Positions 1 to 64,000 of a stretch of DNA of 64,000 bases are shown here, piece after piece. Positions within the stretch are counted from its first letter, which is position 1. Each line of letters begins with the position of its first letter. The DNA lies in assembly GCA_903857865.1 (NCBI GenBank), contig CAIOGO010000010.1:1-64000 (forward strand). Direction: 5' to 3'. This DNA comes from an uncultured bacterium. GTDB lineage: Bacteria; Bipolaricaulota; Bipolaricaulia; UBA7950; UBA9294. The position numbers and the translations under genes were made by a program. The notes beneath the pieces were generated by a model. That model was not told the origin of the DNA. It was given only the letters and a program-made list of their open reading frames with translations, and ran no database searches.

Positions 1-128
1 AGCGCGCCGTATCACGACGAGCGGCGCGCCGTGTCTGTATCGTGAGCTCGGCGCATCACAACGAGCGCCGGGCCGTGTACCGCATCGTGAGCTCGGCGCA
101 TCACGACGAGCGCCGGGCCGTGTACCGC
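1..128. repeat. 45-bp tandem repeat including the 3' end of the permease gene
   Basis: About 2.7 imperfect copies of a 44-45 bp unit run from the left edge into the end of the permease gene. The core atcacgacgagcg recurs near 11, 55 and 100. On the minus strand the unit holds the last codons and stop of the permease plus about 16 downstream bases, so the gene end was duplicated in tandem. GGCGC/GCGCC and TCGTGA/TCACGA pairs give hairpin potential. The array may continue outside the window. Confidence 0.8.
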
Positions 129-937
129 CAGCGGCAGGCGACGCGTTCGATCACGTCGATGATCACGTAGAGAAGGAGCCCCAAGAGCGCCATCGCCATG
201 ATCCCCGCCGCCTGTTGGGTCATGTTGAAGCTCGACGCCTTGATGAACGCCCCCAGTCCGCCTCTTCCCGGCGAGACGGAGCCGCTGATCTCGGCGATGT
301 AGAGGAACGCCATGCCTAGGCCGACACTGACGCGGAGGCTCGTCAGGATGGAGGGCAGGGTCTCGGGGATGACGACGTGCCAGTACACCTGGAATCGTGA
401 GGCACCCGCGGAGAGAACGCTCGTGACGTGCTCAGGGTCAATTTGCTTCGCCGCGCCGCGCGCGCTCACGAGAAGCTGGAAGAACAAGGCCAACGCGACG
501 ATGGCCACTTTCACCGGGTTCCCGATGCCGAACACGAGGAAGAGGAGCAGGATGAAGGCCACCTGCGGGATGGGGTAGACGATGTAAATCATCGGCGAGA
601 TCAAGCGATCGAGCCAGCGCTCGTGGCCGATGAGCAGCCCGAGGGGGTAGCCGGTGAAGAACGCGATGAGAATGGCGAGCACGAGCCGCCAAGCGCTCGT
701 CCAGAAGTTGCGGAAGAGAAGTGGACCGAGCCGGTGCATTTCCGTCACGGCCTTGATCGGGGTCGGAAGGTACTCCACACCCTTGACCTTGAGGATGACG
801 AGGCTGGCGACTTCCCAGAAGAGGAAGAGGAGGGCCAGGCTCGCCACGTAGACGGCGACCTGGCCGGCGAACGACCGGTCTCTCACCCGGTCCGTCATGT
901 ACGCCAGCGCCCGCCTCGCCTTCTGTTGTGCCATCAT
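101..937 (-). CDS. ABC transporter permease, SsuC/TauC-like
   Basis: Inner-membrane permease (278 aa) of an importer for a small organic solute of the nitrate/sulfonate/taurine class. About six hydrophobic segments are visible. The mid-protein region ending in the helix after GASRFQVYWHVVIPETLPS is the EAA-type loop that docks on the ATPase (the E-x2-x-P-S-I-L pattern is clear). It is the third gene of an SBP-ATPase-permease operon. Its ATGATG start overlaps the ATPase stop by four bases, so translation is probably coupled. The first ATG at 937 and the second at 934 are equally possible. The last codons lie in a tandem repeat. The substrate cannot be read from the sequence; the family also includes thiamine-precursor importers. 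Confidence 0.9.
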   Translation of the reverse strand: MMAQQKARRALAYMTDRVRDRSFAGQVAVYVASLALLFLFWEVASLVILKVKGVEYLPTPIKAVTEMHRLGPLLFRNFWTSAWRLVLAILIAFFTGYPLGLLIGHERWLDRLISPMIYIVYPIPQVAFILLLFLVFGIGNPVKVAIVALALFFQLLVSARGAAKQIDPEHVTSVLSAGASRFQVYWHVVIPETLPSILTSLRVSVGLGMAFLYIAEISGSVSPGRGGLGAFIKASSFNMTQQAAGIMAMALLGLLLYVIIDVIERVACRWRYTARRSS

Positions 938-1665
938 CGCTCCAGCGCGGCTCGCAGTCGCTGGGCCGTCTCCGCGAAGGCGGCCGTGTCCCGATAGTTG
1001 AGCTCGCCCATCGCCGGGTTCTCCACGACCTCCTTAGTCTTCGCCGGCCGATCGCTCAGCACGGCCACCCGCTGGCCGAGGAAGGCCGCCTCCTCGATGT
1101 CGTGCGTGACGAGGACGAGCGCGAACGCGTGGCGCTTCCACAACCGTAGGAAGAGGTCTTGAATGCGCTCTTTGGTCAGCGTATCGAGGGAGGCCAAGGG
1201 CTCGTCCATGAGCATGACGTTCGGCGACGTCGACAGCGCCCGCGCGACGCCGACGCGACGCTTCATGCCCTCGGAGAGCTCGGACGGGTATCGGTTCCTC
1301 ACCTCGCCCAGCCCCAACTCGTCGAGCACGGCCCGCGCCGTCACTCGCGGGTACTCCTTGCCGAGGAGAAGGCTCAAGTTGGCGTTCTGCCACACGGTCT
1401 TCCACGGAAGGAGCCCGGCGTTCTGAAGGATGAGAGCGATCTCACGACGGGGCCGCGTGAGAGCCTCTCCGTTCACGGAGATCGTCCCCTCCGTCGGCCG
1501 CACCAGCCCGGCCATTGCGAACAGCAGCGACGACTTCCCGCAGCCCGACGGGCCGATCAACGCAAGGCTCTCTCCGGGTGCGACGGAAAGCGAGACGCCG
1601 TCAACCGCGCGCACGGCCGCGGCCCGCCTGCCGTACTCGACAACCACGTCCCGCACGTCCATCAT
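934..1665 (-). CDS. ABC transporter ATP-binding protein, SsuB/TauB-like
   Basis: Cytoplasmic ATPase (243 aa) of the same importer. Walker A is GPSGCGKSS, the Q-loop is in LILQNAGLLPWKT, Walker B is VMLMDEPLASLD and the H-loop is in LVTHDIEEAAFLG. The signature is SEGMKRR, where LSGGM or LSGGQ is usual, so it is slightly divergent. A much longer frame continues upstream, but it is only a shadow of the binding-protein gene. The start is set by the ATGATG at 1665, which overlaps the stop of the binding protein. ATP hydrolysis would drive uptake through the permease encoded immediately downstream. Confidence 0.93.
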   Translation of the reverse strand: MMDVRDVVVEYGRRAAAVRAVDGVSLSVAPGESLALIGPSGCGKSSLLFAMAGLVRPTEGTISVNGEALTRPRREIALILQNAGLLPWKTVWQNANLSLLLGKEYPRVTARAVLDELGLGEVRNRYPSELSEGMKRRVGVARALSTSPNVMLMDEPLASLDTLTKERIQDLFLRLWKRHAFALVLVTHDIEEAAFLGQRVAVLSDRPAKTKEVVENPAMGELNYRDTAAFAETAQRLRAALER

Positions 1666-2672
1666 GGGAGAAAGCCAAAGTCGGTGAACTGCCCAAACGT
1701 GAGGGGCTCGTTGAGATAGCCCTTGTGCGCCATCCACTCCGTCACCGAGTCGAAGACCTCCTCGGAGAGCGGAACCGGTCGCTCGAATCGCGGGATGCTC
1801 ATCGCGTCCAGCGTCTGTTGCTGAATCAACGTCTTGTCCGCCCCTTGGAAGAAGAGGCCGATCACGACGTCTATGCCCACGTTGATGATCTCGTCTCGCG
1901 GCGTGGCGTTCATCCGTTCGACCGCGGCGTCGTACACGCGCAGGAAGGTGGCCACGTCGCCCGGGTGCCGATCGACGAACTCCTCCCGGAACAGGATCAC
2001 GCGCGGCGGCGCGGCGAACTCGGAGAAGTCCGACAAGACAATCACCTGCATCGGCGCCCCGCTGGGCTGTACGAGCGCCGCGATGTACGAGCAGTACGGC
2101 TCGGGGAGAACGGCCACGGGCAACGTCTTGGCGCCGAACCATACGGCGAGTTGCAGGGTATCGCCGAAGTACGCGTAACGAGAGAGCCAAGCCTGCGGGG
2201 AGCCGTTGGCGGCGGAGAATTGGTCCAGGAGGTACTCCTCGTCCGTCCGGTACGTCACGCTGACCTTTTGCGAGGTCGCGAGGAGCCCGTCGATGTCGGC
2301 CGGACCGAAGCCGGCGTGCGACACGAGCCCGAGGCGAAGCGCCCCCGTCTGGGGCGTCGACGCCGCGCTCGCGACGACGACGACCGACCGGCTCGTGAGG
2401 TAGTCGAGCACGGCGGACGTGACGTCGGACATCACGCCGTCCAAGTTGCTCGTAATGAGCGCGGTGCTCCGCTCTTGGTTGTCGCTGATGCCCACGAGGT
2501 CCACGGAGAGCCCCTGATCGTCGAACATGCCCCACGCTTCGGCGAAGACAATCGGAAGCGCTTCGAGGACCGGCGGGAGACTCATCCGCAATGTCGTCGC
2601 TGCCGCCGCGCCGAGCCCACTTCCGACCGCCAACAGGACACACAGGACAGCGGCACGTCGCACACGAGTCAT
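1662..2672 (-). CDS. ABC transporter substrate-binding protein, NMT1/THI5-SsuA-like
   Basis: Secreted solute-binding protein (336 aa) and first gene of the importer operon. The N-terminus MTRVRRAAVLCVLLAVGSG followed by AAA is a clear Sec signal peptide. The mature protein begins with LRMSLPPVLEALPIVFAEAWG, the usual opening strand and helix of the NMT1/SsuA fold. No lipobox Cys is seen, so it may be periplasmic or stay anchored by an uncleaved signal. The start is supported by a purine-rich GAGGGGGAAG ribosome site. The ligand is unknown; candidates within the family are sulfonates, nitrate and pyrimidine thiamine precursors. Confidence 0.88.
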   Translation of the reverse strand: MTRVRRAAVLCVLLAVGSGLGAAAATTLRMSLPPVLEALPIVFAEAWGMFDDQGLSVDLVGISDNQERSTALITSNLDGVMSDVTSAVLDYLTSRSVVVVASAASTPQTGALRLGLVSHAGFGPADIDGLLATSQKVSVTYRTDEEYLLDQFSAANGSPQAWLSRYAYFGDTLQLAVWFGAKTLPVAVLPEPYCSYIAALVQPSGAPMQVIVLSDFSEFAAPPRVILFREEFVDRHPGDVATFLRVYDAAVERMNATPRDEIINVGIDVVIGLFFQGADKTLIQQQTLDAMSIPRFERPVPLSEEVFDSVTEWMAHKGYLNEPLTFGQFTDFGFLP

Positions 2673-2704
2673 CGGCTTCCCCCTCGTTCGTTAGGATCCT
2701 GCGG

Positions 2705-2733
2705 ATTATACAGGTCGCCTGGAAAGCGGCCAA
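2705..2733 (-). promoter_or_regulatory. Promoter of the ABC importer operon
   Basis: On the minus strand a perfect TATAAT (2710-2705) lies 17 nt from TTGGCC (2733-2728). The predicted start of transcription is near 2698, giving a short leader before the ATG at 2672. The same intergenic region precedes the divergent ABC exporter gene. Confidence 0.65.
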
Positions 2734-2782
2734 CGGGACGCCTCTTTCGGGCGCCGGAAGGACGGGATACCATCAAGGTTCC

Positions 2783-4516
2783 ATGGATCGGATCGCGGCG
2801 TGGCTGTGGCGCTATCGGGGGCGGGTGTTTGCCGGGTTCTTGGCCCTCGTCGTCGTGGACGGCGCCACCCTCATCATCCCCCTCGTGATCCGCGACGCCA
2901 TCGACGGCCTCACCGCGGGCAAGGCAGATCTCGTTAGGTACGGCCTGTGGATCCTGGGCCTCGCCCTCGTGGCGCTCGTCTTCCGCTTCGCGTGGCGCCT
3001 GTTGCTCATCGGCACGGCGCGTCAGATCGAGCGTGAGCTTCGCGCCAAGCTGTACGACCACCTCCTCTTCATGCCCGCCTCGTTCTACAACGAGACGAGG
3101 ACGGGCGACCTCATGGCGCACGCGACGAACGACATCGAAGCGGTCACGCGCGCGTGCGGCTTCGGTTTGATCACCATCATCGACCCACTCGTCATGATCC
3201 CCGTCTCACTCGGCATCATGCTGTCCATCGACCCTCGGATGACCCTCTACGCAGCGATCCCCCTCCCCATCCTGACCGTCGTCATGCTCACGTTCGGCCG
3301 TGTCATCCATCGCCGGTTCGAGCGCGTCCAGGAGGCCTTCTCCGCGGTCATGGAGAAGGTGCGGGAGAACGTGTCCGGCGTTCGCGTGCTGAAGTCGTTC
3401 GCCCAGGAACCAGGCTCCGAGGTCGACTTCGCCAAGACGAACCAGCACCTCGTCGACGAGAACATGTCGCTCGTGCGCGTGCACGGCGTGTTCCATCCCC
3501 TGATCGAGCTCCTCGGCGGAGCCACGCTGGCGATCATCCTCTGGATCGGCGGCTCGAGCGTGATCCGCGGCCAGGTGAGCCTGGGCAACTTCGTCGCATT
3601 CGCCCAATACCTATCCATGCTGATCTGGCCGATGATCGCCGTGGGACAGGCGGTGAGCCTCCTGCAGCGCGGCTCGGCGTCCCTGGCGCGCATCAACGCG
3701 CTGCTCTCCGTGACCGCCGACATCGCGGAGCCCGAACGCCCGCAGCCCCTTCGCGGCGCGTCGATCGAAGTCCGCGGCCTGACCTTCGTCTACCCCAACG
3801 CCGAGGATCGCACGGGTGTGCCCGCGCTGTCCGAGATCGATCTCGACATCCCGGAGGGGACCACCCTCGGCATCGTCGGCCTCACCGGCTCGGGCAAGAG
3901 CACACTCGCGCACCTGATCCCGCGGGTGTTCGATCCGCCGCCCGGAACCGTGCGCATCGGCGGGATCGACGTCCGCGACGCCTCCCTCGCCGAGTTGCGT
4001 TCGTCGATCGGCCTCGTGCCCCAGGATCCGTTCCTCTTCTCCGCGACGATCGCCGAGAACATCGCCTTCGGCCGCCCTAGCGCGGCGCGGGACGAAATCG
4101 AACGCGCCGCGCGGCTCGCCGGAATCCACGATGAGATCCTGGCGTTCCCGGGCGGCTACGAGACGCGCATCGGCGAGCGCGGCCTGTCCCTATCCGGCGG
4201 GCAGAAGCAGCGCGTGGCCATCGCCCGCGCCCTCCTCTCTAATCCGCGGATCGTCGTGTTCGACGACCCCCTGTCGGCCGTCGACGCGGAGCGCGAGGAG
4301 GTCATCCTCGCGAACCTCCGGCAGTTCTTCCGCGGACGCACGTGCGTGCTCATCGCGCACCGTATCTCGGCGGTGAAGGATGCCGACCGCATCGTCGTCC
4401 TCGACAAGGGCCGCATCGTCGAGAAGGGACGACACGAGGAATTGGTCGGTCAGGGCGGCATCTACGCGAGAGTCTGGGCGCTCCAGCAGGCGGAGAGGAG
4501 GGTTGAGGGCACATGA
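2783..4516 (+). CDS. Heterodimeric ABC exporter subunit with a non-catalytic Walker B (MdlA/YheI-like)
   Basis: Half-transporter (577 aa) with an N-terminal six-helix exporter domain to about residue 310 and a C-terminal nucleotide-binding domain. Walker A is GLTGSGKST and the signature LSLSGGQKQR is intact. Walker B is IVVFDDPLSAVD, with Asp in place of the catalytic Glu, typical of the degenerate-site subunit of heterodimeric exporters such as MdlA, BmrC and TM287. The start is the ATG that opens MDRIAAWLWRYRG; a longer upstream frame has no family match. It overlaps the partner gene by four bases, so the two products probably assemble co-translationally. It likely exports drugs, lipids or peptides from the inner membrane; the substrate is unknown. 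Confidence 0.93.
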   Translation: MDRIAAWLWRYRGRVFAGFLALVVVDGATLIIPLVIRDAIDGLTAGKADLVRYGLWILGLALVALVFRFAWRLLLIGTARQIERELRAKLYDHLLFMPASFYNETRTGDLMAHATNDIEAVTRACGFGLITIIDPLVMIPVSLGIMLSIDPRMTLYAAIPLPILTVVMLTFGRVIHRRFERVQEAFSAVMEKVRENVSGVRVLKSFAQEPGSEVDFAKTNQHLVDENMSLVRVHGVFHPLIELLGGATLAIILWIGGSSVIRGQVSLGNFVAFAQYLSMLIWPMIAVGQAVSLLQRGSASLARINALLSVTADIAEPERPQPLRGASIEVRGLTFVYPNAEDRTGVPALSEIDLDIPEGTTLGIVGLTGSGKSTLAHLIPRVFDPPPGTVRIGGIDVRDASLAELRSSIGLVPQDPFLFSATIAENIAFGRPSAARDEIERAARLAGIHDEILAFPGGYETRIGERGLSLSGGQKQRVAIARALLSNPRIVVFDDPLSAVDAEREEVILANLRQFFRGRTCVLIAHRISAVKDADRIVVLDKGRIVEKGRHEELVGQGGIYARVWALQQAERRVEGT

Positions 4517-6567
4517 GCGAAACCTTCCATGACGACGAGATCGTCGGGAAAGCGTTCGACGCACGCCTGACGCGGCGCATGCTGCGCTTCCTCAAGCCGT
4601 ATCGCGCGATCTTCGCCGTCTGCATGCTCTTGACCATGGTCCTCGCGGGCATCGAGCTCGCGTTGCCGTACCTCACGAAGACGGCCATCGACGCCTACAT
4701 GACCCTCCCCTACGCCGTGGTCACCCTCGATCGCACGCCGGCGTCGGGTGACCCCGTGGACCTCGGGGCGGGGCGCTATCTCGTGCGGACCGCGGCCGTC
4801 GACGCCGAGACGCTGCGCGCCTGGCAAGCGGCCGACGCCCTGGCGCCCGACCGCTACCTGTACGTGGTTAACGGCGACTCCCGCGCGCGAATTGCCGCCC
4901 GCTACCCGAACGTCTTCAGCGAAGCACCCGGCGGGTTCTTCGCTGCGGAGTCGGCGATTCACAAGCTTCCGGCACGGGACACCGAGGACCTACGTGGCGG
5001 CGCGCTATCGAGCATCCTGCGCCTCGCGCTCCTCTACGCGTTTGGTCTCCTCGCGCGGTTCCTGTTCGGCGTTGTCCAGGTCTACCTGCTCGAGTACACG
5101 GGCCAGCGAGTCATGTACGACATGCGGCGCGAGATCTTCGCCCACGTCCTGCGGCTGCCGGTTCCCTTCTTCGATCGCGCGCCCGTCGGACGGCTCGTGA
5201 CGCGCGCGACGAACGACGTGGCCGCGATCAACGAGTTCTTCACGTCGATGCTCGTCAGCCTGTTCCGCGACGGGTTCCTCGTGATCGGGATCATCGTCGT
5301 CATGCTCCGACTCGACTGGCGTCTCGCGCTTGTCGTCTTCGCCCTCTTCCCGCTCATCGCCCTCTCGGCGTGGCAGTTCCGCAACCGCGTCCGCGCCGCG
5401 TTTCGCGAGGTGCGCCGCCAGATCGCGCGCCTGAACGCCTACATCCAGGAGTCCATCTCCGGCATCCGCATCATCCAGGTCTTCGTCCAGGAAGCCATGG
5501 CCAATCGCCGCTTCCTCGAGATCAACAAGGCCAAGTACGACGCCGACTACCGCCAGATCGTGACGTTCGCCATCTTCCGGCCGCTCATGAGCTTCTTGAG
5601 CTCGCTCGCCGTGGCACTCGTCCTCTGGTACGGCGGCCTGCGCACCCTCGGCGGCGGCCTCACGCTCGGCGCGCTCGTCGCGTTCCTGCAGTACGTGCGC
5701 ATGCTGTTCGACCCGGTCGTCAACCTGTCCGAGGGCTACAACGTCCTCCAGGCCGCGATGGCGTCAGCCGAGCGCATCTTCGTCCTGCTCGACGAGCCGC
5801 AGGAAGCTCCCGGCGGCGGGCAAAAGCCCGCCCGCGTGGAGGGGCGAATCCAGTTCAAGAACGTCTGGTTCGCATACAAGGATGAGGCCTGGGTCCTCAA
5901 AGACGTATCGTTCGACGTCGCGCCCGGCGAGCGGGTGGCCATCGTCGGGCCGACGGGATCCGGAAAGACGACGATCATTCGCCTCCTCCTCCGCATGTAT
6001 CCGATCCAGAAAGGCCAGATCCTCGTGGACGGCATCCCGATCGACGACTACGACCTCGCCTACCTGCGGTCGCAAATGGCCGTCGTCCTGCAAGACGTCT
6101 TCCTCTTCTCGGGAACCGTGATGGACAACATCCGCCTGCGTTCCGACATCCCCGAGGAGAAGGCGATTGAGGCGGCGCGGTTCGTGAGCGCCGACTTCGT
6201 CGAGCAGTACCCCAACGGGTACGCGACCGAGGTGAAGGAACGCGGAGCGACCCTGTCCGTCGGCGAGCGCCAGCTCCTCTCCTACGCCCGCGCCGTCGCG
6301 TTCGAGCCGAAGATCCTCGTGCTCGACGAAGCGACCGCGAGCATCGACTCGCACACCGAGAACGTGATTCAGACCTCCTTGAAGCGCATCCAGCAGGGCC
6401 GCACTTCCATCGCCATCGCCCACCGCCTATCGACGATCCGCGAATCCGACCGCATCCTCGTCGTCAGCCAGGGGCAGATCGTGGAGGAAGGCACGCACGA
6501 TGAGCTTCTCCGCACCGGCGGCCTCTACGCCGCGCTGTACAACCTCCAGTTCGGCGAAGCAACCTGA
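4513..6567 (+). CDS. Heterodimeric ABC exporter subunit with the catalytic Walker B (MdlB/BmrD-like)
   Basis: Second half-transporter (684 aa). Walker A is GPTGSGKTT, and Walker B ILVLDEATASID has the catalytic Glu. The signature is LSVGERQLL rather than LSGGQ. Together with the Asp-Walker B partner this gives one canonical and one degenerate ATP site, the known architecture of MdlAB, BmrCD and TM287/288. An insertion of about 90 residues after the first membrane helix (about residues 60-155) resembles the extracytoplasmic domain described in BmrD-like subunits. It is translationally coupled to the preceding gene. Confidence 0.93.
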   Translation: MSETFHDDEIVGKAFDARLTRRMLRFLKPYRAIFAVCMLLTMVLAGIELALPYLTKTAIDAYMTLPYAVVTLDRTPASGDPVDLGAGRYLVRTAAVDAETLRAWQAADALAPDRYLYVVNGDSRARIAARYPNVFSEAPGGFFAAESAIHKLPARDTEDLRGGALSSILRLALLYAFGLLARFLFGVVQVYLLEYTGQRVMYDMRREIFAHVLRLPVPFFDRAPVGRLVTRATNDVAAINEFFTSMLVSLFRDGFLVIGIIVVMLRLDWRLALVVFALFPLIALSAWQFRNRVRAAFREVRRQIARLNAYIQESISGIRIIQVFVQEAMANRRFLEINKAKYDADYRQIVTFAIFRPLMSFLSSLAVALVLWYGGLRTLGGGLTLGALVAFLQYVRMLFDPVVNLSEGYNVLQAAMASAERIFVLLDEPQEAPGGGQKPARVEGRIQFKNVWFAYKDEAWVLKDVSFDVAPGERVAIVGPTGSGKTTIIRLLLRMYPIQKGQILVDGIPIDDYDLAYLRSQMAVVLQDVFLFSGTVMDNIRLRSDIPEEKAIEAARFVSADFVEQYPNGYATEVKERGATLSVGERQLLSYARAVAFEPKILVLDEATASIDSHTENVIQTSLKRIQQGRTSIAIAHRLSTIRESDRILVVSQGQIVEEGTHDELLRTGGLYAALYNLQFGEAT

Positions 6568-6723
6568 GCCAGTTCCTGGACAGCTTGACGACCGACCCCG
6601 TAAGGCTCCAAGGGGCGCAAAGGAAGGGGAGTCTCGAAGGACTTGGCCGAGCCTTGAGTCGCGCCAGCGAGGCGCAGAACGCCCAGTTGACAGGCTATGC
6701 CCGGCGCGTACTCTTGGAGCGGC

Positions 6724-8034
6724 ATGGACCTTGAGATCGCGAGACTCGGAGAGACAACGCGCCGATCGCCGCTCGACTTGTCGACGGTGCGTGGGGACCG
6801 CATCTGCAATTTCGTTTCCGACGACGAACGCGTTCTCTACGACGTATTGGTCGGCGGGCCTGTCAGCGATGAAGCGGACCGCCCCACGTCGTTCGAGCGC
6901 GCGGGCCCGCGAGAGAGCGTCTTCTTTGATCCGAAGACACTGCGCGTCGGGATCGTGACCTGTGGAGGCCTCTGCCCGGGAACAAACAACGTCATCCGCG
7001 CCGCGGTCATGGAGCTCTTCTTCCACTACCACGTCCGGACCGTCCTCGGCTTCCGCTACGGCTTCGCCGGTCTTGTGCCCGGCTCCGGGTACGAACCGAT
7101 CGAGCTTGACCCCGACCGGGTGGACGACATCCATCACCACGGGGGCTCGATCCTCGGCTCGTCGCGGGGTTCCCAGGACGTCTCCGCGATGGTCGATACG
7201 CTCGAACGCCTAGGGATCGGCCTTCTGCTCGTGATCGGCGGCGACGGCACGATGCACGGCGCGCACGCAATCTACGAGGAGGTCGCGCGGCGGGGCCGGC
7301 CGATCGGCGTCGTCGCAGTGCCGAAGACGATCGACAACGACATCTACCTCGTCGAGAAGACGTTCGGCTTCGAGACGGCGTTCTCGATTGCGATCGAGGC
7401 GATCCGCGCGGCGCATGTTGAGGCAAAGGGCTACCCGAACGGCATCGGCCTGGTGAAGCTCATGGGCCGGAACTCGGGATCCATCGCGGCGAATGCGGCG
7501 GTCGCCGAGCCGGACGTCAACCTCGTGCTCATTCCAGAGGTTCCCTTTGTCCTCGAGGGCGAGAAGGGGCTCGTTCCCTGGCTCGCCGACCGTCTCGCGC
7601 GACGGCACCACGCCGTCATCGTCGTGGCCGAGGGAGCCGGACAGGAGCTGATCGACGACGACGGCGAGGGGGATGAGAGGGATGCGTCCGGCAATGTACG
7701 TCTCCTGGATGTTGGTGCTTTCTTGAAGCGCCGTCTATCCCAAGCGCTTGACGAGCGAGGCGTCGTCCACTCGATGAAGTACATCGACCCCGGGTACACG
7801 ATCCGCAGCGCCCCCGCGAATCCGAACGACTCGATCTTCGCCTCGAACCTGGCGCGGCACGCCGTGCACGCGGGAATGAGCGGCCGCACGGGCCTGCTCG
7901 TTGGCCTCTGGCACGGCGAGTTCACCCACATCCCGCTCGACGCGGTCCTCGATCGCCGCAAAGCGGTCGATCCCGAAGGAGACCTGTGGCTCGCCGTGCT
8001 CGAGTCGACGGGCCAGCCGGCGCAATGGGCGTAG
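6724..8034 (+). CDS. 6-phosphofructokinase, group II / plant-trypanosome type
   Basis: Cytosolic glycolytic enzyme (436 aa from this start) phosphorylating fructose 6-phosphate. The motifs are GGLCPGTNN (80-88), GGDGT (172-176), PKTIDND (200-206) and MGRNSG. The PKTIDND lysine is shared with PPi-dependent and group II enzymes, while GGDGT, rather than GGDDT, is the form found in ATP-using members such as the trypanosome and plant enzymes. ATP is therefore the more likely phosphoryl donor. The start at 6724 has GGAG at 6715-6718; an in-frame ATG at 6697 would add nine residues. A TTGACA at 6687 with TACTCT 16 nt later could be a promoter and would make the transcript nearly leaderless. The 3' end overlaps the Nudix gene. 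Confidence 0.9.
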   Translation: MDLEIARLGETTRRSPLDLSTVRGDRICNFVSDDERVLYDVLVGGPVSDEADRPTSFERAGPRESVFFDPKTLRVGIVTCGGLCPGTNNVIRAAVMELFFHYHVRTVLGFRYGFAGLVPGSGYEPIELDPDRVDDIHHHGGSILGSSRGSQDVSAMVDTLERLGIGLLLVIGGDGTMHGAHAIYEEVARRGRPIGVVAVPKTIDNDIYLVEKTFGFETAFSIAIEAIRAAHVEAKGYPNGIGLVKLMGRNSGSIAANAAVAEPDVNLVLIPEVPFVLEGEKGLVPWLADRLARRHHAVIVVAEGAGQELIDDDGEGDERDASGNVRLLDVGAFLKRRLSQALDERGVVHSMKYIDPGYTIRSAPANPNDSIFASNLARHAVHAGMSGRTGLLVGLWHGEFTHIPLDAVLDRRKAVDPEGDLWLAVLESTGQPAQWA

Positions 8035-8459
8035 AGCCGCAGGTACGCAAAGCGTTCGCCTACGTCACGCGCCGCGCTCCTGGCGGTCACGAACTCCTCG
8101 TCTTCGCGAGCCTCGACGAGCCCGAGGGCTTCGAGGTTCCGAAGGGTGCGGCGAATCCGGGCGAGACGTTCGCGGAAGGCGCGCGCCGCGAGCTGTTCGA
8201 GGAGACCGGTCTTGAGAACCTCGCAGTGCTCGCCGAACTCGGGACCACGTGGTACGGCGACGAGGAGCAGCGGTTCTTTCACTTCGCGGCCCCCAGCGGC
8301 GTCCCGGCTCGCTTCGCCCACACGGTGACCGGGTGTGACGGCGACGCCGGCGAGGTCTACGACCTGCGGTTCCTGCCCATCGACGACGGCCTCACGGCCC
8401 GCCTCGTGCAGGGCTCCGACGCATTTGTCGCCGTCCTACGGAGCCGACTCGCAGCCTAG
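8025..8459 (+). CDS. Nudix hydrolase
   Basis: Small cytosolic pyrophosphohydrolase (144 aa). The Nudix box is perfect: a Gly followed by five residues, Glu, seven residues, RELFEETGL. The substrate is a nucleoside diphosphate linked to some group X and is not determined. It begins inside the last ten bases of the phosphofructokinase gene, so it is co-translated with it. An ATG 39 bases further upstream is also in frame, but the extra residues do not resemble the family. Confidence 0.88.
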   Translation: MGVEPQVRKAFAYVTRRAPGGHELLVFASLDEPEGFEVPKGAANPGETFAEGARRELFEETGLENLAVLAELGTTWYGDEEQRFFHFAAPSGVPARFAHTVTGCDGDAGEVYDLRFLPIDDGLTARLVQGSDAFVAVLRSRLAA

Positions 8460-8486
8460 AGTGCCGATCGACAGCATCACGCGAAG

Positions 8487-8563
8487 CGCGCCAAGAACGC
8501 CAAGATGGGGAGTAGAGAGTCTCCAACTTGCCCCTCTTTGCGCCCTTTGCGCTCTTGGCGTGA
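8487..8563. terminator. Imperfect inverted repeat between convergent genes
   Basis: Left arm 8487-8510 (CGCGCCAAGAACGCCAAG then GGGG) is an imperfect complement of the right arm 8531-8563 (CCCC then TTTGCGCCCTTTGCGCTC). The unit CGCCAAGA/CGCAAAG is repeated inside each arm. Lying between two converging genes, it could act as a bidirectional terminator. It has no U-run, so a dispersed palindromic element is an alternative. Confidence 0.5.
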
Positions 8564-8570
8564 GATCCTG

Positions 8571-9185
8571 CTACCCGGCGAATCGCTCGAACAACTCGTT
8601 GAGAAGATCGGGCGGCCAGCGCGTCGAGTTCCACGGGAGGCCGACCGTGCCGGTCGTCGAAAACGTCCCGAGCGGCGAGCAGGACTCCAGGGAGATGGAG
8701 AGCTCCATGTGTCCGTCCAGCGCGAGCGCCCCAGGCCGCTTCGACGGGACCAGCCGCGAGGTGGCGTGCGTCACGAACGTGCCGCGGTAATCGGAACGTT
8801 CGCCGTCGCGGCGCAGGACGAAGTAGCAGGTTCCCGTCACCGATCCCGCCCCGAGGGCCGGCGACCCCTCGACAGCGAACCCCGCGGCGAGCTCGACGCT
8901 CCCTCCGCTCGGCGACGAACCCTCTGCCCAGACGACGGCCCACGCCCATCCTGAGAAGGAGCGCGCGTCGAGGCACCCATCGCCATGACCAAACCCGTTG
9001 AGCGTGAGGCCGAGGAAGGTGACTTCGAGCGCTCCTTCGAGTTCAGCGTCAAGGCCTCGCGAGGACAGCCAGGCGAACGCCTGGCCGTCGCCCACGGCAC
9101 TCACGTCAAACACGGCGGCGACGCCGGGCAACGCCAGCGCAAGGACGACCAGAATAGAGGCAATGGATAGAGCGCGTGCGGACAC
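8571..9185 (-). CDS. Secreted protein of unknown function
   Basis: No family is recognised. With a GTG start at 9185 the N-terminus (VSARALSIASILVVLALALP then GVAA) is a textbook signal peptide, followed by a mature protein of about 180 residues rich in Gly, Ser and aromatic residues, probably beta-rich. An in-frame ATG at 9254 would add 23 residues without hydrophobic character, so the GTG is preferred. Neither start has a strong ribosome site. Three cysteines in the mature part (in GDGCLDA, TGTCYFV and LESCSPL) could form a disulfide. It lies just downstream of the DMT transporter on the same strand and may be co-transcribed. Confidence 0.6.
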   Translation of the reverse strand: MSARALSIASILVVLALALPGVAAVFDVSAVGDGQAFAWLSSRGLDAELEGALEVTFLGLTLNGFGHGDGCLDARSFSGWAWAVVWAEGSSPSGGSVELAAGFAVEGSPALGAGSVTGTCYFVLRRDGERSDYRGTFVTHATSRLVPSKRPGALALDGHMELSISLESCSPLGTFSTTGTVGLPWNSTRWPPDLLNELFERFAG

Positions 9186-9259
9186 ACAGCCACGATACCC
9201 GATGTCGTCGGCAGCAGCGAAACCTCGTGGCCGATCGACGGCGCCGCGTCTCATGGAAC

Positions 9260-10147
9260 TTACGGCACACGACCCCGCGCCCTCAACCGCGCCTGCGCGA
9301 GGATCATGGCTGCAAGCATCAGGCCGCACCCGACGAGCGACCGAGTCGAGAGGCGCTCGCCGAGGACAACCCACCCGCCGAGCGCGGCGAAGACGCCCTC
9401 GAGGCTGAGCATGACGCCGGCGCGCGACGGTTCGACGTGGCGCTGTCCGACGACCTGCAGCGTGTAGGCAATGCCGACCGACAGCACGCCCGCGTAGGCG
9501 ATCGACCACCCGGCGGCCGCGATTTCCCCAAGCGACGTCGTCTCGACGGAAAACGAGACGAGCAGGCTCAGCGCACCGCAGATCGCAAACTGAGACACGG
9601 CGATCACGAGCGCGTCGGATCGCCCGACGAGCCAATCGATGAGCTGGACGTGGACGGCCCACACGAGCGCGCCGAGAAGGATCCACCCATCCCCCGGCGC
9701 GATGCGAAGCGCCCCCGTCACACTGAGAAGGTACAGGCCTGCCGCCGACAACGGCACGGCGAGCGCCGTCGCCAAGCGTAGCCGCTGCCCGCGAAGGAGG
9801 CCGAGGAGGGGCACGAGGACGACGTAGAGCCCGGTTAGAAACCCCGCCTTCCCTGCCGTGGTCGAGACGAGCCCAACCTGCTGAAGATTTGCGGCCAACG
9901 TGAGAACCAAGCCCGCGGCGAGAAGGCCGAGGACGGTTCGCCGATCCATCGGCCGCTTCGCGCGCCGCCGAAGCAGGAACGGGACGAGGACAAGGCTCCC
10001 GAGCAGGAAGCGGATGCCGTTGAACAGGAACGGGCCAACGTGATCCATTCCCGCCCTCTGAGCGACGAAAGCGAAGCCCCAAATCGCGGCGGCAAGGAGG
10101 AGAAGGCCGCTCGCGCCGAGATCCTTGCCCTGTCCGCACTTCGTCAT
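9260..10147 (-). CDS. EamA/DMT-family transporter
   Basis: Ten-helix inner-membrane protein (295 aa) of the drug/metabolite transporter superfamily with two EamA repeats. The first repeat opens with LLLLAAAIWGFAFVAQRAG and the second near residue 145 with GDGWILLGALVWAVHVQLID. Such proteins export amino acids or metabolites; the substrate is not predictable. The ATG at 10147 has no ribosome site, but a TAGAAT -10 box lies nine bases upstream, so translation may begin on a leaderless message. Confidence 0.88.
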   Translation of the reverse strand: MTKCGQGKDLGASGLLLLAAAIWGFAFVAQRAGMDHVGPFLFNGIRFLLGSLVLVPFLLRRRAKRPMDRRTVLGLLAAGLVLTLAANLQQVGLVSTTAGKAGFLTGLYVVLVPLLGLLRGQRLRLATALAVPLSAAGLYLLSVTGALRIAPGDGWILLGALVWAVHVQLIDWLVGRSDALVIAVSQFAICGALSLLVSFSVETTSLGEIAAAGWSIAYAGVLSVGIAYTLQVVGQRHVEPSRAGVMLSLEGVFAALGGWVVLGERLSTRSLVGCGLMLAAMILAQARLRARGRVP

Positions 10148-10156
10148 GGGACGCAG

Positions 10157-10162
10157 ATTCTA
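10157..10162 (-). promoter_or_regulatory. -10 box for a nearly leaderless transcript
   Basis: TAGAAT on the minus strand, nine bases from the ATG of the EamA gene. Transcription would start within a few bases of the initiation codon. Confidence 0.5.
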
Positions 10163-10297
10163 CTCTGCTGCGTCGTGGGCGACGGCCGTCGCAGCGCCGA
10201 ACGCGGCCATTGCCCGCTCGCCACGGGACACAGGACCGGTCAGCCTCGACAGATCCTGCCTACCGTGAAGAACACGGCCCACCGGAGGTGACGTGCA

Positions 10298-10951
10298 GTG
10301 CTCTTCTTCGACCTTGAATTGCTCACGCGATTGCTGGTTTCCATCGCGCTGGGAGGACTTGTCGGCCTCGAGCGTCAGGCGCACGGGCGCGCAGCGGGGC
10401 TGCGCACCCACATTCTCGTCAGCCTAGGCTCCACGCTCGCGATGGTCGTGACGCAATCTTTCGGCCCGAATATCGACCCCGGGCGGGCAGTCGCCGGCAT
10501 CCTGACCGGCATCGGGTTCCTCGGCGCCGGCGTCATCGTGAAGTCGAATGAGATCGTGCGCGGTCTGACCACCGCGGCCTGCATCTGGTTCGTCGCCGCG
10601 CTCGGCGTCCTCGTCGGCCAGGGGATGTACGCGGTGGCGGCCGTGAGCACCGGCCTGGTGCTCATCGTCCTGACGACACTCTCGTGGTTCTCCCACAAGG
10701 TGCCGACGGTCAGCTACCACACCGTCATCGTCAGGGCGACGACCCCGGAGGCCGTCGCTCTCGACGGGCAGTGCCGCGACGTGTTCCAAAGCGAAGGCTT
10801 CCGCGTCATCGCCGTCTCAAGCCGCATCGCGAAGGATCCGGCTCTCACCGAACTGACGTTCCGCCTGCGCACGCGCAAAGCTCCGGAGATCGTGCGGCTG
10901 TCCCAGCCACTGCTCGCCATCCCTCACGTCACGCAGGCCGACTGGGACTAG
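10298..10951 (+). CDS. MgtC/SapB family membrane protein
   Basis: Inner-membrane protein (217 aa) with four to five hydrophobic helices in the first 140 residues. Signature stretches are GGLVGLERQAHGRAAGLRTH, GILTGIGFLGAGVIVK and the following GLTTAACIW, all diagnostic of MgtC/SapB. The C-terminal 75 residues form a soluble domain, as in the longer family members. In pathogens MgtC modulates Mg2+ adaptation and the F-type ATPase; the role here is unknown. The start is a GTG with GGAGGTG seven bases upstream. Confidence 0.9.
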   Translation: MLFFDLELLTRLLVSIALGGLVGLERQAHGRAAGLRTHILVSLGSTLAMVVTQSFGPNIDPGRAVAGILTGIGFLGAGVIVKSNEIVRGLTTAACIWFVAALGVLVGQGMYAVAAVSTGLVLIVLTTLSWFSHKVPTVSYHTVIVRATTPEAVALDGQCRDVFQSEGFRVIAVSSRIAKDPALTELTFRLRTRKAPEIVRLSQPLLAIPHVTQADWD

Positions 10952-10988
10952 ACGACGGGCGGCAAGCCCTCGGGCGTGCGCCGCGTAC

Positions 10989-13397
10989 TCAGTCCGCGCC
11001 TCGGACCGCACGCGCTGGGGCCGTCTTACGCCGCCCCTTCCCCTTCCGCGCGTCATCGACCGGGAGGCAGTAGACCCAGTATCGATTGCCGCCCGGACGC
11101 CCGTCCGTGGCAAGCTCGGACGGGGTACCGAGCCCGTGGATCTCGTGCTCGAATCCCGGGAAGCGGTCATCAAATGCCTCAAGACCCTGGAGGTAAGCGC
11201 ACACCGCCTCGTTCGCCTCCTCGCCCGGCATGAGGACGGGGATCCCTGGCGGATAGGGCACCAACCCCACGGCGACGACGCGTCCGGCGAGCTTGTCCAA
11301 GGGGACCCGCTCGACCTGGTCTTTCACCAGGGCCTGGTAGGCCTCGCGCGCCGTCGTGCGCTGGATGGGTTGATGATCGGGATGACGAAGCGCGCGCTCC
11401 TTCTGGCAGAGCCCCGTTTCGCGGAGGAAGGCGTGCATTTCCTGGCAGAGATGGTGGAGCGTCCTCTCGTCGCCATAGCGGTTGGGGTAGTACTCAACAA
11501 GCGACGGAATCGCTTCGCTGAGCGACGCCCGCGTGTCGTAGAGATGCTTGAACTCGAACAGCGCGCTCACGAGCGTGCCCCACTTCCCCTTCGTGATGCC
11601 GAGGGAGAAGAGGAAGAGGGCGGTGTAGTGGCCCGTTTTCTCCACGACGATCCCTTCCGAATCGAGGAACGCCGTCACCACCGGAGCGGGGATGAACGCC
11701 TGCGTCGGCGCGTCGGGCACGGCAGGCGGCGCGTCGGGATCGAGGAGCGAGCCGTTCGGCGCGATTCCGGGAGTGATCAACGTAACCTTGATCGGGTCGA
11801 GCAAGCAGTAGCCGGACGTCAGCCCTTTGAACCCGTGCCAGGCTGCACCCGGCTCGAGGCTCCAGCACTCGGCCCGGGTGGCCAGCGTGTCCGACTCCGC
11901 GTCCTCGAAGCGAACCACGCCACGCTTCGTTCGAACCTTGTCCGGCTGCCAGACGCGGAACCACCAATCGTGCTTTTCTTTGCGGTCGCGTTCGAGGCGG
12001 GCCATGACTTGGCGGAAAGCAACGGCCTCATCGATCGACTGCTGAGTCAGCACGCGTCCCGTGCCGCCGGACATCATGGCCGCGGCGACGTCGTTCGACG
12101 CGATGATCGCGTACTGCGGCGAGGTCGAGCTGTGCATCATGTACGCCTCGTTGAAGCGGTCGTGCTCCACGGGCGCCCGCGGGCTCGACTTGATGTGGAT
12201 CATCGACGCCTGCGACAGGGCGGCGAGAAGCTTGTGCGTCGACTGGGTGGCGAAGATCGTCGGCGCGCTGTCGTCATCCACGTCGATCGCCATCGCGTAG
12301 CGGTCTTCGTAGAGCGGGTTGAACCGCGCGTACGCGTACCACGCCTCGTCGAAGTGGATCCGCTTCGCTCCGCCGTTGATCTGAGCGAGGATCTGCCGCA
12401 CGTCGTAGCAGAGGCCGTCGTAGGTCGAGTTCGTGATGACGAGCAGTTCGGCCTCGAGCGGCTTCCCGCCCGCCGGGCCGAGGAGCGGATGGTTCTGGAT
12501 GCGCTCGACGATCTCCGACCACGCAAGGCGTTGCGGCGGCACGGGGCCGATGATGCCGTAGTTGTTCGAGTCGGGAAGAAGGTACGTCGGAATGCTCCCC
12601 GAAAGGCAGATGGCCTGTTCGACTGACTTGTGGCAGTTGCGGTCGATGACCACGCTGTCGCCGCCGATGACGGCCGACTGGAAGACGATGCGGTTCGACG
12701 ACGACGATCCGTTCGTGACGAAGTACGTCATGTCCGCGCCGAACACCACGGCCGCGTTCCGCTCCGCTTTGCCCACCGGGCCGCTGTGCTTGAGCAGCGA
12801 GCCCAACTCGCTGACCGACACGGAGAGGTCGGAGCGGAACAGCTGCTCGCCGAAGAAGCGCACGAACTCCTGCCCCACGGCCGACTTGAGGAACGCCGTG
12901 CCGCCGCAGTGGCCGGGCGTGTGCCAGGAGTACTCGTACTCCTCGGCGAAGCGCACCATGGCTCCGAAGAAGGGCGGCAGGAGGATGTTGGCGTACTTCT
13001 CGATCGCGCTCGAGACGCGGCCGGCAACGAAGGTCGCCGGATCCTCAAGCTTCCAGATGTACTCGTCGATCTGTTCGACGATCAAGAGGTCGATGTCGCG
13101 GACTTCGGTACGGTCGGCAAGGAGGAACACGGGCAGGTACTCGCCGTGGCTGCGGGCGGCGCGGATGAGCTGCCGCACTTCTTCGGGCTCGCTCGGATCC
13201 CACGCGACGAGGAGGCACCCGAGGTTCGGGTTCGCCTCGATCAGCGACTTGCCGTCGTCGACATCGTGGGTGGCATGCGTTGGATAGCCAAGCTGCTGAA
13301 GTTTCTCGGCGATGGCGCGGATCCGCTGACTGGCAAACGACGCCTCGTCCCACGTCGGGTCAACGATCACAACGGGATACTTCGGACGCGTGTACAT
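10989..13397 (-). CDS. Orn/Lys/Arg decarboxylase, probably arginine decarboxylase (AdiA-like)
   Basis: Large PLP-dependent basic amino acid decarboxylase (802 aa; AdiA is about 755). It has an N-terminal receiver-like wing domain (1-125), then the fold-I catalytic domain. The PLP lysine is K389 in FATQSTHKLLAALSQ, the cofactor Asp is in HFDEAWYAYARFNPLY, and HTPGHCGGTAF is the conserved early motif. These match AdiA more closely than the ornithine or lysine enzymes, so arginine to agmatine plus CO2 is the best guess. The role would be acid resistance or polyamine precursor supply. A GGAGGTGATC ribosome site lies 13 bases upstream. The C-terminus carries a short Lys/Arg-rich tail absent from typical members. 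It converges with the MgtC-like gene, and no arginine/agmatine antiporter is adjacent. Confidence 0.9.
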   Translation of the reverse strand: MYTRPKYPVVIVDPTWDEASFASQRIRAIAEKLQQLGYPTHATHDVDDGKSLIEANPNLGCLLVAWDPSEPEEVRQLIRAARSHGEYLPVFLLADRTEVRDIDLLIVEQIDEYIWKLEDPATFVAGRVSSAIEKYANILLPPFFGAMVRFAEEYEYSWHTPGHCGGTAFLKSAVGQEFVRFFGEQLFRSDLSVSVSELGSLLKHSGPVGKAERNAAVVFGADMTYFVTNGSSSSNRIVFQSAVIGGDSVVIDRNCHKSVEQAICLSGSIPTYLLPDSNNYGIIGPVPPQRLAWSEIVERIQNHPLLGPAGGKPLEAELLVITNSTYDGLCYDVRQILAQINGGAKRIHFDEAWYAYARFNPLYEDRYAMAIDVDDDSAPTIFATQSTHKLLAALSQASMIHIKSSPRAPVEHDRFNEAYMMHSSTSPQYAIIASNDVAAAMMSGGTGRVLTQQSIDEAVAFRQVMARLERDRKEKHDWWFRVWQPDKVRTKRGVVRFEDAESDTLATRAECWSLEPGAAWHGFKGLTSGYCLLDPIKVTLITPGIAPNGSLLDPDAPPAVPDAPTQAFIPAPVVTAFLDSEGIVVEKTGHYTALFLFSLGITKGKWGTLVSALFEFKHLYDTRASLSEAIPSLVEYYPNRYGDERTLHHLCQEMHAFLRETGLCQKERALRHPDHQPIQRTTAREAYQALVKDQVERVPLDKLAGRVVAVGLVPYPPGIPVLMPGEEANEAVCAYLQGLEAFDDRFPGFEHEIHGLGTPSELATDGRPGGNRYWVYCLPVDDARKGKGRRKTAPARAVRGAD

Positions 13398-13704
13398 GAA
13401 CCGTCAGATCACCTCCGAACGCGAACCCGCAGCCGGTTGCCGGAAACCCCGTCTCGCCGTTTGGAATCCGCGATCACTGGACAAAGAGACCAGAACCACC
13501 CGTAGATCCACTCCCCCTCGAGCGTGGTTCGACATGCACTCGGACCCGGTGATCGTAGGCCGCAGGCCGGCCCTCGTCAACCGCGCGCCGCGCGGTCCAG
13601 CCTTCCGCGCCGGGCTCGGAGACTCGCGAGGATCCGTCCTCCCCACGCGGCGACGAGCGTCAACGCCCGCGGGCGGACGCTCCCCAAGGGCTCAATCGGC
13701 TCCC
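13398..13704. other. Intergenic stretch with no recognised gene
   Basis: About 300 bases between the pyrophosphohydrolase end and the decarboxylase start. Only the decarboxylase ribosome site (near 13411-13419) is recognisable; the rest shows no coding match. Confidence 0.6.
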
Positions 13705-14028
13705 CTAGTGCTCCGCCGCCCACGTTCGTTCGCGGTTCTTCGCCTCTTTGGCGCAAAACGCGGCCTCAAGGTCGATGCCGTATCGATTCGCAATCGCGCA
13801 GAGGTAGATGAGGCAGTCGGCCAACTCGTCGGCGACGTCGGCCGCGCGCGAGGCGGGGTCGACCTTCAACCCCTCCGCACGCCGCACGGCTCGGAACAAC
13901 TCCCCCAACTCCTCCCCGAGGAGGAGGCACTTGTCGCGCGCACTCTGGTCGGAGAACCCTCGTTCCGCTTCCAGTTCGGTGACGTAGCGTTGCAGGTCGG
14001 ACAACGTCGGTCGGGGGGCAAGGTTCAC
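13705..14028 (-). CDS. MazG-like nucleotide pyrophosphohydrolase
   Basis: Small all-alpha NTP pyrophosphohydrolase (107 aa). The metal-binding EExxE motif is in LLGEELGELFRAV, and the second metal site is ADELADCLIYL about 25 residues later. Single-domain members of about 100 residues hydrolyse (d)NTPs to NMP and PPi as a housecleaning or stress function. The ATG overlaps the stop of the upstream CDF transporter gene (ATGA), so it is the second gene of a two-gene unit. Confidence 0.85.
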   Translation of the reverse strand: MNLAPRPTLSDLQRYVTELEAERGFSDQSARDKCLLLGEELGELFRAVRRAEGLKVDPASRAADVADELADCLIYLCAIANRYGIDLEAAFCAKEAKNRERTWAAEH

Positions 14029-14963
14029 GAGGCTGTCCTTTCGTGGGCAGAACGCGCGCCGCGCGGATGAAAGTGCACGTGAACCTCGCGGATGAGGCTC
14101 ATCTGCCGCACGAGCTCCGCTTCGACCCGACTCGCAATCGCATCGCCCTCCGCGACGCTCAGGCCGCCGTCGACGGTGATCGTGAGGTTGAGCACGAGGT
14201 AGGGCCCGAAGCGGTGCGCTCGAATCGCGTCGACCGCGAGCACGCCCGCGATTCCGCGCGCGATGGCCTCGATCTGCGTACGGACCGTCCGATCGAGCGT
14301 CGTATCCATCAGCTCCGCCGCCGTGTCGCGCACGATCTCAATTCCGGTGCGCAGGACGACGAGAGCGACGAGAGCGCCGGCAAGCGGGTCGACCCACGGA
14401 TAGCCAAGCCGGCCGAGCAGAATGCCGAGCGCTGCTGCCGAAGCGGACAGGATGTCGTTCCGATGGTCGGCGGCCAGCGCGAGGATGGCGACATTCCGCG
14501 TCCGCCGCCCAATCCGCGACGTGAAGACGGTCAATCCGATCTTCGTCACGATGGTCCCTAGCGCGACGAAGAGGGAAACCCACGCGACCGTCGGCGCGAC
14601 CTCCGCTCCCGACAGGACGTCGAACGTCCCGTTCACCGAGTCCCAGAAGATGGCGATGCCGGTGGTGATGACGAACGCACCAACGATGATCGCCGCGATG
14701 TTCTCGAGTTGCCGGTGCCCGTAGGGATGCTCTTCGTCGGGCGGCTTGCGCGCCGCGCGCATGAAGATCGCGACGACGGAGTAGTAGACGACATCGGACG
14801 TCGAGTTGATCCCGTCGGCGAGAAGCGCCTGACTGTGCCCGAGGATGCCGACCGCGGTCTTAAGCACTGCGAGGATCACGTTCGCAGCCAGGCCGAGGCC
14901 GACAGCGACGCTGAACGCGCGCGGCTGCCCGTGTCCGATGCCTTCGGCCTGCGCCTTCGTCAT
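14025..14963 (-). CDS. Cation diffusion facilitator, Mn-type motifs
   Basis: Six-helix CDF metal efflux protein (312 aa) with a C-terminal cytoplasmic domain (about 215-305). The transport-site positions are Asn53 and Asp57 (NSTSD, helix 2) and Asp166 and Asp170 (DHRND, helix 5). Zn and Cd exporters usually have His in helix 5 and His or Asp in helix 2. Asn/Asp plus Asp/Asp is the pattern reported for Mn2+ exporters such as MntE, so Mn2+ export is predicted. The start at 14963 has GGGAGGG four bases upstream; a longer frame upstream is non-coding. It is coupled to the MazG-like gene. Confidence 0.9.
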   Translation of the reverse strand: MTKAQAEGIGHGQPRAFSVAVGLGLAANVILAVLKTAVGILGHSQALLADGINSTSDVVYYSVVAIFMRAARKPPDEEHPYGHRQLENIAAIIVGAFVITTGIAIFWDSVNGTFDVLSGAEVAPTVAWVSLFVALGTIVTKIGLTVFTSRIGRRTRNVAILALAADHRNDILSASAAALGILLGRLGYPWVDPLAGALVALVVLRTGIEIVRDTAAELMDTTLDRTVRTQIEAIARGIAGVLAVDAIRAHRFGPYLVLNLTITVDGGLSVAEGDAIASRVEAELVRQMSLIREVHVHFHPRGARSAHERTAS

Positions 14964-15049
14964 CGACCCTCCCAGCGTCCCGCGCCGTGGCTCGCTGGCG
15001 GGAGACGGCACATCTTCAGCCAGACAGGCGCTTCTGACAACAGCGCGCC

Positions 15050-15526
15050 CTAGAGGTCCCTCTCCATCGACAGCTCGCACGGCCCCTCGCGATAGCGATC
15101 GATCGTACGGAACCCGAGACGCGCGTAGAGCCGGACCGCCGGCTCTTGAACCTCGGGCGTCGCCACCTCCAACCGCACGCAGCGATAGCCGTTCCACCGC
15201 GCGAACACGAGGAGACCCTCGACCATCCGCCTGCCGAGCCCCTTCCCGCGGTACGCCTTGAGAATCCCCAGCCGCTTCAGTTCCGCGGTCTCCGAGCCCA
15301 AGGCGGCGATCCCGCCGGTGCCAATGACGCGACCTTCGTCGACAAGGACGAGGAACGCGCCACGGTGCTCGGCGTAGTGTGCGGCCGGATCGACGAGATC
15401 CTCCAGAGGGTCGTAGCGCGCGCGGATTTCCTCCGCGTCGAGACCCCACAGCTCGCGAAAGCCGGCGTCGAGGACGGCCAGAGCGGCCGCTCCTTCATCG
15501 CGCTCTATGGGCCGTAGCTCGATCAT
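15050..15526 (-). CDS. GNAT family N-acetyltransferase
   Basis: Cytosolic acetyltransferase (158 aa). Motif A, LGILKAYRGKGLGRRMVEGL, contains the acetyl-CoA pyrophosphate loop RGKGLG, and the C-terminal VRLYARLGFRTIDRY is motif B. The substrate is unknown. The ATG overlaps the stop of a 45-codon upstream ORF (ATGA), which fixes this start and implies coupling to that small membrane protein. Confidence 0.88.
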   Translation of the reverse strand: MIELRPIERDEGAAALAVLDAGFRELWGLDAEEIRARYDPLEDLVDPAAHYAEHRGAFLVLVDEGRVIGTGGIAALGSETAELKRLGILKAYRGKGLGRRMVEGLLVFARWNGYRCVRLEVATPEVQEPAVRLYARLGFRTIDRYREGPCELSMERDL

Positions 15527-15660
15527 CGCGAAGACCTCGTCTGAGCCGACCGAGCCCTGCCGAGATACGGCTGCACGAGGTCGAGCGCCGCGCACCAGGC
15601 GAGAGCGAGGAAGACGGCGCATCCCCCCACGACGAGAACTCCCATCTCTGCTGCGCTCAT
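15523..15660 (-). CDS. Small membrane protein, 45 aa
   Basis: Short ORF MSAAEMGVLVVGGCAVFLAL followed by AWCAALDLVQPYLGRAR and a basic tail. It has one hydrophobic helix (about residues 7-27) with positive charge after it, so an inner-membrane N-out/C-in protein is plausible. The stop overlaps the start of the acetyltransferase gene by ATGA, and a TAGAAT box lies six bases before its ATG. Both points argue that it is expressed. No homologue is recognised. Confidence 0.6.
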   Translation of the reverse strand: MSAAEMGVLVVGGCAVFLALAWCAALDLVQPYLGRARSAQTRSSR

Positions 15661-15666
15661 GGGCTG

Positions 15667-15672
15667 ATTCTA
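15667..15672 (-). promoter_or_regulatory. -10 box for a leaderless transcript
   Basis: TAGAAT on the minus strand ends six bases before the ATG of the 45-codon ORF, at the distance expected when the message starts at the A of ATG. No ribosome site is present. Confidence 0.55.
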
Positions 15673-15733
15673 CTCCGGCCCCATTCCTGGCGCGCTCGTA
15701 CCCCATGATTTCCTAGGAAGAGCGGCGCGGAGA

Positions 15734-16801
15734 CTAGAGACTCCCTGGGACCAACCCGAACGGCCAGTGGGGCACGATGCCCGTTGCATCGACGCGAACC
15801 ACCATGCAGATCTCGTTAGCGCGAGCGAACGTCGCCAGCGTGCGCCCCGACGTCCACCACTGGGAGAAGTGGCTGCGAATCGCGGCCAGTTTGGCCCGAA
15901 CGCTCCATGGGGGAAGCGGAGTCGATTCCCACGAATCCAGCTTGAGGATCGTTCGCGGCACCTCCATCTCGCGCTGGAGTCCGACCCCGCGCGGTGACGG
16001 CCACGGCCGCTCCATCGAGTGCGTGAGATAGCAGCGCACTTCGTACGGCGCGGCGCTGGGGTCGCGGGCCAGCGCCGTCTCCACCGCCAGCGTTCCTAGG
16101 AAGTACCCGGCGCCATGATCAGGGTGTGTATCGGAAGGATGCGGCACAAAGACCTTCGTCGGCCGGTACTGGCCGATGATGTCGACCAGATCGGCCAGGA
16201 CGTTCTCCCCGGAGTACGCGGCCCCTCGCCGGTATGCGGTGCGAGAGTACGTCGCTTCCTCTGCCGTGTAGCGACTTCGGTAGGGCGTGTCCGACGCCCA
16301 GTGCGCGGTCACGAGGTCCATCAAGCCCTGGTCCGGGTAGTTGAGGAAGAGAGCGTTCTCCGCCGAAATGCCCAGACGACTGAGGGCGAGCACGGCCTCC
16401 TTCTCACGCCGCCCACCGAGAGCGCGAAAGGCTGATGCGGAAAGGAACGGCACCATCGTGATGAGGCGTTCTCCTGCACGATTTGCATCGCCGCTCGTCA
16501 GGTAGACGACGAGGATCGACCCTCCGGACTTTGCCGTCACCGCCATCGTGCCGCCGAGGCTGAGGACGTCATCGTCCGGGTGCGGCGCGATGATGAGAAG
16601 GCGCTCCCCGCCAGACTCGCTCGGTGTCGGGACGGCGCCGTGTCCGACATGGACAAACCAGAGAATCGGCGCCTGAAGGTACGTATACGTCACCCCGACG
16701 AGGACGGCAAAGGCGACTAGCGCCAACACAAGCCGGCGATGCGCCAGAAAGGGCCGAGTGACCCGGCGGGGGAGAGGAGAAACATGCGCCACCCGCCTCA
16801 T
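15734..16801 (-). CDS. PIG-L family deacetylase, membrane-anchored
   Basis: Zn-dependent LmbE/PIG-L hydrolase (355 aa). One transmembrane anchor (VLALVAFAVLVGVTYTYL) near residue 35 precedes an extracytoplasmic catalytic domain. Zn ligands are in PHPDDDVLSLGG and in HPSDTHPDH; the Asp after the first His-Pro is the presumed base. Family members deacetylate GlcNAc-containing lipids, mycothiol or bacillithiol precursors and antibiotics; a cell-envelope sugar substrate is likely here. The ATG at 16801 overlaps the stop of the upstream acetyltransferase (TGATG); a TTG one codon earlier is also possible. The coupled acetyltransferase/deacetylase pairing is notable. Confidence 0.87.
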   Translation of the reverse strand: MRRVAHVSPLPRRVTRPFLAHRRLVLALVAFAVLVGVTYTYLQAPILWFVHVGHGAVPTPSESGGERLLIIAPHPDDDVLSLGGTMAVTAKSGGSILVVYLTSGDANRAGERLITMVPFLSASAFRALGGRREKEAVLALSRLGISAENALFLNYPDQGLMDLVTAHWASDTPYRSRYTAEEATYSRTAYRRGAAYSGENVLADLVDIIGQYRPTKVFVPHPSDTHPDHGAGYFLGTLAVETALARDPSAAPYEVRCYLTHSMERPWPSPRGVGLQREMEVPRTILKLDSWESTPLPPWSVRAKLAAIRSHFSQWWTSGRTLATFARANEICMVVRVDATGIVPHWPFGLVPGSL

Positions 16802-17562
16802 CAAGCCGTGCTCTCCTCTTCCGCGTGCTCACTCGCGGAGACTCCGATGGACTTTCCAAGCAGGATCACACGCACCGGGGAGCGGCGCCCGGGGAGATAG
16901 GCGTCCATCTGCGCCAGCTCAAGGAACCCGTTCCGAGCGAAGAACGCCTGTCCTGTAGGGTTGGGCGCGAGCACCGACGCGCGGATCCCCGAACCTCCAG
17001 ACCGACCGGCCTCCGCCTCGAAGCGTTCGAGGAGCGCGCGCCCCACGCCGCGGCCGCGCGCCCCTTCCGCCACGCCGACGTGGAAGTGTGCGAGAGCCAA
17101 CCCGCGCAAGGCGCCCTCGCTCCGCCGGCCGGCGCGCCAACTCCTCATGCCGCCGGCGGCGAGACTCACCCAGGGGCAAGAGAAGAGGACACCGGAGAAC
17201 AAGGCACGAAGGACGATGCGCGGCAGAATGCGAAGGAGCATCGTCCGATTCCGCCTCGCGGTCGATTGGCAACCCAGCGCGTAGCCGATGACGGCGCCTC
17301 GAGAGTCCACCGCAACGAAGGACATCCCCGGCTCGAAATCCGTGGAGTAGCGAGTGAGAAGGTCGGCCATCCACTCGCCGTGCTTCGCGAGGCAGGCGGG
17401 GAAGATGCGAGGATCTGCACAGGCGAGGGCGAGCCGGCGAACGGCCGATCGATCGCCCGGCGCGTACGCACGCACGATCCAGGGACCCAGGTCGCCTCGT
17501 CCGCCTTCTGCCCCCGTGTTCGGCACCTCCCCAGTCCGTCTGCGAGACACGATGCAGGCCAT
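16801..17562 (-). CDS. GNAT family N-acetyltransferase
   Basis: Acetyltransferase of about 253 aa. The catalytic domain begins near WIVRAYAPGDRSAVRRLALA; the acetyl-CoA loop is ARGRGVGRALLERF, followed by NPTGQAFFARNGF. A stretch LLRILPRIVLRALFSGVLF in the middle is unusually hydrophobic and could contact the membrane. The chosen ATG (MACIVSRRR) keeps the domain plus a short basic lead. The region upstream of the start holds a displaced copy of the motif-A coding sequence. It is coupled to the PIG-L deacetylase. The substrate is unknown. Confidence 0.75.
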   Translation of the reverse strand: MACIVSRRRTGEVPNTGAEGGRGDLGPWIVRAYAPGDRSAVRRLALACADPRIFPACLAKHGEWMADLLTRYSTDFEPGMSFVAVDSRGAVIGYALGCQSTARRNRTMLLRILPRIVLRALFSGVLFSCPWVSLAAGGMRSWRAGRRSEGALRGLALAHFHVGVAEGARGRGVGRALLERFEAEAGRSGGSGIRASVLAPNPTGQAFFARNGFLELAQMDAYLPGRRSPVRVILLGKSIGVSASEHAEEESTA

Positions 17563-17566
17563 TGTA

Positions 17567-17617
17567 GCCGCGGCCGCGCGCTCCTTCCGCCACGCCGACG
17601 TGGAAGTGCGCGAGAGC
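17567..17617 (-). pseudogene. Relic of a second acetyltransferase gene (motif A copy)
   Basis: These 51 bases match 17047-17097, inside the adjacent acetyltransferase gene, with about two mismatches and an exact 520-base offset. On the minus strand they read AHFHVGVAEGARGRG, the acetyl-CoA loop region, and then diverge just before the intact gene starts. This looks like the remains of a duplicated gene after deletion. Confidence 0.6.
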
Positions 17618-17695
17618 GCGGCTCGATGGTTTTCCTGCCGCCGCAGAACGGGCATACTCACGGTGCGCTCTTGATCCAACGTCCGAGGAGGATCC

Positions 17696-19795
17696 ATGCC
17701 GAAGTGGCTCATCATCCTGCTAGCCATAGCCGCCCTGGCCGGCGTCATCGTTTTGGAACAAACACGGGAGCCGTTCCCCGCAGTGAACCCGGTGCCGAAC
17801 GCGCAAGGTCCGGCCATCACACCGCCAGCGACCGCCCCGACGACGCCCCAAACAGCGTCGAGCACCGTGGGGGTCCCTGCGCTTCCTTTGCCTGAGACAA
17901 CGCAGCCGCAGACACCGTCCGAGATCCCGTCAACGCCTCAGACGCCTTCACCCGTCGCCGCGGCGGCGTCTGCGACGACGAGGCCTCCGCAGACGGTGTC
18001 CATCACGGTCCCCCCGGCCACGCCTGCGCCGGCATCGCCCTTCAATGATGCATCGGGAGAGACCCCATCAGGGGCCACGACGGACGCTTCTGCACTCGCG
18101 GAGAGCCCTTGGGCGGGACTGCCACTTAGCGAGTTCCTCGGCCTTGCCGCGGGCGAGCTTGTCCGTCTCTCACCCGAGACGGTGACCTTCCTCGGCCTCG
18201 GCGCCCAGCTCGGCATGCGCGACGACCATCTGGACTCACTCACGGCCGAATGGGAAGCCACGTACTACGCGCTCGAACAGGCGATCGTCGATCACCTCGT
18301 GACCTACGATCTCGCTCGCGAGACCGCCGAGGATCGGCTGAATGCCGAGATCTATCGCGCCTCGCTCCTCAACGACCTCGCCGGCCGCACGTTCAGCGAC
18401 AACGCGTACTCCGTCAGCTCGTACATGGACAGCTACCCGACGTACATCGAGTGGTTCCTGACGAGCCTTCACCCGCTCGAGACGCTCGACAACGCGGACG
18501 ACTACGTCTCTCGCCTGTCCGAGATCCCCGCGCGGTTCCGCGAGCTTGAATCACGCCTCTCGGACAGCGAGGCGCTGAACGCCGTACCTCCTCGTTTCAT
18601 GCTCGAGAAGGCGGTCGGTCAGATTCGCGAGACCGGCGAGTCCCCGGTGCGCGAAACCAGCTTCTACACCACGCTTGAATCGGCCCTCACCGCAATGAGC
18701 GTCGTCGACACCGCTTCAGCGACCGCCCTCTTGGACCGGGCGGCAGCGACGCTCGAAACGGCAGTCCTGCCGTCGTACGTCGAACTCGCCGACTTCGTCT
18801 CCGGCATGGCGGCCCATGCCGCCGATGACGCCGGTGTCTGGAAACAGGTGAACGGCGACGAGTACTACGCGTACTGTCTGCGGAGTCAGACGACCACGAA
18901 CCTGACGGCTGACCAGATCTACGATCTCGGGGTCGCCGAGGTCGCGCGGATCGAGGACGAGATCCGCACGGCGGCGGCCGCCCTTGGCCTCGACTCCACC
19001 GCGACGATCCCCGAGCTCTTCGGCCGACTCTCCGAGACCACCGGCACTTCGCTCGGCGACGACACGATCGCTCGCTGCCAGGCCATCATCGACGACATCA
19101 GCCCGCGCGTCGCGTCCGCGTTCCTGCGCATGCCGACTCAGAAGCTGATCGTCGTCGACGGAGGGTACGACACCTACTTCTCCGCCGGGACTCTCGACGG
19201 TTCGCGTCCGGGCCAGTTCTTCATTCCGACGCTCATGCCGGAGCCGATCTACGATCTCCCCACGACGACCTACCACGAGGCGGTGCCCGGACACGGATTC
19301 CAGGCCGCCTACGCATACGAGGCCGACATTCCTGACTACATCGCCGGGCTATCGTTCACTGCGTTCTCCGAGGGATGGGCACTGTACGCGGAGCGCCTCG
19401 CGTGGGAGGAGGGCGCCTACGACGAGAATCCCTACGGCAACCTCGGGAGGCTCCAGGACGAGCTCTTCCGCGCCGCCCGGCTCGTCCTCGACCCCGGCAT
19501 CCACGCGAAGCGATGGACGTACGAACAAGCCGTCGACTACATGATCAACAACACGGGGCTCGAGGAATCGTACGTTCGCTCCGAGGTCGAGCGCTACATC
19601 GTGACACCGGGCCAGGCCGTCACCTACAAGATCGGCATGCTGAAGATGATCGAGCTGCGCGATCGCGCGAGGACCGCGCTGGGGACCGCGTTCAACCTCG
19701 CCGACTTCCACGATGTCGTGCTCGGGCACGGCGAGTTGCCGCTCGATCTCCTCGAACGACTGATCGACGAGTACATCGCCGAACACCAGGGGTAG
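17696..19795 (+). CDS. DUF885 family protein, putative Zn carboxypeptidase
   Basis: Membrane-anchored or secreted protein (699 aa). The N-terminal hydrophobic segment WLIILLAIAALAGVIVLE is followed by a Pro/Thr-rich linker of about 110 residues, then a DUF885 domain. The gluzincin-like motif TTYHEAVPGHGFQ and the later FSEGWALYAERLAWE (downstream Glu) suggest a thermolysin-like zinc site, as in dipeptidyl-carboxypeptidase-like members. It would act on peptides outside the cytoplasm. A GAGGAGG ribosome site precedes the ATG. The length exceeds that of a typical DUF885 protein (about 550-600) because of the linker. Confidence 0.85.
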   Translation: MPKWLIILLAIAALAGVIVLEQTREPFPAVNPVPNAQGPAITPPATAPTTPQTASSTVGVPALPLPETTQPQTPSEIPSTPQTPSPVAAAASATTRPPQTVSITVPPATPAPASPFNDASGETPSGATTDASALAESPWAGLPLSEFLGLAAGELVRLSPETVTFLGLGAQLGMRDDHLDSLTAEWEATYYALEQAIVDHLVTYDLARETAEDRLNAEIYRASLLNDLAGRTFSDNAYSVSSYMDSYPTYIEWFLTSLHPLETLDNADDYVSRLSEIPARFRELESRLSDSEALNAVPPRFMLEKAVGQIRETGESPVRETSFYTTLESALTAMSVVDTASATALLDRAAATLETAVLPSYVELADFVSGMAAHAADDAGVWKQVNGDEYYAYCLRSQTTTNLTADQIYDLGVAEVARIEDEIRTAAAALGLDSTATIPELFGRLSETTGTSLGDDTIARCQAIIDDISPRVASAFLRMPTQKLIVVDGGYDTYFSAGTLDGSRPGQFFIPTLMPEPIYDLPTTTYHEAVPGHGFQAAYAYEADIPDYIAGLSFTAFSEGWALYAERLAWEEGAYDENPYGNLGRLQDELFRAARLVLDPGIHAKRWTYEQAVDYMINNTGLEESYVRSEVERYIVTPGQAVTYKIGMLKMIELRDRARTALGTAFNLADFHDVVLGHGELPLDLLERLIDEYIAEHQG

Positions 19796-19836
19796 GCGTT
19801 GGCCCCTGCCACAGGCGCTTCTAGCGTGCCCACGGC

Positions 19837-19997
19837 AGGGACGCCAGGCGGTGGCCGTTTGGAGACGGCCAGGGTACACGTTGCTAGCGGCGCCAAAACG
19901 GAGCCCACCTGGAGAGCCCAGGGTTGGCGGTATCAGGGACGCCAGGCGGAGACCGCCTGCAGAATCCAGGGTTGGCGGTATCAGGGACGCCAGGCGG
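19837..19997. repeat. Intergenic direct repeats, 48-bp period
   Basis: The 15-mer agggacgccaggcgg occurs at 19837, 19935 and 19983. The last two copies belong to longer near-identical 32-base blocks (19918-19949 and 19966-19997). Between them CAGGCGG and CCGCCTG can pair as a hairpin. The stretch 19796-20096 holds no convincing gene. Confidence 0.75.
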
Positions 19998-20060
19998 GGT
20001 GGCAGTCGTAGCCTGACGCGGTTGTCAGCCGGCGCACGCTCGTTCCGGCGAGGGCCGCCG

Positions 20061-20090
20061 TTGCCGCGCATCGAGCGGCCCGACTAGAAT
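20061..20090 (+). promoter_or_regulatory. Promoter giving a leaderless message
   Basis: TTGCCG (20061-20066) and TAGAAT (20085-20090) are separated by 18 nt. The ATG of the downstream gene follows six bases later, so the predicted transcript starts at or next to the start codon. No ribosome site is visible. Confidence 0.5.
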
Positions 20091-20096
20091 CGGGCC

Positions 20097-20558
20097 ATGA
20101 GTTCAGCCCTCGACCTGATCGCAACCTGCGGCCTGTATTGCGGCGCCTGCAGCTTCAAGCTCGCCGTCGATGAGAACGATCGCGCGCACGTTCGCGCCAT
20201 GCCGGCACGCTATGAAAAGGCCAAAGAGGCCGAGCTCGAAGCGTGTCCGGGATGCCGAGGCGAAGCCACGGCATGCGACGCCGACCCGTGCAAGATCCGA
20301 GCCTGCGCCCGCACACGCGAACTCGTACATTGCGGCCCGTGCGCCGATTTTCCGTGCGGCATCCTGTCCGCGTTTGCGAACGACGGCGTGCCCCACCACG
20401 GCGAGACACTCGGCAACCTCAAGCGCCTTCGCGAGGTGGGCGAGGAGGCCTGGCTCGCGGAACAGCGCGCGCGGTGGACGTGCGCGTGCGGCGCGCGCCG
20501 CTCCTGGTACCTTCGCGAGTGTCCCAAATGCGCCAGGACTCTCACAGACCATCTCTAG
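20097..20558 (+). CDS. DUF3795 Cys-rich protein
   Basis: Soluble protein of 153 aa with about 14 cysteines. The N-terminal CGLYCGACSFK is the DUF3795 signature. Further pairs follow: ACPGCRG, DPCKIRACAR, HCGPCADFPCG and a C-terminal ribbon WTCACG...RECPKCARTL. The cysteines suggest Zn or Fe-S binding. The function of the family is unknown. Relative to the four tandem paralogues 3 kb downstream it has an extra C-terminal zinc-ribbon-like part. Confidence 0.8.
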   Translation: MSSALDLIATCGLYCGACSFKLAVDENDRAHVRAMPARYEKAKEAELEACPGCRGEATACDADPCKIRACARTRELVHCGPCADFPCGILSAFANDGVPHHGETLGNLKRLREVGEEAWLAEQRARWTCACGARRSWYLRECPKCARTLTDHL

Positions 20559-20570
20559 CAACTTGCCGCG

Positions 20571-21200
20571 TCAAAGCAGCCGCTTGCCGATTGCGTCGTA
20601 CGCGGTAAGGGCCGTGCGAGCTGCCGGGCTCTCCGGGTACTCGCGAGCGAGGATCGTCCAAACCATCGAGTCGTGCGGGGTCCCGTCCGCGTCTCGCGAC
20701 ATCTCACGTCGCGTCGCCTCGTGGGTGAATCCGAGCTTGCGCGGGACCGCGGCGCTCGCCACGTTGTCCGGCCGACAGTGAATCTCGACCCGCTCCACCT
20801 TCGTGATCTCAAACGCCACCTTGACGAGCGCCGACGCCGTCTCCGTCGCAAGGCCTCGCCCCACGTGCGACGCGCGGATCCAGTAGCCGATCTCGAGTCC
20901 TCCCGCGTCGAGCCGCGTGTGGAGTCCACTCGAACCGATCGCGAGGCGCTCGTCGCGCGATAGGATTCCGTAGACGTAGTCGCGATCGAGGTCGAACTCG
21001 CCACGGAAAACCCGCAGTCGGTCGGCCTTCGCTTCCACCGACTGCGGCTCGTGCGTCGCCCACGGCATCCACGGACGTAGGTGGTCGAGGCTCGAGTCAA
21101 TGGCTTCCTTCAGGATGCCCGCGTCGTCGGGCTGCCAGCAGCGCAAGACGAGGCGCTTGGTCTCGATTCGATATGGCATCGTGCGCTTGGCGTTCTCCAC
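20571..21200 (-). CDS. RimJ/RimL-type GNAT acetyltransferase
   Basis: Acetyltransferase (209 aa) of the ribosomal-protein N-acetyltransferase type. It opens with IETKRLVLRCWQPDDAG; motif A is SHVGRGLATETASALVK, and NVASAAVPRKLGFTHEA is motif B. Typical substrates are N-termini of ribosomal proteins or amino sugars and antibiotics; none is assignable. The GTG at 21200 has AAGGAG at a good distance; the ATG seven codons later is an alternative. It converges with the DUF3795 gene. Confidence 0.88.
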   Translation of the reverse strand: MENAKRTMPYRIETKRLVLRCWQPDDAGILKEAIDSSLDHLRPWMPWATHEPQSVEAKADRLRVFRGEFDLDRDYVYGILSRDERLAIGSSGLHTRLDAGGLEIGYWIRASHVGRGLATETASALVKVAFEITKVERVEIHCRPDNVASAAVPRKLGFTHEATRREMSRDADGTPHDSMVWTILAREYPESPAARTALTAYDAIGKRLL

Positions 21201-21231
21201 CGCGACTCCTTAGGTCCCCTCGTGCGACAGT

Positions 21232-22611
21232 CTACTCGCCAACGTCCGGCGTCGCCGCGAGGCCGCCAAGCGCCGTCTCTTTGTAGCGAGCGTCGAGATC
21301 GCGGCCCGTTCGCCGCATTGCGTCCACGACGGCGTCGAACGACACGCGGTCACCACCGCCCGAGATCATGGCCAGACTCGCGGCATTCAGCGCGGACACC
21401 GCTCCGGCGGCGTTCCGCTCGATGCACGGGATCTGCACGAGTCCATCGACGGGATCGCAGGTGAGCCCGAGGTAGTGCTCGAGCGCGCTCTCGGCAGCGC
21501 GATCCACCTGATCTTGGACAGTTCCACCGAGGAGACAGCACACCGCGCCGGCAGCCATTGCGCTCGCGGCCCCAATCTCGCCCTGGCATCCGACCTCCGC
21601 TCCGGAGATCGACGCGTTCGCCGCGATGACCGCACCGATCAGTCCCGCCACGAGGAGTGCGCCCCGGATCTCGTCGGGATGGAGGTCCATCTTCTCCTCG
21701 ACCACCCGCAGGCATGCCGGCAGCACTCCGCACGATCCGCACGTCGGCGCCGTCACCACAGCTCCGCCGGCCGCGTTTTCTTCCGCAACGGCGATCGCAT
21801 AGATCGACGCAAGCGACGCCTCCGGCGCAAGGACATGGAAGTGAGGCAGATCCTTCTGCAAGTGAGCGTAGAGACTGCGGGCGCGGCGCTCGAGCTGCAG
21901 AGAACCGGGCAACGTGCCTTCAGCGGCAAGGCCTCTCTCCATTGCGTTCGTCATCAGCGTCCACATCTCGTCAACGTGGGCATCAACCGCAGCTCGCGAG
22001 TGGCCGTGCTGCGTCTCTTCCGTTCGGTAGACGTACTTGACGAGATCGATCCCCAGGCGCCGACACTCCGAGAGGACGGTTGTCGCCGACAGGGAGCCGC
22101 GCTTCGTACCGCAACGGTCGAGTCGCCCAAAGCTCCCGCCCGCAAGACGTCCGCCGCCGATCGAGTAATAGGTCTCCGACAGAGCCTCGTCCCCGGCGGG
22201 GTTCAGTGCCGCACAACGCATCGTGTTCGGATGCGGAAGGTCCCGAGGCGTGGCGTCGAAGGCGATGTCCCGGTCAGCGTCGAACGCGAATTCCTGGCCG
22301 TCCACGCGGATGTGGCCCGCGTCGCGGACCTGCCGTGCGACCTCCTGGAGGCTCGTCCCCGCCAGCTCGCGCGGCCCGTACCCGGCGAGGCCGGCGGCAA
22401 TGGCCGCATCCGTGAGGTGCCCGCGGCCCGTGAGCGCGAGGCTCCCGTAGAGCTCGACGCGAATCCGACAGCCGCCGAGGCCCTTGGCCGCGGCCAGGCG
22501 AACGAACTCGCGCGCCGCCGTCATCGGACCGAGCGTGTGCGACGAGCTCGGACCCACCGCGGGCTTCAGGATCTCGAAGATGCTGGGCAACGCTGCGCGA
22601 GACGTCGTCAT
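21232..22611 (-). CDS. sdaA: L-serine dehydratase, iron-sulfur, single chain
   Basis: Cytosolic L-serine ammonia-lyase (459 aa; E. coli SdaA is 454) producing pyruvate and ammonia. The N-terminal beta domain opens SIFEILKPAVGPSSSHTLGP. The [4Fe-4S] ligand cysteines lie in APTCGSCGVLPA, GAEVGCQGEIG and LTCDPVDGLVQIPCIERN, as in the bacterial enzyme. Such clusters are oxygen-sensitive, which fits an anaerobic or microaerobic lifestyle. The gene overlaps the preceding zinc-finger gene by ATGA, so the upstream CGNR protein may be its regulator. Confidence 0.95.
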   Translation of the reverse strand: MTTSRAALPSIFEILKPAVGPSSSHTLGPMTAAREFVRLAAAKGLGGCRIRVELYGSLALTGRGHLTDAAIAAGLAGYGPRELAGTSLQEVARQVRDAGHIRVDGQEFAFDADRDIAFDATPRDLPHPNTMRCAALNPAGDEALSETYYSIGGGRLAGGSFGRLDRCGTKRGSLSATTVLSECRRLGIDLVKYVYRTEETQHGHSRAAVDAHVDEMWTLMTNAMERGLAAEGTLPGSLQLERRARSLYAHLQKDLPHFHVLAPEASLASIYAIAVAEENAAGGAVVTAPTCGSCGVLPACLRVVEEKMDLHPDEIRGALLVAGLIGAVIAANASISGAEVGCQGEIGAASAMAAGAVCCLLGGTVQDQVDRAAESALEHYLGLTCDPVDGLVQIPCIERNAAGAVSALNAASLAMISGGGDRVSFDAVVDAMRRTGRDLDARYKETALGGLAATPDVGE

Positions 22612-23279
22612 GCCTTTCTACCCTTGCCTGTCGGCGCGGCGGCACCGCGCGGCGCTGCGCCGCCGCGGCGGCGGGCGTAGTTGCGGCGCGCCTTGGCACG
22701 ATTTCCGCACTCGGCCATGTCGCACCACCGGCGGCTCCGGTTGCGGCTCGCGTCGAGGAAGAGCCAGTCGCACTTCTCTCCTGCACACTCACGCACCCGC
22801 CCAAGCTCCGGAGAGACGAACAGGTCGGCCGCCGATCGCGCGACCATCCACATCGGAAGGTCCAGCGAGCCATCCGCCTCGTGCCACTCCCAAGCGAAGC
22901 TGTCGCCCAAGGCAGCCAGCCGAAGGTGCTGGTACGCATCGGCCACTGCAACGTTGATCTGCGCCACGTCGCCGGGCTGTGGCGGGTTCCCTGATGCCAG
23001 AGAAGAAAAGACGCGGTACAAGGCCTCGCGAAGCGCAAGCGCCTGGCGATGAACTGTCCTCGCGCGAGCGGGCTCGGACGCTGCGCGCTCTAGGAGCTCC
23101 TTGCCCTGGCGCGCGCTCAAAGTTCCGACGTGCCGAGCCCAGACAACGAGGTCCTCGTAGTCATAGAGCTTCTCGTCCGAGTCGGACCCGACACGCCACC
23201 CGATCGTGTTCGTGAAGTCGAGGCACAGGGCTCCGCCAATCAGATTCATCCCCAAGATCCGCTCTCGTGTCTCCGACAT
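22608..23279 (-). CDS. ABATE/CGNR zinc-finger putative transcription regulator
   Basis: Protein of 223 aa with an N-terminal stress-sensor-like (ABATE) domain opening GGALCLDFTNTIGWR and a C-terminal CGNR zinc finger: CAGEKCDWLFLDASRNRSRR, then WCDMAECGNRAKARRN. Cys ligands sit in the CxxxxC and CxxxxC pairs, followed by a basic tail. The family is predicted to sense small molecules and bind DNA. It is first in a two-gene unit with sdaA, suggesting control of serine catabolism. A TAGAAT box lies 15 bases before the ATG. Confidence 0.85.
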   Translation of the reverse strand: MSETRERILGMNLIGGALCLDFTNTIGWRVGSDSDEKLYDYEDLVVWARHVGTLSARQGKELLERAASEPARARTVHRQALALREALYRVFSSLASGNPPQPGDVAQINVAVADAYQHLRLAALGDSFAWEWHEADGSLDLPMWMVARSAADLFVSPELGRVRECAGEKCDWLFLDASRNRSRRWCDMAECGNRAKARRNYARRRGGAAPRGAAAPTGKGRKA

Positions 23280-23315
23280 GGCGCACCGCCAACGATTCTA
23301 CCCACCACCTGCCTC

Positions 23316-23344
23316 TTGACAAGGTAGAGGTCCGCTGCTAGTAT
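23316..23344 (+). promoter_or_regulatory. Strong sigma-70-type promoter of the DUF3795 array
   Basis: Perfect TTGACA (23316-23321), a 17-nt spacer and TAGTAT (23339-23344), with a predicted start near 23351 and the first array gene at 23400. CTGACA recurs in the next two intergenic gaps, so parts of the promoter were duplicated with the genes. Confidence 0.75.
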
Positions 23345-23399
23345 TCCGCCGTGCTGCGTTTTGGTGGTTAGCTTGCGCGTCAGAATCCAGAGGAGGAGC

Positions 23400-23774
23400 A
23401 TGCTCGGCTACTGCGGAATCAACTGTGAGGAGTGCACGGCGTACAAGGGAACGATCGGCTCCAGAATCGACTTGCTCGAGACGGCGGCCGGGAAGTACCA
23501 GGACGGCGCGTTCAGCGCGCAGGAGTGGGTTTGCCTCGGTTGCACGCCGTCCGACCAGCCGTTCCTCGCGAAGTACTGCGCCGGGTGCGAGATTCGCGTG
23601 TGCGCCATCGCCAAGCGAGTTCCGAACTGCGCCGCGTGCGCAGAGTACGACTCGTGCCAGCAGATCAAGGACTTCATGGAAGGCGGCGAATTGGCTCAGA
23701 GAATGGACTGGCTGCACGCCCGGTTCCAGGCGCTGCGGAGCGAGCGCGGCGCGGCGCCGAAGAAGACGTCTTGA
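23400..23774 (+). CDS. DUF3795 Cys-rich protein, array copy 1
   Basis: Soluble protein of 124 aa. It opens MLGYCGINCEECTAYKGT, then has WVCLGCTP, FLAKYCAGCEIRVCAIA and PNCAACAEYDSCQQI, about twelve cysteines in pairs that could hold Zn or an Fe-S cluster. The start is fixed by AGAGGAGGAG just upstream; a further-upstream start would add 13 unrelated residues. It is the first of four tandem paralogues with the same layout and about 100-base gaps. The biochemical role of DUF3795 is not known. Confidence 0.8.
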   Translation: MLGYCGINCEECTAYKGTIGSRIDLLETAAGKYQDGAFSAQEWVCLGCTPSDQPFLAKYCAGCEIRVCAIAKRVPNCAACAEYDSCQQIKDFMEGGELAQRMDWLHARFQALRSERGAAPKKTS

Positions 23775-23877
23775 GCGATCACTCACCACACGCCCTCTGA
23801 CAGGCTGGATCACAACGGCGGACATTCTGTGGCGCGTCTCTGTGGCGGGATGTCTCGAAGGGATCTAGGGAGGAAAC

Positions 23878-24231
23878 ATGCTCGGCTATTGTGGAGTCAA
23901 CTGCGCGGAGTGCCCTGCGTTTCAGGGGACGACCGGTTCCAAGATCGAACTGCTCGAGAAGGCGGCCCAGGCTTTCTCCAACGGCGCACACAGCGCGCAG
24001 GAGTGGGTCTGTCTCGGCTGCACGCCGGCCAACCAGGCGTTCCTCGCCAGGCCCTGCGCCGCGTGTGAGATGCGGACTTGTGCGATCGCCAAGGGAGTTC
24101 AGAACTGCGCTGCATGCGCGGACTACGACTCGTGCCAACGGATCCAGAAGATCCTTGAGCCCTGGGGACTGGCCGAGCGGATGGGTTGGCTGAGGGAGCG
24201 ATTCAAGGCGTTGCAGTCGAGCAGCGGCTGA
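23878..24231 (+). CDS. DUF3795 Cys-rich protein, array copy 2
   Basis: 117 aa, closely similar to copy 1 over its whole length: MLGYCGVNCAECPAFQGTTG, then WVCLGCTPANQAFL, CAACEMRTCAIAKGVQNCAA and DYDSCQRI. It shares all the paired cysteines except for one substitution at the FLAR-PCAAC position. It has its own GGGAGGAAAC ribosome site. The 103-base gap before it holds CTGACA, a possible remnant -35 box. Tandem duplication is the simplest origin. Confidence 0.8.
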   Translation: MLGYCGVNCAECPAFQGTTGSKIELLEKAAQAFSNGAHSAQEWVCLGCTPANQAFLARPCAACEMRTCAIAKGVQNCAACADYDSCQRIQKILEPWGLAERMGWLRERFKALQSSSG

Positions 24232-24331
24232 GTCTATTCACGTCTGTAGAGCGCTTTTCCACGCGGCTGACACCTGAGCAGTAGAGTCAGCGCTATCCGC
24301 CGCCGGCTGTGGGTGGACTCGAGGAGGGACG

Positions 24332-24703
24332 ATGCTCGGATACTGCGGAATCAACTGCGCGGAGTGTTCCGCGTACAAGGGGACGGTCACGACCGACATG
24401 GCCTTGCTCGAAAAGGCCGCGGGGAGCTTCTGGGACGGCGCCTACAGCGCACAGGAGTGGGTCTGCCTCGGCTGTACGCCGGCGGATCAGCCGTTCCTTG
24501 CCAAGTACTGCGCGACCTGCAAGATCCGCGGCTGCGCGATCGAGAAGGGTGTCCAGAACTGCGCCGCGTGCGACACGTACGAGTCGTGCCAGATGCTGAA
24601 GGACTTCATCAAGGGCGAGTCCGAAGCGCTCGTCCAGCGGATGGACCTCTTGCGCGGACGGTTCTTGGCGTTGCGCAATGAGCGGCCTGCGACCAGAGCG
24701 TAG
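24332..24703 (+). CDS. DUF3795 Cys-rich protein, array copy 3
   Basis: 123 aa; MLGYCGINCAECSAYKGTV, WVCLGCTPADQPFLAKYC, TCKIRGCAIEKGVQNCAACD and ESCQMLKDFIKG. All the paired cysteines are retained, so the copy is probably functional. A GGAGGG ribosome site precedes the ATG. The gap before it again contains a CTGACA. Confidence 0.8.
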   Translation: MLGYCGINCAECSAYKGTVTTDMALLEKAAGSFWDGAYSAQEWVCLGCTPADQPFLAKYCATCKIRGCAIEKGVQNCAACDTYESCQMLKDFIKGESEALVQRMDLLRGRFLALRNERPATRA

Positions 24704-24805
24704 TCGCGGCGAACCTCTTCCCTTTCCCTGCGAGGCAGACGAGTGGAACCGTCCTCTATCAGGAGCGGTGCAGAGGGGATGCAGACGTAGAGTGAAGGAG
24801 GAGCC

Positions 24806-25156
24806 ATGCTCGGCTACTGCGGAATGAACTGCGCGGAGTGCCCGTCGTACACCACAACGGTTAGCGCGAAGAAGGACCTGCGTGAAAAGACGGCCGCCAG
24901 TTGCTCGGACGGCGCGTCCGGCGCGCCGGAGTGGGTGTGCCTCGGCTGCACGCCGGCTGATCAGCAGTTTCTCTCCCAGTTCTGCGTCACGTGCAAGGTC
25001 CGAGGCTGCGCCATCGCCAAGGGCCTCCAGAACTGCGCCGCGTGCGCGGACTACGACGCGTGCGTAGAGATCAAGGCCGTCATCATGAGAGAGTCCGAGG
25101 AGCTTGGGCTGCGCATGACCTGGCTGCGGAAGCGATTCAAGGCACTAGCGGGCTAG
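24806..25156 (+). CDS. DUF3795 Cys-rich protein, array copy 4
   Basis: 116 aa and the most diverged copy: MLGYCGMNCAECPSYTTTVS, WVCLGCTPADQQFL, FCVTCKVRGCAIAKGLQNCA and DYDACVEI. The cysteine frame is intact. It has an AAGGAGGAG ribosome site. Its upstream gap has no -35-like box, so it may rely on readthrough from copy 3. Confidence 0.8.
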   Translation: MLGYCGMNCAECPSYTTTVSAKKDLREKTAASCSDGASGAPEWVCLGCTPADQQFLSQFCVTCKVRGCAIAKGLQNCAACADYDACVEIKAVIMRESEELGLRMTWLRKRFKALAG

Positions 25157-25465
25157 AGATCGCCAGTGCACCCCGTCTCGGCCACGCGCTTAGCACGACG
25201 GCTTACACACGCAATGGAGGTCGACCGGGCAGGCGACGCCCTGCAACGTGCACGCGAGACGTTTCGCGGACACGCGCCTTCCACGTCTTCATATCACTGC
25301 AACCTCGGAGAGCATCCCAAGCGTAAACAGGGCACCCGGCGTTCGCGACGCCCAGTCAGGCGACCGACAGGTCCATGCACGGCGCCCCCCCCGCCGGCGC
25401 AAGGGGACGCGGGCGGGCCAAGGCGCCCGGTCCGCGCCGAGGCACAGACGATGGAACGGACGCCA
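25157..25465. other. Intergenic stretch without a recognised gene
   Basis: About 300 bases between the DUF3795 array and the convergent beta-helix gene. It contains a very GC-rich patch (25380-25440, runs of C and G) that could fold, but no gene or clear terminator is seen. Confidence 0.5.
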
Positions 25466-26236
25466 CTACCCGGTTGCGCGGTAGACATCGGCGTATCGGT
25501 TGTCGGCAACGACGTTGTCCGTCAATTGAACGTCATCGACGAAGTGGCCGATGCGGATGCCGACCCCCGTGGCCAGCCCCCACCCGTTGCCTGTGATCGT
25601 GCATCCGACGACGACAAGACTGCGAATCGACGTGGAATCCATGCCGTCCATGCCGTTGTCCTGGAGAATGCAGCGCTCTACGAGCATCTGGTCAATCGTC
25701 CCGCGGACCCCGACAATGTGAATCCCTGTCCAGCGGTTCTGGGACGAGGAGCAGTCGCGGATCGTGATCGAGCGCACCCACCCACGATTCACCTCAATCC
25801 CGTGACCGCTCGTCCCGGACTCGCTCGATGAAGTGACCGCCAGGCGCTCGAGCGTCACACCGTCAGCATCGACCTCGATCGTCCCACGGATGAGGGCAAG
25901 ACGGGGAGCCTCCGGGTCGGTGCGCACGATGAGATTGGGAGTAAAGATCCAGACTTCCGCTTCGTACTCCCCAGGGGCAAGGACGAGAACATCCCCAGGA
26001 TGTGCCTCGATGCGGACGGAGAACCACGTCGCCGGTCTGTTGCCGTTGTCTCCCGGCCAGACCTGGTACTCGATGGGAACGGTCTCTCGTTCGACAACCT
26101 GAGCAAAGGCCTCCGCTATGAGCACGGTGCCTCGGAGGGAAGCCTCTTCCGGCACCCGAATCTCGCGGGCTTCCGCGCAGCACGCGGCGGCCACGAGCAT
26201 CGCCGTCAGAGCCAGAGCCAGAGCTCCTCTGTACAT
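25466..26236 (-). CDS. Secreted right-handed beta-helix protein
   Basis: Secreted protein of 256 aa. It has a signal peptide (MYRGALALALTAMLVAAACC then AEA), with a Cys pair near the cleavage site that could act as a lipobox-like acylation site. The mature part has short repeated strands such as SITIRDCSSSQNRWTGIHIV, MLVERCILQDNGMDGMD and LVVVGCTITGNGWGL, the pattern of parallel beta-helix (NosD/pectate-lyase-like) rungs. Such folds bind or cleave polysaccharides, but no catalytic residues are evident. The start at 26236 has GGAGGT eight bases upstream; the long upstream extension is unsupported. Confidence 0.75.
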   Translation of the reverse strand: MYRGALALALTAMLVAAACCAEAREIRVPEEASLRGTVLIAEAFAQVVERETVPIEYQVWPGDNGNRPATWFSVRIEAHPGDVLVLAPGEYEAEVWIFTPNLIVRTDPEAPRLALIRGTIEVDADGVTLERLAVTSSSESGTSGHGIEVNRGWVRSITIRDCSSSQNRWTGIHIVGVRGTIDQMLVERCILQDNGMDGMDSTSIRSLVVVGCTITGNGWGLATGVGIRIGHFVDDVQLTDNVVADNRYADVYRATG

Positions 26237-26544
26237 CACCGCGCACCTCCGACGCCAAGTGTACGGAGCGGAGACGGCTCGGGCAATCGGCGGCAGCGCC
26301 TGTACAGAGGCCAGGAGATCGATCTGGCCTTCGCTGTAAGGGGACTTCCGCACATGTGCTCCGCCGATGCGACTCGATGGGCGCAACCCCGCGCGTCGGG
26401 GCCACAAGCGGAGAGTCGAGTATGATCAGGCCTCACGGTAGGAGTCGTAGCTGCCCCTCGTTCGCGGAAGGATCCGGTCGCTGAGCCCACGCCACCTAGA
26501 GGACGCTTGTGCAGCCTGTGGTTCGATCGCCAAGGAGTTTGACG

Positions 26545-27321
26545 ATGTCTGTCGTCGTCGTTCCGGTTGGAGCGCGGCAAGTCCTCGTTCCGCTGTTCGC
26601 GGCGCACCGACGCGACCGAGCGATCATCGACTGTGTCCTCGAAGGCCACGTCGGGGAGACGTTCGCCGACGATCTCGCCGTACCGACCGTCGCGCGCCTC
26701 GGCTGCGGCCCGTTTGCGGCACTCGCCGGGGATCCCGCGTCGCCGTCCGCCCGCGACCTCGTTCGGTATGCTCCGATCGATTGGGTCACGCCGGAGACCG
26801 ACGCGTGGCGCGGGTTTCTGGAAACCGAGTACGCCGGCCGCATCCGACGGATTCGCTTCGTCGAACTCTCCGCCGAGGACCTCGATCCCGGCCAACTCGA
26901 TGAGTTGGCGCAAGCGCTTCCGCCGGGCTTCACGGTTGCCCGCATCGACGCGGAACTCGCCGAGGCGCTCATCCGAGATCTCGGCAAGCAGTGGCTGCTC
27001 AGTAGCTACGCGTCGATGGACGACTTCCTCGCGCGCGGCATCGGCTACGTCGTCCTGCACAACGGACGCGTCGTCGGGAGCGCAGCCTCAGCCGTCTCGA
27101 GCTCGCGAGCGATTGACATCGACATCGAAGTCGCCCCGGCGCATCGCCGCAGAGGCCTCGGAGCTGCCGTCGGCGCGGCCCTGGCGCTTGAGTGCGTACA
27201 GCGCGGCATCGAGCCCTTGTGGCTCGCCTCGAACGACATCTCCGTTCGGCTGGCCCAGAAGCTCGGGTATCTCGTCAAAGGAGAGTACGAGACGTTCGAG
27301 ATCCAGCAGACTCGACCTTAG
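26545..27321 (+). CDS. GNAT acetyltransferase, two-domain type
   Basis: 258 aa. The C-terminal third is a GNAT domain with VVLHNGRVVGSAASAVSSSR, then DIEVAPAHRRRGLGAAVGAA (acetyl-CoA loop RRRGLG) and LASNDISVRLAQKLGYL. The N-terminal half resembles the lead domain of the GNAT_acetyltran (zwittermicin-resistance-like) group. The ATG at 26545 has AAGGAG seven bases upstream; a GTG at 26509 would add 12 residues. A TATGAT box at 26421 may be its promoter. The substrate is unknown. Confidence 0.75.
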   Translation: MSVVVVPVGARQVLVPLFAAHRRDRAIIDCVLEGHVGETFADDLAVPTVARLGCGPFAALAGDPASPSARDLVRYAPIDWVTPETDAWRGFLETEYAGRIRRIRFVELSAEDLDPGQLDELAQALPPGFTVARIDAELAEALIRDLGKQWLLSSYASMDDFLARGIGYVVLHNGRVVGSAASAVSSSRAIDIDIEVAPAHRRRGLGAAVGAALALECVQRGIEPLWLASNDISVRLAQKLGYLVKGEYETFEIQQTRP

Positions 27322-27353
27322 GGGCCAGGCGATTCTGCGGCGAGGCGGTTCTG

Positions 27354-27359
27354 TATAAT
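27354..27359 (+). promoter_or_regulatory. -10 box of the first hicBA locus
   Basis: Perfect TATAAT 29 bases upstream of the HicB start. The region 17 bases further upstream (gattct) is a poor -35, so an activator or weak constitutive expression is possible. Confidence 0.55.
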
Positions 27360-27388
27360 GACGAGTGGGTTTGCGAAGGACGGTCTAG

Positions 27389-27604
27389 ATGAAGAGCGAA
27401 TACAGCGTCATCATCGAACAGGATTCCGAGGGCACCTATGTCGCGTCGGTGCCTTCGCTTCGTGGATGTCACACCCAGGGCAAGTCACTCGATGAGGTCA
27501 TCGAGAGGATCCGTGAGGCGATCGAACTCTGCATCGAGGAGCAGGGCGCCGATGTTGAATCGCTCGACTTCGTAGGAATCCAGAAGATCACCGTCCGCTC
27601 ATGA
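27389..27604 (+). CDS. hicB: HicB-family antitoxin, locus 1
   Basis: 71 aa with the partial RNase-H-like HicB fold: YSVIIEQDSEGTYVASVPSL, RGCHTQGKSLDEVIERIREAI and a short C-terminus. It lacks the C-terminal DNA-binding domain of long HicB forms. It would neutralise the HicA toxin by direct binding. It overlaps hicA by ATGA, giving the antitoxin-first order found in many HicBA loci with short HicB. Confidence 0.9.
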   Translation: MKSEYSVIIEQDSEGTYVASVPSLRGCHTQGKSLDEVIERIREAIELCIEEQGADVESLDFVGIQKITVRS

Positions 27605-27825
27605 CCAAGCTGCCCCGCGTCACGGGCGAAGAGATGACAAGAGCGTTGGTCCGCACCGGGTTTGCCGTCGTGCGAGTCCGGGGAAGCCACCAGATTCTGC
27701 GACACTCCGACGGGCGCGTGACCGTGATTCCGACTCACGCAGGCGAGACGATAGGGCCCGGGCTCCTCTCGAAGATCCTCCGCAATTGCGAACTGACCCG
27801 CGACGAGTTCGCCAGACTCCTCTAG
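27601..27825 (+). CDS. hicA: HicA-family mRNA interferase toxin, locus 1
   Basis: 74 aa with the dsRBD-like HicA fold: LPRVTGEEMTRALVRTGFAV then VRVRGSHQILRHSDGR, whose His in GSHQIL is the catalytic residue, and TVIPTHAGETIGPGLLSKIL. Full length. It cleaves mRNA in translation-independent fashion in characterised members. It is preceded by its antitoxin. Confidence 0.92.
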   Translation: MTKLPRVTGEEMTRALVRTGFAVVRVRGSHQILRHSDGRVTVIPTHAGETIGPGLLSKILRNCELTRDEFARLL

Positions 27826-27900
27826 CAACGAGGCAGGCCGCCGGGCGGCGCGCCTCGGCGACTCTGGAGGCTGAGCCTCCACCGAGCTACCATCGACGCC

Positions 27901-28437
27901 ATGCCGCACAAGTCCGCACTCCTTCTGATTGACATGCTGGCCAGTGCCCTTGGCGGCGACGCGTTTCGGAACTGCGACGACGCGTCCGTCCTGCCGAGCG
28001 TCGTACGCCTCCTCGGCCGGGCGCGCGATGCCGGGGCTCTCGTCGTCCACGTCGTCGAGGATTTCGATGAGGCGAAGTACCCACCCGGGAGTCCGGTATG
28101 GAAGGCGTATCAGATCCACCCCGCCGTCGCCCCGCAGTCCGGCGAGCCCGTCGTCCGCCAGCACCGCTACGACGCGTTCCTCGACAGCGGCCTGCGCGAG
28201 ATCCTCGACCGCAAGGGCGTCGAGACCGTCGTCGTCGCCGGCATCGCGTCGCCATGGTGCGTCGATAACGCCGTCCGCCGCGCCAACGGCCTCGGATATC
28301 GTGTCATCCTCGCCAAGGACGCCCACGGCTGCACCGACAGCAAGACCCTGCCCGCAGCCACCATCGCGCAGCACCACAACGAGATCCTCGCCGCGTGCTT
28401 CGCCGAAGTGAGGCCCGTCGACGAGATCGCGTTCTGA
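27901..28437 (+). CDS. Isochorismatase-family cysteine hydrolase with an altered triad
   Basis: 178 aa cytosolic protein of the isochorismatase/nicotinamidase fold. The Asp is in LLLIDMLASAL and the nucleophilic Cys in GIASPWCVDNAVRRA, preceded by a cis-peptide-type turn. The Lys that normally lies four residues before the D/S-AF of the K-x3-D/S-AF motif is replaced by Gln (RQHRYDAF). Whether another residue takes over is unknown, so activity is uncertain. The ATG has no ribosome site; a TACCAT box seven bases upstream suggests a leaderless start. Confidence 0.82.
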   Translation: MPHKSALLLIDMLASALGGDAFRNCDDASVLPSVVRLLGRARDAGALVVHVVEDFDEAKYPPGSPVWKAYQIHPAVAPQSGEPVVRQHRYDAFLDSGLREILDRKGVETVVVAGIASPWCVDNAVRRANGLGYRVILAKDAHGCTDSKTLPAATIAQHHNEILAACFAEVRPVDEIAF

Positions 28438-28549
28438 CCGCAGACAACCTTGCCCGACCGCACCACCGCGAGGAACAGCACGTACCGCACTGCACGGCTG
28501 TCCAAGGCTGTGCACCGCCGCCGCGGAGCCAGAAGCCCCACACACAGCT

Positions 28550-28580
28550 GGCTGCTCGGCAACGAAGATCGCCGAGTAGC
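28550..28580. repeat. Second hairpin of the island repeat family (partial copy)
   Basis: GCTGCTCGGC pairs with GCCGAGTAGC across a ten-base loop (aacgaagatc). It matches the second hairpin of the copies at 29261-29330 and 33117-33404. The first hairpin is missing here. Confidence 0.75.
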
Positions 28581-28612
28581 CAAGAACCATGCGTGCCAGG
28601 AGACGCCCGCCG

Positions 28613-28621
28613 TGCTACAAT
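28613..28621 (+). promoter_or_regulatory. Extended -10 promoter of the mntA gene
   Basis: TGC directly before TACAAT forms an extended -10 element, about 45 bases upstream of the ATG of the nucleotidyltransferase gene. No good -35 is seen. Confidence 0.5.
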
Positions 28622-28670
28622 CAGGTCCTGGTGTCACTTCACGCACAGGTCTTCGAAGGAGGGTCGACAG

Positions 28671-29063
28671 ATGCAGGCCGGACACGCCGCAGTTCTCGCT
28701 CGTCTCGTTGAGACTGCGAAGAACGATCGTGACGTGCTGGCCGTCATCCTGTTCGGCAGCGAGGCAAGAGGAGAGGCTCGCGCCGAATCGGACGTCGACG
28801 TGTGCCTGGTATTGGAGGACAAGCGGCTCGACACCCTCGGGCAGTCCCAGAAGAGAATGGGGTACCTCGCGTCCGTCGACCTTGACATCCAGATCTTCCA
28901 GCAGATCCCGCTTCACCTTCGCGTCAGGGTGCTGAGGGAGGGGAAAGTCCTCTTCTGTCGTGACGAAGACAAGCTATACGCCGTGGCATTCCAGACTGCC
29001 CGGCATTTCGAGGACTTCCGGCACATCCACGAGGGATACCTGGAGGCCGTTGCCAATGGCTGA
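28671..29063 (+). CDS. mntA: MntA-type nucleotidyltransferase antitoxin
   Basis: 130 aa minimal nucleotidyltransferase. The GS-x10-DxD catalytic motif is exact: GSEARGEARAESDVDVCLV. MntA antitoxins AMPylate and silence the HEPN toxin HepT. It has a GAAGGAGGG ribosome site. The gene directly downstream is only a short HepT-like remnant overlapping by eight bases, so this antitoxin appears to have lost its toxin. A DNA-repair or resistance nucleotidyltransferase is a less likely reading. Confidence 0.8.
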   Translation: MQAGHAAVLARLVETAKNDRDVLAVILFGSEARGEARAESDVDVCLVLEDKRLDTLGQSQKRMGYLASVDLDIQIFQQIPLHLRVRVLREGKVLFCRDEDKLYAVAFQTARHFEDFRHIHEGYLEAVANG

Positions 29064-29133
29064 ACTCGATCAGGAGTGCATCAAGGATTTCGTCGCCTTC
29101 AAGCAGGAAGTCCTCGCGTACCTGAGACCGTAG
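29056..29133 (+). pseudogene. Truncated HepT-like (HEPN) toxin remnant, 25 codons
   Basis: An ATG overlapping the end of mntA opens MAELDQECIKDFVAFKQEVL then AYLRP and a stop. The position and the helical content fit the first helix of a HepT toxin (usually 110-140 aa), but no RX4-6H catalytic motif remains. Identification rests mainly on position, so it is tentative. Confidence 0.45.
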
Positions 29134-29260
29134 CGCGGCCCGCCCTCCCAACGAAGCTCGTGGCTTGTAGCACGTAGCCTGTAGGTCGAGAAACACGGGC
29201 GCCCCGCCCGAGCGAGCCTTCCCACCCGCCACTCCCCGAACCTAGCGAAACCATCTGTGC

Positions 29261-29330
29261 CAGGAGTTGCGGCGTCACACGCAGAAAACAACTCCCTAGC
29301 GACTCGGCAACGACGCAGCGGCCGAGCAGC
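29261..29330. repeat. Two-hairpin intergenic repeat, single copy
   Basis: The first hairpin pairs GGAGTTG with CAACTCC, and the second pairs CTCGGC with GCCGAG, with the linker CTAGCGA between. The same order and near-identical sequence occur three times at 33117-33404. The rest of 29134-29393 has no recognisable gene. Confidence 0.8.
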
Positions 29331-29393
29331 CCCGCTCTTCCCGATGTGTTCTCCAATGAGGTAGTATGAGCCCTCCGGTGCCGCGCCAAGAGT

Positions 29394-29636
29394 GTGCGCG
29401 CAAGCGGAGGGGAGGTCCCGACCACGGCTCATCGGGAGTTCTATGTGGTGATCGAGAAGGACGAAGACGGATTCTACGTCGGCGAGGTGCCAGGGCTGAG
29501 TGGATGCTACTCCCAAGGTCGGACCGTCGACGAACTCCTCGAGAACATCCGGGAAGCGATCGCTCTCTGTTTGGAAGAGGATCCTGACCAGGAACAGCCG
29601 GAATTCGTGGGCCTCCAGAAAGTGGCGCTCAAGTGA
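29394..29636 (+). CDS. hicB: HicB-family antitoxin, locus 2
   Basis: 80 aa, with EFYVVIEKDEDGFYVGEVPG, LSGCYSQGRTVDELLENIRE and AIALCLEE, the HicB antitoxin core. The GTG start leaves about 13 leader residues before the family core begins, so the true start could differ. It overlaps a truncated hicA by GTGA. It is probably an orphan antitoxin now, similar in layout to locus 1. A TAGTAT box lies at 29362. Confidence 0.8.
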   Translation: MRASGGEVPTTAHREFYVVIEKDEDGFYVGEVPGLSGCYSQGRTVDELLENIREAIALCLEEDPDQEQPEFVGLQKVALK

Positions 29637-29734
29637 ACCGGCTTCGCGCAGTTGAGCCCGGCGAGTTATGTCGAGCGCTTGAGAGAGCCGGTTTTGCCGT
29701 CAGGGGCCTGTGCGAGCTGCGCAGGGTATCGTAG
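29633..29734 (+). pseudogene. Truncated hicA toxin, locus 2
   Basis: A GTG start overlapping the hicB stop reads NRLRAVEPGELCRALERAGF then AVRG, aligning with the first 25 residues of the intact HicA at 27601. It then diverges and stops after 33 codons, before the catalytic GSH motif. The toxin is inactivated by deletion or frameshift. Confidence 0.75.
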
Positions 29735-29769
29735 ACCGCGGCGGATGCTCGACTGGGGGAGGTGGCGGA

Positions 29770-29988
29770 GTGAAGGTCAAAGACGAGCTGCTTAGGAGAA
29801 TAGAGAAGCTCCCGGAGGAGGTCCTTGAGGAGGTCTACGACTTCGTCGCATTCATCCAGGAGAAGAGGCTAGAGGACAGAGAAGGGCTCTCATGGGGAAG
29901 CTTCGCGTTGAGTACCGGAGCGTTCGAGTTCTGGAACCGCCGCGAAGAGGTAGAGTACTCATTGGATGACCTCAGGCCGCAAGTATGA
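29770..29988 (+). CDS. DUF2281-like antitoxin
   Basis: 72 aa. MKVKDELLRRIEKLPEEVLE then EVYDFVAFIQEKR is the DUF2281 start, found in small proteins encoded before MazF or PIN toxins. The middle and end (LSWGSFALSTGAFEFWNRRE) would wrap the toxin. A GTG start with GGGGGAGGTGG upstream is preferred over upstream frames. It overlaps the MazF-like gene by ATGA. Confidence 0.75.
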   Translation: MKVKDELLRRIEKLPEEVLEEVYDFVAFIQEKRLEDREGLSWGSFALSTGAFEFWNRREEVEYSLDDLRPQV

Positions 29989-30356
29989 AGCTAAAGCCCG
30001 GCCATGTTTCTCTCGTTCGGTTTCCACCGACGAATCTGGTGGAGGGGAAGTACCGACCTGTTCTCCTGTTGGCTCGGATGCCTGGCCCTTTCAGCGACTG
30101 GCTTGTCTGTGCGATCACTTCTCAACTCAGACACGCGGTCGCGAACTGGGACGAGGAAATAAAGGAAGTGGACGACGATTTCGAGAGCTCGGGGCTCAAG
30201 CAGCATTCCCTGATCAGGATTGGCAAACTGGCCACAGTCGAAGAGGGAATGCTCGAGGGTGTGCTGGGCGAGATCTCGGCTCACCGCTTAGCGACGATCC
30301 TGTCAAAGATAGCTGATTGCCTTGAACGCCAAGTTGCAGGCCGCGAAAACGGCTAG
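29985..30356 (+). CDS. MazF/PemK-family toxin
   Basis: 123 aa. It has the SH3-like MazF core: KPGHVSLVRFPPTNLVEGKY, RPVLLLARMPGPFSDWLVCAITSQ, a central HSLIRIGKLATVEEG, and a C-terminal helix ISAHRLATILSKIADCLERQ. Such toxins are sequence-specific endoribonucleases. It is paired with the preceding DUF2281-like antitoxin. Full length and probably functional. Confidence 0.85.
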   Translation: MKLKPGHVSLVRFPPTNLVEGKYRPVLLLARMPGPFSDWLVCAITSQLRHAVANWDEEIKEVDDDFESSGLKQHSLIRIGKLATVEEGMLEGVLGEISAHRLATILSKIADCLERQVAGRENG

Positions 30357-30416
30357 CAGAACGAAGGCCGCGCGGTCATGCACCCCTACCGGAAGCTCTG
30401 TCCGGACAACGTCGCA
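30357..30416 (-). pseudogene. Relic of a vapC PIN-domain gene
   Basis: On the minus strand this stretch reads CDVVRTELPVGVHDRAAFVL, aligning with CAVVHTELLVGARDRAAFTK of the intact VapC at 33410-33841. Sixteen bases (gaaggccgcgcggtca) are identical. No flanking PIN sequence survives in frame. The remaining stretch to 30675 holds no recognisable gene. Confidence 0.6.
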
Positions 30417-30675
30417 CGCCCACGACGGACGTCAACGTCGCACGCAACGATGCCGTGCGCTCTTTCGTGAGAACCGAACGCGCGCCTTCATAGAGGAGCG
30501 TGTGCGCCTTCGCAAAGTAGCGCATTGGCACTCTCTTCTTAGGCCCGAGTGCGACGCTACAGTGACCCTGCCTATATTTTCGCTCTTGTCGCGAGCGTCC
30601 GCTGCGCGCTCGCAGCCCTCCCCGAGCTCAACTGCCGCCGACTGGAAACACTCCTGTGAGACTGGCCACCCCAGG

Positions 30676-30939
30676 CTACGTGTTGTCGTAAGCCTTCGAG
30701 CGATGGGCCACCTTGACGACGACAAGGGTGCGGTCGGCGTCTCGGATCTCGTACAGGATTCGGTACTTGCCCTGTCGCACTCGGTAGAGTTCACGGCTGC
30801 TCAGCTTCTCGCAATCCGTTCCCCGAGGTTCGTCCGCCAGTGCGGCCATCCGCTTCAGGATCCGCGCGACATCCCGCTTCGGGATTGCACGCAAGTCGCT
30901 GGCAACGCTCTTCTTGACCTGGAAGCTATATCTTGCCAT
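30676..30939 (-). CDS. relE: RelE/ParE-family toxin
   Basis: 87 aa. It opens RYSFQVKKSVASDLRAIPKR, then ILKRMAALADEPRG, YRVRQGKYRILYEIRDAD and LVVVKVAHRSKAYDN. The basic residues and the C-terminal H-RSKAY pattern fit ribosome-dependent RelE-type mRNA interferases. It is translated after, and overlaps by 14 bases, the ribbon-helix-helix antitoxin gene. Members of this group target either mRNA on the ribosome or gyrase (ParE); RelE is favoured. Confidence 0.9.
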   Translation of the reverse strand: MARYSFQVKKSVASDLRAIPKRDVARILKRMAALADEPRGTDCEKLSSRELYRVRQGKYRILYEIRDADRTLVVVKVAHRSKAYDNT

Positions 30940-31150
30940 GCGCCTTGAGGTCGGCGAGCAGCGCTTCGTACGTCATGACGGGCTCGGCAGCGCGGTCGGC
31001 GAATGCCTGTAGGTCTTCTTGATCTTCACGCAGGGATTCGCGGACCGCGTCGTTCACGAGTTCGGACATCGACCGCTCGGTATGGGCGGCTTTGACCTTC
31101 AGCGCAGTGTGCAGCTCAGGCTCGAGATAGACAGTCGCTCGCTTGGGCAT
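30926..31150 (-). CDS. Ribbon-helix-helix antitoxin
   Basis: 74 aa. The N-terminal beta strand and helices RATVYLEPELHTALKVKAAH then TERSMSELVNDAVRESL form an RHH DNA-binding domain. The acidic C-terminal half would bind the RelE toxin. The start at 31150 has a GAGGTGG ribosome site; the longer upstream frame is not supported. It probably represses its own promoter at 31170-31198. Confidence 0.88.
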   Translation of the reverse strand: MPKRATVYLEPELHTALKVKAAHTERSMSELVNDAVRESLREDQEDLQAFADRAAEPVMTYEALLADLKAHGKI

Positions 31151-31169
31151 CGGGAACCACCTCGGAGGC

Positions 31170-31198
31170 ATCATAGCGTTTTGGCGTCTTGATGTCGC
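31170..31198 (-). promoter_or_regulatory. Promoter of the RHH-RelE locus
   Basis: On the minus strand TATGAT (31175-31170) follows GCGACA (31198-31193) with a 17-nt spacer, about 20 bases upstream of the antitoxin start. Confidence 0.5.
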
Positions 31199-31229
31199 TG
31201 GCTCTTCAGTCGGACGGCGCACCGTGCAG

Positions 31230-32444
31230 CTAGACTGAGATCCATTCCTTGACGGGTAGCGTGAGGGCCTGTTCGAGGGGGATGCCGTCAGCTCCGACGA
31301 CAAAGGGCCGCGCGCTGGGCTTGGCCTGGATGAATGCAGCGAGTCCGGGCATCGCCTCCCGCCAGCGTCCACTCTTGACTTCGATGACGGCGACCCGCCG
31401 TCCAACCTGGACCACAAAGTCGACTTCGCGACTGCGTTCGCGCCAGTAGGAGAGTCGGCACTCGCCCGCCGCCGCGGCGTTCGCCAGGTGTGCGCCGAAC
31501 GCAGATTCGGTGAGTCGGCCCCAAGTGGCTGTGTCGCGCTTCGCTTCCTCGAACGACAGTCCGCTCTGCGCGGTCATGAGCGCGTTGTTCAAGACCTGGA
31601 GCTTGGGACTCGAACCGCGCTGGCGCACGGCCGAGTCGGTGTACTTGGGCAACCCGGTCAGCATGCCGGCTCCGCTGAGGAGATCAAGGTAGTGGGCGAG
31701 TGTCGTCGTGTTGCCGGCATCCTGAAGCTGGCCGAGCATCTTGGTGTACGACAGGATTTGCCCGGAGGTGCGGCAGCCAAGCTCGAACAGTTGGCGGAGA
31801 AGCGCGGGTTTGTCGACGCGCGTGAGCAGTAGCACGTCGCGGGCCACGGTGATCTCGATGAGCGAATCCTTGATGTACCGCGCCCAGCGCTCCGGGTCGC
31901 CGACGAGGGATGCGGCGCCTGGGTAGCTGCCGAAGAACACGTACTCGTCGAGCGTGAAGCCGAACGCAGCGCGCATTTCGGCGTACGCCCAGTGCGGCAC
32001 GAAGAGCAGCTCAAACCGGCCGGCCAGGCTCTCGCTGAGGCCGTGCCGGATGAGGAGAGGCGCGGAGCCGAGGAGGACAACTCGCAGAGGCAAGCGACTC
32101 GCAGTGTCCTCGTCCCACAGACGCTTCACGGTCTCGGACCAACCGGGCACTTTCTGGACCTCGTCAAGCGCGAGGACGGCTCCAGCCTTTCCTGCCTCTC
32201 GAGCCAGTCGTCGACCTGTTTCCCACTGCGCGGCAATCCAGGTTCGATCGCGCAACGTCGGCTCGTCGGCCGAGGCGTAGTGGGCGCGTTCCCCCCACGC
32301 TGTGAGTGCCTGGCGCACGAGCGTCGTCTTTCCGACCTGTCGCGGTCCGGCGACAACCTGCATGAATCGCCGCGGCTCGACCAGACGTTCGGTCAGGGTC
32401 CCCACTTGGGAACGTGAGTAGTCTCCCCCTGTCCGGTTACTCAT
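31230..32444 (-). CDS. AAA-family ATPase with DUF4143 C-terminus
   Basis: 404 aa. Residues 1-180 are an AAA_14-type ATPase: Walker A AGPRQVGKTTL, Walker B AVLALDEVQKV, sensor VVLLGSAPLLI. Residues 185-404 are a DUF4143 domain with a winged-helix-like middle and a terminal YWRERSREVDFVVQVGRRVA then VIEVKSG, which has the D...ExK spacing of PD-(D/E)xK nuclease-like folds. These proteins are common in mobile and defence regions and their function is unproven. The ATG lies inside repeated TGAGTAAY elements (32437-32479), so the gene may bind its own promoter. No partner gene is adjacent. Confidence 0.85.
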   Translation of the reverse strand: MSNRTGGDYSRSQVGTLTERLVEPRRFMQVVAGPRQVGKTTLVRQALTAWGERAHYASADEPTLRDRTWIAAQWETGRRLAREAGKAGAVLALDEVQKVPGWSETVKRLWDEDTASRLPLRVVLLGSAPLLIRHGLSESLAGRFELLFVPHWAYAEMRAAFGFTLDEYVFFGSYPGAASLVGDPERWARYIKDSLIEITVARDVLLLTRVDKPALLRQLFELGCRTSGQILSYTKMLGQLQDAGNTTTLAHYLDLLSGAGMLTGLPKYTDSAVRQRGSSPKLQVLNNALMTAQSGLSFEEAKRDTATWGRLTESAFGAHLANAAAAGECRLSYWRERSREVDFVVQVGRRVAVIEVKSGRWREAMPGLAAFIQAKPSARPFVVGADGIPLEQALTLPVKEWISV

Positions 32445-32479
32445 GTCGTTGAGTAATATTACTCAGGACGTTGAGTAAT
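32437..32479 (-). promoter_or_regulatory. Palindromic operator overlapping the ATPase start codon
   Basis: A perfect 16-bp palindrome TGAGTAATATTACTCA lies at 32450-32465. The half site ATTACTCAACG occurs twice on the minus strand, and the start codon itself is in ATGAGTAAC, giving four TGAGTAAY-type sites in about 45 bases. The palindrome centre also supplies TAATAT, a -10-like box 11 bases from the ATG. This arrangement suggests autoregulation and a near-leaderless message. Confidence 0.7.
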
Positions 32480-32697
32480 GTCTACAGGTGAGGGACGCCG
32501 GGCTCACCGTCGCGATCGCGGACCACGTCCCCGCACCTTCTGCTGACGAGTGGTCCTAGTTGTAGACGACGCCACTGCAGGTGATCGACGAGTACCATCA
32601 ACATCAAGCGGCTGCCCGGATAACTGTGGGATCCACGTAATCGGGCCCACGTGGAACCCGGCGGTTCAGTTCCCAACCGCTGGCCGTCCTGCAGCTG

Positions 32698-32871
32698 CTA
32701 CTTGAGCATCTTCAGGATGTGGTGCGCCAGCGGTTCAGCGACCTCTCGATGTCTCGGAACAGGCTGGCTCACGCCAGTTCGCAGATTCTGGTACCAGTCG
32801 TGACGAGCTCCATGCCGGATAAGAACGCAGCCGTTCTTCTCGATCTCGCGGATCAGATCCTGGCGGTTCAT
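32698..32871 (-). CDS. hicA: HicA-family toxin, locus 3
   Basis: 57 aa: MNRQDLIREIEKNGCVLIRH, then GARHDWYQNLRTGVSQPVPR and HREVAEPLAHHILKMLK. This matches the compact HicA type; the catalytic His is in RHGARHDWY. The ATG overlaps the hicB stop (ATGA). The gene is full length for this subtype, though shorter than usual ORF cut-offs. Nothing is recognised downstream between 32480 and 32697. Confidence 0.88.
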   Translation of the reverse strand: MNRQDLIREIEKNGCVLIRHGARHDWYQNLRTGVSQPVPRHREVAEPLAHHILKMLK

Positions 32872-33059
32872 GCAATACGCAGTTCAGCGACTTGCCGCAC
32901 TTCGGGGATGCGGCCACTCGCCAGTTCCTGATAGAGATCCTTGAGGTTCTCTTCCAGATCCTCGCGAGTCTCGCCCTGAGTCCAGTAGTCGGGGAACTCA
33001 ACGAGATACCCGAGCCACATGGTCTCGTGCTGCCAATGAACGTACTGCAGGGTCTTCAT
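32868..33059 (-). CDS. hicB: HicB-family antitoxin, locus 3
   Basis: 63 aa from the ATG at 33059: MKTLQYVHWQHETMWLGYLV, EFPDYWTQGETREDLEENLK and DLYQELASGRIP, the short HicB core that accompanies compact HicA. A TTG nine codons upstream is also in frame. No ribosome site is obvious. It precedes and overlaps hicA. Confidence 0.85.
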   Translation of the reverse strand: MKTLQYVHWQHETMWLGYLVEFPDYWTQGETREDLEENLKDLYQELASGRIPEVRQVAELRIA

Positions 33060-33116
33060 GCACTCAGCATACAGCGCTGCAACCAATGCAGCAATCAGCT
33101 CGCGGTGACGGTGCGG

Positions 33117-33404
33117 TCAACTCCCTAGCTGCTCAGCTCAGACGTCATCGTCGAGCAGCTGCGCATGCCCGGAGTTGCCACCCCGTGCGGGAACCGGAAC
33201 AACCAGCAACTCCCTAGCTGCTCGGCAACGAGAATCGCCGAGTAGCCCCCAACTACGGACCCGGAGTTGCGGTACCACTCGCAGGCAGCAACTCCCTAGC
33301 GACTCGGCAACAAGGATCGCCGAGTAGCCTCATCCCAGGAGTTGCGGTACCACTCGCAGGCAGCAACTCCCTAGCTGCTCGGCAACAAGGATCGCCGAGC
33401 AGCC
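33117..33404. repeat. Array of two-hairpin repeats
   Basis: A partial copy (33117-33160) is followed by three fuller copies beginning with GGAGTTG at 33170, 33262 and 33338. Each has hairpin 1 (GGAGTTGC with GCAACTCC), the linker CTAGC, and hairpin 2 (CTCGGC with GCCGAG, extended by flanking GCT/AGC). The last two copies are nearly identical with a 76-bp period. The array ends six bases before the vapC stop. It could be a REP/BIME-like element or a transcription terminator series. Confidence 0.85.
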
Positions 33405-33409
33405 ATGGA

Positions 33410-33841
33410 CTACGCGCCGAGAAAGCTCCGCGTCGCGAACCGCGCCTGCTCGCGAATCTCCTCGTAGTAATCGTCGAGGTGCCATAGCTCGAGCGACTGA
33501 GATCGGCACACCTCGGCGATGAGCAGATCGGGAAGCGGCATCGACCTTCCCTTCTTCCGTAGCGCGAACCCTAGCGCAGCGGCGCCCGACCACAGCTCGT
33601 CATCCATGGAAGCTTGGGGAAGAGAGCTCAGGAGCTCATCGAGCTTCGTGAAGGCCGCGCGGTCACGCGCCCCCACGAGAAGCTCCGTGTGTACGACAGC
33701 GCACGTGAAGACGCGTTCCTCGTTCAGCGCTTTCCGAACCTCTGCCTTCAAGACGTCATGGCCGATAGGGGCGAAGAAGGCAATCCGTGCCGACGTATCG
33801 AGCAGAACCCCGGCGGGGTGTATCATCCCAGCCCCCGGCAT
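33410..33841 (-). CDS. vapC: VapC-family PIN-domain toxin without adjacent antitoxin
   Basis: 143 aa. PIN-domain acidic residues are seen in VLLDTSARIAFF, VVHTELLVGARD, and PLPDLLIAEVCR followed by WHLDDYYEEI. VapC toxins are endoribonucleases acting on tRNA or rRNA. No VapB-like antitoxin precedes it: the upstream gene on this strand is the chain-length determinant, 33 bases away. The antitoxin may have been lost when the locus was inserted. The start could be M6 (33826). The downstream side ends at the hairpin repeat array. Confidence 0.85.
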   Translation of the reverse strand: MPGAGMIHPAGVLLDTSARIAFFAPIGHDVLKAEVRKALNEERVFTCAVVHTELLVGARDRAAFTKLDELLSSLPQASMDDELWSGAAALGFALRKKGRSMPLPDLLIAEVCRSQSLELWHLDDYYEEIREQARFATRSFLGA

Positions 33842-33874
33842 CGGAACGCCACCGAGCCAAGGGCTTGGTGTGCT

Positions 33875-34684
33875 CTACGCCCCCCGACACGCCGCCTTGT
33901 CCCTGCGCGCGGCGGAGATCAAGTAGTGCGCGAAGAACGCCCCAAGTGTCCCAAGAAACAGGCCTAGGAAGCCGGCCAGTGCGAGAGTGGTCTTCGCGTT
34001 CCGCGCCACCTCAACGACCGAGGAGCGATCGATCTCGCGCAAGGAGATCAGGTCCTTCGAGACAAGAGTGCCTAGGCCATCGCGTCGAACGCTCGCTCCT
34101 GCAAGAGTCATCTCGAGGGCGGCGACGTTTTCGCCGAGCGCGACACAAACAGCCTCATTCGTCTCTCCGGCCATCCGTGCGCGCAGTATGGCCACTTGTC
34201 CAGTGAGTTGCTCGAACTCTGTTTCGGCTCTTGCGCGCTCTCGGGCAAGCGCTTGTTCGACTTGAGCCACAAGACCAGATTCCAGGGCGGCAATCGACGA
34301 GACGAGGGCACTCTCGACCGCCTTCGGAGAAGCCGTGCCGCTGATGGTGATGTCGACGAGATTGGGATCCTTCTGGTTCATACTCCGTTGGAGACCAGCC
34401 GCATTAGGGTTTGGCAAGGCTTGCACCGCGAATTTCGTGAGGATCGCCACGTACTGGGGCGGCACGTAGAGAGACGGCGTCTCCAGGGACGGCGCGTAGA
34501 GAGACAGCGTCTCCTGTACCTCGTAGGACCCCGTCACCGAGTAGCTCGGCGGCTTCGTCCAGAGGAAGGCTGCGGCAATGCCCACCGCGAGCAGAAAACA
34601 CGCAACAACAATCCACTTTCCCCACCAGAGGACTCGGAGATAGTCCATCAACTCAAGTTCGTACTCCTGCTGCACCCACATCAC
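33875..34684 (-). CDS. Wzz-type polysaccharide chain-length determinant
   Basis: Inner-membrane protein (269 aa) with a short cytoplasmic N-terminus, TM1 (WIVVACFLLAVGIAAAFLW, about 24-42), an extracytoplasmic coiled-coil region (about 140-185), and TM2 (LALAGFLGLFLGTLGAFFA, about 235-253) with a Pro-poor junction. It opens YELELMDYLRVLWWGKWIVV, the Wzz signature. It would set the modal length of a Wzy-made polymer, consistent with the Wzx and Wzy-like genes at the other end of the locus. It starts with GTG/ATG after GAGGTG. It is transcribed away from the rest of the cluster. Confidence 0.87.
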   Translation of the reverse strand: MMWVQQEYELELMDYLRVLWWGKWIVVACFLLAVGIAAAFLWTKPPSYSVTGSYEVQETLSLYAPSLETPSLYVPPQYVAILTKFAVQALPNPNAAGLQRSMNQKDPNLVDITISGTASPKAVESALVSSIAALESGLVAQVEQALARERARAETEFEQLTGQVAILRARMAGETNEAVCVALGENVAALEMTLAGASVRRDGLGTLVSKDLISLREIDRSSVVEVARNAKTTLALAGFLGLFLGTLGAFFAHYLISAARRDKAACRGA

Positions 34685-34861
34685 CTCTTCGGCATCGTGA
34701 GTTCCTGCTCATTGAGCATTCTAGGCGATTCGAAGCGGGAAGGGAAGCCATATGCGACCGTTGCGCAACGCCACCCTGGCCGTATGGCTCCAGAAGGGGT
34801 AACTCTCAGGACGGCTCAAAGCGCTGTACCGAAGATCAACTCCTGTGGCAGCTGGAGGGAC

Positions 34862-35405
34862 ATGGATTCGGACATCGTAAAGGCCTTCGACATCCGAGGC
34901 ATCGTCCCGGCCAGATCGACGCCGATGCAGCATCCTCGATCGGAACGAGGCTCGCGTGGGCCGGGATCCTCTGGACTGGCGCAAGCGTCGTTGTGGGTCA
35001 CGACCCGCGTCAGACCCTCGAAGAGCCGTTCGCGCTCTCGCCGGCGAATCCCTGTATCACTTCTGCTTCCGGGACCTCGTCCGCTGCAAGAGCAGGATCT
35101 ACGCGCTGCTGGAGATGCTCCCCTGCGGGAACAGCGCAGGACATCGCTTGCTGAACTCGCAGCCCGGCCGCTACGATGTACGCAATCTGGGCGAGATCGC
35201 CTCGGGGATCGAGGATAGGAAACCTGCAATGGAAGAAACGAAGAAGCGCTATTGCAGCGGGGCCGGCGAGCCGACTCCGCAAACTGGGCGTCGATTCTGC
35301 GAAGTGGCGATTCAGCCCTCAACCGCCGAACGCCGGACCGTCACTTCTATCCGACATCGAGGTTGGCTCGGAAGCTCCTACGGAGTGGGAATTGGGGCGG
35401 AGTAG
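34862..35405 (+). pseudogene. Decayed phosphomannomutase/phosphoglucomutase gene
   Basis: An ATG with GGAGGGA upstream opens DIVKAFDIRGIV, the start of ManB/AlgC-type enzymes. A frameshift then leads to AWAGILWTGASVVVGHDPRQ, the substrate-loop strand. The central catalytic Ser loop is missing. Later pieces, in other frames, read FRDLVRCKSRIYALLEML, LGEIASGIEDRKPAMEETKK and KWRFSPQPPNAGPSLLS, aligning with the family C-terminus. Frameshifts plus a large internal deletion make it non-functional. Immediately downstream is an intact GDP-mannose pyrophosphorylase gene. Confidence 0.82.
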
Positions 35406-35438
35406 CGGGATCCTCAGACGTTGTGGGAGTTGATGTCA

Positions 35439-36704
35439 ATGAGCACCTACGCGGTCATCATGGCCGGCGGCCAGGGCGAGCGTCTGTGGCCACTGAGCAC
35501 ACCCGAACGACCCATGCAGTATCTCCGGCTCTTTGGCGATCGAACGATGATCCAGCACACGGCTGCGCGAGTTCTCCCGCTCACAGCGAAGGATCGCATT
35601 CTCGTAGTGGCCGGAGCGGAGCACAAGGAGCTGGTTCGAGAGCAGCTTCCGTGGCTCCTGCCGGAGAACCTTGTGTCGGAGCCCATGGGTCGAAATACCG
35701 CTCCCTGTGTGGCGCTTGCCGCGGCGATCCTTCGGGAGAGGGATCCGGAAGCTATGATGATCACTCTTCCCGCCGACCATCTCGTCCATGATGAGGAGAG
35801 ATACCGCCAAGCGCTGCGTGTAGCTGTTGCGATGGCGGAGAGAGGAAGCCATCTCGTCGCGCTGGGGATAGTGCCAACGTCCCCCGCGACAGGCTACGGG
35901 TACATCCGCGCCAGCCGTGCATGGAGCGAACGCGCGGAGGGCGATGTCCTGTTGGTGGATCGGTTCGTGGAGAAGCCGGATCTTCCAACGGCCAAGCGGT
36001 ATCTCGCAAGCGGCGAGTACTACTGGAACAGCGGGATGTTCATCTGGCACGTCCGAACGATTCTCGAAGAACTCGAGCGGTACATGCCCTCGTTGGTCGC
36101 TGCCGTAACGAGGCTGACTCCTCACTTCGGAAGCGATCGCTTCGCGGCGGAGTTGGAGAAGACGTATCAGCCCCTCGAGAAGCAGTCCATCGACCGCGGC
36201 GTGATGGAAAAGAGCGATCGCATCCTCCTCGTTCCAGTCTCCGATATCGGATGGAATGGCGTCGGGACCTGGGACTCTCTGCGTAGCGAGCTGGTGCACG
36301 TCGAGAAGCCGTGGGGACATGAGCGCGTCTGGGCGATGAACCAGAACTACGTCGGGAAGTTCCTCCACATTCGAGCGGGTGAGAGCCTTTCGTTGCAGTA
36401 CCACGAAACGAAGGACGAGACCATCTGTGTCATCGAAGGGAAGATGCGACTCAGGATCGGCCCATCGGAGGAGGAGCTCGAAGAGCACATTCTTGTGGCA
36501 GGCGATGCGATGGCGATTCCACCGGGGACCGTTCATCAGATGGAGGCGGTCGAAGACACACGAATTGTCGAGGTATCGACCCCACATCTCGCGGACGTCG
36601 TTCGCCTCAAGGACCGCTATGGGAGAGCCGCCAGCGAGATCGGAAGAAGTACCTCGGAGTCCGGGCTGCGAGGTCCGGATTCGACCCATACGAGGTCACC
36701 GTGA
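35439..36704 (+). CDS. manC: Mannose-1-phosphate guanylyltransferase with cupin domain
   Basis: 421 aa. The N-terminal nucleotidyltransferase has the signature AVIMAGGQGERLWPLST, then VEKPDLPTAKRYLASG, YYWNSGMFIW and ISDIGWNGVGTWDSL-like motifs. The C-terminal part (about 300-410) is the type II mannose-6-P isomerase cupin: VEKPWGHERVWAMNQNYVGK, HETKDETICVIEG. It makes GDP-mannose from mannose-1-P and GTP, and the cupin may add isomerase activity. M7 (35439) is chosen because GGGAG lies at nine bases. The upstream mutase partner is a pseudogene, so mannose-1-P must come from another gene. Confidence 0.93.
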   Translation: MSTYAVIMAGGQGERLWPLSTPERPMQYLRLFGDRTMIQHTAARVLPLTAKDRILVVAGAEHKELVREQLPWLLPENLVSEPMGRNTAPCVALAAAILRERDPEAMMITLPADHLVHDEERYRQALRVAVAMAERGSHLVALGIVPTSPATGYGYIRASRAWSERAEGDVLLVDRFVEKPDLPTAKRYLASGEYYWNSGMFIWHVRTILEELERYMPSLVAAVTRLTPHFGSDRFAAELEKTYQPLEKQSIDRGVMEKSDRILLVPVSDIGWNGVGTWDSLRSELVHVEKPWGHERVWAMNQNYVGKFLHIRAGESLSLQYHETKDETICVIEGKMRLRIGPSEEELEEHILVAGDAMAIPPGTVHQMEAVEDTRIVEVSTPHLADVVRLKDRYGRAASEIGRSTSESGLRGPDSTHTRSP

Positions 36705-36999
36705 ATCTTGTGGAAAGCCGGTGGGGGGACGTAGGGCTGTCAACAGACCCGATCCTCGGAAACACGCTCTTCATCGCAAGGCTTGGGTCTCGAAACGATG
36801 AGAATGCCTACGGGAATGCGACGGGGCATCGAGCGGTCGCGATCGAAGCCCGTGTCGACAGCGCACGTCGGGTCTTTCGTGTCCCACCTGTCGTCGTGAA
36901 TGGGACACACACCTCAGACTCAGAGATCGGACCCAATATGGCGATTGGGGATCGGAATCCATTGCGGCGCTGCACGATTGACAGCAACCTCTTGCCCAG
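36705..36999. other. Stretch without a recognised gene after manC
   Basis: An open frame continues across this interval but has no recognisable family features. It probably is decayed sequence from the same lost gene whose C-terminus survives just downstream. Confidence 0.4.
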
Positions 37000-37236
37000 C
37001 GACATCAACCTCGGGACTGGGACGGAAGGGGGCGTACGGGAAGTCGTCGAGATCCGTAGTGAGGTTACAGGCGCAGGATTCCACTGTGGAGGCTCCCTGG
37101 CAATGCGCAGCAGTTCGTCGCTGACCCGGACCGAGCCCAAGAGGAGCTCGGCTGGAAACTGCGCCCTACGCAACTGCTGAGGATCGTGGAGACAGCCTTG
37201 GAGTGGTGGTCGAGGCACCAAGAAGGGACAGACTGA
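37000..37236 (+). pseudogene. Decayed NAD-dependent nucleotide-sugar epimerase, C-terminal part
   Basis: One frame reads DINLGTGTEGGVREVVEIRS, the GalE-type NLGTG strand. After a frameshift another frame reads QQFVADPDRAQEELGWKLRP, then QLLRIVETALEWWSRHQ and a stop, the usual epimerase tail. The N-terminal Rossmann part is not recognisable upstream. The relic ends just before the ribosome site of the dehydrogenase gene. Confidence 0.7.
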
Positions 37237-37244
37237 GGAGAGCT

Positions 37245-38543
37245 ATGAGAATAGCGGTGGTCGGTACAGGCTATGTCGGCTTGGTCGTTGGAGCTTGCCT
37301 GGCGGAGAGCGGGAACGATGTCATCTGCGTCGATACCGACAAGAAAAAGGTGGCGGACCTCCGCAAGGGAGAGGTGCAAATCTACGAGCCCGGCCTGGAG
37401 GAACTCGTTCGCCGCAACATGGCCAAGAGACGCCTCGAGTTCACGACGAACCTGGAGAAGGCTGTTCAAGAGTCTCTACTGGTCTTCGTCGCCGTGGGGA
37501 CTCCCCCACAACCCGATGGGTCCGTGGACATGAGCGCGGTCTCTGGGGTCGCGACCAGCATCGGAAAGGCCGTCAATGGCTACAAGATCATCATCACGAA
37601 GAGCACCGTCCCGGTAGGAACGACACGCAAGCTTCAGGCAACCATGTCCACCCTTTCTCGACATAAGATAGCCCTGGTCTCCAACCCGGAGTTCCTCAAG
37701 GAGGGGAAGGCCGTCGAGGACTTCATGAAGCCCGATCGTGTCGTCCTGGGCGTCGATGACCCCAGCGCGGCGGAGATCATGAAGGAGCTCTACGCCCCGT
37801 TCGTCCGCACCGAGAACCCGATCCTCGTCATGGATTTCGAAAGCGCAGAAATGACGAAGTACGCCTCCAACGCCTTTCTCGCTACGCGCATCTCCTTCAT
37901 CAACGAGATCGCTGCCCTCTGCGAGCATGTCGGAGCCGATGTCGAGAGCGTGCGCAAAGGAATGGGCGCGGACAACCGAATCGGCTACGCCTTCCTTTTC
38001 CCAGGCGTCGGCTACGGCGGATCGTGCTTTCCGAAGGACGTAAAGGCCCTAATCAAGGTCGCGGAGGACTGCGGCTGCAACCTCAGGATTGCCAAGGCGG
38101 TCGAAGACGTCAACGTCCTTCAACGGGACCTCTTCGTCTCGAAGATCCGCCATCACTTTGTCGACTTGGCGGGCAAGACAATCGCTGTCTGGGGCTTGGC
38201 TTTCAAACCGGAGACGGACGATGTACGCGATGCCCCAGCGATCACCGTGATTGAGAGCCTCCTGACACACGGTGCTGCGGTGCGCGTCCATGATCCCAAG
38301 GCCCTAGCCGCAGGAAGAGCGGCCTTCGGAGAGCGCGTGGAGTTCTCGACCGACCCGTACGCGGCGCTCGAGAACGCGGATGCGATGGCACTGATTACCG
38401 AGTGGTCCGAGTTCCGCAACCCGGACTTCGAGAGGATGAAGCTGCTGATGAAGACACCCGTCGTCTTTGATGGACGCAACATCTACAACCCCGCGAAGTT
38501 GCGCCAGCTGGGGTTCACCTACTACGGAATAGGGAGGGCGTAG
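37245..38543 (+). CDS. ugd: UDP-glucose 6-dehydrogenase
   Basis: 432 aa cytosolic enzyme oxidising UDP-glucose to UDP-glucuronate with two NAD+. The Rossmann motif is VVGTGYVGLVVGACLAE; VGTPPQPDGSVD and NPEFLKEGKAVEDFMKPDRV follow; the catalytic Cys is in GVGYGGSCFPKDVKAL. The start (M15 of the frame) has GAGGAG upstream. The next gene, abutting it directly, is the UDP-glucuronate decarboxylase-like enzyme, so the pair leads to UDP-xylose. Confidence 0.95.
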   Translation: MRIAVVGTGYVGLVVGACLAESGNDVICVDTDKKKVADLRKGEVQIYEPGLEELVRRNMAKRRLEFTTNLEKAVQESLLVFVAVGTPPQPDGSVDMSAVSGVATSIGKAVNGYKIIITKSTVPVGTTRKLQATMSTLSRHKIALVSNPEFLKEGKAVEDFMKPDRVVLGVDDPSAAEIMKELYAPFVRTENPILVMDFESAEMTKYASNAFLATRISFINEIAALCEHVGADVESVRKGMGADNRIGYAFLFPGVGYGGSCFPKDVKALIKVAEDCGCNLRIAKAVEDVNVLQRDLFVSKIRHHFVDLAGKTIAVWGLAFKPETDDVRDAPAITVIESLLTHGAAVRVHDPKALAAGRAAFGERVEFSTDPYAALENADAMALITEWSEFRNPDFERMKLLMKTPVVFDGRNIYNPAKLRQLGFTYYGIGRA

Positions 38544-39485
38544 ATGCTAACGTCGTTGGTTGCTGGCGGAGCGGGATTCCTCGGCTCTCACACGTGTGAG
38601 AGACTCCTCGCCGAAGGACACACCGTTCTCTGCGTGGACAACTTGCTCACGGGGAGCAAGGGGAACATCGCTCACCTCCTGTCCCAATCGCGGTTCTCCT
38701 TTGTGAAGCACGACGTCACCCGCCCCCTGGAGGTCGACATCCCACTGGATTACGTCCTTCATCTCGCCAGCCCGGCGAGCCCGAAGGACTACCTGCGGTA
38801 CCCCATCGAGACGATGCAGGCGGGAGCCTGGGGGACTTTCAACCTGCTCGAACTCGCAAGAAGAGAGAAGGCGGTCTTCCTCCTAGCATCGACCTCTGAG
38901 GTGTATGGAGATCCGGCGGTCCATCCACAACCCGAAGACTACTGGGGCCACGTCAACCCGATTGGCGTACGAAGCGTCTACGATGAAGCCAAGCGATACG
39001 CCGAGGCCCTGACCGCGGCCTACCGCCGCAAGTACGCACTGGAGACGCGTATTGCGCGGATCTTCAATACCTACGGACCCCGCATGCAGCCGGAGGACGG
39101 GCGAGCGCTGCCCAACTTCATGATGCAGGCTCTGCGGGGAGCTCCCCTGACCGTCTATGGGGACGGCTCCCAAACACGCTCGTTCTGCTACGTCTCTGAC
39201 ATGGTGGACGGGCTCTTCAAGCTTCTCTGCTCCAACGAGAACGATCCGACGAATCTCGGCAACCCCGAGGAGGTGACTCTCCTTCGGCTGGCGCGCGAGG
39301 TGATCGATCTTACGCGAAGCTCGAGCCAGCTCGTCTTCCAGCCCTTGCCCCAGGATGATCCCCGCACACGGCGGCCCGACATCGCCAAAGCGAGGCGTAT
39401 CCTCGCCTGGGAGCCGCGCGTGTCGCGCGCAGAGGGACTCCGACTGACTCTGCCCTATTTCCAGAGCGTTGCTGCGGGGACGTGA
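38544..39485 (+). CDS. SDR-family UDP-glucuronate decarboxylase-like (UDP-xylose synthase)
   Basis: 313 aa extended SDR. The NAD motif is [18 protein letters not shown]; the active-site Y-x3-K is in [18 protein letters not shown], preceded by [14 protein letters not shown], the characteristic UXS segment. It probably decarboxylates UDP-glucuronate to UDP-xylose (or the 4-keto form). It starts one base after the ugd stop. The related dehydratases (RmlB, GalE) lack this NPIG-R-x-VYDEAKR sequence, which supports the assignment. Confidence 0.85.
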
Positions 39486-39610
39486 GCCTCCGTCATGACC
39501 AGCCCACGCCAAGAGCCGGACGCGTTCGGCCGACAGCCGATAGGTGGTCGAGGCGGATGAGGGGTTTCGCTGGACCAAGTGGAACCTCCAACCTCGGGAC
39601 TCGGGATCAC

Positions 39611-39659
39611 AAAGGAGGACGTGAGACGGCGATCCCGCCGCCGCCCTGAGCCATTCTGA
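39611..39659 (+). promoter_or_regulatory. Arg-rich leader ORF with ideal ribosome site before the MBOAT gene
   Basis: AAAGGAGG (39611-39618) precedes a GTG at 39621 opening a 12-codon ORF, VRRRSRRRPEPF, whose TGA ends two bases before the MBOAT ATG. The MBOAT ATG itself has no ribosome site. Coupled translation from this leader, possibly sensing arginine-tRNA supply or stalling, is an inference. Confidence 0.45.
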
Positions 39660-39660
39660 C

Positions 39661-41088
39661 ATGCAGTTCAACTCGGTTGCCTTCCTCGTCTTCCTGCCCA
39701 CGGTCTTCCTCGTGTATTGGGCGCTGCAGGGGCGTCCGTTGCGGCTCCAGAACTGCTTTCTTCTTTTGGCCAGCTACATCTTCTACGCGTGGTGGGACTG
39801 GCGGTTCCTGTCGTTGCTCGTCTTCAGTTCCGCGCTCGACTACACGGTGGCCCGCGCTGTCGAACATTCGGAAGGGAAGCGGAGAACGTGGCTGCTCGTC
39901 GTGAGCCTCGCGGGGAATCTGGGAGTGCTCGGCCTCTTCAAGTACTACGGGTTCTTCGTGCACTCTGTCGTCCGAGCCTTCGAGATCGTGGGGCTACACA
40001 TCCACGCCTCCACTCTTTCCTTGATCCTTCCTCTCGGCATCTCGTTCTACACGTTCCGAACCATCAGCTATGCTGTAGACGTCTATCGGCGCAAGATCCC
40101 GGCCGCAAGGGATCCGATCGCTTACTTCGCCTACGTCAGCTTCTTTCCGGAGCTCGTGGCCGGACCCATCGACCGCGCGGAGCACCTGCTGCCGCAGTTC
40201 CTTCATCGCCGTACGTTCGACTATGCGTCTGCGCGAGACGGGATGCAGCAGATCCTCTGGGGCTTCTTCAAGAAGTGCGCAGTCGCAGACAGGCTGGCGC
40301 CTGTCGTGGACGACATCTTCCGGAACTATCCTGTCTACCAAGGGCCTACGCTTCTCTTGGGGATCCTCTACTTCTCGATTCAGATCTACTGTGACTTTAG
40401 CGCCTACTCGGATATCGCGATTGGCGTCGGTCGCCTCTTCGGGTTCGACCTGATGCGCAACTTCGCGTTTCCGTATTTTTCGCGCAGTCCGCGGGAGTTC
40501 TGGAAGCGTTGGCACATCTCACTCTCCACGTGGTTTCGCGACTATGTCTACATCCCGCTTGGCGGCAGCCGCACGAAGTCGAGACTCCGGCATGCCGCCA
40601 ACCTGCTCGCCACATTCGCGCTCTCCGGCCTGTGGCACGGAGCAAGCTGGAACTTCATCTTCTGGGGACTGTACAACGGCGCTCTGCTCGTTCCCGGCGC
40701 CTTGCTCGGGCGGTCCCCGGCACCCGCCGCGCCGTCGACTCAACACCGCGTGCTTCCGGGCATCGTGGCACTCGCCCAGATGGCAGGCACCTTCGGCCTT
40801 GTGTCACTGGGTTGGCTCTTCTTTCGATCCGCGTCCCTCCGCGATGCGTTACAGTACCTGGCGAGGATGTTCGCAACGAGCTGGGCCGTCCGACCTCCGC
40901 ATCTTCGGTGGGGACTCCTTGCCGCTCTCGTCCTAGGGCTGGAATGGGTGCAACGTCGGAAGCAGCACGCTCTTCAAATCGAGGGCGGACCTGCCTGGGT
41001 TCGGTGGGCCGTGTACTATGCGGTCGTGGTCGTACTGATTCTCTTCGCGTACACGGGGCATGTACCCTTCATCTACTTCCGCTTCTGA
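39661..41088 (+). CDS. MBOAT-family O-acyltransferase (AlgI-like)
   Basis: Polytopic inner-membrane protein (475 aa) with about ten helices. The family core is YFSRSPREFWKRWHISLSTW, then FRDYVYIPLGGSRTKSR, and the catalytic His is in ALSGLWHGASWNFIFWGLYN. AlgI-type proteins transfer acetyl groups, with a partner SGNH protein, to extracytoplasmic polysaccharide. The very next gene is such a partner candidate. The start at 39661 lacks its own ribosome site and may be coupled to the short leader ORF. Confidence 0.92.
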   Translation: MQFNSVAFLVFLPTVFLVYWALQGRPLRLQNCFLLLASYIFYAWWDWRFLSLLVFSSALDYTVARAVEHSEGKRRTWLLVVSLAGNLGVLGLFKYYGFFVHSVVRAFEIVGLHIHASTLSLILPLGISFYTFRTISYAVDVYRRKIPAARDPIAYFAYVSFFPELVAGPIDRAEHLLPQFLHRRTFDYASARDGMQQILWGFFKKCAVADRLAPVVDDIFRNYPVYQGPTLLLGILYFSIQIYCDFSAYSDIAIGVGRLFGFDLMRNFAFPYFSRSPREFWKRWHISLSTWFRDYVYIPLGGSRTKSRLRHAANLLATFALSGLWHGASWNFIFWGLYNGALLVPGALLGRSPAPAAPSTQHRVLPGIVALAQMAGTFGLVSLGWLFFRSASLRDALQYLARMFATSWAVRPPHLRWGLLAALVLGLEWVQRRKQHALQIEGGPAWVRWAVYYAVVVVLILFAYTGHVPFIYFRF

Positions 41089-41089
41089 C

Positions 41090-42268
41090 ATGAACAAGAG
41101 AAGACGATCGCCACTCGCCCGCTTCCTCCGTCGCACAGCGATCTTCCTCTGCCCGCTGCTCGGGCTGTTCGCTGCCGTAGAATGCGTGTTCTGGCTCAAT
41201 GGCGATGCACTGCCCTTGGCTCTTGCCTACGAGAAGCAGCAGCAGTCGGTGGAAGAGACGATCTACTACCGGTCGTACTTCTCTTCACAGCATGAGCTCT
41301 TCAAGCTGGCCGCCGTCAGGCAACGAGGCGCGAAGATCCTGGCGATTGGCAGCTCCCGGGTGATGCAGTTGCGCAGTTTCCTGTTCGAGCCGTTCGCGGC
41401 GGACTTCTACAATGCGGGCGGACTCCTGACGAGCACCGAGAATCTGCTGTCGTTCACCAAGATGGTCCTGTCTTCGGACATCCCGAAGCCGCAGATGCTG
41501 TTGATCTGCATTGATCCGTGGTGGATCAAAGAGGGCGCGGTGGCGCAGGAAACCCTGGAACAGGACGCTGCACTTGTCCCCGCTGCGCACGTCGAGGCGA
41601 TACGCACATTCCTCGGAAAGCTGCTCACCGACGGGTTGCGTGCGGTGTTCCCACCCGCAAGGACTCCGCTCTACAACTACAGAGCGATCGGATCCACGGC
41701 CAAGCTGGGGGGCGCTGGATTCCGCAAGGACGGCAGTTCTCCATTCGCGCCGGAGGTACTCCATGAGTGCATGGCGGGCCCATGGTACACTGATCGAGAG
41801 ACTCCACCGATCATCGAGCGCGTCCGGGAGTTCGAGGGGCAGTTCTCTCTTCCAGCGCGCGTCGGTAGGAATCGAGTCACGCTCATGACGGGCGCGCTGT
41901 CAGCTCTACGCGAAGCGGGGGTGGAGATTCACGTGATTCTGCCCCCGTTTTCGAGCGAGGTGTATCGGGCACTCGAAGAGAGCGGCGAACTGAGAGACTG
42001 GTGGCAGTTCTACAAGCTCGAACTGCCCGCCCTGATTAGGGCGCGCGGCATCGATGTCTTCCCGGTCTGCTCACCCCAAGACCTCGGGATCTCTGACCAG
42101 TACATGTGGGATGGCTTTCACCCCGGCGAAGTGTGCATGGGGTACATCCTGCGCGAGATGGTTGCTGGGGCGGCAAGCGGCACTCTCTTGGGACAACTGG
42201 ATCTCACTGCTCTCACGAAACAACTCGAGGATGCTGAGCTTCCTCTGGTCTTTGACGCCCCTCCCTAG
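41090..42268 (+). CDS. SGNH-like membrane-anchored acyltransferase partner (AlgJ/AlgX-like)
   Basis: 392 aa with one N-terminal anchor (FLRRTAIFLCPLLGLFAAVE) and an extracytoplasmic domain. SGNH-type motifs are visible as GSSRVMQL (nucleophile Ser, about residue 87) and MWDGFHPGEVC (Asp and His near the C-terminus). It lies two bases after the MBOAT stop, which is the classic two-gene arrangement for polysaccharide O-acetylation. The acceptor is probably the glycan built by this locus. Confidence 0.8.
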   Translation: MNKRRRSPLARFLRRTAIFLCPLLGLFAAVECVFWLNGDALPLALAYEKQQQSVEETIYYRSYFSSQHELFKLAAVRQRGAKILAIGSSRVMQLRSFLFEPFAADFYNAGGLLTSTENLLSFTKMVLSSDIPKPQMLLICIDPWWIKEGAVAQETLEQDAALVPAAHVEAIRTFLGKLLTDGLRAVFPPARTPLYNYRAIGSTAKLGGAGFRKDGSSPFAPEVLHECMAGPWYTDRETPPIIERVREFEGQFSLPARVGRNRVTLMTGALSALREAGVEIHVILPPFSSEVYRALEESGELRDWWQFYKLELPALIRARGIDVFPVCSPQDLGISDQYMWDGFHPGEVCMGYILREMVAGAASGTLLGQLDLTALTKQLEDAELPLVFDAPP

Positions 42269-42537
42269 GGCAGAGCCGCGGGGTCCTATGCCAACCCGTG
42301 GACTCCGGCGCCTTTCGGGATCCGCTCCCCGACGGAGCCGCTTCGACCCTCAAGGCGCCGGGCTGCAAGCGAGCTGAGACGTCTTCGGCCTCGCGGTGCG
42401 GATCGACAATGAATCGGATGGGGGCTTCCCCGCGCCGCTGGCGGAAGGCCGCAAGAGCGTCCTGCCGCTGGCTGCGCGCGCCGCGAGGTATACTCCCCTT
42501 AGTAGGACGTCCGGATACAAGGAGAGCTTTGGGTCAG

Positions 42538-44571
42538 ATGCCCGCCGCACACGAGTCGCTTCCCGATGCTCTGCCGGCCTCACGCAAGACCGCCCGAATC
42601 GGGAGCAGCAGCGGCTCCCCGCAAGTCATGGAAACGGCCTGTCGATACAGCTCGGGCCTGCAGCGTCGGCTTCTTGCGTTCGGTATTCTCGCGCTGTCGA
42701 GCGTCTTCCTCATCGTCGGCATCGGGTCTGCGGCCCCGTTTCGTGCGACTCGTGCCGCCCTCAATCCCGAGTTCGTCGCGTACCAAGAAGCGGTCGAAAG
42801 CATGGCTCTGCCTCGCGCCGCCACGGAGGACGGACACGGGCTCGGCCTCGTTCCCAGCCCCGTCAACCTCAGCCACATGACCGGCCTATCGGTTGTAGGG
42901 TTGGAGTCGAAGGGACCGCTGGGGTTCGCCGCCCAATACGACCTGCGAACGCTGGGAAGACTGACCGCCGTGCGCGACCAGGGTGCGTGCGGCTCGTGCT
43001 GGAGCTTCGCAGCCATGAGCTCGCTTGAGTCTTGGATGCTCACGACGCCGGTCGAGACCTGGAACTTCTCTGAGAACAACCTCAAGGAATGCCACGGCTT
43101 CGACTGGAGCCCGTGCGATGGCGGAAACAGCACCATCGCCATGGCGTACTTCGCGAGGCAGAGCGGCCCGATCAGCGAAGCCGATGACCCGTATCGCGAC
43201 TACGTCGTCGGCTGCACGTCCGGCCTCACCGTGCGCAAGACCGTACGCGACGTGCTCCTGCCGCCAGACCGCGGCGGCTCGCTCGACAACGACACGATCA
43301 AGCAAGCCGTGATCACCTACGGCGCCATTGCCACCGACCTCTACTGGACCTCGGCGTCCTACTCGGCCACAAACCATTCCTTCTACTACTCGGGCAGCTC
43401 CGGAGCGAACCATGCCGTGGCCATCGTCGGCTGGAACGACACCTACAGCCGGACCCTGTTCACATCCGCGCCGCCGGGCGACGGGGCGTGGATTGCCCGC
43501 AACAGTTGGGGCACAGGCTGGGGAGAAGGCGGCTACTTCTACATCTCCTACTACGACACGAGAGCCGGGAGCGGAAACGCCGCATTCATCAACGCCGTCA
43601 ACCCAGTCACTTCCACCGTGTATCAATACGACCCCCTCGGCTGGGTCACCAACTGGGGCTACGACTCGACCATCGCGTGGGGCGCCAACGTCTTCACCGC
43701 AACGTCGAATGGTTCGATCACGTCCGTCGGAACCTACGCCTCGACCGTAAGCACGAGCTATCAGATTCAGATCAGAAGCAGCCTCAACGGAACCGTCTTG
43801 GCGACAAAGACCGGCGTCTGGCCGTTCGCCGGCTACCACACGGTCGACCTGGACACGCCTGTGGCCGTTACGTCCGGCCAGACGTTCGTCGTCGTCGTGC
43901 GCTATACCACGCCAGGCTACAACTACCCCATCCCGGCAGAGTGCTACGAAGCTGGTTACTCGAGCGGGGCAACCGCAAGTGCCGGTCAGAGCTACATCAG
44001 CTCCGACGGGAACTCGTGGACGGACATCGTGACTGCGTGGTGGGGCGACGCGACGTGCAACGTGTGTATCAAGGCCATCGTCGCCGAGCAGCCGGCGGCT
44101 GTGGCCTTCAGCGTCACCGGGACGGGAGACGTTCATGCGGGAGGAGCGCTCTACGGCAGCGCCTTCCTCGCGGGTTCAGCAGACGTCGCGGAGTGGGTCT
44201 CGGTGTCTGAGCCGGTGGAGGCGGGCGATGTCCTGGAGTTCGATCCGGCGCATCCGGGGCAGTATCGCAAGTCGAACGGAGCCTGCTCGGTTCTTGTAGC
44301 CGGCGTCGTCTCGCAATCGCCGGGAATCACCCTCGGAACGGGTCTCGAGAGCGAGGGGCGTGCCCTGCTCGCACTCGCCGGGATGGTGCCGGTGAAGGTG
44401 ACGGATGAAGGCGGACCCATCGTGGCGGGAGACCTTCTCGTCGCGTCGTCGACTCCAGGGTACGCGATGCGATGGGATCCAGGAAGCGCGGAGCCCTGCG
44501 GGCTCGTTGGGAAGGCGCTCCTAGGGATGTCCGACGCCAACGGAGTGATCCTGGCGATCCTGATGAAGTAG
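42538..44571 (+). CDS. Secreted papain-like (C1A) cysteine protease with lectin-like and tail-fibre-like domains
   Basis: 677 aa from this start. TM/signal LLAFGILALSSVFLIVGIGS (about 45-64), then a C1A domain: Cys154 in DQGACGSCWSFAA, His in NHAVAIVGWND, Asn in ARNSWGTGWGEGG. There is no long propeptide typical of eukaryotic papains. A beta-rich lectin-like domain follows (about 320-490), then a C-terminal domain beginning GDVHAGGALYGSAFLAGSAD that recurs in the next gene. The start has AAGGAGAG upstream and a TATACT box lies at 42489; an ATG 30 codons later (42628) would give a shorter signal peptide. It is probably exported and surface-associated. Confidence 0.8.
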   Translation: MPAAHESLPDALPASRKTARIGSSSGSPQVMETACRYSSGLQRRLLAFGILALSSVFLIVGIGSAAPFRATRAALNPEFVAYQEAVESMALPRAATEDGHGLGLVPSPVNLSHMTGLSVVGLESKGPLGFAAQYDLRTLGRLTAVRDQGACGSCWSFAAMSSLESWMLTTPVETWNFSENNLKECHGFDWSPCDGGNSTIAMAYFARQSGPISEADDPYRDYVVGCTSGLTVRKTVRDVLLPPDRGGSLDNDTIKQAVITYGAIATDLYWTSASYSATNHSFYYSGSSGANHAVAIVGWNDTYSRTLFTSAPPGDGAWIARNSWGTGWGEGGYFYISYYDTRAGSGNAAFINAVNPVTSTVYQYDPLGWVTNWGYDSTIAWGANVFTATSNGSITSVGTYASTVSTSYQIQIRSSLNGTVLATKTGVWPFAGYHTVDLDTPVAVTSGQTFVVVVRYTTPGYNYPIPAECYEAGYSSGATASAGQSYISSDGNSWTDIVTAWWGDATCNVCIKAIVAEQPAAVAFSVTGTGDVHAGGALYGSAFLAGSADVAEWVSVSEPVEAGDVLEFDPAHPGQYRKSNGACSVLVAGVVSQSPGITLGTGLESEGRALLALAGMVPVKVTDEGGPIVAGDLLVASSTPGYAMRWDPGSAEPCGLVGKALLGMSDANGVILAILMK

Positions 44572-44615
44572 CCGGTTGAGGCAGAGAAGCGCTGTGGAGG
44601 CATGAGGAGGCAGCG

Positions 44616-46049
44616 ATGCGGCGGATTGTGCGTAGTTGGCGCATCTGGGGAGTGGTTCTGGCGGTAGCGGCCGTGGTCGCGGCAGTCCTCATCTCGCTCA
44701 TGGTGTGGGGAGCGCAGAAGGACGGCGCTCTTACGGCAACGGCCTATTCTGATGTGGTTCGCTTTGAGGTGGAAGCCTCCGCCGCGGAGCTGCAGATTCG
44801 AATCTACGACCTCTCAAGTCACCTGCTGTGGGACTCGGGTGCAGAGGCGGGACGGGTTGTCGATTGGGACCGGACGACGGAGGGGGGGGAGCGGCTGGCG
44901 TACGGAGCCTATCTCTACCGAGCGGTGGCTCGGGGCATCGGTGGGACGACGTTGCTCGACACGACCGGGAAGCTCTGGCTGTTGCCTGGAGACGAGGTGA
45001 GGCTCACGCCGGCACCCGAAAGAGCGGCACCCGTGGGACTCGAGCCGGCGCCTGCGCCCTCCCAGGATCCTCCCGCCAGCCCAAAGAGCTTCAGTGCGGC
45101 AAACTGGTACGTCAGCGGCAGACTCGGGGTCGGAACGGACACGCCCACCTACGATGTTGATGTATCCAGGAATCTCGACGGTGGAGCGCGTATGTGCATC
45201 CAAAATCCAAACACGGGAGCCACCGGCTTCGCAGACTTGATCGTAACCACGGGAGCAGGCAACGGTTTCGCGGTCCAGAAGTTCGGCTCCGGATTCAGCG
45301 CAATCACGTGGTCTGGGATGTCCGTTGCGAACTGGGCGAGATTCCGCAGCGACTCAACAGTCGCCGGGCTAATCTTCACCACCGGCGGAGCGAGCCCGCT
45401 AGTCTTCGGCACCTCCGACGTCGAGCGGATGCGGGTCGCTCCTTCGGGAAACGTCGGGATTGGCACGAGCAACCCCACAGACAAGCTCACGATCGAGGGA
45501 GCGACGGGGAACCTCATCGCCTGCTACCCCAACGCCGCTCGAACAGCCGGCAGTGCGGTATTCCGAGTGGAGAACGATGGAGACACGTACGCCGACGGAT
45601 CCGTGTACGCCAGCGAGTTTGTCATCGCCGGCGGCGGCGCCGATGTGGCGGAGCGCATCAACGTGAGCGAGTGGGTAGACGCGGGCTGCGTGGTAGAGAT
45701 CGACCCAGAGCACCCCGGCTTCTTCCGCAAGACGACTTCGCCGTACAGCACAAGGGTCGCGGGCATCATCTCGACCTCCCCAGGTGTTGTTCTTGGGAAC
45801 AGCCCCGGCGGAACGCGAAACAAGTGGGATGACGCTCGACCCGTACTAGCCATCGCCGGGCGAGTTCCCGTGAAGGTCACGACAGAGAACGGACCCATCG
45901 CGGTAGGGGATCTCCTTGTGTCGTCCTCGGTGCCGGGCGTCGCCATGAAGGGCGATCCCGCTGTCTCGGTCGGCCGTGTTGTCGGCAAGGCCATGGAGCC
46001 GCTCCGCGAGGGAGTGGCGACGATCACGGCGCAGGTAATGCTTCGGTAG
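44616..46049 (+). CDS. Secreted tail-fibre-like surface protein sharing its C-terminus with the protease
   Basis: 477 aa. N-terminal anchor (IWGVVLAVAAVVAAVLISLM), then a FlgD-Ig-like beta domain (IRIYDLSSHLLWDSGAEAGR, GAYLYRAVARG), and a region with GVGTDTPTYDVDV- and NVGIGTSNPTDKLTI-type repeats typical of phage tail fibres. The C-terminal about 140 residues (from DGSVYASEFVIAGGGADVAE) align with the end of the upstream protease: GRVPVKVTTENGPIAVGDLL versus GMVPVKVTDEGGPIVAGDLL. The two proteins may assemble through this domain. The function is unknown. Confidence 0.8.
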   Translation: MRRIVRSWRIWGVVLAVAAVVAAVLISLMVWGAQKDGALTATAYSDVVRFEVEASAAELQIRIYDLSSHLLWDSGAEAGRVVDWDRTTEGGERLAYGAYLYRAVARGIGGTTLLDTTGKLWLLPGDEVRLTPAPERAAPVGLEPAPAPSQDPPASPKSFSAANWYVSGRLGVGTDTPTYDVDVSRNLDGGARMCIQNPNTGATGFADLIVTTGAGNGFAVQKFGSGFSAITWSGMSVANWARFRSDSTVAGLIFTTGGASPLVFGTSDVERMRVAPSGNVGIGTSNPTDKLTIEGATGNLIACYPNAARTAGSAVFRVENDGDTYADGSVYASEFVIAGGGADVAERINVSEWVDAGCVVEIDPEHPGFFRKTTSPYSTRVAGIISTSPGVVLGNSPGGTRNKWDDARPVLAIAGRVPVKVTTENGPIAVGDLLVSSSVPGVAMKGDPAVSVGRVVGKAMEPLREGVATITAQVMLR

Positions 46050-46066
46050 GCCGTCGTCGCGGCCTA
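46047..46066 (+). terminator. Hairpin at the 3' end of the tail-fibre-like gene
   Basis: TAGGCCG and CGGCCTA form a perfect seven-base stem around a six-base loop, including the stop codon. There is no U-run, so termination would be weak or Rho-assisted. Confidence 0.4.
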
Positions 46067-46216
46067 TGGTCACGCGGCGCTAGCCCCCCGCAGTCCGGCG
46101 TCAGCCGTGATGCATTCCTGGTCACGTACCGTGCAGCCCCGCCGGCTGACTAGATAGCAGCGTGTGCGAGTGACGGCGCAAGTTGACGCTCAATGCGCCA
46201 CTTGGTTGGAGTGTGC

Positions 46217-46244
46217 TTGACGGCCGGCCGGCGAGCTGTATTCT
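46217..46244 (+). promoter_or_regulatory. Promoter of the pseudaminic-acid operon
   Basis: TTGACG (46217-46222), a 16-nt spacer and TATTCT (46239-46244), with a predicted start near 46252, about 50 bases before pseB. A second TTGACG at 46183 has no matching -10. Confidence 0.65.
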
Positions 46245-46301
46245 TGCATGGGGTTCTGAGGCGCCGGTTCGGCCGATGCCTTGAGGAGAGGACGTGAGAT
46301 C

Positions 46302-47285
46302 GTGATCGAGGGCAAGACAATTCTGGTCACCGGGGGCACGGGATCGTTCGGGCGGAAGTTCACCGAGATCCTCTTGCGCGAGCACAAGCCGCTGGCCGTG
46401 CGCGTCTTCTCGCGCGGAGAGCTGCTCCAGCTGCAGATGCAGGAGCAGTTCCCCCGTGAGACGCGAATCCGTTACTTCATCGGCGATGTCCGAGACCGGG
46501 ACCGACTCTACCGAGCGATGAACGGAGTCGATATCGTCGTCCACGCCGCAGCCCTCAAGCAGGTGCCCGCATGCGAGTACAACCCGATCGAGGCCGTGCG
46601 CACCAACATCGATGGGGCCATCAACGTGATCGATGCCGCCCTCGACAACGGAGTGGAGAAGGTCGTGGCCCTGAGCACCGACAAGGCGGTCCATCCGGTG
46701 AACCTCTACGGTGCTACGAAGCTTGTCGCCGAAAGGCTGTTCGTTCAGGCCAACGCCTACCGCGGCAAGCGAAGAACTCTCTTCAGCGTCGTGAGGTACG
46801 GGAACGTTGTTGCGAGTCGGGGCAGCGTGATCCCTCTCTTTCTCAGGCAACGGGAGACGGGAACGCTCACCATCACGGATCCGCGAATGACGCGATTCTG
46901 GATCACTCTCGAAGAAGGGACTCAGCTCGTACTTGAGTGCCTGGAACAGATGTCCGGAGGCGAGATCCTTGTGCCCAAGCTGCCGAGCATGACCGTTGTA
47001 GATCTGGCGGCGGCCATCGCACCTGACGCCACGTTGAATGTGACTGGAATCCGGCCTGGAGAGAAGCTGCACGAGGTCCTGATCACGGAGGACGAGGCGC
47101 GTCACGCAAGGGAATGTGACCGGTTCTTCGTGATTGAGCCTGAGCATCAGTTCTGGAACTCCGCCGCCTGGGAGGCGGGAACTTCGCTTCCGGAGGGGTT
47201 CAGCTACCAGAGCGACACGAATCCCCAGAAGCTTGCGCCGGAGGAGCTCAGAACCACATTGCTCAGGATGGGCTACGCCCTATGA
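46302..47285 (+). CDS. pseB: UDP-GlcNAc 4,6-dehydratase (inverting), PseB-like
   Basis: 327 aa extended SDR. The NAD site is ILVTGGTGSFGRKFTEILLR. HAAALKQVPACEYNPIEAVR, then STDKAVHPVNLYGATKLVAE, is the PseB/CapD signature with its Lys-x4-5-Tyr-x3-Lys arrangement. It starts the pathway to pseudaminic acid by converting UDP-GlcNAc to the 4-keto-6-deoxy-L-arabino sugar. The start is a GTG with GGAGAGG upstream; the exact codon is uncertain. It overlaps pseC by ATGA and heads a long operon. Confidence 0.92.
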   Translation: MIEGKTILVTGGTGSFGRKFTEILLREHKPLAVRVFSRGELLQLQMQEQFPRETRIRYFIGDVRDRDRLYRAMNGVDIVVHAAALKQVPACEYNPIEAVRTNIDGAINVIDAALDNGVEKVVALSTDKAVHPVNLYGATKLVAERLFVQANAYRGKRRTLFSVVRYGNVVASRGSVIPLFLRQRETGTLTITDPRMTRFWITLEEGTQLVLECLEQMSGGEILVPKLPSMTVVDLAAAIAPDATLNVTGIRPGEKLHEVLITEDEARHARECDRFFVIEPEHQFWNSAAWEAGTSLPEGFSYQSDTNPQKLAPEELRTTLLRMGYAL

Positions 47286-48496
47286 GTGGCAAGGGCGTGT
47301 CGCAGCGAGAGCTCCTGGCGATTGACGGGGGAGTCCCGGTGCGGGCGGCGATGCTGCCGTACGGCCACCAGTGGATCACAGACGAAGACGTAGCCGCGGT
47401 CGTTGAGGCGCTCACGTCGGATTGGCTGACAACGGGACCCAAAGTCGCCCAATTTGAAGAGGCGTTTGCCCGGCGCGTCGGAGCACGCGAGGCCGTCGCC
47501 GTGTGCAACGGCACTGCGGCGCTCCACGCTGCGATGTACGCTGCCGGGGTCGGCCCAGGAGATGAGGTCATCGTCCCCGCGATGACCTTCGCCGCAAGTG
47601 CAAATGCCGCAGTGTTCCTCGGCGCGACGCCCGTCTTCGTCGATGTCCAACCGGATACGCTCCTTATCGATCCCGTCGCCGCCGAACGGGCATTCAGCCC
47701 TCGCACCAAAGCCATGCTGGCCGTCGACTATGCCGGACACCCGTGCGACTACGACGCACTGCACTCCATCGTAGACCGGCATGGGGCTCCTCTCATCGCC
47801 GACGCATGCCATGCCGTCGGCGGTACCTACAAAGGTATCCCCGTGGGCACCCTGGCTGCCATGAACTGCTTCAGTTTTCACCCGGTAAAGCATGTCACCA
47901 CAGGAGAGGGTGGCGTTGTGACGACAGATGACTCCGCCGCGGCCTCCCGAATGCGCGCCTTCCGGAACCATGGGATCACGTCAGACCATCGACAGCGCGA
48001 GGCTTGCGGTTCGTGGTTCTACGAGATGGTCGACCTCGGGTACAACTACCGCCTCACAGACCTCCAGTGCGCTCTCGGTCTGAGTCAGCTTCGGAGACTT
48101 CCGGAGTGGCTCGCGCGCCGCCGGCAGATTGCGGCCCGGTACGATGGCGCCTTCACCCAGCTGCCAGGTATCCGGCCGCTTGCCGTGCGCGACGGTGTGG
48201 CGCACGCCTATCACCTGTACGTTGTCCAGCTCGACCTGGCACAGCTCAGTGTGTCGCGAGCACAGGTCTTCTCTGCGCTCCGCGCAGAGGGAATCGGCGT
48301 CAACGTCCACTACATCCCGGTTCATCTCCATCCCTTCTATCGAACCCGTTTCGGGACGGGCCCTGGACTCTGCCCGGTCGCGGAGGCCGCGTACGAGAGG
48401 ATCCTGTCCTTACCGATCTTCCCGAGGATGACGGACCGGGACGCGAACGACGTGGTGTCCGCACTCACGAAAGTCCTAGGAGCCTACGCACGATGA
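47282..48496 (+). CDS. pseC: UDP-4-amino-4,6-dideoxy-AltNAc aminotransferase, PseC-like
   Basis: 404 aa DegT/DnrJ/EryC1 PLP aminotransferase. The PLP lysine is in CFSFHPVKHVTTGEGG; the substrate loop includes NYRLTDLQCALGLSQL, and VHLHPFYRTRFG is characteristic of PseC. It aminates the PseB product at C4. Translationally coupled on both sides (ATGA overlaps with pseB and the next gene). Confidence 0.92.
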   Translation: MSGKGVSQRELLAIDGGVPVRAAMLPYGHQWITDEDVAAVVEALTSDWLTTGPKVAQFEEAFARRVGAREAVAVCNGTAALHAAMYAAGVGPGDEVIVPAMTFAASANAAVFLGATPVFVDVQPDTLLIDPVAAERAFSPRTKAMLAVDYAGHPCDYDALHSIVDRHGAPLIADACHAVGGTYKGIPVGTLAAMNCFSFHPVKHVTTGEGGVVTTDDSAAASRMRAFRNHGITSDHRQREACGSWFYEMVDLGYNYRLTDLQCALGLSQLRRLPEWLARRRQIAARYDGAFTQLPGIRPLAVRDGVAHAYHLYVVQLDLAQLSVSRAQVFSALRAEGIGVNVHYIPVHLHPFYRTRFGTGPGLCPVAEAAYERILSLPIFPRMTDRDANDVVSALTKVLGAYAR

Positions 48497-49221
48497 GAGT
48501 CGTGGCGATCATTCAGGCACGAATGGGCAGCACGCGCCTTCCGGGCAAGGTGCTAATGGACTTGGGCGGCGAACCGATTCTCGTGCGCTGCGCGAACCGC
48601 GTGGCTCGCGCTAGCTTGGTGGATGAGGTCGTCATTGCGACTACCGACAATCCCGCGGACAACGCCATCGCAGCCGTATCCAGCGCTCGGGGCTGGGGTT
48701 GTTTCCGCGGCAGCGAGAGCGATGTGCTGGACCGCTACTATCGCGCTGCCTGCAACTTCGAGGCTGATGTCGTTGTACGCATCACGTCGGACTGCCCGTT
48801 CATCGACACCGAGGTTGTTGACCGGGTAGTGGGGGAGTACCTCGCCCGAACATCCGACCTCGACTATGTCTGCAACACACTTCCCCGTCGCACCTTCCCC
48901 CGTGGACTCGACACGGAGGTCCTTCCGTTCGGTGTGCTCGGCCGCGCCTGGCAAGAGGATCGCGACCCCAAGCGGCGCGAGCATGTAACCCCATACATCT
49001 GGCAGCATCCCGACAAGTTCCGGATTCACGGTGTCGTGAGCGAGATTGACTGCTCAGCCATGCGATGGACCGTTGACACGCCTGAGGATTTGGCGTTTGT
49101 GCGCCGCTTGTTCATGCACTTCGGGCAGGATGCTTTCGCGTGGCGGGATGCCGTGGACGTGCTTAGATGTCATCCAGATTGGCTTGAGATCAACAGCCAC
49201 ATCCAACAGAAGGCGATCTAG
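48493..49221 (+). CDS. pseF: CMP-pseudaminic acid cytidylyltransferase, PseF/SpsF-like
   Basis: 242 aa CTP-transferase-type protein: AIIQARMGSTRLPGKVLMDL is the nucleotide-binding loop, followed by ATTDNPADNAIAAV and RITSDCPFIDTEVVDRV. This is the SpsF-type rather than the NeuA-type cytidylyltransferase, as found in Bacillus-like pseudaminic acid loci. It activates the final sugar with CTP. An ATGA overlap couples it to pseC, and pseG starts on the base after its stop. Confidence 0.85.
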   Translation: MRVVAIIQARMGSTRLPGKVLMDLGGEPILVRCANRVARASLVDEVVIATTDNPADNAIAAVSSARGWGCFRGSESDVLDRYYRAACNFEADVVVRITSDCPFIDTEVVDRVVGEYLARTSDLDYVCNTLPRRTFPRGLDTEVLPFGVLGRAWQEDRDPKRREHVTPYIWQHPDKFRIHGVVSEIDCSAMRWTVDTPEDLAFVRRLFMHFGQDAFAWRDAVDVLRCHPDWLEINSHIQQKAI

Positions 49222-50286
49222 GTGGAGGAGTCTCGCGGGAGACGGCTACTCATCCGCGCCGATGCAACGGAAGACATGGGCACGGGGCACTTGATGCGTT
49301 GCCTGGCCCTAGCGCAGGCGTGGCAGGATCGCGGCGGCACAGCCGCGTTCATTACTGCATGTGAGAGTGAGCAGCTCCGAGCTCGCCTTGTGCGAGAAGG
49401 ATTCCTCGTGATCCCGATCGAGCGGCCGCATCCGGACCCAGCCGATTGGCAGATCACTTCCGGGACATTGGAGGAGCACCCAGGTGCGTGGGTCGTTCTC
49501 GACGGATACCACTTCGACTCCCCGTACCAGCGCCAAATCAAGGACTCAGGCCACCCGCTTCTCGCCATCGACGACATGGCTCACCTCCGCCAATACTTCG
49601 CCGACGTTATCCTGAATCAGAACCTTCACGCCTCAGATCTGCGGTACGTCTGCCCAAGTCACACGCGAGTGTTTCTGGGCGTGCAGTACGCCGTTCTTCG
49701 CCGGGAGTTCCTTGAATGGCGCACCTGGAAGCGGAAGATGCCAAGGGTTGCGCGCAGACTGCTAGTCACGATAGGCGGTGGCGACCCGGACAATGTCACT
49801 CTGAAAGTGATGCACGCGCTCAACGAAGTCAGCGCGGCGCTGGAAGCAGTTGTCGTGGTTGGCCCAGCCAATCCGCACTACGATGCCCTGGAGAGCGCCG
49901 TGCGGGACTCCCGTCAGGCAATCAGCTTGGTGCTCAATTCATCTGACATGCCCAAGCTCATGGCGTGGGCGGACATAGCGGTGTCTGCAGCGGGTAGCAC
50001 GTGTTGGGAACTTGCGTTCATGGGATTGCCAGCTCTTCTGCTCAGCGTAGCTGAGAACCAACAGAGAACAGCAAGAGCCCTTGCAGCTGAACGAGCTGCT
50101 ATTGTGTTGGGGACCGACTCGGCACTTACGGTGAGGGAAATCGTATGTCAACTGGAGATGCTTGTTAACAGCCCACGTGAGCGCATGGTGCTGTGCCGGC
50201 ATGCTCGGCGACTTGGGGTGGGGGCAAAAGCCGCCAGCATCCTGAGGACACTGTACCCGTCGCCCGTTGCGGAGGTAAGAGAGTGA
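49222..50286 (+). CDS. pseG: UDP-2,4-diacetamido-trideoxy-altrose hydrolase, PseG-like
   Basis: 354 aa GT-B-fold hydrolase. The catalytic His is in MGTGHLMRCLALAQAWQDRG; VVLDGYHFDSPYQR and IDDMAHLRQYFADVILNQNL are strongly PseG-like. It removes UDP to give the free 6-deoxy-altrose derivative before condensation. It begins with a GTG directly after the pseF stop. Relative to Campylobacter PseG (274 aa) it has about 80 extra residues, mostly at the C-terminus. Confidence 0.9.
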   Translation: MEESRGRRLLIRADATEDMGTGHLMRCLALAQAWQDRGGTAAFITACESEQLRARLVREGFLVIPIERPHPDPADWQITSGTLEEHPGAWVVLDGYHFDSPYQRQIKDSGHPLLAIDDMAHLRQYFADVILNQNLHASDLRYVCPSHTRVFLGVQYAVLRREFLEWRTWKRKMPRVARRLLVTIGGGDPDNVTLKVMHALNEVSAALEAVVVVGPANPHYDALESAVRDSRQAISLVLNSSDMPKLMAWADIAVSAAGSTCWELAFMGLPALLLSVAENQQRTARALAAERAAIVLGTDSALTVREIVCQLEMLVNSPRERMVLCRHARRLGVGAKAASILRTLYPSPVAEVRE

Positions 50287-51020
50287 ATGCACACGCAGCC
50301 CCAGTACAGCTCTCGCGCTGGGATTCGCAGTTCTTCGGGCTTAGTGTCGCGAGATGCTTCGTCAGACAGCCCGAAGACGTGAATCCTGCCCTGCAGTGGA
50401 GTCTCGCTCACGGCGTACGCCTGCTGATCACCCGCTGCGACGCCGCGGACACAGCTGCCATTCACCAGATGGAGAGTGCTGGCTTTCTGCTGATGGACAC
50501 GTTTGTGCGCTACCGCTTTGACTTGCGGAGCAAGCCAGTACCGGCGGCAGGGGAATTGGCGGTGCGCCCCTTCCGACCCGGAGATGTATCCGCTATCAGA
50601 GAGGTAGCAGCATCTGCTTTCCAGGGCTACATCGGCCACTTTCACAGTGATCTACGACTGGACCGCGCGCGATGTGACCAGCTCTACGTAGAATGGGCAG
50701 CCAACTCTTGCCAGGAGAAGCGGTTGGCAGATGAGGTCCTGGTGGCGGAATTGGACGGTCACGTGGTTGCGTTTGCCACCCTGAAGGCCCTCACGACGAG
50801 CGTAGCGGAGGGCAGTCTGTTTGGCGTGCACGCCAACGCCCAAGGCCATGGCATCTACCGCGCGCTGATCGCACATAGCCTCGAATGGTGCAGGATCAAG
50901 GGCAAGGAAGTGATGGAGGTCGACTCCCAGGTGAACAACTACAGTGTGCAACGCGTCTGGCAACGCCTTGGATACGAGATCTATGCCTCGGGGCATACGT
51001 TCCACCGTTGGCTCAGCTAG
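50283..51020 (+). CDS. WecD/PseH-like GNAT acetyltransferase
   Basis: 245 aa. It opens LSRWDSQFFGLSVARCFVRQ, the lead motif of WecD-type (dTDP-fucosamine) acetyltransferases. The GNAT core is DVSAIREVAASAFQGYIGHF, then FGVHANAQGHGIYRALIAHS with an acetyl-CoA loop (QGHGIY) that lacks the usual Arg. Its place in the operon suggests N-acetylation of the C4 amine made by PseC, the PseH reaction. The GTG start overlaps the pseG stop by GTGA and has GGAGG upstream. Confidence 0.75.
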   Translation: MNAHAAPVQLSRWDSQFFGLSVARCFVRQPEDVNPALQWSLAHGVRLLITRCDAADTAAIHQMESAGFLLMDTFVRYRFDLRSKPVPAAGELAVRPFRPGDVSAIREVAASAFQGYIGHFHSDLRLDRARCDQLYVEWAANSCQEKRLADEVLVAELDGHVVAFATLKALTTSVAEGSLFGVHANAQGHGIYRALIAHSLEWCRIKGKEVMEVDSQVNNYSVQRVWQRLGYEIYASGHTFHRWLS

Positions 51021-51557
51021 CATCTGTGGAGTATGGTGGGGCGCTATGGCTGGCAGAAGTGGCTTTGCGGGAGACATGGCACCAGCCTCTCGAGCCCGCG
51101 CAGGACTTGAAGTACGTAGGACAAAGCGTGTGCGAACGCGGGGATGGCTGGTTCTTGTTGCGTCAGGGCGGCCATGTTTGGCAATGCCCGGCGAGGAGTG
51201 GCGCAGCCCGAGCCGTCGTGAGAGGCGACTGGGTGCCACTCGCGCAAGGATACCGTCGACGCAGATCTTCTGTCGTGACTACTGCGGGTGTATCAGGTGT
51301 TGCTGCTTTCACCATGGTGAGGCACTGTTCGGCTCTGAGCGAACAGGTACTCACCATTCGGACGGCCTTTCTATCGCCACGTGCGCGCTTGAGGACCGGA
51401 GCAAGAGGACGCCAGCGGCCAGTCGGAGCTGCCGTGGGGGCCAAGGCACTAGCAACGCCACACTGTTCCGAAGACTCGTGCAGTGACTTGAGTTGAAGCA
51501 CAACGCGATACGAAGTGGTGCCAATGGAGTCCGCCGAGAGGCAAGGAGGAGTATGCC
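51021..51557. other. 537-base gap in the operon with no intact gene
   Basis: All frames are broken or match nothing recognisable. In an operon otherwise tightly packed this stretch probably is a decayed gene. It contains the ribosome site AAGGAGGAG (51541-51549) of the next gene at its end. Confidence 0.5.
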
Positions 51558-52505
51558 GTGACCGAGCTGCCCGAGGGCCTAAGGTTCAGGCGTGCTGCGC
51601 TGCGTGATGACCCGCGTATTCTTGACCTGTTTCGTGCTTCCTTCGCGCGTGAGATAAGCCCTAGCGTTTGGGATTGGCTGAACTCCAAGTGTCCCACCGG
51701 TCGCAATCGCACTTCCCTGGTGGAAGACGTGAAGTCCGGCCAGCTGGTTGCTAGCTATAGCCTGTTGCCTATCCGGCTGCGTTTCAACGGACAGGAGACC
51801 AAGGCTTCCCTTTGCACCAACGTGAACACCCATCCAGATTACCAGGGGAGGGGGTTATTCACCAAGCTCGGACGCTATGCACTCGCCGGCGAGGCACAGC
51901 AGACCACGCGAGTGTCCCTTGGGATGCCAAACAGGAAGGCGTATCCCGGGCACATGGCTGTCGGATGGCAGGTGATGTGTCCGCTCCCGTTTCTGGTAAA
52001 GCACCACTGCTCCTCTCGACATCATTCGTGCCGTGAGGTGGAGTCCTTCGATAGCCGTATGGATCAGTTCCATGCGCGCTTATCTGAACGCTTCTCTTTT
52101 ATTATTCTTAAAGATCATGCTTTCATGAACTGGCGAGTGGCCGAACGCCCTGGCAGGCAGTACACGAGATTCGTGTGCGAGGAGGGGCAGGAGCTGCGAG
52201 GGTATGTGGTGCTAAAGCAGTTCGAGGAGCAAGGGTATCGGAAGGCCCACATTCTCGACATACACGCTGACTCTAGCGAAATCCTGCGCGAGTTGCTGGC
52301 GGCCGCTGAGTCACTCGCTCAGGGGCAGGACGAGTTGAACCTGTGGACCAATCCTCACAACCCATACGCCAACGAGTTTCTGGCCTGTGGATTCAGCGAA
52401 CGAGAGAGTCAGGACCTGCTCATCATCCACTTCAACTACGGCACGAACGAGGCTGTGCAAGATGGGCCTTGGTGGTTCTGCTTGGCCGACAACGATGTGT
52501 ACTAG
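51558..52505 (+). CDS. Two-part GNAT acetyltransferase
   Basis: 315 aa. The N-terminal half is a GNAT domain: LRFRRAALRDDPRILDLFRA, then CTNVNTHPDYQGRGLFTKLG (acetyl-CoA loop QGRGLF). The second half (about 165-315) contains a second, degenerate GNAT-like fold with YVVLKQFEEQGYRKAHILD. Such proteins occur in polysaccharide loci and may transfer non-acetyl acyl groups. The start is a GTG with a strong ribosome site. It is a candidate for a further N-acyl modification of the nonulosonic acid. Confidence 0.75.
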   Translation: MTELPEGLRFRRAALRDDPRILDLFRASFAREISPSVWDWLNSKCPTGRNRTSLVEDVKSGQLVASYSLLPIRLRFNGQETKASLCTNVNTHPDYQGRGLFTKLGRYALAGEAQQTTRVSLGMPNRKAYPGHMAVGWQVMCPLPFLVKHHCSSRHHSCREVESFDSRMDQFHARLSERFSFIILKDHAFMNWRVAERPGRQYTRFVCEEGQELRGYVVLKQFEEQGYRKAHILDIHADSSEILRELLAAAESLAQGQDELNLWTNPHNPYANEFLACGFSERESQDLLIIHFNYGTNEAVQDGPWWFCLADNDVY

Positions 52506-52531
52506 CAGGAGGAGAAAGGAGAGCTGTCGAC

Positions 52532-53248
52532 ATGTGCGACCCGGCGCAAGACCGTGTTCTTGTTATCGCAGCCCATCCTGATGACGAAGTCCTCGGCTGT
52601 GGTGGGGCCATCGCTCGGCTCGCTCGTGAGGGGCACGAAGTCCATATTGCCATCCTCGGTGAGGGCGTCACGTCCCGTTACCAGGGGCGAGAGAAGGCAG
52701 ACCAAACTGAGGTTCGAGAACTGCGTGCAAGAGCTCACGAGGTGGCAGCGCTGCTCGGGGCAAGAGACCTCATCATGTGCGACCTACCGGATAACCGCTT
52801 CGACACGATTCCACTGCTTGACGTGGTCAAGACCGTAGAGGGTTTCGTGGACGGCATCAGACCACGGGCCATCTATACTCATCATGGCGGTGACCTGAAC
52901 ATTGACCACGCAGTAGTCCATCGAGCAGTCCTGACGGCTACGCGACCGATTCCTGGTTGCTCCGTGAAAGACATCTACACTTTCGAGGTGCCGTCTTCAA
53001 CGGAGTGGTCGTTCGGCCAGTTCGCCACACCGTTCCAACCTTTGGTGTTCGTCGATATTCGTGAGACGCTCGGAGTCAAGCTACAGGCAATGCAGCTCTA
53101 CGGAAGCGAGTGCCGTGCTTTTCCTCATCCACGTTCGAGCGATGTAGTGAAGGCCATGGCTCAGAGGTGGGGCAGCGTCGTAGGGCTGCAGGCTGTGGAG
53201 GCCTTTGGGCTGGTGCGATCCGTCCGCCAGGCAGGAGGTGGCAAGTGA
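52532..53248 (+). CDS. PIG-L family deacetylase (soluble)
   Basis: 238 aa Zn-dependent deacetylase: VIAAHPDDEVLGCGGAIARL and THHGGDLNIDHAVVHRAV supply the metal ligands, with the base Asp in HPDDE. No signal peptide, so the substrate is cytosolic. Placed among nonulosonic genes, it could remove an N-acetyl from an intermediate so that another acyl group can be added. The ribosome site is AGGAGGAGAAAGGAG. It overlaps pseI by GTGA. Confidence 0.88.
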   Translation: MCDPAQDRVLVIAAHPDDEVLGCGGAIARLAREGHEVHIAILGEGVTSRYQGREKADQTEVRELRARAHEVAALLGARDLIMCDLPDNRFDTIPLLDVVKTVEGFVDGIRPRAIYTHHGGDLNIDHAVVHRAVLTATRPIPGCSVKDIYTFEVPSSTEWSFGQFATPFQPLVFVDIRETLGVKLQAMQLYGSECRAFPHPRSSDVVKAMAQRWGSVVGLQAVEAFGLVRSVRQAGGGK

Positions 53249-54297
53249 AGGCTCTCATGTACATAGGGGAGCGTTGCATCGGAGAAGACCAGAAGACATA
53301 CATCGTTGCTGAGATGTCAGCCAACCACTGTCGGGACTATACGAACGCAGTAGGCATCTTGCGCGCCGCAAAGGCAGCGGGCGCTGACGCAGTCAAGCTT
53401 CAGACGTTCACGCCTGACGGAATCACGGTGCGGTCCGACAGCGATCGATTCAGAGTCGGCGGAGGTACTCTGTGGGATGGCCGCACTCTCCATGACCTGT
53501 ACACCGAGGCATACATGCCTTGGGAGTGGCAGCCGAAGCTTAAGGCCATCGCAGACGAGCTTGGCCTCGATCTCTTCTCAAGCGCGTTCGACTCTTCGGC
53601 CGTGGACTTCCTCGAAGAGATGAAGGTCCCAGTCCACAAAGTGGCGTCTCCCGAGATTGTCGACATTCCTCTGATCGAGCACATGGCGCACACGGGGAAA
53701 CCCCTCATAATATCTACCGGCATGGCGACTCTCGCAGAGATCGACGACGCTGTCTCTGCGGCCCGTCAGGCGGGGACTCGTCAGATCGCCCTACTGAAAT
53801 GCACGAGCGCCTACCCAGCCCCCTTTGAGGAGATGAACCTACGGACTATCCCGCACCTTGCCCAGGCTTTCGGCGTCGTCGCAGGTCTCTCCGATCACAC
53901 TCTGGGCATATCAGCTGCGGTTGCGTCTGTCGCGTTGGGCTCGTTGATCATCGAGAAGCACTTCACCCTGTCACGAGCAATCCCGGGACCGGACAGCGCT
54001 TTTTCCCTCGAACCTCAGGAGTTCAGCGCCATGGTGATCGCTGTTCGCGAGGCCGAGAAGGCCTTGGGTGAGGTTCGCTACGGAGTTACAGAGCGCGAAC
54101 GGCCAAGCCGAGACTTCCGGCGGTCTCTGTTCGTGGTACGCGACATGAAAGCTGGCGAGACCTTCACGGAAGAGAATGTGCGTTCGATTCGCCCGGGACA
54201 TGGCCTGCTCCCACGGTACCTTCCAGACGTGCTCGGGCGGCGGGCGGCTCGGGACCTGAAGCGCGCAACTCCACTCACATGGGACATGGTCGCATGA
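53245..54297 (+). CDS. pseI: Pseudaminic acid synthase, PseI-like
   Basis: 350 aa NeuB-family synthase: YIVAEMSANHCRDYTNAVGI, ADAVKLQTFTPDGITV, SSAFDSSAVDFLEEM and the PEP/metal site LSDHTLGISAAVASVALGS, IEKHFTL. A C-terminal SAF (antifreeze-like) domain is present (about 290-345). The MSANH variant and spacing favour PseI over NeuB. It condenses the hydrolysed diacetamido-altrose with PEP. The start is a GTG with AGGAGGTG. Confidence 0.92.
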   Translation: MKALMYIGERCIGEDQKTYIVAEMSANHCRDYTNAVGILRAAKAAGADAVKLQTFTPDGITVRSDSDRFRVGGGTLWDGRTLHDLYTEAYMPWEWQPKLKAIADELGLDLFSSAFDSSAVDFLEEMKVPVHKVASPEIVDIPLIEHMAHTGKPLIISTGMATLAEIDDAVSAARQAGTRQIALLKCTSAYPAPFEEMNLRTIPHLAQAFGVVAGLSDHTLGISAAVASVALGSLIIEKHFTLSRAIPGPDSAFSLEPQEFSAMVIAVREAEKALGEVRYGVTERERPSRDFRRSLFVVRDMKAGETFTEENVRSIRPGHGLLPRYLPDVLGRRAARDLKRATPLTWDMVA

Positions 54298-54358
54298 ATG
54301 CATTGCCAGCGACATCTCCTTGGGCACGGTAGACAAAGACGGAGAGGCAAATCTGCGA

Positions 54359-55846
54359 ATGAACGCGCAACGCAGCGACACCTTGAGGGAGCAAGTCATT
54401 GGGCATGTGGCGCAGTTCTCGCTCGCCAATCTGATCGGAGGCGTGGGGATCTTCCTGAGCAACTACTTCGCGGCTTTGCTGCTCGGCCCAGCCGTGTGGG
54501 GGATCTGGCAAGGCGCCAGTCTGATCCTGCAGTACGGGGCCAACCTCCATCTGGGAGTCCTGAACGGCATGCACCGCGAGTTGCCGATTCTGAGAGGGAG
54601 GAAGGACATCGAGCGGCAAGCACTGTCCACCAACGTTGCCTTCACGTTCAGCTTCATCGTCGGGTGCATAGTCAGTCTCTTGGTCCTGGGAGCAAGCTTC
54701 CTGCCAGATCTAGACTCCAGCGTGCGAATCTGCCTTCGCGTGATCCCGGCGACGCTCTTCTTGACATACATTACTGCGTTCTACGGTTCGCTCTTCCGGG
54801 CCCAGAACGAGTTCGGACTAGTCAGTCGCCTAGCAATCATCAACGGCGCGGCCAACCTTCTTGGCGTCGGTCTGGTTTTTCTGCTCGGGCTCCCGGGCTT
54901 CCTGCTTGGTCAGGTGTTCGGTCTGCTCGTCGTCGCGGTCTACTCCTGGAGGCGCAATCCCTACCCGGTGTCCTGGCGTTGGGATGCTACGACGCTGAAA
55001 TCCCTGATCGTTGTTGGCTTTCCCATTATGCTTCTCATTTTCTCTAATGTGATCTTCCACACTGGTGATCGTCTGCTCATACTGAGGTTCGTGAGCACTG
55101 AGAAGCTTGGACTCTACAGTCTCGGAACCATCGCTTTCGCACCTCTATTGATGATCCTCACGGCAGGCACCTCGGTCATGTACCCACGATTCACCGAGAG
55201 ATATGGCGAGACAGGAGATCCCGGCTCCCTCAAGAAGTACATTGTCATCCCAATGGAGAATCTGGCGCTCCTGGTGCCGATCCTGATCGGTGGGCTGTAC
55301 ATGGCTCTGCCACTCCTGGTGCGAGTCTTCTTGCCCGAGTATGTACAGGGAATTGACGCGGCAAGGATCCTACTCGTCGGACTCTTCTTCTACGCCGTCA
55401 CGGGCATGCCTGGGAACATGCTTGTGACGGTCAATAGGCAGCTTCTTCGGCTGGGAATACTCTTGGGAACAGCTTTCGCCAATCTCGGGCTGGGATACGG
55501 CGCCCTGAGACTGGGATACGGTATTGTCGGCGTCGCGGTAGCATCGTCCATCGGCTATCTCATCTACTTCAGCGTGTCCTGCGTAGCGGCCATGCGCTAC
55601 GCGCGCGCGTCGGCGCGCGAAATCGCTCTCCTTCTGGGGAAAGTCCTTACCCCCATGCTAGGCATCGCTGTCGTCGTCATCATCTTGTCGCGCGCCTTGC
55701 ACTTGTCTGCCGACGGAGGAGACGGCCTTCTGCTGAGGACCATCTTTGGCGAGCTCATCTTCGGCGCCCTGTTCTGCTACCCCGCCTATCGCACAGCGCG
55801 CCGCTTGGTTCAGTGGGGCTTGACAGGGCGAAGATCTGGAGGATAG
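54359..55846 (+). CDS. Wzx-type polysaccharide flippase (MOP superfamily)
   Basis: 495 aa integral membrane protein with 12-14 helices, for example NLIGGVGIFLSNYFAALLLG, VAFTFSFIVGCIVSLLVLGA and LIGGLYMALPLLVRVFLPEY. The family pattern FHTGDRLLILRFVSTEKLGL is the MOP repeat core. It would flip undecaprenyl-linked oligosaccharide units outward. The chosen ATG (54359) has GGAGAGG; a TTG 13 codons earlier is possible. It ends the first nonulosonic operon; 181 bases precede the next gene. Confidence 0.88.
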   Translation: MNAQRSDTLREQVIGHVAQFSLANLIGGVGIFLSNYFAALLLGPAVWGIWQGASLILQYGANLHLGVLNGMHRELPILRGRKDIERQALSTNVAFTFSFIVGCIVSLLVLGASFLPDLDSSVRICLRVIPATLFLTYITAFYGSLFRAQNEFGLVSRLAIINGAANLLGVGLVFLLGLPGFLLGQVFGLLVVAVYSWRRNPYPVSWRWDATTLKSLIVVGFPIMLLIFSNVIFHTGDRLLILRFVSTEKLGLYSLGTIAFAPLLMILTAGTSVMYPRFTERYGETGDPGSLKKYIVIPMENLALLVPILIGGLYMALPLLVRVFLPEYVQGIDAARILLVGLFFYAVTGMPGNMLVTVNRQLLRLGILLGTAFANLGLGYGALRLGYGIVGVAVASSIGYLIYFSVSCVAAMRYARASAREIALLLGKVLTPMLGIAVVVIILSRALHLSADGGDGLLLRTIFGELIFGALFCYPAYRTARRLVQWGLTGRRSGG

Positions 55847-56027
55847 GGTGGGCCGGTCGGGAATCGCCATGCAACCCCGGACCGGCAAGTCCTTGTATGT
55901 TATCGTGGTGAGCGGAGTTTGACCGGCGCAGGCGGAGTGCCACATCTCGTGGGTGTGAAGGTCGCTCCTCTGCGGTAGTTGATTCGTGCATCGGCCGCGG
56001 CGTGAGGCACTCGGAGTGAGATCACAG

Positions 56028-57248
56028 ATGAAAGAAGGAATGGTTCACCAAGAAACGGCAGCTCTCGCGATCATCCCCGCCCGGGGGGGCTCAAGAGGTG
56101 TCCCGCGCAAGAACGTACGGATGCTTGCCGGAAAGCCGCTCATTGCATACACGATCCAGAACGCTCGCGCCGCCCGTACGGTGGCCCGAGTCGTCGTCTC
56201 AACGGACGATCCTGAAATTGGAGATGTCGCCACTCACTACGGCGCAGAGGTGATCTGGCGACCGAAGGAGCTGAGCGGCGACCGTGCGTCCTCCGAGTCG
56301 GCGCTGCTCCACGCCCTGGACTTCCTCTCCGGAGGAGAGGGGTACGACCCAGAGATCTGCGTGTTCCTGCAGTGCACATCGCCTCTCACTCTGCCTGAAG
56401 ATATCGACGGCGTTGTGAACACGCTTCTGGAGGAGGGAGCGGATTCGGCTTTGTCAGTCGCGCCGTTTCACTACTTCCTCTGGCAGAGAGGCGAAGACGG
56501 AGAAGCGGTCCCCGTCCATCACGACAAGTGCGTGCGCCTCCCGCGCCAAGAACGCGAGCCTCAGTTCCTCGAGACAGGCGCCGTCTACGCAATGAAGACG
56601 AGAGGATTCAGAGCAGCCAGGCACCGTTTCTTCGGCAAGACAGCCTTCTATGTCATGCCTGCTGCGCGATGCCTCGAAATCGATGAACCGGTGGACTTCC
56701 TTCTTGCTGAGGGCCTGATGAAGGAAGGCAGACGCGAGAAGGTCCGCGCTTCGCTTCCGCAGCCTGTGTCCGCTCTTATTCTTGATTTCGATGGAGTTCT
56801 CACAGACAATCGGGTGATTGTTTTCCAGGATGGCCGCGAGGCCGTGATGTGCGATCGTGGCGACGGTTGGGGATTGGCGGGATTGAAGAGACGCCGCATT
56901 CCGGTCTTGGTGCTGACTGCGGAGACGAACCCCGTTGTACGGGCTCGCTGCGACAAGCTGGGCCTCGAGTGTCTGTACGGTGTCCAGAACAAGCTTCCGG
57001 CGCTGACTGATTGGCTGGAAAGAGGCGGAATCGATGCCGCACGTGCTGTCTATGTGGGCAATGACATCAACGATTTGGCGTGCCTTCAGGCTGTTGGCTG
57101 TGGGGTCGCTGTCGCAGACGCCCACCCATACGTGAAGGCCGCCGCGCAGATTGTGCTCACGGCGAGCGGGGGACGAGGTGCCGTGCGGGAGATAGGTGAC
57201 CTCATACTGGAGCAGGAGGAGGCGCAGACGAATGCCGCACAAGGTTAA
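56028..57248 (+). CDS. neuA: CMP-nonulosonic acid synthetase fused to a C0-type HAD phosphatase
   Basis: 406 aa. Residues about 8-230 are NeuA-like: ALAIIPARGGSRGVPRKNVR, VVVSTDDPEIGDVATHYGAE and FLQCTSPLTLPEDID. Residues about 240-405 are a KdsC-type HAD domain: ALILDFDGVLTDNRVIVFQD, VLVLTAETNPVVRARC and VYVGNDINDLACLQAVGCGV, with the nucleophile Asp in DFDG. Similar fusions occur in vertebrate CMAS and in some bacteria. The HAD part may remove a 9-phosphate or only support tetramerisation. It overlaps the synthase gene by 17 bases. Confidence 0.9.
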   Translation: MKEGMVHQETAALAIIPARGGSRGVPRKNVRMLAGKPLIAYTIQNARAARTVARVVVSTDDPEIGDVATHYGAEVIWRPKELSGDRASSESALLHALDFLSGGEGYDPEICVFLQCTSPLTLPEDIDGVVNTLLEEGADSALSVAPFHYFLWQRGEDGEAVPVHHDKCVRLPRQEREPQFLETGAVYAMKTRGFRAARHRFFGKTAFYVMPAARCLEIDEPVDFLLAEGLMKEGRREKVRASLPQPVSALILDFDGVLTDNRVIVFQDGREAVMCDRGDGWGLAGLKRRRIPVLVLTAETNPVVRARCDKLGLECLYGVQNKLPALTDWLERGGIDAARAVYVGNDINDLACLQAVGCGVAVADAHPYVKAAAQIVLTASGGRGAVREIGDLILEQEEAQTNAAQG

Positions 57249-58104
57249 GGTCGGGAAACAAGACGTCGGCGAAGGCTGTCCCGTGTACGTCATCGCGGAG
57301 ATAGGGATCAACCACAACGGCGACCTTGGAATTGCCAAGCGGCTGATCGACGCTGCGGCTCTTGCCGGGTGCGATGCAGTGAAATTCCAGAAGCGAACTC
57401 CGGAGCTGTGCGTTCCGCCTGAACAGCGCAGCGTCATGCGGGAGACGCCATGGGGTCTCATGACGTACCTCGACTATCGGCACCGAGTGGAGTTCGAAGA
57501 AGACGAGTACAAGGAGATCGACGGCTACTGCGCAGGGAAGGGCATCTCCTGGTTCGCGTCATGCTGGGACGAGCCCTCGGTGGACTTCATCGAGCGGTTC
57601 AAGCCTGTCTGCTACAAGGTCGCCTCCGCCTCTCTGACGGATGACGGTCTGCTGCGCCATGTCGCTCGCATGAAGCGTCCCGTGATTCTGTCGACCGGCA
57701 TGTCCACGATGGACCAGATCCGACACGCTGTGTCCCTCTTTGATAAGAAGCTTCTCCTGCTTGCGCACTGCACCAGCAGCTATCCGTGCAAGCCTGAAGA
57801 GCTGAACCTGTCCATGATTCAGACCTTGGGTGAGGAGTTCGACTGCCCCGTAGGCTACTCGGGCCACGAAGTGGGCCTGCAGACGACCGAAGCAGCGGTG
57901 GCCCTCGGTGCGCGCTTCGTCGAGCGGCACATTACCCTTGATCGGGCGATGTGGGGAAGCGACCAAGCAGCTTCGGTCGAGCCGCAGGGGCTCATCCGCC
58001 TGGTGCGGGATATCCGCGTCATCGAAGCAGCCCTCGGGGACGGAGTCAAGCGCGTCTATGAGAGCGAGCTCCCCCTGATCGCCCGTCTGCGGCGCGTGGG
58101 ATGA
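57232..58104 (+). CDS. neuB: NeuB-family nonulosonic acid synthase lacking the SAF domain
   Basis: 290 aa synthase: YVIAEIGINHNGDLGIAKRL, AVKFQKRTPELCVP, VASASLTDDGLL and PVGYSGHEVGLQTTEAAVALG, FVERHITLDRAMWGSDQAAS. It ends directly after the TIM barrel, without the C-terminal SAF (antifreeze-like) domain normally present in NeuB, NnaB and PseI. It would condense a hexosamine or hexose (free or phosphorylated) with PEP. The substrate is uncertain: ManNAc, Man-6-P or a 2,4-diamino sugar are possible. The start has GGAGGAGG. Coupled to the CMP-synthetase/HAD gene. Confidence 0.85.
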   Translation: MPHKVKVGKQDVGEGCPVYVIAEIGINHNGDLGIAKRLIDAAALAGCDAVKFQKRTPELCVPPEQRSVMRETPWGLMTYLDYRHRVEFEEDEYKEIDGYCAGKGISWFASCWDEPSVDFIERFKPVCYKVASASLTDDGLLRHVARMKRPVILSTGMSTMDQIRHAVSLFDKKLLLLAHCTSSYPCKPEELNLSMIQTLGEEFDCPVGYSGHEVGLQTTEAAVALGARFVERHITLDRAMWGSDQAASVEPQGLIRLVRDIRVIEAALGDGVKRVYESELPLIARLRRVG

Positions 58105-58180
58105 ACGGTGGGTCAGCGACCTGCTGCCATCTAGCGAGTTCCGGCAAGACGAGGATCTGCCGCAAAGCGGTCGGTGCGCT

Positions 58181-59590
58181 ATGAAGTGTGACGTCGTCTT
58201 CTCGATCATGGCTCTGCGAGAGGTGGCCTTCTTCTCGCGTGTCGCGCGGTACTTGGAGCAAGCTGGCTACAAGGTCGGATTCGTCACGTTTCACGAGGCC
58301 GGTGACCGCGTGCTTGCGGCTGAGGGATGGCCCTGCTTCAGCATGCAGAAATTGGCCGCCAGGGAAGCACGGGAGGCGGCAAGCGAGGATCTCGCGGAAC
58401 GGCTTGAACGAACCTACGGAGTCCCGCTGATCCGAACGCTGCTGGTGCATGACCGTCTGACTCTGAACCGACCTGATGAGGCTCAACTCCTGGGGAAAGC
58501 GGCACGCTACTTCGCCGTCCTCGATAGCATCTTCGCGGAGAACGATGTCCGATGCGTGGTCCAGGAGTTGGGGGGGTTCATCGCGAACCAGACGGTCTAC
58601 TACTCAAGCAGGCATGCGGGGGTTCGGCATGTCTTCGTAGAACCATCGATGTACCCTGGGAGGGTCTTCTTCAGCAATGCCTTGTTCGCTGAGATCGACG
58701 ACGCGCGACCCGTCGCAGATGAGGCGCGGCAAGCGTCCCAGGGGGCAGTGTCAGCCTATCTCGCGTCGAAAGCGGTCAACATCCCCAGCAAGGACGCACA
58801 CCACTTCTCCGACATGGGACTCTCCCGGCTCTTCGCCCCAAGCAACCTGCGCAGGGTGGGCCGCAAACTCTACCACAAGTACGTCACGCGCGAGCGGGAG
58901 GAGTACAACGCGATTGCCACTGCGGTACTGTTGAACGTCAAGCGGTTCCTGCGCCGTCAGGCATTGAGGGGCATCTACTGTCACCCGGCGCCTGCGGAGA
59001 AGTACGTCTACTACCCTCTACACGTACCTCACGACGTCCAGCTGTTCGTCCGGTCGCCGGAGTACGTCAGTCAGGAGGCTCTTGTCGAGTACATCGGACG
59101 TTGCTTGCCCTACGGGTACGCCTTGTACGTCAAAGAGCACCCGGCTGCCATTGGGGCGCACTCGCTCGGGGCGACGCGGAACTACCTGCGAGCCCGAAAC
59201 ACGAAACTGATCCATCCGCGGGTCAACTCGTACGCCCTGATAGAGAACGCGGCGTGCGTTGTGACGGTGAACTCCAAAGTCGGGGTCGAAGCGCTGATGC
59301 AGAACAAGCCTGTCGTTGTCCTTGGCAAGACTTTCTACCGTGGACAAGGCATAACGCACGACGTGAACTCGCTCGGGTGCCTCAGCGAGGTAATCCGCCA
59401 GGCGATCGGCCGACCGCCCAGTCCGAATCAGGTAGGTGACTTCCTTGCCCGCGTGTACGCAGCGACTTATCCTGGCGAGCTGTACGTTGGGAGTGAGGAA
59501 AAAGAGCGGGAGTTCGCCACTTCGTTGATGGAGTTCGTTCAGTCTGGCCGGGAGGCTTCACCCCTGACTGAGGAGCATGCGCTTCAGTAG
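58181..59590 (+). CDS. Capsule polysaccharide transferase-like protein (KpsC/KpsS-like)
   Basis: 469 aa, no signal peptide. The C-terminal half has YALYVKEHPAAIGAHSLGAT, then NTKLIHPRVNSYALIENAAC and VVTVNSKVGVEALMQNKPVV, the pattern of the Capsule_synth (KpsC/KpsS, beta-Kdo transferase) family. The N-terminal part opens VVFSIMALREVAFFSRVARY. Because it is next to nonulosonic genes and acts on a keto-acid sugar in known relatives, it could transfer CMP-nonulosonic acid or another acidic sugar. The start has no evident ribosome site. Confidence 0.75.
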   Translation: MKCDVVFSIMALREVAFFSRVARYLEQAGYKVGFVTFHEAGDRVLAAEGWPCFSMQKLAAREAREAASEDLAERLERTYGVPLIRTLLVHDRLTLNRPDEAQLLGKAARYFAVLDSIFAENDVRCVVQELGGFIANQTVYYSSRHAGVRHVFVEPSMYPGRVFFSNALFAEIDDARPVADEARQASQGAVSAYLASKAVNIPSKDAHHFSDMGLSRLFAPSNLRRVGRKLYHKYVTREREEYNAIATAVLLNVKRFLRRQALRGIYCHPAPAEKYVYYPLHVPHDVQLFVRSPEYVSQEALVEYIGRCLPYGYALYVKEHPAAIGAHSLGATRNYLRARNTKLIHPRVNSYALIENAACVVTVNSKVGVEALMQNKPVVVLGKTFYRGQGITHDVNSLGCLSEVIRQAIGRPPSPNQVGDFLARVYAATYPGELYVGSEEKEREFATSLMEFVQSGREASPLTEEHALQ

Positions 59591-59617
59591 TCTGAATGGA
59601 GCTGGGAGAAGCAAGAG

Positions 59618-61123
59618 ATGAGGATCATTGTTCTGAACTCGCCATACAAAGAGGAGCACGGACGGTTTTCTCGTGCGTCGAGAAGCCCCGCTATCGCCAA
59701 AGGTGGCACGTTCTACTACCCGATATGGCTGGCCTACGCAACGGGGGTGCTGGAACAGGCCGGCCACGAGGTCAGGTTGGTTGACGCGCCTGCGAGAAGG
59801 CTCTCGGTCGCCCGCGTACTGGAGCTGGTAAGAGACTGGAGGCCGCAATTGGCCGTCGTGGATGTTACGACTCCCAGTGTATACCACGATGTCGAAGTGG
59901 CCGCTGCGCTGAAAGCTGCGGTGGATGGGCTCTTCATCCTTCTGGTTGGCGCGCACGTTTCAGCATTGCCTGAGGAGACACTGGAGCTGAGTCCGTGCAT
60001 CGACGCCTGCGCTATCCGCGAGTACGACTACACTGTACGCGACGTTGCCGCCGCGCTGGAGCGGGGCCATGACGTCGGATCGGTGGCCGGGCTGTGCTAC
60101 CGCGGTCCGCGCGGGGAGGTTGTCCGTACCCCTGCTCGACAGCTCATCGACAATCTCGACGAGCTGCCCTTCGTCACTCGTGTCTACGAGCGGCATCTCC
60201 ACATCGAGGACTACTTCTACTCGAATGCTCGACATCCTGTCGTCACGATCCTCAGCGGCCGCGGATGCCCCAACCGGTGCGTCTACTGCGTTCTTCCCCA
60301 GGTCATGAACGGGCGGGCCTACCGGCGCCGCAGCGTTGAGAACGTCGTCGACGAGCTCGAATACATCGCCAAGAGCCTGCCCAAGGTGAAGGACGTCTTC
60401 TTCGAGGACGACACCTTGACTGCAAATCCGCTCTGGACACGCGCCCTGTGTGATGAGATCGTTCGCCGTCGGCTCCGGCTCAGATGGACCTGCAACACTC
60501 GAGCGGACGTGGACCTTGAGACTCTCCAGCGGATGAGGTCAGCCGGCTGTCGCCTTGTCTGCGTGGGCTACGAGAGCGGAGACCAGCGCGTTTTGGATGC
60601 GATGAAGAAGAACCTCACCCTCGAGCAGGTGCATCGGTTCGCCAAGCACGCAAAGACCGCACGTATTCTTGTCCACGGCTGCTTCCTCGTCGGCGGGCCC
60701 GGCGAGACCCCGGGGTCACTTCAGGCCACGCTCCGGCTGGCGAAGGAGTTGCGTCCCGATACCGCGCAGTTCTATCCCATCATGGTCTACCCCGGCACAG
60801 AGGCTTACGCTTGGGCAGAGGGGAACGGGTACCTCACGACGACGAACTTCGGAGAGTGGCTGACGGAGGATGGCCTGCACAACACGATTGTCAGCCGCCC
60901 TGGGCTTTCCAACGAGGACCTGGTGGCGTTCTGCGACGAGGCTCGGCGCCAATTCTACCTGCGCCCGCGCTACATGCTGGCCAAGGCCTGGGAGATCCTG
61001 ACCCATCCACGCGAGGGAAGACGCTTCGTGAAGTCGTTCCGCACGTTTGCCAAGTATCTCTTCCGCAGAGCGCGGCACGGGTCCTCGTGCAACCAGCGAT
61101 CCGCCGGTGGTGAGACTAAGTGA
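59618..61123 (+). CDS. B12-binding radical SAM protein
   Basis: 501 aa. An N-terminal cobalamin-binding Rossmann domain (about 1-140, ILLVGAHVSALPEETLELSP; no DxHxxG motif, so B12 binding is base-off-like or lost) precedes a radical SAM barrel with the cluster motif RGCPNRCVYCVLPQ (CxxxCxxC). FFEDDTLTANPLWTRALCDE and VGYESGDQRVLDAMKKN are typical barrel segments. Such enzymes perform methyl transfers or ring changes on sugars and lipids. In this locus it may modify a nonulosonic acid or lipid carrier. The substrate is unknown. It overlaps the GT2 gene by GTGA. Confidence 0.82.
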   Translation: MRIIVLNSPYKEEHGRFSRASRSPAIAKGGTFYYPIWLAYATGVLEQAGHEVRLVDAPARRLSVARVLELVRDWRPQLAVVDVTTPSVYHDVEVAAALKAAVDGLFILLVGAHVSALPEETLELSPCIDACAIREYDYTVRDVAAALERGHDVGSVAGLCYRGPRGEVVRTPARQLIDNLDELPFVTRVYERHLHIEDYFYSNARHPVVTILSGRGCPNRCVYCVLPQVMNGRAYRRRSVENVVDELEYIAKSLPKVKDVFFEDDTLTANPLWTRALCDEIVRRRLRLRWTCNTRADVDLETLQRMRSAGCRLVCVGYESGDQRVLDAMKKNLTLEQVHRFAKHAKTARILVHGCFLVGGPGETPGSLQATLRLAKELRPDTAQFYPIMVYPGTEAYAWAEGNGYLTTTNFGEWLTEDGLHNTIVSRPGLSNEDLVAFCDEARRQFYLRPRYMLAKAWEILTHPREGRRFVKSFRTFAKYLFRRARHGSSCNQRSAGGETK

Positions 61124-62265
61124 TCGCCCTCTTCTGGGTCTGCGTCGGGCTGATTCTCTATACGTACTTCTTCTATCCGGTTCTCATCGTGGTCTGGGCC
61201 CTTCTCTTCCCCCGACCATCTCGCGTCGACGAGTCGGCTCTCCCCCACGTGTCGATGCTCGTCGCCGCGTACAACGAAGAAGACGTGATCGAGCGGAAGC
61301 TCCAGAACTGCCGCGAGCTTGACTATCCCGCGGACCGCATCGAGTTTCTGTTCGGCTCAGATGCCTCCTCGGACCGGACGCCCGAGATCCTGAACGCAGG
61401 AAGCTCCCCTCAGGTTAGGCCCTTCTTGTTCCAGGAGCGCGCCGGCAAGGCGAGCGTTCTGAACAAGATCGAACCTCAGGCGACGGGCGTCATCCTTGTG
61501 CTCTCCGATGCGAATACGATGTATCGGTCAGATGCGGTGCGGAAGCTTGTCCGCCACTTCGCCGATTCAAAGGTGGGGGGCGTCTGCGGACGATTGGAGT
61601 TGGCCGATCCCAGCGGGAGTGCGGGCGGGCAGGGAGGCGGCCTGTATTGGCGCTACGAGAACATGCTCAAGGCGTCTGAAGGGGCAGTCAGCACTGTTAT
61701 CGGGGCGAACGGGGGCATCTACGCCATTCGGAAGGAGCTCTTCCGCCCGGTGCCCACAGACCGCGTCCTCATGGATGACTTCATCATCCCTCTGCGCGCA
61801 GTCGAAGAGGGGTACCGGGTGGTGTACGAGCCCGAGGCTGTGGGCACGGAGAACATGTCCCCGAACATGCACGGGGAGTTCAGGCGTGAGGTCCGCATCG
61901 CCGCAGCGAACTTCAATGCCTTCCCCTACATCCTTGGTCTACTGAACCCCTTCTCTGGCTTTGCCTCGCTCGCGTTGTGGTCTCACAAAGTGCTGCGTTG
62001 GATCGTGCCCTTCCTCGCACTTGCGGCCCTCTCCTCGAATCTCCTCATCGTGAGACGCGCGTGGGTCTATGCCGCGCTATTGGCCGTGCAGGCGTTGGTC
62101 TACCTTGGCGCTCTGCTCGGCTGCGCGGAGGATCGTCTCTCTTCTCGCCGCAACGTGTTTGCCCCCTTCTACTACCTTGTTGCGATGAACCTCGCCCTTC
62201 TCCTGGGCTTCTTCCGCAGCCTCACTCGAACGCAGAGGGCTGCGTGGGAACGTGTCCCGCACTAG
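61120..62265 (+). CDS. Family 2 glycosyltransferase, membrane-anchored
   Basis: 381 aa. One N-terminal TM (ALFWVCVGLILYTYFFYPVL) and several C-terminal helices (from about residue 285) flank a GT-A domain: VSMLVAAYNEEDVIERKLQN, FLFGSDASSDRTPEILNAG, VILVLSDANTMYRSDAVRKL (DxD equivalent SDAN) and IGANGGIYAIRKELF, then VLMDDFIIPLRAVEEGYRVV. It resembles processive and polyprenyl-linked GT2 enzymes. It would add a sugar to a lipid-linked intermediate. The start is a GTG overlapping the previous stop. Confidence 0.88.
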   Translation: MIALFWVCVGLILYTYFFYPVLIVVWALLFPRPSRVDESALPHVSMLVAAYNEEDVIERKLQNCRELDYPADRIEFLFGSDASSDRTPEILNAGSSPQVRPFLFQERAGKASVLNKIEPQATGVILVLSDANTMYRSDAVRKLVRHFADSKVGGVCGRLELADPSGSAGGQGGGLYWRYENMLKASEGAVSTVIGANGGIYAIRKELFRPVPTDRVLMDDFIIPLRAVEEGYRVVYEPEAVGTENMSPNMHGEFRREVRIAAANFNAFPYILGLLNPFSGFASLALWSHKVLRWIVPFLALAALSSNLLIVRRAWVYAALLAVQALVYLGALLGCAEDRLSSRRNVFAPFYYLVAMNLALLLGFFRSLTRTQRAAWERVPH

Positions 62266-62288
62266 ATGTGCCGAGATGAGCTCCTCAC

Positions 62289-62314
62289 GCCGCGCTCGCG
62301 GGCACCCGCGCGGC
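62289..62314. terminator. GC-rich hairpin between convergent genes
   Basis: GCCGCGC (62289-62295) can pair with GCGCGGC (62308-62314), with an alternative inner stem CGCGGG/CCCGCG. It lies between the glycosyltransferase end and the convergent ligase end. There is no T-run, so a Rho-assisted or bidirectional role is guessed. Confidence 0.4.
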
Positions 62315-62334
62315 CTTCCGGCAGAGAGCGGCCG

Positions 62335-63687
62335 TCAGTCGTTGGTCCCCTGCTCTCGCGGTGAGTTCGGATTCGCCACCAGGATGACGCCGCAGAGGAA
62401 GTAGAAGTAGAACTGCAGCGGGAACTTCGTCAGGTAGGACGTGATGTGGAAGGAGATGGCGCTCGCCACAAGAACGAACGTCGCGCTCCCCAGCATGATC
62501 CATGCCATCTCATCGTTCTCCTGCTTCCGGAAGGCTCGATACTTGCGGAAGCCAACCCCCGCAATGGCAAGGAAGAGAAGAATGAACAACAGGACGACAA
62601 GAAGCCCGTCGTTCCGCGCCAGCGTCCACCAGAAGCTGTCGTAGTCCTTGCGGACGGTCAGGCTGTAGTCGCCGAAGAGAAGGTCGGGGACGCTCGCCTG
62701 CTTCATGTAGGCGAGCACGTCCTGCGTTGCGGCAAGACGTCCGCTAACCGTGGTGGATCCTGCTGCGGCAGCAATCGAAGGCTGCGCTGCCGAGGCAATG
62801 GCAAGCTCCGTCTTCTCGTATGCCGGCTGGAGCAGGCCCCCCGCAGCCATGGATGCGGCCGTCAGCCCCATGATCAGCAGAACCCACCCCAGCCTCTCAA
62901 GCTTTCTACTTGCGACAGCCAGAACGGCCAAACCCGCGCCCAGGGTGACGAAAGCACCGAGCGAATACGTGAGGAGCGTGGCGGCAAGACAGCTAGCGAT
63001 TCCCACGTACCAGAGAGCTCTTCCGCGCCGCTGAGACAGAAGAAGCTTGCTGGTCATCAGCAGGAGGATCATCGCCAGGAAGAAGCCAAGGTGGTTTGGG
63101 TGTTCGAGTGTGCCAATCACCCTTCCACCCAGAGTGTATGCGGGGAGGAGGGCTCGGTTGAGCCACCCACAGACACTCTCTGCCACGCCCAAAGCAAGGA
63201 GCAGACTGACATAGCCTCGTACGTCGCCCTCCTCTCTGATCCAGAGAGGAAGGAGAAAGGCGACCGACGCGTACAGGGCAAGGTTCTTCCAGTCCTCGAG
63301 GAGCAAGAGGGTCGGTTCCTGGTGTGTTAGGTGGGAGAAGGAGACCGCCAGAAAGAAGAGGAAGCAGGCAGCGAGCAGCATCGCCGTCCTGTTGTTGCCG
63401 CGGGAGACGTACACAGGCCCTGGAGTCGCTCGTGCCCCAGCGTAGAGCGCCCGCACGACCATGAGGAAGCAGATCCCGATCCAGAGGATGTCCTTGAGAA
63501 GAAAGATCCAGGTTGGGGCCGAGACTCGCGTATGCATGTCAGGCCGCGAGTAGGCCAGAGCGTAGAGGTAGTTCACGATCGTGAACACCATGTACAAGGA
63601 GAGGAGGGTGATGCCGATGCGCTTACGTCTCCCGAGTTCGATGCCCTGCGAACTGCCCAGGACAGTCACCCCCGCTGCTTTAGCCAT
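62335..63687 (-). CDS. O-antigen polymerase/ligase-like membrane protein (Wzy/WaaL-like)
   Basis: 450 aa with about 11 hydrophobic helices, for example GITLLSLYMVFTIVNYLYAL, FLLPLWIREEGDVRGYVSLL and AMILLLMTSKLLLSQ. The segment RVIGTLEHPNHLGFFLAMIL resembles the conserved part of the WaaL/Wzy-C family (Glu/His-Pro-Asn before a helix), and a large loop with Ser/Ala-rich sequence lies at about 295-330. It would polymerise or ligate the exported repeat unit. It is encoded opposite to the rest of the cluster. The start is an ATG opening MAKAAGVTVLGSSQGIELGR. Confidence 0.82.
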   Translation of the reverse strand: MAKAAGVTVLGSSQGIELGRRKRIGITLLSLYMVFTIVNYLYALAYSRPDMHTRVSAPTWIFLLKDILWIGICFLMVVRALYAGARATPGPVYVSRGNNRTAMLLAACFLFFLAVSFSHLTHQEPTLLLLEDWKNLALYASVAFLLPLWIREEGDVRGYVSLLLALGVAESVCGWLNRALLPAYTLGGRVIGTLEHPNHLGFFLAMILLLMTSKLLLSQRRGRALWYVGIASCLAATLLTYSLGAFVTLGAGLAVLAVASRKLERLGWVLLIMGLTAASMAAGGLLQPAYEKTELAIASAAQPSIAAAAGSTTVSGRLAATQDVLAYMKQASVPDLLFGDYSLTVRKDYDSFWWTLARNDGLLVVLLFILLFLAIAGVGFRKYRAFRKQENDEMAWIMLGSATFVLVASAISFHITSYLTKFPLQFYFYFLCGVILVANPNSPREQGTND

Positions 63688-64000
63688 CCGGAGCCGCCCC
63701 GCCGCGCCTCATTGCATTCAGGGAGACGACGGCAGAGCATCCGCCGTCGGCGGCCCCGACCGGCAGGACGACCCTCGCAGCGAAGATGTCTGCCACAAGC
63801 AGGATGCTGGCACATGAGCCCGTCCTGCTCAGCTCAGGAGCGAGCTGCTTCACGTCCTGTCCGTTTCGGTTTCTGGCATGCATGAGATCAAGCTACGGAT
63901 GCTCCTCTTCCATCGTCTGACATCCGAGAACGAAGCCACGCGGTCGACATGTCCGAGCGCGTCTCTCCTCCTACCCTTCGGATTCCTCACCGAACGCTGA
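63688..64000. other. Right-edge stretch without a confident gene
   Basis: A minus-strand open frame of 67 codons (63680-63883) overlaps the ligase start by eight bases but matches no family and lacks a ribosome site. It might be the C-terminal remnant of a gene. The rest up to the edge shows no recognisable feature. Confidence 0.35.

Follow-up and report, generated by a model that had tools for sequence, protein, structure and literature searches.

Proteins carrying the DUF3795 domain (PF12675) are almost unstudied, and one open-access paper mentions the family, as a proteomics hit in C. difficile. It is marked by a set of cysteines, ten of which were invariant in an alignment of 12 diverse members (CGxxCxxC, CxGC, Cx4C and CxxCx4-5C). 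The second described system that bears on this locus is the ABATE/zf-CGNR family (PF07336/PF11706), for which a role as stress-induced DNA-binding regulators was proposed from the structure of Jann_2411 (PMC2954205). Both domains were found in a single protein encoded beside the genes considered here; however, Jann_2411 has other gene neighbours and no DNA target was named for it, whereas the present gene adjoins a putative DUF3795 operon.

The stretch analysed, referred to as the window, comprises bases 1-64000 (64 kb) of contig C10 in a 2.24-Mb assembly of 22 contigs, estimated as 91% complete, from an uncultured sediment bacterium of the candidate phylum Bipolaricaulota. It holds four intact DUF3795 genes (A to D, 116-124 aa), which lie head to tail on the plus strand across 23400-25156, separated from one another by 103, 100 and 102 bp, and whose products are 55-68% identical to each other. 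All five DUF3795 ORFs of the window exceed the Pfam gathering score (45.8-53.4 bits against 22.6) and share the family's cysteine pattern; the array subfamily differs in adding an eleventh cysteine (position 60) and the motif EWVCLGCTPADQ. A sequence-only reading of this DNA had described four Cys-rich tandem paralogues with gaps of about 100 bases, all keeping paired cysteines, and both points held, the alignment table placing the same 11 cysteines in each copy.

That reading had also noted a longer variant 3 kb upstream as a fifth gene nearby. The gene at 20097 does match DUF3795, but it belongs to another subfamily, is 24.5-27.7% identical to the array proteins, and is separated from them by three minus-strand genes encoding a GNAT protein, a serine dehydratase and the ABATE/zf-CGNR protein; it is thus ruled out as an array member by identity, subfamily and place. 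Nor does five describe the genome, which has eight DUF3795 genes, three of them elsewhere. The longer subfamily, with its C-terminal CxC...CxxC tail, is also present in relatives, and in genome G001 an orthologue of 71% identity flanks these three genes on the matching side. Directly upstream of the 20097 gene, at 19899-19997, is a 48-bp repeat in two copies with a 24-bp sub-period.

Table 1. Positions of the genes and promoter elements of the DUF3795 locus within the window.
Feature	Coordinates	Strand	Supporting observations
DUF3795 gene of another subfamily, 153 aa, C-terminal zinc-ribbon-like CxC...CxxC	20097..20558	+	Pfam 53.4 bits
ABATE plus zf-CGNR putative transcription regulator	22608..23279	-	Pfam ABATE 1.3e-25, zf-CGNR 9.7e-19
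Divergent promoter of the CGNR gene, TTGTCA-16-TAGAAT	23295..23322	-	-35 overlaps array -35 in palindrome CTTGACAAG
Array promoter TTGACA, 17-nt spacer, TAGTAT, extended TG	23316..23344	+	TTGACAAG unchanged across five genomes with the array
Downstream element TTTTGGTGGTTAG, conserved; candidate operator or 5'-leader element	23359..23371	+	43-45 bp from -35, six genomes
DUF3795 copy A, 124 aa, 11 conserved Cys	23400..23774	+	Pfam 47.4 bits; orthologues in same-genus G003 and in G015 of genus g13
DUF3795 copy B, 117 aa, 11 conserved Cys	23878..24231	+	Pfam 49.6 bits; orthologues in G001, G002, G027
DUF3795 copy C, 123 aa, 11 conserved Cys	24332..24703	+	Pfam 51.5 bits
DUF3795 copy D, 116 aa, 11 conserved Cys plus 1 extra	24806..25156	+	Pfam 45.8 bits

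Some form of DUF3795 occurs in 47 of 100 genomes across the phylum, at one to nine copies each, and a pattern scan found close relatives of the array subfamily only in Bipolaricaulota. Array-type genes, defined as close matches to copy C, are present in 9/33 genomes of the family. These comprise every one of the four genomes sampled from the same genus and three from genus g13, together with G014 and G004, each with a single more distant version. The relatives that bear the array are Candidatus Bipolaricaulota metagenome bins and lake-sediment bins. Among plasmid records only one distant DUF3795 was recovered, in a Parabacteroides record, and viral contigs yielded none. Separate rows of three or four different DUF3795 subtypes are found in other Bipolaricaulota (L048 of G020, L047 of G012 and L049 of G031), and a DUF3795 pair lies on the Eisenbacteria contig L093.

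The duplications that built the array are old, as the DNA repeat units of about 300 nt are 70-75% identical in register and the gaps between copies align at the ribosome-binding site but not beyond. In the protein tree copy A clusters with genes from G003 and G015, copy B with genes from G001, G002 and G027, the latter group having 100/100 support on the codon tree; A and B have orthologues across genera. Forcing the four window copies into one clade costs 129 log-likelihood units (p-AU 6e-13), which rejects a recent, species-specific tandem expansion. Copies C and D probably have cross-genus orthologues as well, with tree support that is weak owing to the shortness of the proteins. The best matches of C are in G001 (88-89%), followed by G027 and G002 (76-79%), and D, the most diverged of the four, has CPSY.TTV in common with the gene in third position in both G002 and G027, a weakly supported grouping which the tree analysis does not reject.

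Gene order is B-C-D in G002 and G027, B-C in G001 and A-C in G015, with A at a contig end in G003. The array is thus present in close relatives, whose possible lack of it had been put forward as the observation that would count against the earlier claim, though there it has two or three copies, some of them decayed. In G027 a truncated DUF3795 remnant, equipped with a ribosome-binding site of its own, lies between B and C (L041, about 4611-4700) and G015 has one frameshifted copy, either of which could be an assembly error. With A missing from G001 and G002 and damaged copies in G015 and G027, no single copy is indispensable.

Orthologues of A to C are under purifying selection. NG86 estimates of dN/dS were 0.12-0.31, with all upper bootstrap limits ≤0.54 and dN below dS in 300/300 bootstraps; this conclusion rests on NG86, the maximum-likelihood dS values having been left out as some were saturated. 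Copy D is fast-evolving, with NG86 dN/dS of 0.28-0.59 depending on the partner and about 0.6 against its putative orthologues. As a set the copies are not under relaxed selection, the other outcome that had been named as counter-evidence, and the claim that several intact copies are retained under selection is borne out by these ratios, by the A and B groups that cross genera and by the rejection of a window-only clade. Since its copies are old, distinct and under selection, the array is a real gene set, of a protein family that was already known.

The near-consensus promoter noted ahead of the array is real, since TTGACAAG, its divergent partner and the element downstream keep their sequence and spacing from genus to genus. 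The comparison covered the same intergenic region in five array-bearing genomes of two genera, to which the more distant G004 was added. The region contains two promoter-like sites, where shuffling predicts 0.2. In all five genomes TCTA.CC..CA stands exactly 19 bp upstream of the array -35 and TTTG(A/G)TGGTTA 43-44 bp downstream of it, whilst G004 keeps the -35 and the element at 45 bp; the flanks have drifted around a fixed spacing of promoter, divergent promoter and downstream element (TTTTGRTGGTTAG). The exact element occurs once in its own genome, so that the search there gave this single site and no multi-gene regulon; with one mismatch allowed it occurs once each in G001, G002, G003, G004 and G015, always at this promoter spot. 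Within it TGGTGGTT is inverted relative to ACCCACCA upstream (23300-23307), and the two could be half-sites of one putative operator. An Rfam search of 22000-26500 for a riboswitch or leader RNA gave no match. The array genes may be co-transcribed: C and D share 4 bp (ATGA) in G002 and G027, and no terminator-like site was found within the window array, both of which fit one transcript. Spacers of about 100 bp, such as those between the window copies, are wide for an operon.

In G000, G001, G002, G003, G015 and G004 the array has the ABATE/zf-CGNR gene as its divergent neighbour, and in G021 and G027 the contigs break within this same promoter region. It is the sole zf-CGNR gene found in each of G000-G003 and G015. 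Across the sampled genomes zf-CGNR occurs in 9/9 with array-type genes against 11/91 others, although these are raw counts in which shared descent may explain the co-variation. The serine dehydratase and GNAT neighbours are also syntenic in relatives. From this arrangement the ABATE/zf-CGNR protein probably controls the array, a link that is weakened by G014, in which a similar element (TTTTGTAGGTTAG) is kept without an adjacent zf-CGNR gene. Both the conserved divergent regulator and the downstream element are additions to the earlier account.

All 11 cysteines are present in the four window copies and the set is complete in nearly all relatives, with the first cysteine lost from the G003 copy. 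Conservation among the paralogues is highest in the Cys-rich segments, residues 1-12 (0.89) and 43-86 (0.73), and falls to 0.48 in residues 13-42 and 0.44 in 87-123, the pattern that a shared metal core under differing surfaces would produce. The first three cysteines are arranged as CX3CX2C, the spacing by which radical-SAM enzymes bind [4Fe-4S]; the array proteins are too short for a SAM barrel. AlphaFold2 models are mostly helical and of moderate confidence (pLDDT 66.6 and 75.2), and no solved homologue was found by sequence, or by fold when the models were compared with the PDB. The cysteine spacing has a superficial similarity to the SPASM auxiliary Fe-S domain of radical-SAM enzymes (PF13186), and Foldseek gave a very weak match to SkfB (E 9.9); however, profile comparison showed no relation to SPASM (hhalign probability 0.8%, 5 columns). 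The array proteins probably bind metal or Fe-S.

Taken together, we propose an operon of old, diverged paralogues under ABATE/zf-CGNR control, whose products are putative metalloproteins with a division of labour, an explanation to which, as a whole, we give a little less than an even chance. A to D would be transcribed from the single promoter, and the ABATE/zf-CGNR protein would bind the shared promoter region, with the downstream element as its likely operator. In each protein the 10-11 invariant cysteines, CX3CX2C first, would hold one or two metal centres ([4Fe-4S] or Zn) about which the chain folds, and a separate partner or substrate for each copy would come from the variable helix at 13-42 together with the C-terminal tail. 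It is possible, though on balance doubtful, that regulator and sub-functionalised metalloprotein operon form a dedicated sensing-and-response cassette in Bipolaricaulota; if so, DUF3795 would gain a first physiological context and a CGNR regulator a candidate operator. With a conserved promoter, a divergent regulator and orthologous copies, a family that had been vague can be framed as a specific regulatory unit open to testing, made up of a single regulator, a single candidate target site and a set of three or four proteins kept distinct by evolution.

Among the readings of why several copies persist, division of labour fits best. The sequence-only reading had suggested dosage or diversified binding roles, and the paralogues, differing most outside the cysteine core, may have taken on the latter. 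Were the copies instead doing the same job, with the array raising the protein level, one would point to the 11-Cys core found in every copy, the one promoter common to all and the variation of copy number among relatives; but proteins 55-68% identical that group with orthologues of other species and genera and not with each other, and whose group-specific residues persist, have not been homogenised, and simple dosage is therefore disfavoured and in our estimate improbable. Equally improbable is a neutral birth and death in which DUF3795 genes duplicate easily in tandem and linger without separate roles. The relic in G027, the frameshift in G015, the loss of A from G001 and G002, the recurrence of tandem DUF3795 genes in other Bipolaricaulota and Eisenbacteria and the rapid divergence of D are all what it would produce, yet it sits poorly with the dN/dS of 0.12-0.31 among orthologues, with the intact frames and full cysteine sets of the window copies, and with orthologous groups that predate the split of two genera.

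The proposed regulatory link faces a rival of its own, namely that the ABATE/zf-CGNR gene is there through old synteny only and that the downstream element serves in a leader RNA or in ribosome loading. The syntenic serine dehydratase and GNAT genes, and the element of G014 that stands apart from any zf-CGNR neighbour, argue for this; however, the distant G004 retains the zf-CGNR neighbour at a locus in which no counterparts of the window's serine dehydratase and GNAT genes were found, the divergent promoters overlap with exact spacing kept, and the leader-RNA part drew no Rfam family match. We regard this reading as rather unlikely. A variant of the favoured metalloprotein operon, in which the array proteins are zinc structural or zinc-storage proteins and not Fe-S proteins, is a serious possibility, if somewhat on the doubtful side: the many CxxC pairs and the zinc-ribbon-like tail added in the separate 20097 subfamily are consistent with zinc, but the spacing of the first motif matches known [4Fe-4S] sites.

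Several further features were seen in and around the window. A HicB-like/HicA pair (27389-27825) is also found near the array in G001. An isochorismatase-family hydrolase (27901-28437) lies downstream of the array in G015, G021 and G027 and elsewhere nearby in G001 and G002. Short tandem repeats with units of 15-75 bp occur at 11-128, 33204-33404 and 34456-34514.
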